In this document: one piece after another, positions 1 through 42,500 of the stretch | Layout of the letters: every line of letters begins with the position of its first letter | Numbering within the stretch: position 1 is the stretch's first letter | Source of the DNA: Sediminispirochaeta bajacaliforniensis DSM 16054 | Lineage (GTDB): Bacteria > Spirochaetota > Spirochaetia > DSM-16054 > Sediminispirochaetaceae | Direction: 5' to 3' | DNA length: 42,500 nt | NCBI RefSeq assembly: GCF_000378205.1 | Contig: NZ_KB899433.1 | Span: forward strand, 1-42,500 | Made by a program: the position numbers and the translations under genes | The notes under the pieces: generated by a model | Told to the model about the DNA's origin: nothing | The model's database searches: none | The model's input: only the letters and a program-made list of their open reading frames with translations

Positions 1-110
1 AGATAGTAGTGAACCATACGTTCACTTTTCCCGAGTGATTCAGCGATTTCTCTGATCTTCTTGCCCTGTCGTTTCAACATCTGTGCTTCATGCATCAGTA
101 ACTCCAGCAT
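1..110 (-). CDS. istA: IS21-type transposase IstA, N-terminal fragment (runs off window)
   Basis: The first 37 codons of a gene read leftward out of the window. The start is ATG at 110-108, preceded by AAGGAG about 11 nt upstream. The peptide begins MLELLMHEAQMLKRQGKKI and continues as REIAESLGKSERMVHYYL, a helix-turn-helix of the type found at the N terminus of IS21-family IstA transposases. The neighbouring 24-bp terminal repeats at 191-239 support an IS21-type element whose body lies to the left. Only the DNA-binding start is visible; the DDE catalytic core and IstB are outside the window, so intactness cannot be judged. Confidence 0.6.
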   Translation of the reverse strand, partial: MLELLMHEAQMLKRQGKKIREIAESLGKSERMVHYY

Positions 111-190
111 TGTAGGGCGTACTCCTTGTTTTCATGATTGTTTGGCTACAACCATTACAAGGCAGTACTGCCCTTTTTTCAAGCCGGAGT

Positions 191-239
191 CTGCAATTTA
201 CCTCCGGTGTTTTCCTGCAATTTACCTCCGGTGGCGACA
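191..239. mobile_element. Right terminal repeats of the IS21-type element
   Basis: CTGCAATTTACCTCCGGTG occurs at 191-209 and again at 215-233, a 24-nt period. Read inward from 239 the end starts TGTCGCCACC. IS21 elements typically begin with TG and carry multiple internal terminal repeats, so this is the probable outer end of the element whose istA starts at 110. The opposite end and any target duplication are not visible. Confidence 0.6.
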
Positions 240-276
240 ACGAATCACAGGAATTAAGTTAGTTGTTTAAAAGTTC

Positions 277-1050
277 TTATCCAATATCAGGATCATCAAA
301 ATAATCCATCCCATGAATCGGAATGATACCTAGAATTTGTTCTCTAGACCTTCTCGCCTCTTCCACATTTCCGTTAACAATACTTTCATACATCTGCTCA
401 TGAGTGTCTGAAGTAAGAACGGTGTTTAATCCAGCTGCGCGTCGACGATGGGCTCGCGTTGATATAAGTTGCATGATATGGTCTCTGATAAGTTGCTGCA
501 CCATGTAATAGATGTCTATATACAGGCGATTGTGACTTAATTTAATAATCCCATAGTGAAATGCAAAATCTGCTTCGACTAACTGCTCCAGATATTGACG
601 ATTATCTATATCCTGAAAAAAAACAGCTGATTTTTCATAGTATTCGTCAAGCAACTCTCGTAAATGTGCCTTCTCTTCATCAGTAGCTTTTATGATAGCC
701 AAGGATTGGCATTCACCTTCTAAAAGATTACGAAGTTGTTCCACATCCTTACGACGTTCTTTTTCGCTATAGACCGCCGCTATTTCACGTAAGATAGGTT
801 TCAAAGAGAAATCTTTAACAAACGATCCTTCGCCTACTCGTGTCTCGATCAAACCCAATGTACTGAGCTTTTGCAGTGCCATGCGTACACTAAGCCTATT
901 AACACCGAATGATTGTGCAAATTCACTCTCTGATGGTAACTTGTCACCAGTCTCCCACACATGATCAAACATGTCATGTTTGATAGCATCGCACACTTGA
1001 TCAACAACCGAGACCCGACTAATTCTAGACTTACTATTTACTTTATCCAT
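277..1050 (-). CDS. GntR-family (FadR/FCD subfamily) transcriptional regulator
   Basis: 257 residues. The N-terminal winged helix (about residues 10-78) has the GntR signature GDKLPSESEFAQSFGVNRLSV followed by RMALQKLSTLGLIETRVGEGSFV. The rest is an all-helical FCD-type ligand domain with the expected Asp/His positions (for example FAFHYGIIKLSHNR). Such proteins bind short operators and release them on binding a carboxylate or sugar acid; the ligand cannot be told from sequence. There is no strong ribosome-binding site: AAAGGTC lies about 14 nt from the ATG. No metabolic genes lie next to it, so it may have lost its partners through rearrangement of this accessory segment. It has lower GC than the genes beyond 3.6 kb. 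Confidence 0.85.
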   Translation of the reverse strand: MDKVNSKSRISRVSVVDQVCDAIKHDMFDHVWETGDKLPSESEFAQSFGVNRLSVRMALQKLSTLGLIETRVGEGSFVKDFSLKPILREIAAVYSEKERRKDVEQLRNLLEGECQSLAIIKATDEEKAHLRELLDEYYEKSAVFFQDIDNRQYLEQLVEADFAFHYGIIKLSHNRLYIDIYYMVQQLIRDHIMQLISTRAHRRRAAGLNTVLTSDTHEQMYESIVNGNVEEARRSREQILGIIPIHGMDYFDDPDIG

Positions 1051-1324
1051 ATATAGTTAAGAGACCTTTTCACTTCTGTTGAATACCAGTATTGAAGAAG
1101 CATATTTGATAAGATGTATGTTATACTCTATCAGTTTATTTGTCAATTTTCAGGAATTGCATCAGCAGTTTTCAATGTAGCAAAAAATACCTGCTTAGAT
1201 CAATCAGGATACACATCTTCTGTATGGAGAATGCTTCACAGAAATGAAAGAACCCTTGAGGCAATTGCCGGAGGCGACACAGTTGCAAAGGTAACGGGTT
1301 TTCCGAGAGAATGTATTTATCATT
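1051..1324. other. Intergenic stretch with possible coding remnant and short palindrome
   Basis: Upstream of the GntR gene lies AATAC-CA-GTATT (1082-1093), a possible operator. From about 1150 to 1312 the plus strand reads without a stop through GIASAVFNVAKNTCLDQSGY and ERTLEAIAGGDTVAKVTGFP. This has the look of a protein fragment, but there is no credible start, the frame runs into the 3' end of the LacI-type pseudogene, and I do not recognise a family. It may be a relic. Confidence 0.35.
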
Positions 1325-2330
1325 TTAATTTCTTTTTTTCACAGAGTCTCTTATTATTAACTCAGATTCCAGACGGGTGTCCAAATCAGTTATTTCTTTG
1401 TTTTTTATCAAACGTAGCAACTTCTGAATGGCTAATTGTCCTTTTTCCCTAACATCTTGTCGCATGGTGGTCAATGCAGGACTGGTCATTTTGGCGTATA
1501 GGTTATCATCGAATCCGACTAAAGAGATATCTTCAGGAATTTTAACACCCTTTTGGGTTAAGAATTTCACGGCATCAGCGGCATAATAGTCGGATGCAAA
1601 AATAAGGCCGTCCACGTTTCTAAGTTTTCCAGAATATGCTGATATTGCAGGTGACGCTCTGATTGATTTCGAGATATAGGAAAAAAGTATTCATCCTTCC
1701 AAGGGATTCCCTGTTCCTCCCGCACGGCCTGAAAACCCTTCAATCTCATAAGGTCAACTCCCGTGGGAGTTACATTATCAGCCAAAAAAAGGATATGTCT
1801 GTGTCCTGATTGGATTAGATATTCCGTCATTTTTCGACCTCCAGAATAATCATTCAACCCTACATTATGGTAAGTCGTTTTGTCGTCGTTGAAGTAACTA
1901 TCAATAAAAACAATAGGGGTATCAGTCCTGTTCTTTAATTCTTTACTTCCTTCAGCCTGCAGTCCTATTATGACTAATCCATCAATTTTCCAGCTTTGTG
2001 CCAGACGTAAAACCTCTTCAGCTTTTTCTGATACATAGAACATCATAAAATAGTTATTAACACGTATTTCTTTTTCCAAAGTACCTATGATCATTCCCTC
2101 AAAGGGGTCTTGAAGTACATTTTCGTTGTCTCTTTCCGTATAATTCAGAATTACTCCTATCATTTGAGAATTTTTATGCGCCAGTATCAATGCTCCCATA
2201 TTAGTGGAATGATGCGCATCTTCTATGACCTGTTGTACTTTCTTTCTTGTCCCTTCTACCATTTTGGAAGTACGTCCGTGGAGTACATTAGAAACAGTAG
2301 TGGGGCTCTGATGTGCTTTCTTTAATATGA
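1325..2330 (-). pseudogene. LacI-family transcriptional regulator, frameshifted and N-terminally broken
   Basis: Two overlapping reading frames together make one LacI/GalR-type repressor. The upstream part holds half of the helix-turn-helix (SPTTVSNVLHGRTSKMVEGT) and most of the periplasmic-binding-like domain (MIGVILNYTER, DGLVIIGLQ, GHRHILFLADN). The downstream part resumes one frame over at VDGLIFASDYYAADAVKFL and ends with the family's C terminus (DISLVGFDDNLYAKMTSPAL, TTMRQDV). The frames switch near 1612-1622, consistent with a single-base indel. The first helix of the DNA-binding domain (the usual MxTIKDVA) is also missing: homology stops near 2325-2330, exactly where an 18-bp palindrome begins. 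A sequencing error could explain the indel but not the lost N terminus. Probably non-functional. Confidence 0.75.
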
Positions 2331-2348
2331 AGGTGTTACGTAACACCT
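2331..2348. repeat. Perfect 18-bp palindrome at the break of the LacI-type gene
   Basis: AGGTGTTACGTAACACCT is a perfect inverted repeat centred on CG, the geometry of LacI-family operators. It begins at the exact point where the LacI helix-turn-helix loses homology, so it could equally be a recombination scar or the end of an inserted element. Confidence 0.5.
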
Positions 2349-2435
2349 GGCACCATAACCCCAGCCAAAAATATATCAAGAGAAATCAAATGAAAATCGA
2401 TATCACGAATTCTCGTTCAGAATAGCAACGATACG

Positions 2436-3167
2436 TTACTTCCTAATCTTACTTTTTATGCGTTTTATTGGTTTTAGAATCTTCTCTCTATGTTCGTTTA
2501 ATCTTTTGTTCAGCAATAAATCACTTTCACCATTAAAGGGTAATAAGAAATGAGTCCTGTTCTTGATGCCTTGTTCGAAGCGGTCGCGTAGTTCAATTTT
2601 AAATTTCTCATACTCTACGTGCCACTTCTGTCCGCTGTCAATGACAGACATCTTAATTCGATTTGCAAGGTTGAATGATACAACTACATCAACATTGAAA
2701 ACGCCAAAAAAGATTCCTACAAAGAAGACTAAATCATAACGAAATAGTAAAGAAATGAGATTTTCTTTTAGCATAGGATAGATAAGATAATAAAAAGCTA
2801 CTCCTATAAGAGTCCAGAGAAGGGTGTAAAATGGACAAACAAGCCCCATTATGTTTAGTTTATTTTGTCGGTAATCCCACAATCGTATTTTAAAGAAATT
2901 TATAAAGAAGAGTCCTGTAAAAAACTCAAGTGCAGTAAGCGAAACGATAAAAATGGGAATCAGACATACAATGGTTATCTTCAAAGAAGATAGGAAATAG
3001 AGAACAATTGTACCAAAACCATATAAAGGAAGCCATGGCCCGTTAAGAAAACCTGGGTTTATCCATCTTTTGGCCAAACCGAAATATCTTCGCCACAAAA
3101 GTTCTATACACCAACCGAAAATTGTTCCGCACATAAATAAGAATGTCATCTTTATTATCAATTCCAT
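2436..3167 (-). CDS. ABC_trans_CmpB-family (putative type IV ABC transporter) membrane protein
   Basis: 243 residues. About five hydrophobic segments fill roughly residues 1-165 (for example LIIKMTFLFMCGTIFGW, FLSSLKITIVCLIPIF, GLVCPFYTLLWTLIGVAFYY), followed by a basic, helical cytoplasmic tail rich in Lys, Arg and Glu. The early GWCIELLWRR and WLPLYGFGTIVLYFL motifs match the family annotated as putative ABC-transporter type IV (DUF1113). No ATPase gene is adjacent, and the function of the family is not established. The gene is AT-rich like its accessory neighbours. AAGGA lies 13 nt before the ATG, so initiation signals are weak. Confidence 0.7.
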   Translation of the reverse strand: MELIIKMTFLFMCGTIFGWCIELLWRRYFGLAKRWINPGFLNGPWLPLYGFGTIVLYFLSSLKITIVCLIPIFIVSLTALEFFTGLFFINFFKIRLWDYRQNKLNIMGLVCPFYTLLWTLIGVAFYYLIYPMLKENLISLLFRYDLVFFVGIFFGVFNVDVVVSFNLANRIKMSVIDSGQKWHVEYEKFKIELRDRFEQGIKNRTHFLLPFNGESDLLLNKRLNEHREKILKPIKRIKSKIRK

Positions 3168-3279
3168 AGGTTACTTTATCCTTCGAAATGGGAAAAGTAA
3201 ATAATAGGATTTTATGCACTTGCTGTGTAGTGATTTGATCACTGGACGTGGCCATCGAAACGTTATCGGTGGATAAGCT

Positions 3280-3301
3280 TGTGGTCACACATGTGGTCAC
3301 A
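3280..3301. repeat. Tandem TGTGGTCACA motif
   Basis: TGTGGTCACA occurs at 3280-3289 and 3292-3301 (12-nt period). Each copy is an interrupted palindrome (TGTG-GT-CACA), suggestive of paired protein-binding sites, between the membrane-protein gene and the tRNA-Pro terminator. No regulator can be assigned. Confidence 0.35.
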
Positions 3302-3309
3302 TAAACCCG

Positions 3310-3344
3310 AAAAAAAATCCCATAAAGAATAATTCTTTATGGGA
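3310..3344 (-). terminator. Intrinsic terminator of tRNA-Pro
   Basis: On the minus strand a perfect 13-bp inverted repeat (arms 3318-3330 and 3332-3344, TCCCATAAAGAAT and its complement) is followed by eight T residues (the A-run at 3310-3317). It lies 12 nt beyond the tRNA 3' end. Confidence 0.9.
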
Positions 3345-3356
3345 TAAATAATTATT

Positions 3357-3430
3357 TCGGGCTGGGCGGATTTGAACCGCCGACCCCATGTCCCCCAGAC
3401 ATGTACGCTAAACCCCTGCGCTACAGCCCG
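3357..3430 (-). tRNA. tRNA-Pro, anticodon GGG
   Basis: Full cloverleaf on the minus strand. The acceptor arms are CGGGCTG and CAGCCCG with discriminator A. The anticodon stem CATGT/ACATG closes the loop CTGGGGG, giving anticodon GGG at positions 34-36, and the T arm is GGCGG-TTCAAAT-CCGCC. The CCA end is not encoded. A strong promoter lies upstream and a terminator downstream, so this is a single-gene unit. The accessory segment 1-3300 abuts its 3' end, a common site for island integration. Confidence 0.93.
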
Positions 3431-3443
3431 ATATAGCGCGACA

Positions 3444-3472
3444 AAAATACCACATGGCAGATTTTATGTCAA
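3444..3472 (-). promoter_or_regulatory. Promoter of tRNA-Pro
   Basis: On the minus strand, TTGACA (3472-3467), a 17-nt spacer and TATTTT (3449-3444). Initiation would fall near 3437, seven bases before the mature tRNA. Confidence 0.8.
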
Positions 3473-3584
3473 GGAGCGTCATTTTTCACCTCATTCTCCT
3501 TTTGTGATACCTATTTCTATATACAGCATAGGAAAAGCGAGTGATATACCACCAATATTCGGAACAGTAAGAAAAAGTCAAAAA

Positions 3585-3612
3585 CTGGCAGATATCTGAT
3601 AGAATATATAAT
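3585..3612 (+). promoter_or_regulatory. Promoter of the aldo/keto reductase gene
   Basis: CTGGCA (3585-3590), 16-nt spacer, consensus TATAAT (3607-3612). It is followed by AGAGGTG and the ATG at 3632, so this unit has a normal short leader with a Shine-Dalgarno site. Confidence 0.6.
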
Positions 3613-3631
3613 ATATGCGAAAAGAGGTGAA

Positions 3632-4765
3632 ATGTTGCAGTACAGAAACTTTCCATCAGGCGATGAGCGCTATCCGATTTTGGGATTCGGCTGCATGCGG
3701 TTTCCGACGCTCACCGAAGGTTCCGGAATCGATAGGCAACGGGCTGAAGAGATGCTTGATTATGCACTTGAGAAGGGTGTCAACTATTTTGACACTGCCT
3801 GGCCCTACCACGACGGAGAAAGCGAACCCTTTCTGGGGCGTTTTCTGGAAGAGCGAAAGGCTCGCAATCGGGTTAACATAGCTACGAAGCTACCCAGCTG
3901 GCTTATCCGCAGAAAAGAAGATCCTATGTCTTTTTTCCTGCAACAGCTTGAGCGCCTCCGTACCGACCATGTTGATCACTATTTGCTTCATTCGTTGAAT
4001 TCTCATACTTGGAATCATCTAATCAAATTGGGGATCTTTGATTTTCTCGATGAGATCCAGGGGAGAGGTCACGCAAAGATGGTCGGATTTTCCTTTCACG
4101 ACGAATATCCCCTTTTTCGGGAAATTCTGGAAAGCTATCCCTGGGATTTTTGCCAGATTCAGTACAATTTTCTTGATACCAATTATCAGGCTGGATTGCG
4201 GGGCCTGAAACTTGCTGCTTCAAAGGATATTGGTGTCGTTGTCAGCGAACCTCTGCGGGGAGGATGCATCACACGGCAGGTTCCTCCGGAGATCATGGCG
4301 ATCTGGAACGAAGGAGCTGCCTATTCTCCTGCGGAATGGGCTCTGCGGTATGTCTGGGATGATAGTAGGATCCAGGTGGTTCTCAGCGGTATGCGGACGC
4401 TGGAAGAAGTCGAAGAAAATGTCCGTATAGCCTCGACAGTTCGTACCGGCTCCTTGGGGGAAGAGGATTTTGAGCGCTATATTCGCGTATCCAGATTTTA
4501 TGAACAGCGGCAAAAGGCTCTTTGTTCCGGGTGTCGCTATTGTATGCCCTGTGCACAGGGGGTAGCCATTCCCGAGATTCTTCGATACCTCAACGAAGCA
4601 TGTATGTTTCGAAATCCGGAAGGCGCCGCCGATTTATATCACAGAACCATCAGGGAAGGAAAAGGAGCCCAGCTTTGCATATCCTGCAAGGTATGTGAGC
4701 GATCCTGTCCCCAGCATCTGCCCATAGCGGATCTCATGCAGGAGGCAGTGGAGGTTCTGGGATGA
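3632..4765 (+). CDS. Aldo/keto reductase with C-terminal 4Fe-4S ferredoxin-like domain
   Basis: 377 residues, start ATG with GAGGTG 3 nt upstream. Residues 1-270 form the AKR barrel. The catalytic tetrad is visible: Asp in NYFDTAWPY, Tyr in the same motif, Lys in IATKLPSW and His in DHYLLHSLN. The last 90 residues carry two cysteine clusters, CSGCRYCMPC and CISCKVCERSCP, typical of a 4Fe-4S ferredoxin-like tail. This is the common bacterial 'putative oxidoreductase of the aldo/keto reductase family' with an electron-transfer domain. Its substrate is unknown. The stop overlaps the next start by 4 nt (ATGA), implying cotranscription with the alkyltransferase-like protein. Confidence 0.92.
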   Translation: MLQYRNFPSGDERYPILGFGCMRFPTLTEGSGIDRQRAEEMLDYALEKGVNYFDTAWPYHDGESEPFLGRFLEERKARNRVNIATKLPSWLIRRKEDPMSFFLQQLERLRTDHVDHYLLHSLNSHTWNHLIKLGIFDFLDEIQGRGHAKMVGFSFHDEYPLFREILESYPWDFCQIQYNFLDTNYQAGLRGLKLAASKDIGVVVSEPLRGGCITRQVPPEIMAIWNEGAAYSPAEWALRYVWDDSRIQVVLSGMRTLEEVEENVRIASTVRTGSLGEEDFERYIRVSRFYEQRQKALCSGCRYCMPCAQGVAIPEILRYLNEACMFRNPEGAADLYHRTIREGKGAQLCISCKVCERSCPQHLPIADLMQEAVEVLG

Positions 4766-5103
4766 CCCCGTTTAGTGAGCGGATTATCGATGCCATTCGT
4801 TCGATACCCGTTGGCACAGTGGCCTCGTATTCGGGTGTCGCTCTTTGGGCCGGAGGACCTCCAGGAGCGGCTCGTCAGGTTGCTCGTCTTCTTCACTCTT
4901 CTTCATCCTCCAGGCACCTGCCCTGGTATCGGGTGATCGGGGCCGATGGCACGATTAGATTGCCGGAGGGGGGCGGGCGAGAAGAACAGGCGGCCTTGCT
5001 GGCCGGAGAAGGGGTGGAGGTCTCAAGCTCCTGGCGTGTCGATTTCCTACAATTTGGTGTTGACGCCCCGGTTCCCGGCCTTTGGCAGCCTGTATCCCAA
5101 TAG
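4762..5103 (+). CDS. Alkyltransferase-like protein (ATL; MGMT C-terminal domain without the active cysteine)
   Basis: 113 residues covering the MGMT DNA-binding domain: IRSIPVGTVASYSGVALWAG (helix-turn-helix) and RHLPWYRVIGADGTI. True O6-alkylguanine methyltransferases have PCHR at that point. Here it is PWYR, with Trp replacing the alkyl-acceptor Cys, as in ATL proteins (E. coli YbaZ and S. pombe Atl1 have PWHR). ATLs bind alkylated guanines and hand them to nucleotide excision repair. A serine run (HSSSSSRH) precedes the motif. Translationally coupled to the upstream reductase through the ATGA overlap; why the two are linked is not evident. Confidence 0.88.
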   Translation: MTPFSERIIDAIRSIPVGTVASYSGVALWAGGPPGAARQVARLLHSSSSSRHLPWYRVIGADGTIRLPEGGGREEQAALLAGEGVEVSSSWRVDFLQFGVDAPVPGLWQPVSQ

Positions 5104-5129
5104 ACGATTTTCGTAAATTTCGATACTAT
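5101..5129 (+). promoter_or_regulatory. Promoter of speA, near-leaderless
   Basis: TAGACG (5101-5106), 17-nt spacer, TACTAT (5124-5129), then 8 nt to the ATG. Predicted initiation at about 5136 leaves a 2-nt leader, and no Shine-Dalgarno sequence is present. Confidence 0.55.
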
Positions 5130-5137
5130 CATGCTTC

Positions 5138-7057
5138 ATGGATCTTAAGAACGGAATACGAAATTGGTCGACGGCTGATGCCGCCGAAATGTACGGAATC
5201 GACAATTGGGGTCACGGATTCTTTGATCTCTCGGAAAAGGGAGAGGTGCGTGTTAAACTGCCCTGGGGCGGTGGTGAAAAGCGTGTCAGCCTGCTTGATA
5301 TCGTGGACGGCATTGAGGCTCGTGGCTATGGCTTGCCCGTTCTCCTTCGTTTTCCCGATATTCTGGGCGAGCGGATCCGTATCCTCAACGAATCATTTGC
5401 CAAAACCATGAAGCAATACGAGTATCGTGGTACCTACCGTGGTGTCTTCCCCATCAAGGTGAACCAGCAGCAACAGGTAATCGAAGAAGTTGTTCGTTTC
5501 GGCCAAGCGTATCATCACGGCCTTGAGGCGGGCAGTAAGCCGGAGCTTCTCATTGCCCTGGGAATGGTTCGGGATCCTGAAACCCCCATCATCTGTAATG
5601 GGTATAAAGACGAAGAGTTTGTCGACCTTGCCCTCTACGGGGTAAAAATGGGGCTCCAGGTGATTCTCGTGATTGAACAGCCCGGGGAGATATCCACCAT
5701 TATCCGACGTTCGAAAAAACTCGGGATTGAACCGACCTTGGGGCTGCGGGTCAAGCTTTCCTCCACGGTCGGAGGAAAATGGGCTGAGTCGGCCGGTGAT
5801 CATTCGGTGTTCGGCCTCACCGCGGGCCAGTTGGTCGACGCGGTTGAGGAACTATCCCGGGCGGATATGCTTGGCACCCTGCGGCTGCTTCATTATCACC
5901 TCGGAAGTCAAATACCCAATATTCGCGACATCAGAAGTGCTGTTCATGAAGCAAGCCGCTATTACACCGCTTTGGTACATGAGGGTGCTCCCATGGGCTA
6001 CCTGGATATCGGCGGCGGATTAGGGGTCGATTACGACGGTTCTCGAACCACCTTTGTAAGTAGTAAAAACTACAGCCTTGATGAGTACTGTTCCGATGTT
6101 GTGGATGTCATCAAAATGGTCATGGATGAGGCCGGTGTCGACCATCCGACGGTCGTTACCGAATCGGGGAGGGCGACCGTTGCCTACTATTCGGTCCTGC
6201 TTTTCAATATTCTCGATGTCAATAGCCTCCACGACAAAGCATTGCCCGATGCCATTCCGGAAGAGGCCCCGGAGGCTTTGACAAACATGCTTGAGGCCTA
6301 TAAGGGGATCAGCATCAAGAACCTTCAGGAGAGCTACCATGATATCATCTATTATCGTGATGAATTGCGTAATCTTTTCATGGTGGGCAATGCGAGCCTG
6401 AGGGACAGAAGTGTCGGTGACTCAATTTTCTGGCTCGCCCTGGACCGGATTGTCCAGTTGAGCAGAAAGATGCGTTTTGTCCCCGATGAGCTTCAGAAGG
6501 TGGAATCGATGCTGGCTGATATCTATTACGGCAATTTCAGCCTCTTTCAAAGCGTTCCCGATAATTGGGCCATTGATCAGCTTTTTCCCATTATGCCGAT
6601 TCATCGACTCAATGAAGAACCTGATCGCCGGGGGGTCCTTGCCGACATCACCTGCGACTGCGACGGAAAGATCGATCACTTCATTGATCTCTACGGTATG
6701 CAGGAGTATCTGCCGTTGCACAGCTTTTCCCCTGATTCCCGATATGTCATAGGAACCTTTCTCGTTGGGGCCTATCAGGAGACCCTTGGCGATCTCCATA
6801 ACCTTTTTGGCGACACGAACATTGTGAGCGTGGCCTTGGACGAAGAGGGGGAAATTGCCTGTACCCGTGAGGTCGAAGGTGATTCGGTCTCGGATGTGCT
6901 TAGCTATGTAGAATATGATCCCAAGCGTTTGATCGAGGGGTTTCGTCGTCTTGCCGAAGATGCGGTCCGCAAGAAATCGATCACCCCTTACGACCGAAAA
7001 GAGATCATGAAGGCCTACATCGACGGCATGCAGGGCTATACATATTACGAAGTATAA
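5138..7057 (+). CDS. speA: Biosynthetic arginine decarboxylase
   Basis: 639 residues, close to E. coli SpeA (658). PLP-dependent fold III enzyme that converts arginine to agmatine, the first step of the agmatine route to putrescine. The PLP lysine lies in GVFPIKVNQQQQV (about residues 103-115). Other family marks are HHGLEAGSKPELLIAL, LHYHLGSQIPNIRDI, the glycine-rich YLDIGGGLGVDYDG and the C-terminal CDCDGKIDHF. No agmatinase or agmatine deiminase is adjacent. The gene probably stands alone, with a promoter overlapping the end of the ATL gene and no Shine-Dalgarno site. Arginine supply (argG, argR) is encoded elsewhere in the window. Confidence 0.96.
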   Translation: MDLKNGIRNWSTADAAEMYGIDNWGHGFFDLSEKGEVRVKLPWGGGEKRVSLLDIVDGIEARGYGLPVLLRFPDILGERIRILNESFAKTMKQYEYRGTYRGVFPIKVNQQQQVIEEVVRFGQAYHHGLEAGSKPELLIALGMVRDPETPIICNGYKDEEFVDLALYGVKMGLQVILVIEQPGEISTIIRRSKKLGIEPTLGLRVKLSSTVGGKWAESAGDHSVFGLTAGQLVDAVEELSRADMLGTLRLLHYHLGSQIPNIRDIRSAVHEASRYYTALVHEGAPMGYLDIGGGLGVDYDGSRTTFVSSKNYSLDEYCSDVVDVIKMVMDEAGVDHPTVVTESGRATVAYYSVLLFNILDVNSLHDKALPDAIPEEAPEALTNMLEAYKGISIKNLQESYHDIIYYRDELRNLFMVGNASLRDRSVGDSIFWLALDRIVQLSRKMRFVPDELQKVESMLADIYYGNFSLFQSVPDNWAIDQLFPIMPIHRLNEEPDRRGVLADITCDCDGKIDHFIDLYGMQEYLPLHSFSPDSRYVIGTFLVGAYQETLGDLHNLFGDTNIVSVALDEEGEIACTREVEGDSVSDVLSYVEYDPKRLIEGFRRLAEDAVRKKSITPYDRKEIMKAYIDGMQGYTYYEV

Positions 7058-7063
7058 GCCCGC

Positions 7064-7092
7064 TTGAAGCTATCGGAGGAACATGCAATACT
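7064..7092 (+). promoter_or_regulatory. Promoter of the MFS-HEAT gene, near-leaderless
   Basis: TTGAAG (7064-7069), 17-nt spacer, AATACT (7087-7092), 8 nt before the ATG at 7101. TACTTT at 7089-7094 is an alternative -10 ending 6 nt before the ATG. The GGAGGA at 7075-7080 is about 20 nt from this start, too far to serve it, but is well placed for the 4-codon ORF at 7084. Confidence 0.45.
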
Positions 7093-7100
7093 TTTAGAAA

Positions 7101-9380
7101 ATGGTACAAGAGCTTGCTTCTTCCGAAAAACGTGACGCCAGAAAATATCTGACCTGCTTTGAAGGTACTAACGCTGCTTCCTACATTCTCATCAGCGGAC
7201 AGATGATTATTCTCCTTGCGCTCAGGCTGGGGGCTGACAATTTTTTCGTCGGCCTCGTCAGTTCTTTTCAATATATTGCCTTCTTCTTTATGCTGATAGG
7301 TCGGGCGGTGGTTGGACACATGGGCCTAAGGAAGATGATGTTCAGATTCTGGATACTTCGCAGCCTTTTACTTGTTCCTGTCCTTTTTGCTCCCTTTTTT
7401 GCCGCTGCAGGACATAAAGAGATTGGCCTTCTTCTTATTGCCCTTGCGCTTTTAGGATTTCATATTTTTCGTGGCATTGCGATCATCGGATTCAATCCCA
7501 TTCTGGGGATGGTGACGGAGCAGCGAACCATGGGTTCGTTTCTGAGCCGTCTTCAGATTGTCAACCAGACCGCGACTCTTGTTTTTTCGCTGATTGTCGC
7601 CCTCAGCATAGGAAAAAGTGCTCCGTTATGGCGTTATGCCTTCTTTATCGGGCTTGGCATAGCACTCGGGCTTTTGGCTGGTGCTATCATTACCAAGTTC
7701 CCTGATCCCGTCCTAACAGGCGGAGAAAAGGACGATGGCTTTTGGGTCGGCATTCGAACGGCATTGAAGCGCAGTGATTTTCGTCGCTTCATTATCCACT
7801 TTTTTCTCCTGTCGCTTGTCACCGGCATGGCCGTTCCCTTCATCATCGTCTATGCAAAAGAGGTGTACCTGAGAAGTGATCAAACGGTGATGCTGCTTAC
7901 CGTCGTGGGAGGATTGGGTGCCATCGCTATGGGGCTCCTTTCCCGACTTCTCCTGGATCGTATTGGAGCAAAACCGCTTTATATGCTCTATACCATGCTT
8001 TTTACCGTTTCGCTTGTTCCATTGGTAATTGCTCCGGACCTCGACGGAGGAATGATCTTTTTTCTCCTTGCCGTCGTTTTCTTTTTCTACTATGCAGGGC
8101 AGCTCGGCGGTCAGGTCGCAAGTAAAAACTATTTTTACGCCATTACCGATAAAACCGAACATCTGAACCTCGGGATTGTCTATCAGATGATGATGGGAGT
8201 GGGGAATGCTGTCGGAGCCCTGACAGGAGGAGCCCTGCTCGGCCGTTTATTGGCCCTTCCGACGTTTACCCCGGTAGATGCTTACCGAATCTATTTTGGT
8301 GCTTTACTTTTTTTCTTTCTGGTAATGATGGCGACGGCTCTTTTTATCAAGGATGCGGGACGCTATACGGTGGGAAACGCTCTTTCCATAATTTTCAGTC
8401 CCCGTGACCTTCGGGCCGTCGTTCTTCTTGATAAGCTCGACCGGTCGGAAGATGTCCAGCAGGAAATGAAGGTTTTGGACGATATTGCCGAGGTCGGAAG
8501 TCCCGTTGCCGTTGATGAGTTACTCGGTAAACTGAAAAGTCCCCGGTTCTATGTAAGGGCAAGGGCCCTCAGGGCTTTGGAAGCCGTGCCAGTGAATCAG
8601 GAAATTACCAAGGTGTTGATCCGGGAGGTAAAAAAGCGAACCTATACGACCGCACATATTGCGGCAAGAATCATCGGCCGAAAGCGACTGAAGGACGGAG
8701 AAGCTGTTCTTATCTCTGCTTTACGCTCCCCCGATTATCTGCTGAAAGCGAATGCCATGATAGCCCTGGCCAGAATCGGCGGAAGCGATAAGCGGTCTCT
8801 CATCGAAGGAACCCTTGAGCGCAGTCATAACCCGATGGTCATTATGCATGGTGCAGTCGCTCTTCAGCTGCTCGGCGACATAGCAGCGTTGCCCGCCTTG
8901 GCGGGGCTCCTGAAGCGAAAGGATCCTCCTTCCTTTTTGCGGGATGAGATCATCCTTTCCATGGCTGCTCTTCTTTCCATGGAACGCTGGTTTTACCCCC
9001 TCTACTCCCTTTTTCAGGCGAAAAGAATGGATGGTGTCGATGAGCTACTCGATCGCTTCAATTCGGGGCTTGGAAAAGAACAAAAGGATGAATTTGCCGA
9101 TCTGCATCTGGCTTGCTCGCTTATCCTGAAACAGCCGGAGCGTTTTTCGGAAACACTGATCCCGGTTTTCAAGAGGCTTCCTTTGCCTCATGGGCTTGAA
9201 TCCGAACTCTTGGTACAGCTTGCTTCCGATCCCGAGCTCCTGCGCTTTGAACGGCTTCGTTTTTTCCTTGCGGCGATGTCGGTTCGATTTCTGCTCGGCG
9301 GCGGAAGCGACCATAAAAAGCGCTCACGAAAACATGGCAAGCGACTCTATCGACGAAAGGATGATCCTATCGATCTGTGA
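7101..9380 (+). CDS. MFS transporter fused to a C-terminal HEAT-repeat domain
   Basis: 759 residues. Residues 1 to about 435 have about 12 hydrophobic segments of a major facilitator, with the loop motif GHMGLRKMMFR after helix 2 and ASKNYFYAITDKTEH in the second half. From about residue 440 to 660 the protein is soluble and helical with HEAT/PBS-lyase-like repeats (GSPVAVDELLGKLKSPRFYV, RARALRALEAV; DYLLKANAMIALARIGGSDK; GAVALQLLGDIAALPALAGL). It ends in a basic tail (KKRSRKHGKRLYRRK). Substrate unknown. The C-terminal domain probably lies in the cytoplasm and may bind a partner. Start chosen at 7101; an in-frame stop lies just upstream. Confidence 0.82.
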   Translation: MVQELASSEKRDARKYLTCFEGTNAASYILISGQMIILLALRLGADNFFVGLVSSFQYIAFFFMLIGRAVVGHMGLRKMMFRFWILRSLLLVPVLFAPFFAAAGHKEIGLLLIALALLGFHIFRGIAIIGFNPILGMVTEQRTMGSFLSRLQIVNQTATLVFSLIVALSIGKSAPLWRYAFFIGLGIALGLLAGAIITKFPDPVLTGGEKDDGFWVGIRTALKRSDFRRFIIHFFLLSLVTGMAVPFIIVYAKEVYLRSDQTVMLLTVVGGLGAIAMGLLSRLLLDRIGAKPLYMLYTMLFTVSLVPLVIAPDLDGGMIFFLLAVVFFFYYAGQLGGQVASKNYFYAITDKTEHLNLGIVYQMMMGVGNAVGALTGGALLGRLLALPTFTPVDAYRIYFGALLFFFLVMMATALFIKDAGRYTVGNALSIIFSPRDLRAVVLLDKLDRSEDVQQEMKVLDDIAEVGSPVAVDELLGKLKSPRFYVRARALRALEAVPVNQEITKVLIREVKKRTYTTAHIAARIIGRKRLKDGEAVLISALRSPDYLLKANAMIALARIGGSDKRSLIEGTLERSHNPMVIMHGAVALQLLGDIAALPALAGLLKRKDPPSFLRDEIILSMAALLSMERWFYPLYSLFQAKRMDGVDELLDRFNSGLGKEQKDEFADLHLACSLILKQPERFSETLIPVFKRLPLPHGLESELLVQLASDPELLRFERLRFFLAAMSVRFLLGGGSDHKKRSRKHGKRLYRRKDDPIDL

Positions 9381-9399
9381 ATAATATCACTCTTTCATT

Positions 9400-9846
9400 T
9401 TACTGCCGCGCGAACATAAGCGCTGCCACTATACCAAGAGCGATTCCTGCGACCGCCTGCGGGTAGGTATGTCCAAGAAGGGTTTTCAGCTTTTGGGGTT
9501 GATAGCCGTGTTCGATAAGGTCCGCCAGCTCGTTGCTCATTTCGTTGATGATTTCCGCGTGCTTTCCTGCCGCCTGCCTAATGCCTGTCGAATCGTAGAT
9601 TACCACAACGGCAAGAACCGCAGAGATGGTAAAAAAGGGGCTTCCAAAGCCCTTGGTCAAACCCATGGAGACCGCAAGACAGGAGACAGCAGCGGAATGG
9701 CTCGATGGCATCCCCCCGGTTTCTCCCATTCGCCTGAGATCGAGCTTTTTCTCTATCAACAATTCTATAAGGACTTTCAGAGCCTGTGCCGTCATGGTGA
9801 CGGCAAGGGTAAGCCATAAAATTCTATTTTGAAGAAGTGCTTCCAT
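9400..9846 (-). CDS. Divergent PAP2 family membrane protein (YuiD/DUF212)
   Basis: 148 residues, about four membrane helices. It has the family signature GGMPSSHSAAVSCLAVSMG, a PAP2-like phosphatase motif (SxxH), plus YDSTGIRQAAGKHAEIIN and LLGHTYPQAVAG. Members are assumed to act on lipid or undecaprenyl phosphates, but activity is unproven. Last gene of the minus-strand operon, 11 nt after the LapA-like gene, convergent with the MFS-HEAT gene (19 nt gap without an obvious terminator). Confidence 0.85.
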   Translation of the reverse strand: MEALLQNRILWLTLAVTMTAQALKVLIELLIEKKLDLRRMGETGGMPSSHSAAVSCLAVSMGLTKGFGSPFFTISAVLAVVVIYDSTGIRQAAGKHAEIINEMSNELADLIEHGYQPQKLKTLLGHTYPQAVAGIALGIVAALMFARQ

Positions 9847-9857
9847 TGCGACTATTG

Positions 9858-10211
9858 TTATCCCCTTTTGCCGAAACGGTCAAACAGCCGGGGCTGCTTT
9901 TGTATCTGTTTTTGGTCGTCTGCCTTACTTTCATCACGTTGAGGAACTTTCGCAATTAATTTCTCTTTTTCTTTTAATTCCTTCAAGCGACGCTTCTCCT
10001 TTGTCTTTCTCGATTTCCTCATACTCTCGCCGAGATAAAAGAAAAAAGAGAATAGTACTCCCACAACAATGCTGATGAGGATGACCGCGACAGAGGAAAC
10101 CCCTTGTGTGACATGTCCGAAAAGATTGACATCGGTGGTATATGGGACATTGAGAGCCACAAAAACGGCTAAAACGATGAGTAACAAGATATCTATGATC
10201 AGAGAAATCAT
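9858..10211 (-). CDS. LapA-domain-like small membrane protein
   Basis: 117 residues. Two transmembrane helices (about residues 2-22 and 40-62) flank the short periplasmic loop NVPYTTDVNLFGHV, as in LapA (DUF1049) proteins. A long, highly charged cytoplasmic tail (KSRKTKEKRRLKELKEKEKL) probably forms a coiled coil. In E. coli LapA works with LapB in lipopolysaccharide assembly control; a role in envelope biogenesis here is an inference. Its start overlaps the gpgS stop by 4 nt. Confidence 0.65.
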   Translation of the reverse strand: MISLIIDILLLIVLAVFVALNVPYTTDVNLFGHVTQGVSSVAVILISIVVGVLFSFFFYLGESMRKSRKTKEKRRLKELKEKEKLIAKVPQRDESKADDQKQIQKQPRLFDRFGKRG

Positions 10212-11194
10212 CTTTTTTCGCCCCTTTTCTTCATTTTTGCTGCATACTCCTCGATGCCTTGCATCGGGGGCCGTTCTTCTTCGATGATGTTGAACTCGAT
10301 CGATTCGAATTGATCCTCTTTAACCTGAAACTGTCTGAGCACCGTTTCAAGCTCAAGGTCGTCACCGATGATATTCAAGCTCTGAAGTCTATTAAAGAAG
10401 GTTTGCAGGATACCAAACGACATTTTCCCAAGGCTCCTGGTATCCTGATTCCGATGGACCCGTTGGTCGAGGTCTGTTTGTGCAAAGGCCTCCATTCCCA
10501 AAAGCTGATAGATATCGATGAGGTGGCTGGTTTCAACTCCGTAGCCGATGGGAAACGGAATCTGCTCAAGGACCGCTCGCCTCACGGCATATTCGCCCGA
10601 CAAGGGCTGTATAATTGCCGATAATTCAGGAAAAAAGAGGCTGAAAAGTGGCCGTACAAGAATCTCGGTCACTCTTCCCCCTCCTGAAGGACGAACCCCC
10701 TGGCTAAAGGCCAGAGGTCTGTCGTAGAAGGCCTTTACATACTGGACTTCGGGCCGATAAACAAGGGGGCCTATCAAACCGTAAGCAAAACGTGGATGTA
10801 TATTCTTGATATCGGCATCGATATACACAATGATATCTCCTCGAAGCTGGTAGATCGCCTTCCAAAGGTTTTCCCCCTTGCCCCGCTTTGGCTCAAGACG
10901 AGGCAGAATATCGGAAGCAAGGTAGGTGTCGGCTCCAAAGGATTTTGCCACCTCGATGGTTTTGTCCGTAGACCCCGAATCGATGATTGCAATTTCGTCG
11001 ATGAGCGGGTAGTGATTCATCAGCTCCGATCGGAAAAGGACGACCTCTTTGCCAATGGTTTTTTCCTCGTTCAGGGTTGGGATACACAACGAAATGGTGA
11101 GCTCCCGGCGCTGCTTCTCTGCGACCAGTGCTGACAGGTCGGAAAAATCGGTATGGTGATAGGTATTCTTTCTGATCCAGTTGTTAAGATTCAT
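10208..11194 (-). CDS. gpgS: Glucosyl-3-phosphoglycerate synthase (GT81)
   Basis: 328 residues. A GT-A glycosyltransferase that joins an NDP-glucose to 3-phosphoglycerate, giving glucosyl-3-phosphoglycerate, precursor of glucosylglycerate (compatible solute or glycolipid precursor). Motifs: SLCIPTLNEEKTIGKEV (nucleotide-sugar binding), AIIDSGSTDKTIEVA, KGENLWKAIY, the metal-binding VYIDADIKNIHP, and the GpgS signatures RPSGGGRVTEILVRPL and IIQPLSGEYAVRR. Overlaps the M20-like gene by 11 nt. The cognate phosphatase (GpgP) is not in this operon; the HAD-IIB domain at 40,075 is a distant candidate. Confidence 0.9.
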   Translation of the reverse strand: MNLNNWIRKNTYHHTDFSDLSALVAEKQRRELTISLCIPTLNEEKTIGKEVVLFRSELMNHYPLIDEIAIIDSGSTDKTIEVAKSFGADTYLASDILPRLEPKRGKGENLWKAIYQLRGDIIVYIDADIKNIHPRFAYGLIGPLVYRPEVQYVKAFYDRPLAFSQGVRPSGGGRVTEILVRPLFSLFFPELSAIIQPLSGEYAVRRAVLEQIPFPIGYGVETSHLIDIYQLLGMEAFAQTDLDQRVHRNQDTRSLGKMSFGILQTFFNRLQSLNIIGDDLELETVLRQFQVKEDQFESIEFNIIEEERPPMQGIEEYAAKMKKRGEKR

Positions 11195-12353
11195 TACAGT
11201 ACCCCCTGTCGATGGCTAGAATCAAGCCGAGGAGCTGGGCTATCCCAGTATAGATTGGTTCGATTTCGATGGACTCATTTCGTTTATTTAGGTTCTCTCC
11301 GTCGGTGATCCCGAGGGTGACCGCCGGAATGTTTTTATCGATAAAGGCCGACAATTCCGATGTGCTGGGGCTTATTCTGGGGGTGATTCCCAGACTGTTC
11401 ATGATGAGCCTGGCATTTTCGGCAAGAGGATGGGAGAAGGAGATACCGCCGGGCTTTCTTTGCCCGAGAAAATGGATATTCACTTCGGAGCCGTTGTGGC
11501 TTGATACCTCTTCGGCAATATTCTGGATTTGGGTTTTGAGTTGCTGAACCATCTCTCCCGATTCGCTCCTGATTTCCAGGCGCAATACCGCATCGGTTGC
11601 AATGGTATTAAATCCCCTTCCGCTGTTGATGGAACCGAGAACGATACTTGTCTTCGGCCGTTTGGGAAGAGGAATCTCGAGAATCCTGTCTATCAGTTCA
11701 TTTACCGTTACGATCGAACCAACAGCACCGAAGCGGGTCCAGTCGTACTCTTCAGGAACGCGAAAGGCAATCTCGCAGCGGACCATACCGATGGAAGAAT
11801 AGCTTATCCGCCCAAGCTTTACTCCTTCCACACACACCCCCGCCGAAATCGGCATATCGGTATTGTCGAGGAAAAAGCGTAATCCCTCGATATTGCCTCG
11901 GCCGAGACTTCTGGCCGATCCCATCAGAATTAAATTACTGCTGAGCTTGATGTCGAGCTCCTCCATAAGGGAGGGGAGGGAGACTAATGTTGCGACACCC
12001 AGTGCATTGTCGCCGACAGCCGGTCCCACGACACGATTGGGATGAATGGAAATTGTATGATCGATCTTCTCGTCGAAGACCGTATCAAGATGAGCGACTA
12101 TGAGGATATTTCGATCACCGTTTTCTCCCGGGAGAATGCCCAAACCATTTCCTACCTCATCGGTCGAACAATTGAGGAGCTGATTTTCGGTGAGGCGGTG
12201 AACGAAGTAGTCCATTCGTGCCTGTTCCCGGAAGGTCGGAGCCGGAATTTCTCCCAACATCACGAGGTTCGCAAGGACGATATCCCGCAAAGACCTTAGC
12301 TTGACCGGATACTCCGAAAGGCCTTCAATGAGATTATTTATCTGTTTTTCCAT
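11184..12353 (-). CDS. M20-family metallopeptidase homologue with degenerate active site
   Basis: 389 residues from the ATG at 12353, which has GGAGA 5 nt upstream; a longer reading to 12398 lacks such a site. M20 fold with central dimerisation domain. The first zinc motif is present (ILIVAHLDTVF), as are the bridging Asp (AVGDNALGVA) and the later VEGVKLG. However, the catalytic Glu-Glu pair is replaced: the expected region reads LMGSARSLGRGNIEG. The C-terminal zinc-binding His is also absent (ENLNKRNESIEI, and no His follows). Two of five metal ligands and the general base therefore appear lost, so it may be a pseudo-peptidase. First gene of the gpgS operon. Confidence 0.8.
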   Translation of the reverse strand: MEKQINNLIEGLSEYPVKLRSLRDIVLANLVMLGEIPAPTFREQARMDYFVHRLTENQLLNCSTDEVGNGLGILPGENGDRNILIVAHLDTVFDEKIDHTISIHPNRVVGPAVGDNALGVATLVSLPSLMEELDIKLSSNLILMGSARSLGRGNIEGLRFFLDNTDMPISAGVCVEGVKLGRISYSSIGMVRCEIAFRVPEEYDWTRFGAVGSIVTVNELIDRILEIPLPKRPKTSIVLGSINSGRGFNTIATDAVLRLEIRSESGEMVQQLKTQIQNIAEEVSSHNGSEVNIHFLGQRKPGGISFSHPLAENARLIMNSLGITPRISPSTSELSAFIDKNIPAVTLGITDGENLNKRNESIEIEPIYTGIAQLLGLILAIDRGYCNES

Positions 12354-12369
12354 AGGTATCTCCTTCCAT

Positions 12370-12398
12370 AGTGTACGCGAGAGGAGCTGCTCTTGCAA
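12370..12398 (-). promoter_or_regulatory. Promoter of the M20-gpgS-lapA-PAP2 operon
   Basis: Minus strand TTGCAA (12398-12393), 17-nt spacer, TACACT (12375-12370). Initiation near 12363 leaves a 10-nt leader containing GGAGA. Confidence 0.6.
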
Positions 12399-12427
12399 CC
12401 ATTACCATTAAGGAAGGAGTGCAGCAG

Positions 12428-14932
12428 CTATATCAGAAATTGCTCCATATAGCTGCCGATATCTTCGCTTTTTATCGGCTTACTGAACAGAAAACCTTGT
12501 CCATGCTCACAGTGGAAGGATTCCAACAGTGTTGCCTCTCCTGGGTCCTCTATCCCCTCTGCTATGACCGATTTATCCATGGAATGGCCCAGTTCAACGA
12601 TGGTTCTCAGAAGTCTGCTCCCCGGATTTTCCCTTTTCATGCCCGTGACATAAGCGCGATCGATTTTCATGGCATCGAAAGGCACATTCCTGAGGAGGTT
12701 TACCGAGGAATAACCCTCTCCAAAATCGTCCAAATGTAACCCGACCCCCAGACCTTTTATCTGATTCAAGATCGTTTTTGCCGTATCCATACTTTTGATG
12801 ATTGCGCTTTCGGTTATCTCTATGATCAGCGTTTCAGGAGATAGCCCGCTTTGCTTAAGGGTCTCTTTTATATCCTCAATGAGTTTTCTGCCGGCGGCAA
12901 GGTGGCGGGCAGAGATGTTGATACTCACCGATGGAAGGTTTTGAAAGGAGGAGAGGGACTTGTGCCATTGTGAAAATTCGCTGCATGATCTTTGAAGTAC
13001 CCACCTATCGATTTCGACGATAAGATCGCTCTCTTCTGCTACGGGAATGAAAGACGCGGGAGGCAAAAGCCCTTTTTCCGGATGATGCCAGCGAATCAAG
13101 GCCTCAAAACCTGCAAGGCTTTTTGTGGCAAGGTTAATGATTGGTTGATAGTGGAGCTCGAATTCATCATGTTGCAGGGCATTTCTAAGCCCCCGTTCTA
13201 TATCCATATGTGCCAGGGCCCCTGCCTGAATATCCTCATTGAAGATTTCGTAGCAGTTCTTTCCCAGCTCTTTTGCCCGGTAAAGGGCAAGATCGGCGTC
13301 CCGCAACATCTCCTCGGCGTTGATATATCGTGGATTGGCAATGGTAATGCCGACGCTGGCACTGGTGCTGATCTCGTGTACGCGATTTTCGATACAAATA
13401 CAAAAGGGGGTTTTCATGCTTTCGATGATACGCTCAGCCGCTGCGATCACCGCTCGACTTTCTCCAATGTCTTCCATCAGGACGACAAATTCATCTCCTC
13501 CCATTCTTCCGATGGTATCGACATCCCTGAGGCAATTTCCCAGGCGAACTGCGGTTTCCTGGAGCACCATATCTCCCGAAAGGTGCCCCAGCGAATCATT
13601 AATCATCTTAAAGCGATCAAGGTCGATGTATAAAAGGGCGAAAGCGGCACCGTTCCTGTGCATATACTTGCTGAAAACCAGCTGTAAACGCTCTGTAAAC
13701 ATCTCCCTATTCGGCAATCCCGTCAGGCTGTCATGATAGGCTGCGTGGTGAAGCCGTTCCTGGGCCTGGCGTCTGGAAGCAATTTCACTTTTCAAAGCGA
13801 GATTTGTCTCCTGAAGCTCTTTTGTCCGTTCCTGCACCATTGCCTCCGTCCTGCGATAGAGATCTTCAAGTCTGTCCAATGCATGATGATAGTTTCTGAT
13901 GTCCTGAACGGCAACGATAGCCCCCGCCCTGGCCTTGTCCCGATCGTGGAGCCATGAAAGAGAAAGGCTTGTGTGAACAGGATTTCCATTACGGTCATAG
14001 AGGATGCGTTCCAAGCCGTTTATCTGCTCCTCCCGTACCGCTTCGAGCACGACCCTTCTATTTTCGCGGTTTTCGGTGAAAAAAAGGTTCTTCCCTATAA
14101 TTTCTTCCGGACGATAATCGAAAACCTCACAAAATGCATTATTGATTACCTGAATGTGGCCTTCCGTATCACAAACAAGCAAGGGATCTGGCATGGTCTG
14201 AAGAATTTCATCGGCAGCAAAACGTGCCGACGGCCGAAAGAAAAAACGGTATCGTACTCCCGCAAAGAGGAGAAAGAAAAAAGCGGCCGAAGCGACCTGT
14301 CCAATGGGAAGCAGCGGCAAACCACACATTGAAAGATAATCCGTTAAAAGGAGAGCCATGCAGGCTACCGTAAGGGGAAACCAGAGAATTCTGCGCCATT
14401 GGGCACTACTTACGTTGGCGAATAGTTGCTTACCCATTTTACGCAGTTGTACGGTTATACGAAGGACAAAATAGAGAATATACCAGGAAAAATGGTAATT
14501 AGGCTTTGGGAGAAAGCCGGCGGGAGTGATTGTCAGACTGTTTTCCGTAGCTTTAAGCGTGGTTGTCCTCACCATAAAGATGAAGTAGGTGATCCCTGCT
14601 ATCACAAAGAATAAATCAACAACGGCGGTAATCCGTCTTTGCTTCGTTGGGCGATCTTCATCGAAGCTTGCAAAGTAAAAAAGAAGAGCTGGCTGGTAGA
14701 GGAGAAAACCCAGGAACCAACCGGTGGCCCAGAAGATTGCCTCACTTCGGTGTGACGATAAGAGGGTGAGGGCTTCAAAAAGCATCCAGAACGAAGCAAC
14801 GGCTCCCGGCATGAAGATCATGTTTCCCAGGAGGCTGCTTTCTCGTTGAAAGTAAATCCCGGAAGTGAGTACGACAACAATAAGCAATGACACAAAGGTT
14901 ATAAGAGACCACCCGGAAATAAGTACTATCAT
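12428..14932 (-). CDS. Membrane-bound PAS-GGDEF-EAL cyclic-di-GMP enzyme
   Basis: 834 residues. About seven membrane helices (residues 1-230; histidine-kinase-type 7TM sensor) precede a PAS domain (about 240-350, ADEILQTMPDPLLVCDTEGH), a coiled linker and a GGDEF domain (about 400-565). The active site GRMGGDEFVVL is intact, and RDVD five residues before it is a canonical inhibitory I-site. The EAL domain (about 575-830) has FEALIRWHHPE, NISARHL, IEITESA, DDFGEGYSS and AEGIED. Both catalytic halves look competent, so net synthesis or breakdown cannot be predicted. It probably adjusts c-di-GMP in response to a membrane or small-molecule signal. Start signals are weak: AGGGG is 13 nt away. Confidence 0.93.
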   Translation of the reverse strand: MIVLISGWSLITFVSLLIVVVLTSGIYFQRESSLLGNMIFMPGAVASFWMLFEALTLLSSHRSEAIFWATGWFLGFLLYQPALLFYFASFDEDRPTKQRRITAVVDLFFVIAGITYFIFMVRTTTLKATENSLTITPAGFLPKPNYHFSWYILYFVLRITVQLRKMGKQLFANVSSAQWRRILWFPLTVACMALLLTDYLSMCGLPLLPIGQVASAAFFFLLFAGVRYRFFFRPSARFAADEILQTMPDPLLVCDTEGHIQVINNAFCEVFDYRPEEIIGKNLFFTENRENRRVVLEAVREEQINGLERILYDRNGNPVHTSLSLSWLHDRDKARAGAIVAVQDIRNYHHALDRLEDLYRRTEAMVQERTKELQETNLALKSEIASRRQAQERLHHAAYHDSLTGLPNREMFTERLQLVFSKYMHRNGAAFALLYIDLDRFKMINDSLGHLSGDMVLQETAVRLGNCLRDVDTIGRMGGDEFVVLMEDIGESRAVIAAAERIIESMKTPFCICIENRVHEISTSASVGITIANPRYINAEEMLRDADLALYRAKELGKNCYEIFNEDIQAGALAHMDIERGLRNALQHDEFELHYQPIINLATKSLAGFEALIRWHHPEKGLLPPASFIPVAEESDLIVEIDRWVLQRSCSEFSQWHKSLSSFQNLPSVSINISARHLAAGRKLIEDIKETLKQSGLSPETLIIEITESAIIKSMDTAKTILNQIKGLGVGLHLDDFGEGYSSVNLLRNVPFDAMKIDRAYVTGMKRENPGSRLLRTIVELGHSMDKSVIAEGIEDPGEATLLESFHCEHGQGFLFSKPIKSEDIGSYMEQFLI

Positions 14933-15012
14933 GGTTACGTATCAACCCCTGAGAAACTATTCAAGATAAAAACTCTTACATATACAATAGTATCTACTTT
15001 GAGCGTTTACCT

Positions 15013-15077
15013 AGTGTTCCGAATAGTGGTGCTATCCCGACTATCGGGATAGCGTCATCACCAGGATTCCGGACACT
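15013..15077. mobile_element. 65-bp MITE-like element with ACCT target duplication
   Basis: Terminal inverted repeats AGTGTTCCGAATAGTGGTG (15013-15031) and the complement of CACCAGGATTCCGGACACT (15059-15077) match at 15 of 19 positions. Between them is a perfect 10-bp inverted repeat (GCTATCCCGA, loop CTA, TCGGGATAGC; 15031-15053). The element is flanked by ACCT on both sides (15009-15012 and 15078-15081), as expected for a 4-bp target duplication. It has no coding capacity. The right terminus recurs exactly at 32634-32652. Confidence 0.65.
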
Positions 15078-15154
15078 ACCTTCTTTTTATCGGCATTCTC
15101 CTGTCCCCGCTTTAAACGCTAAAAAAGTATCGAAGAGAAAGCCGCCCCTCCTCC

Positions 15155-15183
15155 TTGCAAGGATAGAGCGGGTTTACTATTAT
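15155..15183 (+). promoter_or_regulatory. Promoter of pfkA
   Basis: TTGCAA (15155-15160), 17-nt spacer, TATTAT (15178-15183). It gives a leader of about 30 nt containing AGGAGG before the ATG at 15220. Confidence 0.65.
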
Positions 15184-15219
15184 TTTATCAGCAACTTGGA
15201 GTGCAGGCAGGAGGTTCCA

Positions 15220-16590
15220 ATGCCAGATAATTTTGATTTTTCCGTTCCCTCGCTTGGTGAACCCAATATACAGTCGCCGATTAAAATGTCGACGGTCAAA
15301 GGTGATTCCATTGCCAACTATGTCAGTGATTCCGAGCGGATCCTCTTTGAGATTGATGCGGCCGCCGGTGACACCAGGGGGCCTTTTAAGACCGAAGAGC
15401 TTCTGGAGCGTGCAGGACCGCGGGAGAAGGTTTACTTTAATCCTGCACATGTCCATGCCGCTGTTGTCACCTGTGGAGGTTTATGCCCCGGCTTGAACAA
15501 TGTGGTCAGGGCCATCGTCCGGTGCCTTTGGTACAGCTATGGTATAAAGCGTATTACCGGCATCAAAAACGGGTATCGCGGTTTTCTTTCCGAAAGTAAT
15601 TTCAGTACCCTGGAGCTCGATCCCGAGTATGTCGATGATATTCAGGCCCGAGGCGGTACCGTTCTTGGCTCGGCCCGGGGTGGTGGAGACAGGGTCGGGG
15701 AAATTGCCGATGCAATCGAACGCCTGAATATTAATATGCTTTTTACTATTGGAGGCGACGGTACCCAACGGGGGGCACTTGAGATTGCCGAAGAATTGGA
15801 ACGGCGAGCTCTGCGGGTTTCCGTGATTGGCATTCCGAAGACTATCGATAATGACCTCTCCTTTATTCAGCGTTCTTTCGGGTTTGAAACAGCGGTGGAA
15901 AAGGCTGTCGATGTTGTTCGAGGTGCCCATGTCGAAGCACATGATACCATCAATGGTATCGGCTTGGTAAAAGTGATGGGGCGGGAAAGTGGGTTTATTG
16001 CAGCCTATGCCGCGCTTGCCATGAGTGATGTTAATTTTTGCCTTATTCCCGAGAGTCCCTTTGATCTGGATGGTCCGAACGGCCTATTGGAAAGCCTGCG
16101 AAAACGCCTGCTTGATCGAAATCATGCGGTCATTTTGGTTGCAGAGGGAGCCGGGCAGGAGCTTGTTTCGGAAACGGGAGAGACAGATCTCTCCGGTAAT
16201 AAGCGTCTTGCCGATATCGGGGTGTTTTTGAAGGAAAAAATCAAAGCATACTTTAAATCCATCGACATGGAAGTAAATATTAAGTATATCGATCCCAGTT
16301 ACATTATTCGGAGTTCTCCGGCAAACCCCAACGATTCGATTTACTGCAGCAGGCTGGGCGCCCACGCGGTCCATGCGGCCATGGCCGGTAAGACGAAAAC
16401 GTTGATGAGCATGGTGAACAATACTTTTGTCCATCTTCCCATGCGGGTTGCGGTTTCTAAGCGTAAACACGTCAATACCGAAGGAAGTCTGTGGCGTGAT
16501 GTGGTTGAAAATACTCGGCAGCCGGTTAATATGTGTGACAAGGGCGAAAAAACACATGAAAAGGGTATGAAGCAGGAAGGGAAGAAGTAA
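15220..16590 (+). CDS. pfkA: 6-phosphofructokinase, trypanosome-type (group III)
   Basis: 456 residues from the ATG at 15220, which has AGGAGG 6 nt upstream. Phosphorylates fructose 6-phosphate. Motifs: [72 protein letters not shown]. The phosphate-donor positions read Gly (GGDGT, ATP type) and Lys (PKTIDND, usually PPi type). This G/K combination is that of trypanosomatid PFK, which uses ATP, so ATP dependence is the better guess. N-terminal extension of about 80 residues as in that group. Ends with a shared bidirectional terminator. Works with pgi, 3 kb downstream, in the upper Embden-Meyerhof pathway. Confidence 0.92.
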
Positions 16591-16621
16591 CGATATTGAT
16601 TCCCCATCTCCATTCGAAGAT

Positions 16622-16657
16622 AAAAAAACTTCCGACCGTCTGATCGGAAGTTTTTTT
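16622..16657. terminator. Bidirectional terminator between pfkA and the chemotaxis receptor
   Basis: Perfect arms AAAAAAACTTCCGA (16622-16635) and TCGGAAGTTTTTTT (16644-16657), with the 8-nt loop CCGTCTGA. A T-run on either strand serves both convergent genes. Confidence 0.92.
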
Positions 16658-16671
16658 ATGTCTTTACCCTT

Positions 16672-18840
16672 TTATCGGTTTATCATATCGGCATGCCGAA
16701 TGCCGGTTTCCGTTTCGGCAACTTCCCTTTGCGTCTCTTTTTTCTCTATCTGCTTACTTTTTCCCTTTTCTTTCTCCGTATCCAACACAAAGCCGGAGAG
16801 CAGGCTCGACAGCATTGTTACTACTTCTCTGTTTTGGGTGGCGACTTCCTTTAGGTGGGAAACTTCCTCAACGATATTTTCGTTGCCCTCCGCCTGATCC
16901 ATAGTCGCCTGCTGAATTTCGGAGAAAATCTGGACCAAGGTTGATATTGAAGATCTGATAATGCGATTTTTTTCTTTTTGCTCATGGGCGATTGATCTAA
17001 TTTGACTCGTTGCATCGACCAAGGAGTTGATCGCCTCAAGAATTTCCTCGGCTCCTGAGTTCTGCTCATCCATTGCAGCAGCAATCTCATTTATCAGATT
17101 CGTGGTTTTGTTGATGTCTGCCGTTACTCTTTGGAGCGAAACGCCGGCTTGTTCGGAGAGTGTAACCCCCTTATTGACCCGTTCGACCATTTCGTTGATC
17201 AGCGAGGTGATCTTCTTTGCACTCGTAGAGCTGTTTTCGGCAAGAGAACGAACCTCTTCGGCAACAACCGCAAAGCCCTTACCTGCATCACCTGCATGTG
17301 CCGCCTCGATGGCTGCGTTCATCGCCAGCATATTGGTCTGTGCCGCTATTTTGGTAATAACCCCGACAATATTGTTTACCTCTTCTGAAGAGACCTCTAC
17401 CTCTTTTACAGCCTGCACAGAGTTATCCACTGCCGATCGTCCCTCGTCGGCAACCTGCATGAGGGTATCTGCAAGGTCGTTGGCCCTGCCTGTGGCCTGG
17501 CTGACGGATTTTATGCTGGCGGCTATTTCGTTCATGGCACTTGAGGTTTGCTCGACAAAGCTTGCCTGGGTATTGACGTTTTCACTAATGGTATCAAGGC
17601 TGCCGAGCATGCCCTCGAGACTCAGCTTTGTATCGTTTACAACCGAGGACTGACGAGTCGCATTGACGCTTACCTGCTTAACAGCCGCAGCCATTTCATT
17701 GGTTGCGCTGACGGTGTTCTGAAGCACTTCTTCAAGGGTCTTACTCGAGTCGTTAACTTCCAAACTTGCCTGTACGATATCTTTGAGCATCAAGCGAAGC
17801 TTTTCGAGAAAAACATTGAGACGATCAGCCACATCCCCTATCTCATCGAATTGCGTGATGGTAATTCGTCTCGTTAGATCTGCGTTTCCGGTTGACAATT
17901 CTTCAAGCTTACGCGACAGGCTTTTTAGTTGCCGGGTTTGGGCCCGGGAAGCAATAAACTGAATGAGAAAGGCGATGATCAGCATGGTAATAAATACAAT
18001 CTGGAAAATCTTTTCGGGATTGAGTCGCTCCGTCTGTGCATTGTCCAAAGGAAAATCAATGCGGTCCGCCGGCACATTCAGTTTGGCCGAGACGCCATTT
18101 TTGTACTCTGTTCTCGCTTCATTCAGATCAATGTCGCCTTTAACGACCTTTTCAATAAGATCGGTAAATTGTGAGCTGCCTTGTATCACCGTACTACCGA
18201 CATCAATGAAGGTTAACATGAGAAAAGAGGCCAGAAAAACCACTACCAGTGTTTGCCTAAGAATCAAACTTTGCTCTCTGGTTCCCTTTTCCACCGAATG
18301 AAATCCAAGTATCTCCCTGGGGCGTTGAAGAATGATGGTGTTGAAACTATTCTGCAGCATTCCGAACACACCGCCGCTGGCCAGATTTTCAAGAACAAGA
18401 AATAGTATTTCCGTTGAAGAAAGATGCTGTTTCGCAATCTCATGAATTGATCCCAATTGCATGCAGAAAATATTTGCAAGGAGCACAATACGGGGAAGGC
18501 GGGAGAGAATTTTCCTGGCGCGCTGCTGCTCGTCGCTATCAACGTGCTCTCCCTTGAATTTGTTGAGCACTGTTTTATGAAGGGGCTTGAGATAGAAAAA
18601 GAGCAGTAAATCAAGAACAAGAATCTGGGGAAGAACGGTGAACAACATAAGTGTACCGATCCTCTCCACGATGATCGAAAAGGCGTTGACCCCATAGGTC
18701 ATTCCCTCTACCACCATCTTTAAGAGTTGGGTTGCAAATACACTGACAAAGATAACGAGTGTGATGTTTATGAGGATTCTCACCCTGAATGCCTGAAAAC
18801 GTTCACTGGAACGCAGTGTAGGAAACGACGTATGTGCCAT
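16672..18840 (-). CDS. Methyl-accepting chemotaxis protein
   Basis: 722 residues from the ATG at 18840, which has GGAGCC 6 nt upstream; a longer frame to 18891 has no such site. The N-terminal 310 residues hold several hydrophobic segments (for example [19 protein letters not shown] and [17 protein letters not shown]) and a modest extracytoplasmic loop rather than a classical PAS/Cache sensor. A HAMP domain follows ([19 protein letters not shown]). The signalling domain has the conserved hairpin [20 protein letters not shown] and [18 protein letters not shown]. Methylation-type Glu/Gln positions flank it ([17 protein letters not shown]). It couples through CheW/CheA to the flagellar motor. 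No che genes are adjacent. Confidence 0.93.
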
Positions 18841-18871
18841 CGAAGGCTCCTTGGGAAGAAAATTACATCTA

Positions 18872-18901
18872 ATGATAATCGACGTAATCATCTATGGTCA
18901 A
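18872..18901 (-). promoter_or_regulatory. Promoter of the chemotaxis receptor gene
   Basis: Minus strand TTGACC (18901-18896), 18-nt spacer, TATCAT (18877-18872). It resembles a housekeeping promoter, not the sigma28 flagellar type. Confidence 0.6.
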
Positions 18902-19061
18902 CCGGCAGGGAGGGATGTCCATGTTTAACTTGGAAAAGGTCGCTTTTAGCCTTCTCTTTTCATGATTTCGAGCGCTACCTACAAATTTGTATGATTTTTG
19001 AGAAATTTAGGAAACCATCATTTTTTTTCTTTAAAATTGTGAAAAAAAGTGCGAAAAAGAC

Positions 19062-19090
19062 TTGACCATTCCGATTTGTTTGATTACGTT
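19062..19090 (+). promoter_or_regulatory. Candidate promoter of the small RNA
   Basis: TTGACC (19062-19067), 17-nt spacer, TACGTT (19085-19090). The -10 is weak (3 of 6 consensus bases). Predicted initiation is about 19097. Confidence 0.45.
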
Positions 19091-19096
19091 ACTGGA

Positions 19097-19283
19097 GAAA
19101 ATTGATGTGATCAATGGTTCATAGAACCGGAGATCGAAATGGCTTTTTTGTGATAAAGCTTGTAACCATTTCCAGCCAGAATGGTTTGCTTTATTGCAGA
19201 GAGCATGAAATCTTTTTTCATCGACCTCCTTTTAGATGTTCCCCCCAGGGTTTTGTACCTCCTTTTCCCTGGGGGGTTTTTTT
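19097..19283 (+). ncRNA. Candidate small RNA with two anti-Shine-Dalgarno-like motifs
   Basis: About 187 nt between the divergent receptor promoter and pgi. Inverted repeats: TTGAT-GTG-ATCAA (19102-19114), GGTTC-ATA-GAACC (19116-19128), AACCATT-N9-AATGGTT (19164-19186), ATGAAA-N5-TTTCAT (19205-19221). It ends with a perfect 10-bp terminator stem. ACCTCCTTTT occurs twice, at 19224-19233 (predicted single-stranded) and at 19257-19266 (in the terminator loop). This is nearly the 3' tail of 16S rRNA, so the loops could pair with ribosome-binding sites. An open frame starting at 19114 runs straight through the terminator and is not a credible gene. No end-to-end closing stem, so it does not look like 6S RNA. 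Confidence 0.55.
19241..19283 (+). terminator. Strong intrinsic terminator of the small RNA
   Basis: CCCCCCAGGG (19241-19250) pairs perfectly with CCCTGGGGGG (19267-19276) and is followed by TTTTTTT. The 16-nt loop contains ACCTCCTTTT. Confidence 0.9.
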
Positions 19284-19333
19284 GTCCGTCACCTATTACA
19301 AAGATGAGCTATCATACGTGGTTTTCGTTATGT

Positions 19334-20917
19334 TTAGCGAAGTAGTGTGTCGAAGGCCAAGAGTTCCTGGTCTTTTGTTTCTCCCGAAAGGAGCTTTTTC
19401 GTTAGAATCTTACCCAACTGGACCCCTTCCTGGTCGAAAGAGTTGATATTCCAGAGGAAGCCCTGAAACATGACCTTGTTTTCAAAGTGGGCCAACAGAG
19501 CTCCTAACACTTCGGGAGACAAGCGGTCGCCGACCAACAGGCTTGAGGGGCGTCCTCCCGGAAAGCTTTTGTTCGGATTCTCATCTTCTTTGCCCTTTGC
19601 GAAGGCGATGATTTGTGCGGCGAGGTTCGCGTTCAATTTCCTTTGGCTGCTGATTCCCGCCTCGTCGTTTCGGTCCTCTCCACGCTGACTTTTTTTGAAT
19701 CCGATAAACTGGAGAGGAATTATGTCGGTTCCCTGATGAAGAAGCTGGTAGAAGCTGTGTTGTCCGTTGGTTCCCGGTTCTCCGAAAACCACAGGTCCGG
19801 TGGAGTAGCCCAGCGATTTCCCGTCTCGATTCACCCTTTTACCGTTACTTTCCATATCCAACTGCTGAAGATGGGCAGGAAATCGGCTAAGGGCCTGACT
19901 GTAAGGAAGCACTGCGGTAACCGGATAGTGAAGGATGTTTCTAAGATAGAGGCCGATTGCTGCGTCCAGAAGGGGCGCATTTTCCCGAAATGGGGCGTTT
20001 AGAGCGATTGCATCGGTTTCAGCCGCCCCTTTGAGCAGTCTATCAAAGACTTCGGAACCAAAGGCGAGGGAAAGGATGACTCCTCCGACGGCGCTGGTTG
20101 AAGAGTAGCGTCCTCCGATGAAATCATCGATATAAAAACTATCCAGAAGCGTATCGGAGCCTGCAAGGGGACTGGTTGCGCTGGTAACGGCCACCATCTG
20201 CTTTCCAGGTTTCAGACCGGGAATTCCCTTTGATTCCAGCCATGAAAGTACCAGATCCCGGTTCGTAAGGGTCTCCTGGGTGGTCCCGCTCTTGGAAACC
20301 AGAATGAAGAGGGTACGTTCGGGGTCGATGCCCGAAAGCACGGCCGCAGCGTCGTCGGGATCGACATTGCTGATGAACAACCCCTTCATTTTGGCTTCCA
20401 CGGCTCCCTCCAGGGCGAGGTAGAGGGCACGCGGGCCGAGGTCAGAGCCTCCGATGCCGATCTGGAGCACCGTGGTAAAAGCCTTTCCCGTGGAGCCGGT
20501 GATCTCCCCGGCGTGCACCTTGCCGGCAAAGTCGGAAAATCGTCTCTGCTGTTCGCGATAAAAGGCTCCAATGTCCTGGCCGTCTTCAGCAATCACCGTG
20601 CCGGCCAGTTCTCCCCTGCAAAGGTGATGGAGCACCTTACGCCTTTCGCCGGTATTCATCACCCCGCCGCAGGCAAGAAGGCGGAATTTTTCGATGAGCT
20701 GCATCTCTTTGGTCAGTTGTTCGAGCAGTTCGAGCTGCTTCTCTCCGACTGGCATGGCTGCATAATTGTAGCTGAGACCAGCCCCCGAGGCGGCTGTTTT
20801 CTCGTCGATTGCGGAAGTGGTAAGCAGCTTTTCCAGAGAAAGAGGCGAAAGTGTTTCAAGGGCTTTGAAAGCCTTTGCCTGATCGAGGTCAATATATGAT
20901 ATGTTTGTTTTCTCCAT
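19334..20917 (-). CDS. pgi: Glucose-6-phosphate isomerase
   Basis: 527 residues, usual length for bacterial PGI. Interconverts glucose 6-phosphate and fructose 6-phosphate. SIS-domain motifs: VLQIGIGGSDLGPRALYLAL, FILVSKSGTTQETLTN, DDFIGGRYSSTSAVGG, and the catalytic-region FGEPGTNGQHSFYQLLHQG. The conserved C-terminal Lys is within the terminal helices (SFDQEGVQLGKILTKKLL). No Shine-Dalgarno sequence precedes the ATG. A TTGACA promoter is placed so that transcription would begin at the start codon. Convergent with the small RNA; no T-rich terminator seen for pgi itself. Confidence 0.96.
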   Translation of the reverse strand: MEKTNISYIDLDQAKAFKALETLSPLSLEKLLTTSAIDEKTAASGAGLSYNYAAMPVGEKQLELLEQLTKEMQLIEKFRLLACGGVMNTGERRKVLHHLCRGELAGTVIAEDGQDIGAFYREQQRRFSDFAGKVHAGEITGSTGKAFTTVLQIGIGGSDLGPRALYLALEGAVEAKMKGLFISNVDPDDAAAVLSGIDPERTLFILVSKSGTTQETLTNRDLVLSWLESKGIPGLKPGKQMVAVTSATSPLAGSDTLLDSFYIDDFIGGRYSSTSAVGGVILSLAFGSEVFDRLLKGAAETDAIALNAPFRENAPLLDAAIGLYLRNILHYPVTAVLPYSQALSRFPAHLQQLDMESNGKRVNRDGKSLGYSTGPVVFGEPGTNGQHSFYQLLHQGTDIIPLQFIGFKKSQRGEDRNDEAGISSQRKLNANLAAQIIAFAKGKEDENPNKSFPGGRPSSLLVGDRLSPEVLGALLAHFENKVMFQGFLWNINSFDQEGVQLGKILTKKLLSGETKDQELLAFDTLLR

Positions 20918-20923
20918 GGGAAC

Positions 20924-20952
20924 AGGATGTTGCTTCCCGGACGTATTGTCAA
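20924..20952 (-). promoter_or_regulatory. Promoter of pgi, leaderless
   Basis: Minus strand consensus TTGACA (20952-20947), 17-nt spacer, CATCCT (20929-20924), then GTTCCC and ATG. Predicted +1 is the A of ATG at 20917. The -10 is weak, but the -35 and spacing are ideal. Confidence 0.6.
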
Positions 20953-20967
20953 GCGCGACTATGTAAG

Positions 20968-21004
20968 AAAAAAGGCCGCCGATCCATATGAGGAATCGAC
21001 GGCC
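20968..21004 (-). terminator. Terminator of argG
   Basis: Minus strand GGCCGTCGAT (21004-20995) pairs with ATCGGCGGCC (20983-20974), 10 pairs with one G-U, followed by six T residues. Confidence 0.88.
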
Positions 21005-21035
21005 CCAATGTTACCACAAAGAAAGATGAAAGCCG

Positions 21036-22307
21036 CTATTTATCGTGAAAGGTTGCAGCGGTTCCGAGCATGGCGGGAGCCTGCCCTGTTTCCGCATCCA
21101 TTTTTTTGTGGACCATCGCCGCCACGCCCGTAGAGAGGCCGTAGAGGTTGATGAATCCGGTCGCATCGGCGTGATTATAGCTTGTCGCGCCGAAAGAGGC
21201 GAGATCCGCCATGTAAAGCGAATAGGGTGAACGTCTGCCTCCGACGATGATGTTCCCCTTATAAAGTACAAGCCGAACCTCACCGGTTACATACTTGCAT
21301 GCTTCGGCCATGAAGGCATCGAGAGACCTTCTGATGGAGGTGAACCACTTTCCGCTGTAAACCACCTCTGAATACTTCAGGGCCATCTGCTGTTTCATCG
21401 AAAGCACATCGGGATCGATGGTGATCATCTCGAGCTCTTTCAGGGCCGCAAAGAGGATCGTTCCTCCCGGGGTTTCGTAGACTCCCCGGCTCTTCATTCC
21501 GACGAGTCTTGTCTCCACCACATCCGACCGGCCGATACCGTTTTCGGCCCCAAGCCTGTTAAGCTCTTCAAGAATCTCCAGGAAACTCATCTTTTTACCG
21601 TTCAGGGCAACGGGCTTGCTCTTATCGAACTGGAGGATGATTTCGGTCTCCTTATCCGGTGCGTTTTGGGGACTTTTGGTAAGCTGGAACATGGGTTCCT
21701 GCGGCCTGTTGTAGGGGTCCTCAAGATCTCCACCCTCGTGGCTCATATGCCAGATATTCCAGTCACGGCTGTAGATATTTTTCTTGCTGATGTTTCCGAG
21801 GGGAACGTGGTGTGCGGTGGCATAGTCGATGGCCTCCTCACGGCTGGTGATGTCCCAGACCCTCCAGGGGGCGATGACCTTCAGTTGGGGAGCAAGGGCC
21901 TTGAAGCTCAATTCGAAGCGAACCTGATCGTTTCCCTTTCCGGTACAGCCGTGGGCAACAGCCTGGGCCCCCTCCGCCATGGCAATTTCCGCAATATGCT
22001 TTGCCTGCAGGGGGCGTGCGATGGCGGTTCCCAGATAATACTTTCCTTCGTAGATTCCGCCTGATCTGATGAGGGGGTAGAGATAATCATCACAGAACTC
22101 ATCCCGAACATCTCTGATGTAGAGTTTACTTGCCCCGGAATCGAGGGCCTTTTGTTCCATGTTGTCCCACTCTTCGTCCTGTCCGACATTGACACAGACA
22201 CCGACAATTTCGCTGCCGGGATAGTGCTCTTTCAACCATGGAATAATGATGCTGGTGTCCAGCCCACCCGAATAAGCGAGGGCAATCTTTTTAATTTCCG
22301 AACTCAT
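21036..22307 (-). CDS. argG: Argininosuccinate synthase
   Basis: 423 residues. ATP-dependent ligation of citrulline and aspartate. The N-terminal PP-loop LAYSGGLDTSIIIPWLKE is present, as are VAHGCTGKGNDQVRFE, PWRVWDITSREEAIDYA, NIWHMSHEGGDLEDP and GRSDVVETRLVGMKSRG. Good Shine-Dalgarno (AAGGAGA). Lies 119 nt downstream of argR on the same strand, so the two are probably cotranscribed and repressed by ArgR. argH is not in the window. Confidence 0.96.
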   Translation of the reverse strand: MSSEIKKIALAYSGGLDTSIIIPWLKEHYPGSEIVGVCVNVGQDEEWDNMEQKALDSGASKLYIRDVRDEFCDDYLYPLIRSGGIYEGKYYLGTAIARPLQAKHIAEIAMAEGAQAVAHGCTGKGNDQVRFELSFKALAPQLKVIAPWRVWDITSREEAIDYATAHHVPLGNISKKNIYSRDWNIWHMSHEGGDLEDPYNRPQEPMFQLTKSPQNAPDKETEIILQFDKSKPVALNGKKMSFLEILEELNRLGAENGIGRSDVVETRLVGMKSRGVYETPGGTILFAALKELEMITIDPDVLSMKQQMALKYSEVVYSGKWFTSIRRSLDAFMAEACKYVTGEVRLVLYKGNIIVGGRRSPYSLYMADLASFGATSYNHADATGFINLYGLSTGVAAMVHKKMDAETGQAPAMLGTAATFHDK

Positions 22308-22426
22308 TAGGTTCTCCTTGTTTTGTGTAGTAGTATGTTTCTGCGGGGGTTCCGAAGCTTAGCCTCGACGGAGGAAGCGTCCCTTCATCTGAATTTCGAT
22401 CAGAAATGTTGCGTGATTATGCATCG

Positions 22427-22897
22427 TTAGGCTCCTATTTCGGGAATGCGTTCCCGGAAGGTCTGAAGAAGGTCTTCCTTCGTCACACCTTCCCGGAGCA
22501 CGACAAAGATGGTATCGTCTCCCGCGACACTTCCAAGGACCTCAGGAAGGTTGAGCTTGTCCAGGGCAAAGGCGACACTGTCCGCATGGCCCTGACGGGT
22601 TTTGATAACCCCCAGGTTTCCGGAGAACTCCATGGAAACCACCCCCCGATGCATGTCCTGGACAAGTCCCTTTTCCGACTCATTGGAGTTTTCATCCTCC
22701 GGAAGGGCGTAGTAGTAGCCCGACCAGCCGTCGGAAATCTTACCCACCTTGAGAAATTTAAGGTCGCGACTCAAGGTCGCCTGGGTAACCTTGTAATTCT
22801 CATCATGAAGCCGCTCCAAAAGCGCTTCCTGGCTTTCTATCCTGTTTTCCCGAATCAGTTCCCGTATCTTACGAAGGCGTTGGCTACGTTCCTTCAT
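22427..22897 (-). CDS. argR: Arginine repressor
   Basis: 156 residues from the ATG at 22897 (AGGAAG upstream); a longer frame to 23023 would include the promoter and is rejected. The N-terminal winged helix has SQRLRKIRELIRENRIESQE and QATLSRDLKFLKVGK, with the Ser-Arg pair characteristic of ArgR. The C-terminal hexamerisation and arginine-binding domain has VLGSVAGDDTIFVVLRE. Arginine-bound hexamers repress biosynthesis. The divergent partner is birA. AT-rich ARG-box-like sites overlap its own promoter, implying autoregulation. Confidence 0.94.
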   Translation of the reverse strand: MKERSQRLRKIRELIRENRIESQEALLERLHDENYKVTQATLSRDLKFLKVGKISDGWSGYYYALPEDENSNESEKGLVQDMHRGVVSMEFSGNLGVIKTRQGHADSVAFALDKLNLPEVLGSVAGDDTIFVVLREGVTKEDLLQTFRERIPEIGA

Positions 22898-22913
22898 TGT
22901 TTCTTCCTGTAAA

Positions 22914-22953
22914 AATGAATATTTATACCGAAAATTTGTATAAAAATTATGAT
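22914..22953 (-). promoter_or_regulatory. ARG-box-like operators in the argR promoter
   Basis: On the plus strand ATGAATATTTATACC (22914-22928) and TTGTATAAAAATTATGAT (22936-22953) resemble the ARG-box consensus TGAATWWWWATTCA, one on each side of the expected start point. Confidence 0.5.
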
Positions 22954-22972
22954 GAATTACCTTTTTTTGCAA
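22944..22972 (-). promoter_or_regulatory. Promoter of argR-argG
   Basis: Minus strand TTGCAA (22972-22967), 17-nt spacer, TAATTT (22949-22944), overlapped by the proximal ARG-box-like site. Confidence 0.55.
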
Positions 22973-23016
22973 GTGGTTTTTTAAAAAAAAGTGCTTTTTC
23001 ACATGATTATACGTGA

Positions 23017-23045
23017 TTGTCAAAAGAGCCCGCCTCGGGTAGAGT
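23017..23045 (+). promoter_or_regulatory. Promoter of birA, leaderless
   Basis: TTGTCA (23017-23022), 17-nt spacer, TAGAGT (23040-23045), then TTGGAA and ATG at 23052. Predicted +1 is the start codon; no Shine-Dalgarno sequence. Confidence 0.6.
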
Positions 23046-23051
23046 TTGGAA

Positions 23052-23852
23052 ATGGATGTTTTGGGCTGTTCAAACCCCTTCGGGGGTGCCGTTTACTACG
23101 AACCTGTCGTCGATTCCACCATGCATCGGGTTCGAATGCTGGTTTCCGAGGGCCGAAAACCCGGTTTTGTGGTGGCTGCGGGATTTCAGCAATCCGGCCG
23201 CTGCCGGGTATCCGGAAGGCGCTGGGAATCGGCTCCCGGAGAAAGTCTGATGTTCACCGTCGCTCTTCCGAAGGATCGTGTCGAGGGACGGGGGGCGCCC
23301 TTGCCCATGATTGCGGCCCTTGCTCTTGCGACCCTTATAGAGCGGAAAACGACGTTACACCCTCTTTTAAAGTGGCCGAACGACCTTTTGCTCGACGGCA
23401 AAAAGGTAAGCGGTATCCTTTGTGAGCGCTACGGTTCGGTTGCCGCCGTGGGGATCGGCTTGAATGTTGCCCAGAAATCCCTGCCGCTTGAGGGACGGGA
23501 AGGCAACACCTCCGCTTTCGGGGCTACCAGCCTCTTACTGGAGTCGGGGATGCTATTCGACCCTCTCAGCCTTCTGCCCGAGCTTCTTACGGCCCTTGAT
23601 GCTGCGCTTTCCGATTCGCTTTGGCACCGGCGCTGCAGCGACATACTCTACCTCCGGGACCGGGAGATTACCTTGCTTGACGGTGACCCGAATGACGGTA
23701 GGAAGGTGCGCGGTCGTCTTGTGGGGATTGGAGAGCGCGGCGAACTCTTGCTTGACACCGGAGCCGGTGAGCCCGATGCTTTTTTTAGTGCTGAGATACT
23801 CTTTCCCCGCGCCAGGGACTCGGAGGGCGCCGAAGGCGGTCCTGAGCGATAG
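23052..23852 (+). CDS. birA: Biotin--[acetyl-CoA-carboxylase] ligase
   Basis: 266 residues. Activates biotin to biotinyl-AMP and transfers it to a carboxylase carrier lysine. Catalytic domain motifs: SGRCRVSGRRWESAPGES (the biotinyl-AMP loop, GRGRxGRxW in other species), LLKWPNDLLLDGKKVSGILCE and AVGIGLNV. A small C-terminal SH3-like domain follows (VRGRLVGIGERGELLLDTG). There is no N-terminal helix-turn-helix, so it is a class I ligase without repressor function. TTG at 23046 is an alternative start, but ATG at 23052 coincides with the predicted transcription start. The last codons run into a GC-rich hairpin region. Confidence 0.9.
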   Translation: MDVLGCSNPFGGAVYYEPVVDSTMHRVRMLVSEGRKPGFVVAAGFQQSGRCRVSGRRWESAPGESLMFTVALPKDRVEGRGAPLPMIAALALATLIERKTTLHPLLKWPNDLLLDGKKVSGILCERYGSVAAVGIGLNVAQKSLPLEGREGNTSAFGATSLLLESGMLFDPLSLLPELLTALDAALSDSLWHRRCSDILYLRDREITLLDGDPNDGRKVRGRLVGIGERGELLLDTGAGEPDAFFSAEILFPRARDSEGAEGGPER

Positions 23853-23913
23853 CGAAGGACGGGAGCGATGAGCGTACCCCGCAGAGGCCCGACCCGGCCG
23901 CGTAGCGGCTGGG
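23839..23913. repeat. GC-rich hairpin cluster between birA and the HD-domain gene
   Basis: Contains GTCCT-N12-AGGAC (23839-23860) and a 9-bp stem CCCGGCCGC-GTA-GCGGCTGGG (23893-23913, one G-T pair). GAGCGAT recurs at 23844 and 23863. There is no T-run, so it is not a standard terminator; it resembles REP-type intergenic repeats. Confidence 0.4.
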
Positions 23914-23967
23914 GGGCGCCCGGAATAGATACAAAAAAGATAGAAACGATAGAGGAGGAGCAGAATC

Positions 23968-24552
23968 ATGGAAAAGCCGACGCGGGAAGATGCATGGGCT
24001 CTTTTAACAAAGTGGACGGAATCAGAGGCTCTGATCAAACACGCATTGTCCGTCGAAGCGGTGATGCGGCATCTTGCCCGAAAGGCGGGTGAGGATGAAG
24101 AGAAGTGGGGCATCGTCGGTTTGATTCACGATGTCGATTATGAGAAGTATCCGGAAGAGCACTGCGTCAAGGTGAGGGAGCTGATGGAGGCCGACCACTG
24201 GCCCGAGGAGTATATTCGTGCGGTCCAAAGTCACGGCTGGGGAATTTGCGTCGATGTAGAGCCGCAAAGCGTAATGGAAAAGAGCCTTTTTGCCGTTGAT
24301 GAATTGACAGGTTTAGTGACTGCCACTGCCTTGGTTCGTCCCTCCCGAAGCGTTTTGGATATGAAGGCGAAATCGGTAAAGAAAAAATGGAAGTCGGCGG
24401 GTTTTGCCGCCGGTGTCGACCGTTCGATTATCGAGAAGGGGGCCGCTATGCTCGGCGTCGAGGTGAGCGATCTTATCACCGATACTATCGAGGGAATGCG
24501 GACGGTCGCCGAAGAGATCGGCTTGAAGGGCACGGTCGGAGAAGAGGGCTAA
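23968..24552 (+). CDS. HD-domain protein (predicted metal-dependent phosphohydrolase)
   Basis: 194 residues, start with AGGAGGAG upstream. HD-superfamily ligands are visible: His in KHALSVEAVMRHLA, the HD pair in VGLIHDVDYEKYPEEH, and a later Asp in LFAVDELTGLV. Members of this subgroup are commonly annotated HDIG or HD hydrolases. The substrate (nucleotide or phosphoester) is unknown. Stands between birA and groL with its own ribosome-binding site, and probably its own promoter beyond the hairpin cluster. Confidence 0.82.
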   Translation: MEKPTREDAWALLTKWTESEALIKHALSVEAVMRHLARKAGEDEEKWGIVGLIHDVDYEKYPEEHCVKVRELMEADHWPEEYIRAVQSHGWGICVDVEPQSVMEKSLFAVDELTGLVTATALVRPSRSVLDMKAKSVKKKWKSAGFAAGVDRSIIEKGAAMLGVEVSDLITDTIEGMRTVAEEIGLKGTVGEEG

Positions 24553-24586
24553 AAGAGAAGAAAGCTGAAAAAGTACAAATTTTTTC

Positions 24587-24615
24587 TTGGCGTTTGCCCG
24601 AAATATTTGTATCTT
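24587..24615 (+). promoter_or_regulatory. Promoter of groL
   Basis: TTGGCG (24587-24592), 17-nt spacer, TATCTT (24610-24615), giving a leader of about 67 nt. No CIRCE element (TTAGCACTC-N9-GAGTGCTAA) is present. Confidence 0.6.
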
Positions 24616-24642
24616 AGCTTCAGAAATAGCATTAGCTCTTCA

Positions 24643-24661
24643 TTATTAAACACATTAATAA
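24643..24661 (+). promoter_or_regulatory. Inverted repeat in the groL leader
   Basis: TTATTAA-ACACA-TTAATAA, perfect 7-bp arms, about 28 nt before the start codon. Possible operator or RNA thermosensor-like element in place of CIRCE. Confidence 0.4.
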
Positions 24662-24670
24662 CACTAATAG

Positions 24671-26350
<1,680 letters not shown>

Positions 26351-26406
26351 CATCGCTGTTAGGCGATGGCAGTATACCGTTTCACGGTTTTCTGTCTTGA
26401 CTATGT

Positions 26407-26440
26407 AGGGCCCCTGTGCCAAGGTGCGCGGGGGCCTTTT
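26407..26440 (+). terminator. Terminator of groL
   Basis: GGGCCCC (from 26408) pairs with GGGGGCC (to 26436) around an interrupted inner stem, followed by TTTT. Confidence 0.75.
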
Positions 26441-26466
26441 GTGTTTAGTAGAGGACACAGAGAACA

Positions 26467-26760
26467 ATGAAAAGAGATGATTTTGTGTTTTCCATCGGAT
26501 ATCAGGGCGATACCGCTTTGATCGATTCCAGGACTGCCAGACACTATTCGAAGCTTTCCGCAGCCCAGCTTAGCGAACAGGGATTGTTCCGTGCGGCTTT
26601 TCGCATGGCTCTGTATGACGACGACCGGGATTCGATGAAGCTGGTCGTGGATGCTTATAACCGGGTCAGCGGGGCTCATCTTGAGGGAATCGACGATATG
26701 AAGCGCTTGCTCGGGGTTTTTTCGGTCCCGGAAGGGGTGACGAAGGTCTCAAGAATATGA
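26467..26760 (+). CDS. Small conserved-type protein of unknown function
   Basis: 97 residues, soluble, mixed charge, beginning MKRDDFVFSIGYQGDTALID. It has no signal peptide, membrane helix or metal motif, and I do not recognise a family. Coding character is supported by codon use like its neighbours, a clean frame between the groL terminator and yajC, and GAGG about 13 nt upstream of ATG. The sequence from ALIDSRTARHYSKLSAAQLSEQG to FRMALYDDDRDSMKLVVDAYN suggests a helical protein. Confidence 0.65.
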   Translation: MKRDDFVFSIGYQGDTALIDSRTARHYSKLSAAQLSEQGLFRAAFRMALYDDDRDSMKLVVDAYNRVSGAHLEGIDDMKRLLGVFSVPEGVTKVSRI

Positions 26761-26839
26761 GTTCTCGTAGGCCATTCTTGACGCGGCCGAGTATCCGTGG
26801 TACGTTTTTTCGAAATCAACATGAAAAGGTGCGTTTTCT

Positions 26840-27208
26840 ATGATGGAGATGTTAGCTAATTTACCCATATTGATGGGAGCTCCGGAGGGTGCCGCGGGCA
26901 GCGGTGGTTCCGGACAGATGATGACGACGTTCGTCACTTTTGGGCTCGTTATTCTGATTTTTTACTTTCTGATCATTCGTCCTCAGAATAAAAAGCAAAA
27001 AGATGCGAAGAAGATGCTTGAAGCCTTAAAGAAGGGCGACCGGGTGGTCAGTATCGGCGGAATTCGCGGAACTGTTGTTTCCGTCAAGGACCAGACCGTT
27101 GTTTTGAAGGTGGACGATAATACCAAGCTCGAGTTTACCAAGAGTGCGATATCTACAGTAGTTGAACAGGGTAAGGAAGAGGCCTCTTCATCCAAGAAAG
27201 ACGCCTAA
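26840..27208 (+). CDS. yajC: Preprotein translocase subunit YajC
   Basis: 122 residues. A glycine-rich N terminus, one membrane helix (TFVTFGLVILIFYFLIIRP) and the family motif PQNKKQKDAKKMLEALKKGD-RVVSIGGIRGTVVSV. Accessory partner of SecDF at the inner membrane. Directly precedes secD and secF, the classical order. Confidence 0.95.
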   Translation: MMEMLANLPILMGAPEGAAGSGGSGQMMTTFVTFGLVILIFYFLIIRPQNKKQKDAKKMLEALKKGDRVVSIGGIRGTVVSVKDQTVVLKVDDNTKLEFTKSAISTVVEQGKEEASSSKKDA

Positions 27209-27253
27209 GACCTTTCCTTGTCAAAAAGACAAATCCCTACCGGAGTTTAACGT

Positions 27254-28981
27254 ATGAGCAAACGTTCACGTTTATTCATTGTGCTGCTGGTACTTGTCGT
27301 ATGCGGGGTCTTTCTGTACCCCACGTTCGAGTGGTACTTTATGGTTCCGCAGGCGCAGAAAGAGCTCGCAGCCGGAAGCAAGCAGCAGATTCAGGCTTAT
27401 GCCAGAGGCCAGGCGGCAAAAGCTGTTGGAGAATTGAAATCCCTGGTCGCGGCGTCCGGTTCGGACGCTGTTCCCGAGAAATATGCTTATCTGATACCGA
27501 TTGCTAAGGAGCACTACAAGCTCGACGGCAGGGACCTTCCTTCTAAATGGACAGTCTCAACCCTTTTGAAGGGGTTTAATACCGAAGAGGCGGCTTTCTC
27601 GGCAATTGAAGGATACTATCGGACAAAGTTGTTTGATCTGAAAGATGAGGGTGGGTCGGTACTGCAACTCGGTCTCGACCTTTCCGGCGGTATGAGTATC
27701 CTGCTCGAAGCCGATCTCGACAGCCTTGAGAAGCGTCTCGGTCATCCCCCGACTGTGGATGATCAAAACCAGGCTGTACAGCGGGCCATGGAGATCCTCA
27801 ACAACCGAATCGACAAATTTGGTGTGACCGAGCCTCAGATTCGTCAGCAGGGAACGAACCAGATCAATATCGATATTCCCGGTGCGGCCGATCCCGAGCG
27901 AGTAAACTCGTTTCTTATGGGTAAGGGCTCCTTGAGTTTTCATATTGTCGATCAGGAACTGAGCCAGAAGGTCGTGCAGTACTTTCAGCAGAATCCCACA
28001 AAGGCCTACGATGATCAGGGGCATGTCATTACTCCCGATTTTGTTCCGGCCGGTTATGTTGTCCGCGGATTCTATGAAAAGGATAGTTACGGCATCGATC
28101 AGCTGAGGCGCTGGGTCGTGGTTCGGGAAGAGGTCGGCCTTGACGGAAGTCACATCCAGAATGCGACCGTTGGAAATCATCCCGTTACAGGCAAGCCTGT
28201 CATCAATTTTACCCTTGATCAGGAGGGTGGCGAGATCTTCTTCCAGTTGACAAGCACAAACCAGAAAGGGACGCTTGCCATTTTAATGGATGACAAGGTC
28301 AAATCGATGGCGGTAATCAACGAGCCGATTCGTGAACGTGTCCAGATGAGCGGCTTTGACCGAAAAGAGGCGAACGATCTCGCCCTGGTTCTGAGAACAG
28401 CGGCAATGCCGGTTGATTTGAAAATCAACAACCAGCAGGCCGTCGGTGCAAGTCTTGGTGAGGATTCGGTTCGTCAGGGTTTGAAGGCCATTACCTTGAG
28501 TTTTATCCTGGTTATTATTTTCATGCTTCTGTATTATCAGGTTGCCGGGATTGTTTCCGATATTGCCTTGATTTTGAACCTGGTCATCATGGTGTCGATT
28601 CTTTCGGCCTTTAACCTTACCCTTACCCTTACCAGTATCGCCGGTTTGATTCTGACGGTTGGTATGGCGGTCGACGCCAATGTTATTATCTTTGAGCGTA
28701 TCAAAGAAGAGTATCGTCTTGGAAAGACGCCGGAGGCTTCGGCCAAAGCGGGTTTCAGGAAGGCGTTCTGGACCATCATGGATGCCAATATTACGACCTT
28801 TATCGCTGCATTGGTTCTTAGTCAGCTCGGCAGCGGGCCTGTTCAGGGTTTTGCAAATACCTTGGCTGTTGGTATTGTCAGTTCCATGTTTACCGCTTTG
28901 TTCGTCTCCAGACTCATCTTCGACTTCGGCATTGAGCAACTGAAGGTGAAAAAACTGAGTATCGGCTGGAGGATCAGATGA
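27254..28981 (+). CDS. secD: Protein translocase subunit SecD
   Basis: 575 residues. N-terminal membrane helix, a long periplasmic P1 region (LGLDLSGGMSILLEADL, NRIDKFGVTEPQIRQQGTNQ), then the RND-type membrane bundle at about 405-560, including GMAVDANVIIFERIKEE with its proton-relay Asp. With SecF it uses the proton gradient to pull proteins through SecYEG. Overlaps secF by 4 nt (ATGA). Confidence 0.96.
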   Translation: MSKRSRLFIVLLVLVVCGVFLYPTFEWYFMVPQAQKELAAGSKQQIQAYARGQAAKAVGELKSLVAASGSDAVPEKYAYLIPIAKEHYKLDGRDLPSKWTVSTLLKGFNTEEAAFSAIEGYYRTKLFDLKDEGGSVLQLGLDLSGGMSILLEADLDSLEKRLGHPPTVDDQNQAVQRAMEILNNRIDKFGVTEPQIRQQGTNQINIDIPGAADPERVNSFLMGKGSLSFHIVDQELSQKVVQYFQQNPTKAYDDQGHVITPDFVPAGYVVRGFYEKDSYGIDQLRRWVVVREEVGLDGSHIQNATVGNHPVTGKPVINFTLDQEGGEIFFQLTSTNQKGTLAILMDDKVKSMAVINEPIRERVQMSGFDRKEANDLALVLRTAAMPVDLKINNQQAVGASLGEDSVRQGLKAITLSFILVIIFMLLYYQVAGIVSDIALILNLVIMVSILSAFNLTLTLTSIAGLILTVGMAVDANVIIFERIKEEYRLGKTPEASAKAGFRKAFWTIMDANITTFIAALVLSQLGSGPVQGFANTLAVGIVSSMFTALFVSRLIFDFGIEQLKVKKLSIGWRIR

Positions 28982-30330
28982 CCAAAGTAGTACGATTTAC
29001 CAAAATACGGTACCTCATGTTTGCAATCTCCCTGTCCCTGATTCTTGCCGGTATTGTCGGCACGATTTCCCTGGGCGGTTTTAATCTTGGTATTGATTTT
29101 CAGGCGGGATTAAGCCAGCGGGTACAGATTGCTCCTGTGGGGTTTACCCTTTCGTATACCGGATCCGGAGCGGCCACCCTCGATATCAACAACGGTACCG
29201 CTGTTCTGGAGGTTCGTGGTGATGAGGGGGTCACAAAGCATCGATTCGCTCTCGCCGATTATTCGACGATTAAGGCCCTTGCGGATGCGCTGAACGGCAT
29301 AGACGGCATTACCGCCTCTGCGCAGAGGCCCTCTGCCAGGCCCTCATCCATTGCTACGGGTCTTGATTTTCCCCTTTCGCTTTCGACTGAGGCACAGGGG
29401 GTCAATGTTTCCCCGGATGGCACTGAGTCGGCCGTTGAAATTAATCAGATTCGAGATGCTTTAGCCGCCTTTGAAAATCCTCAGGTCCAGGTAGTAGGGG
29501 ATCCTGCCCGTCAGGAATTCCTACTGAGAATCGCCGATCCTGCGGGTGGAAATAAGGATGCCTACGAAAAGAAGATTGTTTCCGACCTTGAAAATGCCTT
29601 TGGCGATGGTACTGCCGTGGTAAAGCAGTCCGATTATGTCGGCCCTCGGTTCAGTCAGGACCTTGCAAGCCAGTCTGTTACGTTGACCATCCTTGCCCTG
29701 GTGCTTATTCTCATCTACATCTGGGTCAGGTTTCGGTTCGGATTCGCCATCTCGTCGATTACCGCCTTGGTCCATGATGTTTTGATCATGCTTGGTTTTA
29801 TCGGTGTGTTCAGGCTGGAGGTCTCGACGACCACCATAGCGGCGGTTCTTACCATTGTTGGTTACTCTCTTAACGATACGATCGTTGTTTTCGACCGAAT
29901 TCGTGAAAATATGGGCTTGATGAAGGACCGGCCCATGGATGTGATTATCGATACCAGTATTACACAGTCCTTGAGCAGAACCTTAATGACCAGCCTCACA
30001 ACCTTGTTGGCTGTTCTCGCCCTTTACTTTTTCGGTACGGGCGCAATTAAGGATTTTGCCCTCAATTTGATTGTCGGTATTGTGGTCGGTACCTATTCTT
30101 CCATCTTTATCGCCAGTCCTGTGTTACTCGGAATCACCCGGGCTTCGGATAAGCGAAAGGCAAAGAAGCTTCACGTTCATACTCAGAGTACCGGTCCGAA
30201 GGGTGCCGCACTATCGACCGACTCTTCGGTTTCGGGTGAGGAATCGCCCGATGCTGTTTCAGGTCCGGTTGAAATTCCAAAGGCCGATAGAAAGTTGAAA
30301 GGCAAACGACAGCAAAAACGGAAAAAATAG
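28978..30330 (+). CDS. secF: Protein translocase subunit SecF, enlarged
   Basis: 450 residues, against about 300-320 for typical SecF. First helix near residues 13-35, then GGFNLGIDFQAGLSQRVQI. The periplasmic region contains about 100 extra residues (around 60-160, including a Ser/Pro/Ala-rich patch). The six-helix core has VGYSLNDTIVVFDRIREN and ends with the YSSIFIASPVLLGI helix. A basic, serine-rich cytoplasmic tail of about 65 residues follows, ending KLKGKRQQKRKK. Followed immediately by a terminator. Confidence 0.95.
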   Translation: MTKVVRFTKIRYLMFAISLSLILAGIVGTISLGGFNLGIDFQAGLSQRVQIAPVGFTLSYTGSGAATLDINNGTAVLEVRGDEGVTKHRFALADYSTIKALADALNGIDGITASAQRPSARPSSIATGLDFPLSLSTEAQGVNVSPDGTESAVEINQIRDALAAFENPQVQVVGDPARQEFLLRIADPAGGNKDAYEKKIVSDLENAFGDGTAVVKQSDYVGPRFSQDLASQSVTLTILALVLILIYIWVRFRFGFAISSITALVHDVLIMLGFIGVFRLEVSTTTIAAVLTIVGYSLNDTIVVFDRIRENMGLMKDRPMDVIIDTSITQSLSRTLMTSLTTLLAVLALYFFGTGAIKDFALNLIVGIVVGTYSSIFIASPVLLGITRASDKRKAKKLHVHTQSTGPKGAALSTDSSVSGEESPDAVSGPVEIPKADRKLKGKRQQKRKK

Positions 30331-30341
30331 CGTAAATGATG

Positions 30342-30371
30342 GTCCGCCCCTGTCGGGGCGGGCTTTTTTTT
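30342..30371 (+). terminator. Terminator of yajC-secD-secF
   Basis: CCGCCCC-TGTC-GGGGCGG (30344-30361) followed by a run of eight T. The T-run merges directly into the -10 region of ispH. Confidence 0.92.
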
Positions 30372-30372
30372 G

Positions 30373-30378
30373 TATATT
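30373..30378 (+). promoter_or_regulatory. Candidate -10 element of ispH
   Basis: TATATT preceded by TG and ending 7 nt before the ATG at 30386. No recognisable -35 (the terminator stem occupies it). Initiation would fall at or one base before the start codon. Confidence 0.4.
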
Positions 30379-30385
30379 GAAAACG

Positions 30386-31237
30386 ATGAATCGTAAGATT
30401 GTACTTTCAAAAACAATGGGTTTCTGTTTTGGTGTACGTCGCGCTCTTGATCTTGTTGAAAAGGCCCTTGTCGAAAAGGACGGTGGTCGTGTCGTTACCT
30501 TCGGCCCTATTATTCATAATTCCATCGTGCTTGATTCTTTGGCAAGACGCGGTGTCGTCGTTGTTCACAGCCTTGAGGAACTACAGGATGGTGATCGGGT
30601 GGTTTTTCGGGCCCACGGTGTGCCCAAGAGTGTTTCCGACCAGGTAAAGCAAGCCGGATATGTCGTGTACGATGGTACCTGTCCCCGCGTCGGAAAATCC
30701 CAGAAGATCGTCCACGACTATTGCAAAAAAGGAGAAGCGGTCTGTATGACCGGTGACCGGGAACACGGGGAAGTGATAGCGGTAAGCAGCTATGGAGAGG
30801 GTGTTTCGGTTCTCAACAACCGAAAGGATGCGGAATCCTTTGAACCCTCAGGGCCTGTGCTTTTGATAAGCCAGACTACCTTTTCCCTGCCTCTTTTTGA
30901 AGAAATATCTTCTTTTCTTGAGAAGCGTTGTGATGAGCGAGGATTTCCTTTCGCCCGATACAACACAATTTGTCCTGCTACTGCCGCGCGACAAAAGGCT
31001 TTGGAGGAACTTGCCTCCGAGGTGGAGGCAATTGTAGTCGTCGGTGGAAAAAACAGTTCAAATACTCGACGATTATATGAGGCCGCCTTGCGGCTTGTCT
31101 CTCGGGCGTGGCATATTGAGGATGCCCGTGGGATCGTGTCCGAAATGGCGGATTACCGAAGCATCGGAATTACAGCCGGGGCTTCTACTCCGGATGATAT
31201 CATTTTTGGCGTAGAGGCCGCTTTGAAGGCTCTCTAA
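30386..31237 (+). CDS. ispH: 4-hydroxy-3-methylbut-2-enyl diphosphate reductase
   Basis: 283 residues from the ATG at 30386; TTG at 30377 is a less likely alternative, and neither has a Shine-Dalgarno site. Last step of the MEP isoprenoid pathway. 4Fe-4S enzyme with the three cluster cysteines in TMGFCFGVRRA, DGTCPRVGKSQ and NTICPATAARQ. Substrate-binding His residues are in GPIIHNS, FRAHGVP and DREHGEV. VVGGKNSSNTRRL and TAGASTPDDII are also typical. Confidence 0.95.
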   Translation: MNRKIVLSKTMGFCFGVRRALDLVEKALVEKDGGRVVTFGPIIHNSIVLDSLARRGVVVVHSLEELQDGDRVVFRAHGVPKSVSDQVKQAGYVVYDGTCPRVGKSQKIVHDYCKKGEAVCMTGDREHGEVIAVSSYGEGVSVLNNRKDAESFEPSGPVLLISQTTFSLPLFEEISSFLEKRCDERGFPFARYNTICPATAARQKALEELASEVEAIVVVGGKNSSNTRRLYEAALRLVSRAWHIEDARGIVSEMADYRSIGITAGASTPDDIIFGVEAALKAL

Positions 31238-31245
31238 AGGGAAGG

Positions 31246-31818
31246 ATGGATGTCATGGCAGAGATCATTAGCGAAATTGAAAAGAGGCGGGCGTTTCGTG
31301 CCATCGGTGAACAGGGCGTTCCCGAGGATGTGAAGCAACGGATTTCGAGGGCCGCACTACTTGCTCCCTCCTGCGCCAATAAACAGCCCTGGCGTTTTGT
31401 TGTCGTTGACGAAGAGCCTGCACTATCTGTCGTGAGGGACGCTCTTTCGGGCGGAAACTACTGGGCAAAGAAGGCTCCCTTGTATCTTCTTGCTGTGACG
31501 GACCCTGTCTTTGATTGTGATCTGGAAGATCGAAGAAGCTATGCTCTCTTTGATACGGGAATGGCCGTCATGAATATGCAGCTCCAGGCTGTGGCCGAGG
31601 GGCTTGTGGCCCATCCCATAGCGGGGTTCTCCGATACACAGCTGAAAAAGGGGCTCAAGATACCCGAACCACACATTTTGATCACCATTGTGGTTGTGGG
31701 GTATCCCGGTGACAACAGCCATCTTTCGGAAAAACATCTTGTTTTGGAGTCAAGCAGGCAGGAGCGAAGGGCTGTGGAGGATCTTGTTTCAAAAAACGGA
31801 TGGTATTTCGATGAGTGA
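31246..31818 (+). CDS. Nitroreductase family flavoprotein
   Basis: 190 residues. FMN-binding nitroreductase fold: EKRRAFRAIGEQGVP, the FMN loop LLAPSCANKQPWRFVVV, and GMAVMNMQLQAVAEGLVAHPIAGF. ATG at 31246 sits directly behind AAGGGAAGG. ATG at 31255 (MAEIISEIEKRR) has better spacing and may be the true start. Electron acceptor unknown. Follows ispH by 8 nt and overlaps the HAD gene by 8 nt, so it is part of an ispH operon. Confidence 0.85.
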   Translation: MDVMAEIISEIEKRRAFRAIGEQGVPEDVKQRISRAALLAPSCANKQPWRFVVVDEEPALSVVRDALSGGNYWAKKAPLYLLAVTDPVFDCDLEDRRSYALFDTGMAVMNMQLQAVAEGLVAHPIAGFSDTQLKKGLKIPEPHILITIVVVGYPGDNSHLSEKHLVLESSRQERRAVEDLVSKNGWYFDE

Positions 31819-32620
31819 CGAGGCGATTGACAAGCTGCAGGATAGGCTTGAACGGATTCGAAATAAATCTGCCTTTATTTGTGATATGGATGGTGTTTTG
31901 TATCATGGGAACAGGCTTCTCGATGGAGCCGATCGCTTTATTACCTGGTTGCAGCGGGAGAATAAACGCTTTCTTTTCCTTACCAATTCGAGTGAACGTT
32001 CCCCCAGAGAGTTGCATCAGAAGCTTGCAAGGATGGGGGTCGATGTTGATCCTGGGCATTTTTATACCAGCGCTCTGGCAACCGCAAGCTTTCTTGCCTC
32101 GCAGAAGCCCGAAGGTTCCGCTTATGTGATTGGAGAAGCGGGACTGATCAATGCGCTTTACGAGGTCGGTTATGCCATGAATGATATTAATCCCGATTAT
32201 GTTGTCGTTGGTGAGAGCCGGAACTACAACACCGAGACATTGTTTCATGCGGTTTCTTTGGTGCGGGGCGGAGCTCGATTGATCGGCACAAATCCCGATT
32301 TAACCGGGCCTACCGAGCGGGGAATCGCGCCGGCCACAGGTGCTCTCATTACCCCTATTGCTCTCGCAGCCGAGGCGGAGCCCTATTTTATCGGAAAACC
32401 CAACCCTCTGATGATGCGTAGTGCACTTAAACGGCTTGAATCACGCAGGGAAGAGACGGTCATTATAGGGGACAGAATGGATACCGACATCAAATCGGGG
32501 CTTGAGAGCGAAATAGAGACGGTTCTGGTGCTTAGCGGAGTGACCGATCTTTCAAGGGCCGAAAGCTTTGCCTATCGCCCGCACCATATTTTGGAGGGGG
32601 TGGGAGCCATAGCTTCCTGA
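31811..32620 (+). CDS. HAD-IIA family phosphatase (NagD-like)
   Basis: 269 residues from the ATG at 31811; the open frame extends upstream inside the nitroreductase gene and is not used. HAD motifs: CDMDGVLYHG (nucleophile and acid), LFLTNSSE (motif II), GKPNPLMM (motif III Lys) and VIIGDRMDTDI (motif IV). The cap domain matches the NagD / p-nitrophenyl phosphatase group. Probably dephosphorylates sugar or nucleotide phosphates. Translationally coupled to the nitroreductase. Confidence 0.88.
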   Translation: MSDEAIDKLQDRLERIRNKSAFICDMDGVLYHGNRLLDGADRFITWLQRENKRFLFLTNSSERSPRELHQKLARMGVDVDPGHFYTSALATASFLASQKPEGSAYVIGEAGLINALYEVGYAMNDINPDYVVVGESRNYNTETLFHAVSLVRGGARLIGTNPDLTGPTERGIAPATGALITPIALAAEAEPYFIGKPNPLMMRSALKRLESRREETVIIGDRMDTDIKSGLESEIETVLVLSGVTDLSRAESFAYRPHHILEGVGAIAS

Positions 32621-32633
32621 TCTCTTTGTTTAC

Positions 32634-32652
32634 CACCAGGATTCCGGACACT
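32634..32652. repeat. Solo copy of the MITE terminus
   Basis: CACCAGGATTCCGGACACT is identical over 19 nt to the right terminus of the element at 15059-15077. No matching partner terminus lies nearby. Confidence 0.6.
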
Positions 32653-32659
32653 ATGTGTA

Positions 32660-33472
32660 CTAACCGGCCGGGCAGGGAGCGCTCTTTGCTCCTGCCGTCC
32701 TGATAAGCGCCCGAGCAAGGGAGCTGACCGGGTCCACCAGCATCACGTCTCGAAAAGGCCCTTCCCGGAGTGCAAGGGGAATTTCGGTACAACCGAGGAT
32801 AATGGCATCGGCTCCTTTAGTAATAAGGTATTCTGCCGCTTCCTGTAGCATGGCCTTTGCCTTCCCGGAGGCCGGACTCTTTGCCTTAAGACCCCAGCCG
32901 TGGTCGTAGATCGCCCCATGGACCTTCTCTGTCCAGATCCGGTCGGTTTCGAGGGGAATGAAGCCGGCCTCTTGGATCGCATTTCTCCACACCCCGCTTT
33001 CCTTTGTTCCGATGGTCGAGAGAATGCCGACATGTGCCCCCGGGGCAAACCGCTGTCTAAGCTCTTCAACCGTCTCGTCGAGCATGTGAACTGGCCTCAC
33101 GGCAGCGTTTAGCTGCTTAAGTTGTTTTGTGAAGGCGTTCCAAACGAGTGGGGCATGGAAGGTGTTACAGGGAACCCCTGCTGCCAGAGGCGCAGGGATT
33201 TGATCCTCCGGACACTGGAATGCTGCTGCCGTAGCTGCCACAAGCTCTGCCATAACCGTGCCGGGATTGTGCCCCTGGGGATCCTGAAGAAACCGGGTAC
33301 GGTCGGGAATGAGTCGTGATCGTGAGGTGTGGATCAGATCCAGATGGCCCTGGTCGCTTCCGTCCGTGATGGTGAAAGCAATGATCTTTTCGTGTAGCTT
33401 CACGCCGGCCATGGGGCCGACGCCTCCCCCTACGATGATGGCTCCTCGTTTGTTTGCTGATTCTTCCTGCAT
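32660..33472 (-). CDS. Aspartate/glutamate racemase family protein
   Basis: 270 residues from the ATG at 33472, with GGAGAG upstream; a longer frame to 33520 lacks a site. Asp/Glu racemase fold with the two active-site cysteines in GVPCNTFHAP and ILGCTEIPLAL, and an N-terminal IIVGGGVGPMAG. Likely interconverts L- and D-aspartate or a related amino acid without a cofactor; substrate not certain. Convergent with the HAD gene, with only 39 nt between, which includes a solo repeat terminus. Confidence 0.85.
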   Translation of the reverse strand: MQEESANKRGAIIVGGGVGPMAGVKLHEKIIAFTITDGSDQGHLDLIHTSRSRLIPDRTRFLQDPQGHNPGTVMAELVAATAAAFQCPEDQIPAPLAAGVPCNTFHAPLVWNAFTKQLKQLNAAVRPVHMLDETVEELRQRFAPGAHVGILSTIGTKESGVWRNAIQEAGFIPLETDRIWTEKVHGAIYDHGWGLKAKSPASGKAKAMLQEAAEYLITKGADAIILGCTEIPLALREGPFRDVMLVDPVSSLARALIRTAGAKSAPCPAG

Positions 33473-33549
33473 GACGGCTCTCCTTTCCGTTTCTTCCTCT
33501 GGGAAGAAGGATATCGCCAACGGTAAAGCGATACAAGTGCCTCTTTTGC

Positions 33550-33578
33550 TTGACCCTGTGAACGATGAATCGTAGGAT
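33550..33578 (+). promoter_or_regulatory. Promoter of the PH-like gene, leaderless
   Basis: TTGACC (33550-33555), 17-nt spacer, TAGGAT (33573-33578), then GAGAAG and ATG at 33585. Predicted +1 is the start codon. Confidence 0.6.
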
Positions 33579-33584
33579 GAGAAG

Positions 33585-33971
33585 ATGGATGGATCCTATC
33601 TTGCGGAACGTTTGGGCCAGCTTGGGCTCTACGACTCTTTCAGGCATCGATTGGAATATCGGCATCTTACCCGGGTACTTCCTTCCGATGGTGAACTTCT
33701 CGCTGCTTCCGGCGGTGTATTCAGGGGAAAGCGGTGGCTTATTTTCCTTATGTCCGGTGGATGGTTCTTTGTGAGTGCCAATCCGATTACCGGTCTTGAG
33801 TTGTTAAGCTTTTCCGATGATGCCGTCCTGCAGCTGGTGCCGAAAAAGGGGCTATTGTTTGGATCGCTTCTTCTTCGACTGGAAGGAAAGGATGAACGGA
33901 TATCGAACATGAATCGTAATGCTCCCAACCTCTTTGCCGCTGTCTGGTCCCGAAAGGCTGGCAATCCGTGA
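33585..33971 (+). CDS. Small PH-domain-like protein
   Basis: 128 residues, no signal peptide. The pattern SDGELLAASGGVFRGKRWLIFL, then GWFFVSANPITGLELLSFSD and KKGLLFGSLLLRLEG, resembles bacterial PH-like (YokE/bPH type) domains: alternating strands followed by a C-terminal helix (NAPNLFAAVWSRK). Function unknown. The stop overlaps the GTG start of the hydrolase gene. Confidence 0.6.
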   Translation: MDGSYLAERLGQLGLYDSFRHRLEYRHLTRVLPSDGELLAASGGVFRGKRWLIFLMSGGWFFVSANPITGLELLSFSDDAVLQLVPKKGLLFGSLLLRLEGKDERISNMNRNAPNLFAAVWSRKAGNP

Positions 33972-34768
33972 TCCTCTCTCATGTACAGTATCCTTGCTCA
34001 GGTTCTCCTTGTGCTCGTTGCGCTTTGATTATTGTGCACGGACTTTTTGGCGCGGGGATAAACTGGAGACGGATGGCAGAACAGCTTTCTGAGCTGCGTG
34101 ATGTTTATACCCTGGATCTCCGTAATCACGGAGAGAGCGACCATGAAGATGCCCTCGATTATCAGGTCATGGCGGCCGATGTTGCTGAAACCTGTACGGC
34201 CCTGAGAATCGACCAGGCCGTGTTTCTCGGCCACTCCATGGGGGGCAAGGTTGTTATGCAGCTGGCCTTCGATTATTCCTCTCTCGTTCGTGGACTTGTT
34301 GTCGCGGATATCGGCCCCGACGCTTACCCGCATCGTTTTACCACCATTGTTGAGGCCCTGGGCTCTCTGGATCTTTCGGGCATACGCGGCAGGGGAGAGG
34401 CTGATCAAAGGCTTGCCGCCTCCATTGAGGACCGGCGGGTACGTACCTTTCTTCTTCAGAATCTGCGTCGGGACAAAGATGGGCATTTTTTCTGGCGCTT
34501 GAACCTTGCTTCGATCAGGGCTCATCTCGATGATATCGCCGCTTCGGTAGGGGAGGGTACGGCCCCCTCTCCACTACCTGCGCTTTTTCTCGCTGGAGAA
34601 CACTCTTCGTATCTGAACAGCGAGCAGCGAAAAGCGGCCCTGGCGCTTTTCCCGTTGGCGCGTTTTGCCGAAGTCCCCAATGCCGGCCATTGGGTCCAGG
34701 TCGACAATCCCGATGCCTTTTTTCGCTTTGTGAGCCCCTTTCTCGCCTCCCTCGATCCTTCTCCTTGA
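33968..34768 (+). CDS. Alpha/beta-hydrolase, YbfF-like esterase
   Basis: 266 residues, GTG start at 33968 overlapping the previous stop (GTGA). Canonical hydrolase: oxyanion motif IIVHGLFGAGINWRR, nucleophile elbow AVFLGHSMGGKVVMQLA, acid region LFLAGEHSSYL and catalytic His in VPNAGHWVQVDNP. DLRNHGESDHE and the overall length resemble E. coli YbfF. Acts on acyl or thioester substrates; the natural one is unknown. Confidence 0.88.
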   Translation: MILSHVQYPCSGSPCARCALIIVHGLFGAGINWRRMAEQLSELRDVYTLDLRNHGESDHEDALDYQVMAADVAETCTALRIDQAVFLGHSMGGKVVMQLAFDYSSLVRGLVVADIGPDAYPHRFTTIVEALGSLDLSGIRGRGEADQRLAASIEDRRVRTFLLQNLRRDKDGHFFWRLNLASIRAHLDDIAASVGEGTAPSPLPALFLAGEHSSYLNSEQRKAALALFPLARFAEVPNAGHWVQVDNPDAFFRFVSPFLASLDPSP

Positions 34769-34793
34769 CAGCCTGCTGAGAAAACAGCATATT
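34765..34793 (+). promoter_or_regulatory. Promoter of the thrS leader
   Basis: Consensus TTGACA (34765-34770), 17-nt spacer, CATATT (34788-34793). Initiation near 34800, just before the T-box leader. Confidence 0.65.
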
Positions 34794-34804
34794 CTATACA
34801 TAAG

Positions 34805-35121
34805 GCATTGATGGAGACGAGTAGCGAAAGCGGCTTGACCCTGAGAGAGGGGACCCTGTCGGGTATATTGTTATTGCCCGCCGGCTGAAAGGTTCCTGTC
34901 GGTCCTTCGCGAAAACCCCTCCTGAGCCGCAGACGGAACGAAGAGGTCTGTTGATTCTCTTCAAGTATGCTCTGCCGTATCTCCGGCGTAAACGGATCAA
35001 TGAAGTGCCGTTTTGATCGAAATGAAAAAGATCGAAACGGAAGTAAGGTGGAACCGCGAAGGGCCCCGGGCTTTTCGTCCTTACCTGCATGCAGGAAGGG
35101 CGTGAAGTTCGGGGTTTTTTT
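34805..35121 (+). promoter_or_regulatory. T-box riboswitch (threonine) of thrS
   Basis: About 320-nt leader with T-box hallmarks. The GAGACGAGTAG entry motif (34814) is followed by CTGAGAGAGGGG (AG-bulge region) and GCTGAAAGG. GAAAACC then presents ACC, a Thr codon, at 34915-34917 in the expected specifier position, followed by CTGAGCCGC that closes stem I. The T-box itself is AAGGTGGAACCGCG (35045-35058). A terminator follows: CCCCGGGCTTTTCG (from 35064) pairs with CGTGAAGTTCGGGG (to 35114) ahead of TTTTTTT. Uncharged tRNA-Thr should favour the antiterminator and readthrough into thrS. Confidence 0.88.
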
Positions 35122-35140
35122 CGCTATACAGGAGGATTAT

Positions 35141-36898
35141 ATGTCGTTGCAAGGATTATCCCAGGAAGAAAAGCTGCACAGAATTCGCCACTCTATGGCC
35201 CATGTTATGGCCGAGGCTGTCGTGGACCTTTTCCCCGGAACAAAAGTGGCCATCGGTCCTGCCATTGAAAACGGCTTTTACTATGATTTCGACCTTCCGA
35301 AACCTTTGGCAAACGATGATCTTGAAAGGATATCAGCCAAAATGAAGGATATCATCAAGGGAAAGCACCCCTTCCAGCGAAAGGTCATTAGTCGGGAAGA
35401 GGCTGAAAAACTCTTCAGCGGCAAGGGCGAGCAGTACAAGGTCGAACTTTTGAAGGCGATTCCCGAAGGTGAAGAGGTGTCCCTCTATTCGCAGGATAGC
35501 TTTACCGATCTTTGCCGGGGGCCCCATGTGGAAAATACCGCCGATCTCAATGCCGAGGCTTTTAAGCTTCTCTCCATTGCCGGGGCTTATTGGCGCGGGA
35601 AGGAAACCAACCCCATGCTTACCCGTATCTACGGGACCGCCTGGGAGAGTCCCAAGGACCTTCGTCTCTATCTGAAGCATTTGGAAGAGATGGAAAAGCG
35701 GGACCATCGAAAACTGGGAAGGGAACTCGATCTTTTCAGCCTTCACGAGGAGGCTGGTCCTGGATTGGTCTACTGGCACCCCAAGGGGGCCAGAATCAGG
35801 CACCAGATCGAAACCTTTTGGAAGGATGAGCACTTTAAGAACGGTTATGAGCTGCTCTATACCCCTCATGTCGGAAAATCCTGGCTATGGGAGACCTCTG
35901 GACACCTCGATTTTTATGCCGAGGGGATGTATCCCGAGATGGTGATGGATAAGGCCAACTACTATGCCAAGCCGATGAACTGTCCCTTCCATATCATGAT
36001 CTATAAAACCAACAAGCACTCCTATCGTGAACTGCCCTTTCGCTGGGCGGAACTCGGTACGGTCTATCGTTATGAAAAGTCCGGAACCCTTCACGGTCTC
36101 ATGCGGGTAAGGGGTTTTACCCAGGACGATGCCCACATCTTTTGCACCCCTGAACAGGTGGAGGATGAAATCCTGGAGGTGCTGCGCTTCAGTCTTCATA
36201 TGCTGCGGGCCTTCGGGTTTAGCGATATTCAGGCCTATCTCTCCACCAGGCCCGAAAAGGCTGTAGGCGATCCGGAACAGTGGAAACTGGCCGAAGCGTC
36301 ACTGCAAAAGGCGATTGAGGCCGAGGGGCTTGAATACGAGGTTGATGAAGGAGGCGGTGCCTTCTATGGTCCGAAGATCGATCTGAAGGTAAAAGATGCC
36401 CTCGGCCGTTCGTGGCAACTCTCAACGGTTCAGTTCGACTTCAACGAACCCAAGCGCTTCGGCATGACCTTTGTCGATCATGACGGCAAGGAAAAGCAGC
36501 CCTACATGGTGCATCGTGCCTTACTTGGCTCCATTGAGCGCTTTTTTGGGGTGCTGATTGAGCACTATGGCGGTGCCTTCCCTGTCTGGCTTTCTCCTGT
36601 TCAGGTCCAGGTGATTCCCGTGGCTCCTGCCTTTGAAGCGTATGCAAAATCGGTTGAAACCGAGCTTCGTCGCCATAACCTTCGTGCGGATGTCGATCTT
36701 TCGGACAGCAGAATGAATGCAAAGATACGTAATGCCCAGAAAGAGAAGATCCCCTACATGCTGATCCTTGGCGAAAAGGAACAGGAAAGCCGAAGCGTAT
36801 CGCTTAGAAAACGAAACGGCGAACAGGTCAATGGCCTTGCCCTTGATGAGTTTATCGCTCAGACCCTGAAGATTGTTGCTTCAAAGGAAAATGTATGA
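35141..36898 (+). CDS. thrS: Threonyl-tRNA synthetase lacking the TGS domain
   Basis: 585 residues from the ATG at 35141 (AGGAGG upstream); the frame opens earlier but that part is the T-box. The usual N-terminal TGS domain is absent. The protein starts at the editing domain, with HSMAHVMAEAV and DLCRGPHVENT supplying the His/His/Cys/His set. The class II core has zinc Cys in KPMNCPFHIMIYK, motif 2 WAELGTVYRYEKSG-TLHGLMRVRGFTQDD and motif 3 HRALLGSIERFFGVLIEH. The anticodon-binding domain is at the C terminus. Overlaps the carboxypeptidase start by 4 nt. Confidence 0.95.
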   Translation: MSLQGLSQEEKLHRIRHSMAHVMAEAVVDLFPGTKVAIGPAIENGFYYDFDLPKPLANDDLERISAKMKDIIKGKHPFQRKVISREEAEKLFSGKGEQYKVELLKAIPEGEEVSLYSQDSFTDLCRGPHVENTADLNAEAFKLLSIAGAYWRGKETNPMLTRIYGTAWESPKDLRLYLKHLEEMEKRDHRKLGRELDLFSLHEEAGPGLVYWHPKGARIRHQIETFWKDEHFKNGYELLYTPHVGKSWLWETSGHLDFYAEGMYPEMVMDKANYYAKPMNCPFHIMIYKTNKHSYRELPFRWAELGTVYRYEKSGTLHGLMRVRGFTQDDAHIFCTPEQVEDEILEVLRFSLHMLRAFGFSDIQAYLSTRPEKAVGDPEQWKLAEASLQKAIEAEGLEYEVDEGGGAFYGPKIDLKVKDALGRSWQLSTVQFDFNEPKRFGMTFVDHDGKEKQPYMVHRALLGSIERFFGVLIEHYGGAFPVWLSPVQVQVIPVAPAFEAYAKSVETELRRHNLRADVDLSDSRMNAKIRNAQKEKIPYMLILGEKEQESRSVSLRKRNGEQVNGLALDEFIAQTLKIVASKENV

Positions 36899-38373
36899 CC
36901 CATAATGAACCATCTGCACAGTTACAAAACCTTGATCGAGAGATCAGAAACCTTGATTCGATTGCTCAGCTTCTATCCTGGGACCAGGAGACCGGTATGC
37001 CGCCAAAGGCGGTCACCGGTCGTGCCGAGCAGATATCGCTTATCGAAGGAATGGTTCACGACAGGGTGGCCGGAGAGGAAATGGCTTCGCTTCTCGAAGG
37101 GGCTGATACCTCCGACCCTCTGATCAGAATGCTGCGGCGGGAGCACGATCGGGCAGTGAAGCTTCCCCGGCGGCTGGTAACGGAACTGGCCAGGCAGCAG
37201 ACCACGGGCCAGCTCGCCTGGCGCCATGCCAAGCAGGAGAACAACTATGAGGCCTTCCGACCCTATCTTGAAGAGCTCTTGAAGCTGACGCGGGAAAAGG
37301 CCGACGCCATCGGCTGGGAAGATGATCGATACGATGCGCTTTTGGATGAGTATGAGCCCTGGATGAAAAGCTCCACAGTTGACCGCCTTTTCGACGAGAT
37401 GGGCTCCTCTCTTTCCTCTTTACTGGACAGGATTCTCGATAAGAAGGCTGTCGACGATAGTTTTCTTTTCCTCCACTATCCCGAGGAGGGACAGCGCCTT
37501 TTTTCCCGTGAGGTATCCGAAGCGATGGGCTTTGATTTTGCCCGCGGTGCGATTGCCGAATCCGTACATCCCTTTACCATCCGTCCCGGTGACGACGATA
37601 TTCGTATAACCACGAAGTACGACGAGGGGGCATTCAAAACGGCCATTTTCGGAACAATCCATGAGACCGGTCATGCCCTCTATGAACAGGGGGTTGCTCC
37701 CTCGTATGTCGGCACCATCCTGGGGCAGGGCAGCAGTCACGGAATCCACGAATCGCAGTCACGAACCTGGGAGAATATCATCGGAAGAGGTGCTGCCTTC
37801 TGGCGTTATTTTTATCCCAGATTACAGAATATTTTCCCCGAAAATCTCTCTTCCGTTCCTTTTGAGCGTTTTTTGCTTGCCGTGAATAAGGTGAAGCCTT
37901 CGGATATCCGCACGGAGGCCGATGAGGTCACCTACGGATTGCATATTGTTCTGCGCTATCGGCTTGAGCGAAAGATGCTTTCCGGAGATCTGCCTTTACG
38001 TGATCTTCCCGAGGCGTGGAACGCCCTCAGTGAAGAGCTTTTGGGCTTTCGTCCCGAAACAGATGCCGTGGGTGTGCTGCAGGATACCCATTGGTCCGGA
38101 GGGGCCTTTGGTTACTTTCCTACATATGCTCTGGGGAATCTTTACGGTGCCCAGATTTTCGCCGCTCTGCGAAAGGAGGTTTCTGACCTTGATGCGCAGA
38201 TAGCTGCCGGACACTTTCATGTGCCGCTTTCCTGGTTGACGGAAAAGGTGTATCGCCATGGGGCGGCCCGTACGGCGAATGAGCTTATGACATCTGTAAC
38301 CGGAGAGCCTGTACAAGCTTCTTATTTTGCCAGATACCTCGAGGAGAAGTATACTGGTTTGTATGGGCTATAG
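36895..38373 (+). CDS. M32-family carboxypeptidase (Taq-type)
   Basis: 492 residues. Zinc metallocarboxypeptidase with the HEXXH site as FGTIHETGHALYEQG, the downstream zinc Glu in HESQSRTWENIIGR, and typical N-terminal LLSWDQETGMPPKAV and C-terminal DTHWSGGAFGYFPTYALGN. Cytoplasmic, trims C-terminal residues from peptides. Cotranscribed with thrS through the ATGA overlap, so it should also be under T-box control. Confidence 0.95.
   Translation: MTHNEPSAQLQNLDREIRNLDSIAQLLSWDQETGMPPKAVTGRAEQISLIEGMVHDRVAGEEMASLLEGADTSDPLIRMLRREHDRAVKLPRRLVTELARQQTTGQLAWRHAKQENNYEAFRPYLEELLKLTREKADAIGWEDDRYDALLDEYEPWMKSSTVDRLFDEMGSSLSSLLDRILDKKAVDDSFLFLHYPEEGQRLFSREVSEAMGFDFARGAIAESVHPFTIRPGDDDIRITTKYDEGAFKTAIFGTIHETGHALYEQGVAPSYVGTILGQGSSHGIHESQSRTWENIIGRGAAFWRYFYPRLQNIFPENLSSVPFERFLLAVNKVKPSDIRTEADEVTYGLHIVLRYRLERKMLSGDLPLRDLPEAWNALSEELLGFRPETDAVGVLQDTHWSGGAFGYFPTYALGNLYGAQIFAALRKEVSDLDAQIAAGHFHVPLSWLTEKVYRHGAARTANELMTSVTGEPVQASYFARYLEEKYTGLYGL
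38327..38355 (+). promoter_or_regulatory. Promoter inside the M32 gene, leaderless for the membrane protein
   Basis: TTGCCA (38327-38332), 17-nt spacer, TATACT (38350-38355), 7 nt before ATG 38363. The hexamers match consensus at 5 of 6 and 5 of 6 positions. Confidence 0.65.
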
Positions 38374-39106
38374 CACGCTTATTGCAGAAAATATTTATAC
38401 CTGGCTCTTTTTTGCCTCGTTTTTCTTCGGATGCGCCGTCGGAATCCTTCCGGCGGCCTTGTTACGACGCTTTTGGGGACGGAAAAACGGGCACATCTCA
38501 ATTACGCTTTCACTTTTTCTTCTTATCCTTGCCGTCGTATCGTTGCTGGGCGCCATCTTTTTTGTTTCTCTCCCCCAGGTGCTGTGGGGCAAATCTCTGC
38601 TCTTCTTCTGCCTTGTCGTTTTCGCCCTCGGGATGCTTGTCCGGATAGGATGGCAGATACTGCTTCCTCTTCTGCTCGCCCTGCTTCTCATTTTCGGCCT
38701 TCAGCTTCACCATGATCTTGACGCCTGGTTTCCTCTTTCCGATGGAAGGGCGCTTGGCGAATTTCGCCTGATTCGTCTTACGGAACAAACTGTTGATGTT
38801 GACCTCTTGTCGGGCGGCTTCCTCCGCTCCGCTCTCTTCCGCCTTGATGATGGGCGGATATATATCCCCTATCGTCGATTGAAACCCGATCCCCGCCTTT
38901 TCTTTCTGCCTCCCACAGGTTTTGTTGCTTCGCAAGATGTCGACAACCCTATGCCCTTTTCGTCGTCCGCTGCCAGGATGATGACAAGATTGAGACTATG
39001 GTCTTTATCCTCCGAGATCTCTGAATCCGCCGAAGCTCGCACGTTAGAGCAGTACGGCGTCTATGTTTTCAAAAAAGCCGATCGCTTTGTGGTTGATATC
39101 CGATAG
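38363..39106 (+). CDS. Unknown membrane protein with four predicted helices
   Basis: 247 residues from the ATG at 38363, overlapping the M32 gene by 11 nt in another frame. Four hydrophobic helices occupy about residues 8-135 (WLFFASFFFGCAVGILPAAL; SLFLLILAVVSLLGAIFFVS; LLFFCLVVFALGMLV; LLPLLLALLLIFGLQL). A soluble domain of about 110 residues follows, with FRLIRLTEQTVDVDLLSGG and GVYVFKKADRFVVDIR. I do not recognise a family. The first helix region ends in LLRRFWGRKNGH, suggesting positive-inside orientation. Confidence 0.75.
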   Translation: MGYSTLIAENIYTWLFFASFFFGCAVGILPAALLRRFWGRKNGHISITLSLFLLILAVVSLLGAIFFVSLPQVLWGKSLLFFCLVVFALGMLVRIGWQILLPLLLALLLIFGLQLHHDLDAWFPLSDGRALGEFRLIRLTEQTVDVDLLSGGFLRSALFRLDDGRIYIPYRRLKPDPRLFFLPPTGFVASQDVDNPMPFSSSAARMMTRLRLWSLSSEISESAEARTLEQYGVYVFKKADRFVVDIR

Positions 39107-39128
39107 CTGCCTGCCGATAGATGAAATA

Positions 39129-39416
39129 ATGATTGTTGTCTTGTATAAAAACGACCGGTCCGGAAGGACTCGATATTATACCCTGCATGATCGGCAGGGG
39201 AACCTTTTTTCTCCCTACTCACTTTCGATCCTGTGGGGAAATGCTCCCGGCGCAGGGCGTGAACGTGAATACGTGTTTACCAGCGGGAAAGATAAGGAGC
39301 GGATGATTCGGACGCGGATTAGAAAGCGCCTTCGTAGCGGATATCATCATTTGTACAGTTTTTCTCGTAAACCGGAGGAGCGGCGCTTTCTCAGACAGGA
39401 AGTGATTAACTTATAA
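39129..39416 (+). CDS. Small basic WGR-like protein
   Basis: 95 residues from the ATG at 39129 (MIVVLYKNDRSGRTRYYTLH). The segment SPYSLSILWGNAPGAGREREY-VF followed by RTRIRKRLRSGYHHLYSF has the spacing of a WGR domain (Trp-Gly, Gly-x-Gly, later helix and GY). WGR domains bind nucleic acids, but this match is by eye only. The open frame reaches back to 39063 inside the previous gene. Weak initiation signals: TTGATA (39093) and GATAGA (39116) would again place +1 near the ATG. Confidence 0.5.
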   Translation: MIVVLYKNDRSGRTRYYTLHDRQGNLFSPYSLSILWGNAPGAGREREYVFTSGKDKERMIRTRIRKRLRSGYHHLYSFSRKPEERRFLRQEVINL

Positions 39417-39433
39417 CTGTTGTTCCCATGGGA

Positions 39434-39462
39434 TTGACGAAACGTTTTGTAAAAACTAATGT
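39434..39462 (+). promoter_or_regulatory. Promoter of the CDP-alcohol phosphatidyltransferase gene, leaderless
   Basis: TTGACG (39434-39439), 17-nt spacer, TAATGT (39457-39462), then CAATGT and ATG. Predicted +1 is the A of ATG at 39469; no Shine-Dalgarno sequence. Confidence 0.6.
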
Positions 39463-39468
39463 CAATGT

Positions 39469-40065
39469 ATGAATTTACCAAACAAATTGACCGTTTTTCG
39501 GCTTATCCTTTCTCCTCTTTATTTTATCGTTTTTTTTCTGCCTGTCTGGACGGGGAGATTGGAAATGGTTTCGGCTTTTGTACTTCTTGTGATTTTTCTC
39601 GGCATTGAAGCCAGCGATGTGCTCGACGGACATATTGCCCGATCCCGAAATCTTGTAACCGACATAGGTAAGGTTCTTGATCCCTTTGCCGATGTATTCA
39701 GCCGGATGACCTACTTTATTTGTTTTTCTGCAGTAGGTTTGATGCCTGTGTGGATCTTTGTCATCCTTATTTATCGGGAACTTGCCATCACCTTTCTCCG
39801 CATGTACATGATCAAAAAGGGCTTTGTGATGGCTGCGTCGATTTGGGGGAAAATCAAAGCGGTCTTTTACGCATTTTCAGGGATCATCGGACTTGCGACT
39901 ATCTTTACCGAACGACTTTCTCCCTCTGCGGGAATACTGCCGACCCTGCGTAACATCAGCTTTGTCGTCTTTTTGATTGCCGCCTTTGCTTCGGTGGCCT
40001 CCTTTCTTACCTATGTGAGGACGGCCGTTGTTTCGGAGCGATCCGGCGGGGCGCGAGAAGCCTAA
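39469..40065 (+). CDS. CDP-alcohol phosphatidyltransferase (PgsA-like)
   Basis: 198 residues, about five or six membrane helices. The full catalytic signature DG(x)2AR(x)8G(x)3D(x)3D is present: SDVLDGHIARSR followed by Gly and DPFADV. Starts NLPNKLTVFRLILSPLYF like PgsA (CDP-diacylglycerol--glycerol-3-phosphate phosphatidyltransferase), which is the likeliest activity; phosphatidylinositol-type or other acceptors cannot be excluded. Followed after 9 nt by the HAD-glycosyltransferase gene, suggesting a joint role in membrane lipid or glycolipid synthesis. Confidence 0.88.
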   Translation: MNLPNKLTVFRLILSPLYFIVFFLPVWTGRLEMVSAFVLLVIFLGIEASDVLDGHIARSRNLVTDIGKVLDPFADVFSRMTYFICFSAVGLMPVWIFVILIYRELAITFLRMYMIKKGFVMAASIWGKIKAVFYAFSGIIGLATIFTERLSPSAGILPTLRNISFVVFLIAAFASVASFLTYVRTAVVSERSGGAREA

Positions 40066-40074
40066 GGAAGACTT

Positions 40075-42210
40075 GTGCGAAATATTGCTGCTTTTCGCAC
40101 CGAATCGATTTCACTGCGGTTCCTTTTTACCGATATAGACGATACGGTTACGACCGACGGCCGTGTGACAGCCGATGCATATGAGGCGATTTGGAGGCTT
40201 TCCAGGGCCGGTATTTCCGTTATTCCCGTTACCGGCCGTCCCGCAGGATGGTGTGATCTCATTATCCGGCAATGGCCGGTAGATGCAGTGGTCGGCGAAA
40301 ATGGGGCCTTTGTTTACTACCGTACCACAGATGGATCCATCCGTACCTATACCCATCCTTCGATCGCCGATGAAGACCTGACATCACGTCTCGCAGAGGT
40401 GCGGGAGGCTGTGCTGGAAGAGGTTCCGGGAAGTAGGGTCGCCCGTGATCAATTTTGCCGTAAGTACGATCTCGCCATCGATTTTCGGGAAGATCCTCCC
40501 GATCTTGGGCTCGAAACCGCAGAGCAGATAAAACAGGTCTGTGAACGTTTTGGGGCGGTCGCGAAGATCAGCTCGATTCATGTCAATTGTTGGTTCGGAT
40601 CTTACGACAAGCTTTCCATGGTTACTGCCTTTATGCAGTACCGGTACGGCCTCGGTGAGGCTGAATTAAAGCAGACTGCTGTGTTTTGTGGGGATTCTCC
40701 AAATGATGAACCGATGTTTGCCTTTTTCCCTCACTCGTTTGGGGTCGGTAATATCACTGATTTTTCCCATCTGATGCGCCATCTACCTGCCTGGACGGCT
40801 TCGAAACGGGGTGGAGAAGGTTTTGCCGAAATCGTCGGAGCACTTTTGCGGGAGGGGCGAGGCAGCGGGCGAAGAAAACGTGTGCCCGTAAGCGGCGACC
40901 AGCTCCGTATCGCGATTTTTACCGATTCTTTTTTGCCTCAGGTCAATGGCGTAGTTACTTCAATCATGAAACTTGCCGAAAACCTTGCGGAGCGGGGTCA
41001 CTATGTGTTGCTTTTTGCTCCGGCTCATCGAAAGCGTCCCGATTACTCACATGAAAATGTGGATGTACATCTGATTCCGTCGATTCCTGCGAACTTTTAT
41101 GAAGATTTTCGTTGGGTGGCGCCCTACGACTACAGTGTATATCGAATGCTTCGGAAGTGTAACATCGATATAGTGCACGCTATGACACCGACGCTTGTCT
41201 CCTTTCTCGGAATTCGTTTTGCAAGGCGCCTGGGCTTACCTGTTGTGTTTTCCTTTCATACGCTTATCAGTGATCCTGCCTATTACGAGCATATGTTTAA
41301 GGGGCTGATAAAGATCGAAGCGAAAACGGTGTGGAAGTTCTGCAACTACTTCAACAATGCCTCTGATCTCGTGGTGGCGCCTTCCCGGGTCACCGCAAGG
41401 CTATTGCAGGAGAATGGTTGCGAGAGTGATGTCATAACCATATCCAATGGGATAGATCCGAGGGATTTCGATAACAGCCGGGCCGATGAATTCAAAAAAC
41501 GGTTCGGTCTGAAGGGGAAAACCATCCTCTATATTGGCCGTCTGGCAACGGAAAAAAGTGTACCGGTACTTATAAAGGCTTTTGATCGAATCTACCCTGC
41601 TGTTCAGGATGCCAGATTGCTCATTATCGGTGATGGCCCGGAGCGGGAAGAGCTTATGAGTCTTGCGGCCTCTCTTCCCTCGTCGGCGGCAATCATCTTT
41701 ACCGGTAAAATGGAGCGAAAGGAGCTTGTTTCTTCGGGTGTTTTTGGCGCCTGTGAGCTCTTTGCTTCTCCTTCTCGGACCGAAACGCAGGGGATCTCCA
41801 TTTTGGAGGCCCTGGTGAACCGCCTTCCCTGTGTCGTCGTTAATGAGGGGGCCGTCCCCGAGTTGATCCATGACGGTGTAAACGGTATGGTCGTTCCCTC
41901 GGAAAATGTGGTTGCCATGGCGAAGAGTCTGAAGTCGCTACTCCTTGACGATGAACTCCGGCGTTCTTTGGCGAATTTTCCCGAGGCCATAATTGCCCCG
42001 CATTATCTTTCCCGTGTGATCCGTGAGTGGGAGATGCGCTATTACCATCTTCTGATGCGTAATGCAGCCGGGTCCTTACCGAAAAGACCGGAACTCGCCC
42101 TTCATCGCATGATTTCCATCATTCGAGATTTCTCTTTTGACACTTCCTTGTGGAGTAAGCTCGAACGGGCCTTTGTTCGTTTCTCTTTTCGGGAAAAAGA
42201 TGGACGATAA
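40075..42210 (+). CDS. HAD-IIB phosphatase fused to a GT4 glycosyltransferase
   Basis: 711 residues, GTG start with AAGGAAG upstream. Residues about 14-260 form a Cof/HAD-IIB phosphatase: FLFTDIDDTVTTDGRV, PVTGRPAGWCDL, GENGAFVYY and FCGDSPNDEPMF, the type that includes mannosyl- and glucosyl-3-phosphoglycerate and sucrose phosphatases. After a basic linker (about 265-280) a GT-B transferase of family GT4 follows: IFTDSFLPQVNGVVTSI, FSFHTLISDPAYYEH, ISNGIDPRDF, YIGRLATEKSVPVLI and PSRTETQGISILEAL. The latter resembles diacylglycerol glycosyltransferases. A kinase-free 'transfer then dephosphorylate' enzyme is plausible but unproven. Confidence 0.88.
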   Translation: MRNIAAFRTESISLRFLFTDIDDTVTTDGRVTADAYEAIWRLSRAGISVIPVTGRPAGWCDLIIRQWPVDAVVGENGAFVYYRTTDGSIRTYTHPSIADEDLTSRLAEVREAVLEEVPGSRVARDQFCRKYDLAIDFREDPPDLGLETAEQIKQVCERFGAVAKISSIHVNCWFGSYDKLSMVTAFMQYRYGLGEAELKQTAVFCGDSPNDEPMFAFFPHSFGVGNITDFSHLMRHLPAWTASKRGGEGFAEIVGALLREGRGSGRRKRVPVSGDQLRIAIFTDSFLPQVNGVVTSIMKLAENLAERGHYVLLFAPAHRKRPDYSHENVDVHLIPSIPANFYEDFRWVAPYDYSVYRMLRKCNIDIVHAMTPTLVSFLGIRFARRLGLPVVFSFHTLISDPAYYEHMFKGLIKIEAKTVWKFCNYFNNASDLVVAPSRVTARLLQENGCESDVITISNGIDPRDFDNSRADEFKKRFGLKGKTILYIGRLATEKSVPVLIKAFDRIYPAVQDARLLIIGDGPEREELMSLAASLPSSAAIIFTGKMERKELVSSGVFGACELFASPSRTETQGISILEALVNRLPCVVVNEGAVPELIHDGVNGMVVPSENVVAMAKSLKSLLLDDELRRSLANFPEAIIAPHYLSRVIREWEMRYYHLLMRNAAGSLPKRPELALHRMISIIRDFSFDTSLWSKLERAFVRFSFREKDGR

Positions 42211-42500
42211 TGTTTCTTTTCATGAACTTTTTACATAATGGTTGACATAAATAGCTCAGATAGGTATAGTTGCCAACGTCGCCGAAACAAAAGGCGCCGA
42301 CCATCAGGTCGGTGAAGACAGTAAATCACTTTCGTTGCAGTTGACACTGAAACCACGAGCTGATATGCTGACTTTCCGATGTTTGCGAAACATCGGTGGC
42401 GATTGCCTTTGTGTTCAATGCCTGACCGACAAGAAACTTGAAAAAGTTGCTTGACAAGGTTGAGGGGATTTGGTACAACTGGCGTCACGCTCATAAAGGT
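42211..42500 (+). promoter_or_regulatory. Three tandem TTGACA promoters and hairpins at the window end
   Basis: P1 TTGACA 42242 / TATAGT 42265; P2 TTGACA 42341 / TATGCT 42364; P3 TTGACA 42451 / TACAAC 42474, each with a 17-nt spacer. Between them are perfect hairpins CCGACC-ATCA-GGTCGG (42297-42312), CCGATGTTT-GCG-AAACATCGG (42376-42396) and AACTT-GAAA-AAGTT (42435-42448). No gene is visible. Arrangement typical of rRNA or other abundant stable-RNA operons, which would start to the right. Confidence 0.7.

Follow-up and report, generated by a model that had tools for sequence, protein, structure and literature searches.

The window, 42,500 nucleotides of the Sediminispirochaeta bajacaliforniensis genome, carries a 6-phosphofructokinase gene (pfk) on the forward strand (15196..16590; Pfam PF00365, E 7.8e-64; synteny cluster c0). 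A methyl-accepting chemotaxis (MCP) gene (16672..18891; PF00015) and a glucose-6-phosphate isomerase gene (pgi; 19334..20917; PF00342, E 4.9e-120; synteny cluster c1) lie on the reverse strand. The intergenic space between these two reverse-strand genes holds a candidate small RNA of ~187 nt (19097..19283, forward strand), convergent with pgi, whose 5′ end is inferred from a putative promoter and its 3′ end from a terminator. The stretch occurs only once in its own genome, and comparison with relatives revealed no conserved open reading frame across the unit. A conserved small protein on the reverse strand, where AAAAGGAGGTCGATGAAAAAA resembles a Shine-Dalgarno (SD) sequence and start, was considered and rejected, as neither the frame nor the ATG is kept in relatives.

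The putative promoter (19062..19090, forward strand) was read by eye as TTGACC (19062-19067), a 17-nt spacer and TACGTT (19085-19090). It falls under the threshold of a consensus scan, and its -10 element is weak. An equivalent TTGACA-17-TAAGTT, followed by the identical TACTGGAGAAAATT, is present in locus L004 from another genus of the same taxonomic family. A sigma-70 promoter scan across all member loci of the RNA gave scores equal to those of shuffled sequences.

The decamer ACCTCCTTTT occurs at 19224-19233 and 19257-19266, both inside the 187-nt unit, and nowhere else on either strand of the window, as the preliminary description had reported. Only 0.15 copies are expected in the window, and two were reached in 2 of 100 shuffles. 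We annotate both as anti-SD motifs (ACCUCCUUUU). The unit has a predicted folding energy of -64.3 kcal/mol compared to -44.2 kcal/mol for shuffles (z -4.0). Its 3′ end (19241..19283, forward strand) is the strong terminator that had been proposed: a 10-bp stem formed by CCCCCCAGGG (19241-19250) and CCCTGGGGGG (19267-19276) around a 16-nt loop, followed by U7 (19277-19283). The second motif sits in this loop and is predicted to be open (unpaired probability 0.6-1.0), again in line with the initial reading. The first motif had been described as single-stranded, but in this species its CUCC is predicted to pair with GGAG at 19129-19132 (unpaired probability ~0.02). According to the MFE fold and accessibility, GGAGaUCGA (19129..19137, forward strand) is thus a possible internal lid over the first motif; it is missing from L004. 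Over 64 two-motif members, the first motif has a median unpaired probability of 0.62. The first motif and its flanks, CAUC (19219-19222) and GAUG (19235-19238), span 19219..19238 on the forward strand. The flanks could form a small hairpin with the motif inside, and a potential 4-bp closing helix is present in 28 of 54 two-motif members compared to 9.5 in shuffles. The CAUC/CAUU:GAUG form of this helix changes on one side only. The flanking UUUUUCAU is a possible anti-start-codon seed; an alternative in ~20 close members is that CAU(C/U) forms a helix with GAUG that encloses the first motif, and these members show one-sided changes only.

The decamer had been said to match the 3′ tail of 16S rRNA. 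The 16S rRNA of this organism ends in ACCUCCUUUCUGA (noted also as GGATCACCTCCTTTCTGA), so the whole decamer matches at 9 of 10 positions, and the word that the RNA and the 16S rRNA have exactly in common is ACCUCCUUU.

BLASTN retrieved the unit in 25 genomes of a set of 60 relatives and in 86 of 395 Spirochaetia genomes. We then built a covariance model on the 3′ part of 30 BLASTN-found sequences. At E ≤ 0.01, with E-values that are rough, it extended the family to 214 of these 395 genomes, spread over 79 of 133 genera. The 3′ half is 100% identical in the sister genome, a single 4,653,970-bp contig that we take to be Sediminispirochaeta smaragdinae (G001). Members are also present in genomes that we assume to be Treponema denticola ATCC 35405 (G185; L126), Spirochaeta thermophila DSM 6192 (G010; L137 and L140) and T. 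primitia ZAS-2 (G246; L133), and some genomes carry two or three members according to the model. There were no model matches in four genomes of 1.0–1.5 Mb from the same class (G077, G022, G044 and G060), presumably Treponema pallidum-like and Borrelia-like, which suggests that the RNA was lost along with genome reduction. Only four model matches fell outside the class in a phylum-wide sample, all with E-values of 0.002–0.009, and this number is within chance expectation. As a control for class specificity, we scanned 84,980 genomes with an exact DNA pattern. Of the 56 contigs matched, 52 were spirochaetal; the gaps are longest in the four others, which appear to be due to chance.

We examined which parts of the RNA are constant using an alignment of 58 members. 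The terminator stem exists in 38 versions with compensatory changes, and most of its pairs are maintained by two-sided changes (CG, GC, UA and AU at one position). The loop contains CUCCUU in 57 of the 58 members and CCUCC in 53, and 45 have an additional upstream CCUCC; counts of CCUCC among model matches are partly circular because the covariance model itself contains CCUCC. The set found by BLASTN, which is less circular as evidence, already shows varying stems and constant loops. By the preliminary description, relatives that conserve the terminator and not the decamers would speak against such an RNA; the opposite is seen, as relatives keep CCUCC and the stem changes.

A further constant element lies upstream: UGUAAC (19161-19166) and GUUU (19184-19187), together 19161..19187 on the forward strand, are kept across the family. 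The 110 nt preceding the model match contain UGUWAC in 56 of 90 members, compared to 5.1 in shuffles. This UGUAAC...GUU element lies outside the covariance model, so that its presence among the matches is non-circular evidence for the family. Its columns are 88–100% identical with mostly fixed spacing, and they vary so little that no covariation supporting a helix was seen in the 58-member alignment. Its sequence is possibly that of a protein-binding site, although we found no known element that matches it.

Several sub-forms were observed. In L140, L155 and L156 there are two consecutive hairpins with ACCUCCUUU in both loops, for example CUUCUCGGGUUUCACCUCCUUUCCCGAGAAG preceding the terminator, and the genome that carries L140 also has a second, different member (L137). 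Members from the Sphaerochaetaceae (L035, L037, L038 and others) combine the same anti-SD 3′ part with a different conserved 5′ part (CAGAAAGAGAACGAC / CAGAAAGAGAACGACAUGCUUCUGC...), as though one 5′ domain had replaced another. The BLASTN homologue L028, on the reverse strand, has a variant first motif (GAUCUCCUUUU, with UCUCC) and an intact loop motif.

The genomic context is also recurrent. The most frequent gene order among members is pfk, the RNA, and then pgi in convergent orientation. At 64 loci the pfk cluster precedes the RNA on the same strand, and at 52 pgi lies downstream in convergent orientation, counts that come from partly redundant loci. Where pfk is directly upstream on the same strand, as in many families, it is 90–330 nt from the RNA. 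In the window, the opposite-strand MCP gene (16672-18891) splits pfk from the RNA, and most other families have no such gap. Some members adjoin unrelated genes instead of pfk and pgi, which fits the expectation for a stand-alone unit.

We assessed SD use and candidate targets on 1.2 Mb of the S. smaragdinae genome. Genes were called with a simple script that prefers starts with SD sites, a bias that is equal for all gene classes. Strong anti-SD pairing was predicted for 64% of the called genes compared to 25% of complemented control windows (66% and 25% with a 4-mer core), and the excess over the control is the informative number because the start picker favors SD sites. Strong SD sites are thus common, and the premise that the organism uses many leaderless messages, which the RNA would spare, was not supported.

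The first motif is part of UUUUUUCAUCGACCUCCUUUU, whose antisense reads AAAAGGAGGUCG-AUGAAAAAA. Only two places in the genome match the pattern AAAGGAGGT-N(0-9)-ATGAAAAA: one is the RNA's own locus in antisense, and the other is where a sugar-type solute-binding protein gene (PF01547) with the leader sequence AAAGGAGGTCGCAATGAAAAA starts. When S. smaragdinae genes were ranked by predicted pairing with the first seed, solute-binding-protein genes ranked high (AUC 0.85, p 2e-12), with 8 in the top 5% compared to 1.6 expected. SD strength alone gave an AUC of 0.77 and CCUCC with shuffled flanks gave 0.66 ± 0.07. Sphaerochaeta has lost the CAU flank, and there the full seed reached an AUC of 0.79 on 10 solute-binding-protein genes, which is no gain over the 0.81 of SD strength or the 0.87 of the bare core. 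All 10 solute-binding-protein genes found there have GGAGG and AUGAAR, and strong SD sites are a general trait of solute-binding-protein mRNAs regardless of the seed. Taken together, the two rankings make uptake genes the natural targets of an anti-SD RNA in these bacteria; specificity beyond SD strength is predicted for one genus only. We searched for Hfq (PF17209) and detected no match in this genome, whereas 5 genomes, among them E. coli, gave a match in a control search of 14 named genomes.

We compared the RNA to known families. Neither the window nor any of 20 member loci contained a match to an Rfam family at gathering score, and a known Rfam RNA, a riboswitch or 6S RNA was rejected for lack of a match. 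The best sub-threshold matches were anti-hemB (RF02837; 16.3 bits against a cut-off of 49.5) and suhB/mmgR (RF00519; 15.7 against 41). These are likewise stem-loop small RNAs with C-rich, anti-SD-like motifs, but the scores are far under the cut-offs and lie among other chance matches, and the RNA is not a member of either. The alpha-r14 family was absent from matches up to E 10, with the caveat that Rfam may not model every alpha-r14 subfamily.

The closest parallels are in design. The alpha-r14/NfeR1 "cuckoo" RNAs carry a constant anti-SD motif (CCUCCUCCC) in unpaired regions on strongly diverged stems, are Hfq-independent, and have predicted targets that are mostly ABC transporters (PMC10746234). 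Our RNA resembles them in the constant anti-SD motif in unpaired parts of hairpins, the diverged stems, the predicted ABC-transporter targets and the lack of a detectable Hfq. However, they are alphaproteobacterial and have three hairpins with CCUCCUCCC, whereas the spirochaete RNA has one or two anti-SD hairpins with the motif ACCUCCUUU(U), and neither a UGUAAC element nor a pfk/pgi locus is described for them. AbcR1 and AbcR2 (alpha-r15) use a UCCUCCC loop to repress, at their ribosome-binding sites, mRNAs that encode periplasmic ABC-transporter proteins, and Hfq-binding signatures are reported for them (PMC3712013). They share the anti-SD loop and similar targets, which are predicted in our case, but they differ in sequence and in those Hfq signatures, given that the genome studied here has no Hfq match; their anti-SD motif is in a 5′ hairpin, whereas here it is also in the terminator loop. 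Two features that mark CCUCC-loop anti-SD small RNAs are found in the spirochaete unit, namely a motif displayed in hairpin loops (unpaired, at a predicted probability >0.5, in 98% of 64 members) and its constancy while stems diverge. The RNA would thus work like alpha-r14/NfeR1 and AbcR, yet we detected no homology to either and consider it no relative. The design is apparently convergent with that of the alphaproteobacterial RNAs.

A conserved RNA-like unit, with a constant anti-SD loop on changing stems, lies at a pfk/pgi locus in a genome with no detectable Hfq. We consider it likely that this unit encodes an Hfq-independent, trans-acting small RNA that occludes chosen SD sites, and the RNA is probably the first member of a Spirochaetia family that has not been described before. 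It would display copies of the 16S 3′ tail (ACCUCCUUU) either in loops of hairpins only or with one copy in a loop and the other in a stretch that opens conditionally. These copies would compete with 16S rRNA for SD sites, and pairing at these sites would stop ribosome loading. Pairing with SD sites through CCUCC, as first proposed, has strong comparative support, and its action is predicted. We infer that a transcript is made from the unit, that its partners are mRNAs and not a protein, and that it represses them. With less confidence, our best guess for the main targets is the mRNAs of ABC-transporter solute-binding proteins, with their strong GGAGG and AUGAAR; with such targets, the RNA would connect uptake to central sugar metabolism.

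A general brake on translation, acting on all strong SD sites and without preferred targets, seems unlikely to us. By itself, the loop motif would pair with GGAGG wherever it occurs, and the Sphaerochaeta seed does no better than the bare anti-SD core, as such a brake would predict. The first seed of the window's genus, however, favors solute-binding-protein starts beyond what CCUCC with shuffled flanks achieves, and the linkage to pfk and pgi suggests a metabolic role. The RNA might instead be a sponge or decoy in which a copy of the 16S tail titrates a tail-binding protein (e.g., Era, a processing nuclease or a ribosome-associated factor) and thereby tunes 30S maturation. That the word kept constant in the loops equals the 16S tail would suit this role, as would the resemblance of the fixed UGUAAC...GUU element to a binding site. 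Era recognizes GAUCA preceding CCUCC, but this part is not kept in the RNA. The motif runs on as UUUU or UUUYCC rather than UUUCU, and in the genus of the window the start regions of one gene class are predicted to pair better when the flank UUUUUCAUCG is included, so that we regard a protein decoy as improbable.

The unit could also lack any regulatory role of its own and simply end the pfk transcript as its terminator or 3′ UTR, or serve pfk and pgi together as a bidirectional terminator. The same-strand pfk directly upstream at 90–330 nt in many families is what such an arrangement would look like. We nevertheless judge this very improbable: a terminator has no need of a constant loop, which remains unchanged across 38 versions of the stem, and the putative promoter is common to another genus. 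In addition, the MCP gene parts pfk from the RNA in the window, and other members adjoin unrelated genes. A small RNA processed from a 3′ UTR, which would still be a regulator, is possible.

Few regulatory RNAs are annotated for spirochaetes, with six small RNA families in a 2022 survey (PMC9029176). Our search of open-access papers found no spirochaete anti-SD small RNA. The broadest form of our preferred reading, in which an Hfq-independent anti-SD RNA encoded between pfk and pgi couples glycolysis to uptake across the class by silencing solute-binding-protein mRNAs, having arisen independently and converged in both design and targets with the alphaproteobacterial RNAs, is offered tentatively, and we lean against holding it in full. 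About half of the sampled Spirochaetia genomes carry the candidate family, among them one that is presumably from the oral spirochaete Treponema denticola. The family would be a class-wide small RNA in bacteria that lack Hfq, as judged from the genome examined, and a second, apparently unrelated case of a copy of the ribosome tail displayed in loops with the same predicted target bias. Why anti-SD RNAs settle on uptake genes would thereby become testable.
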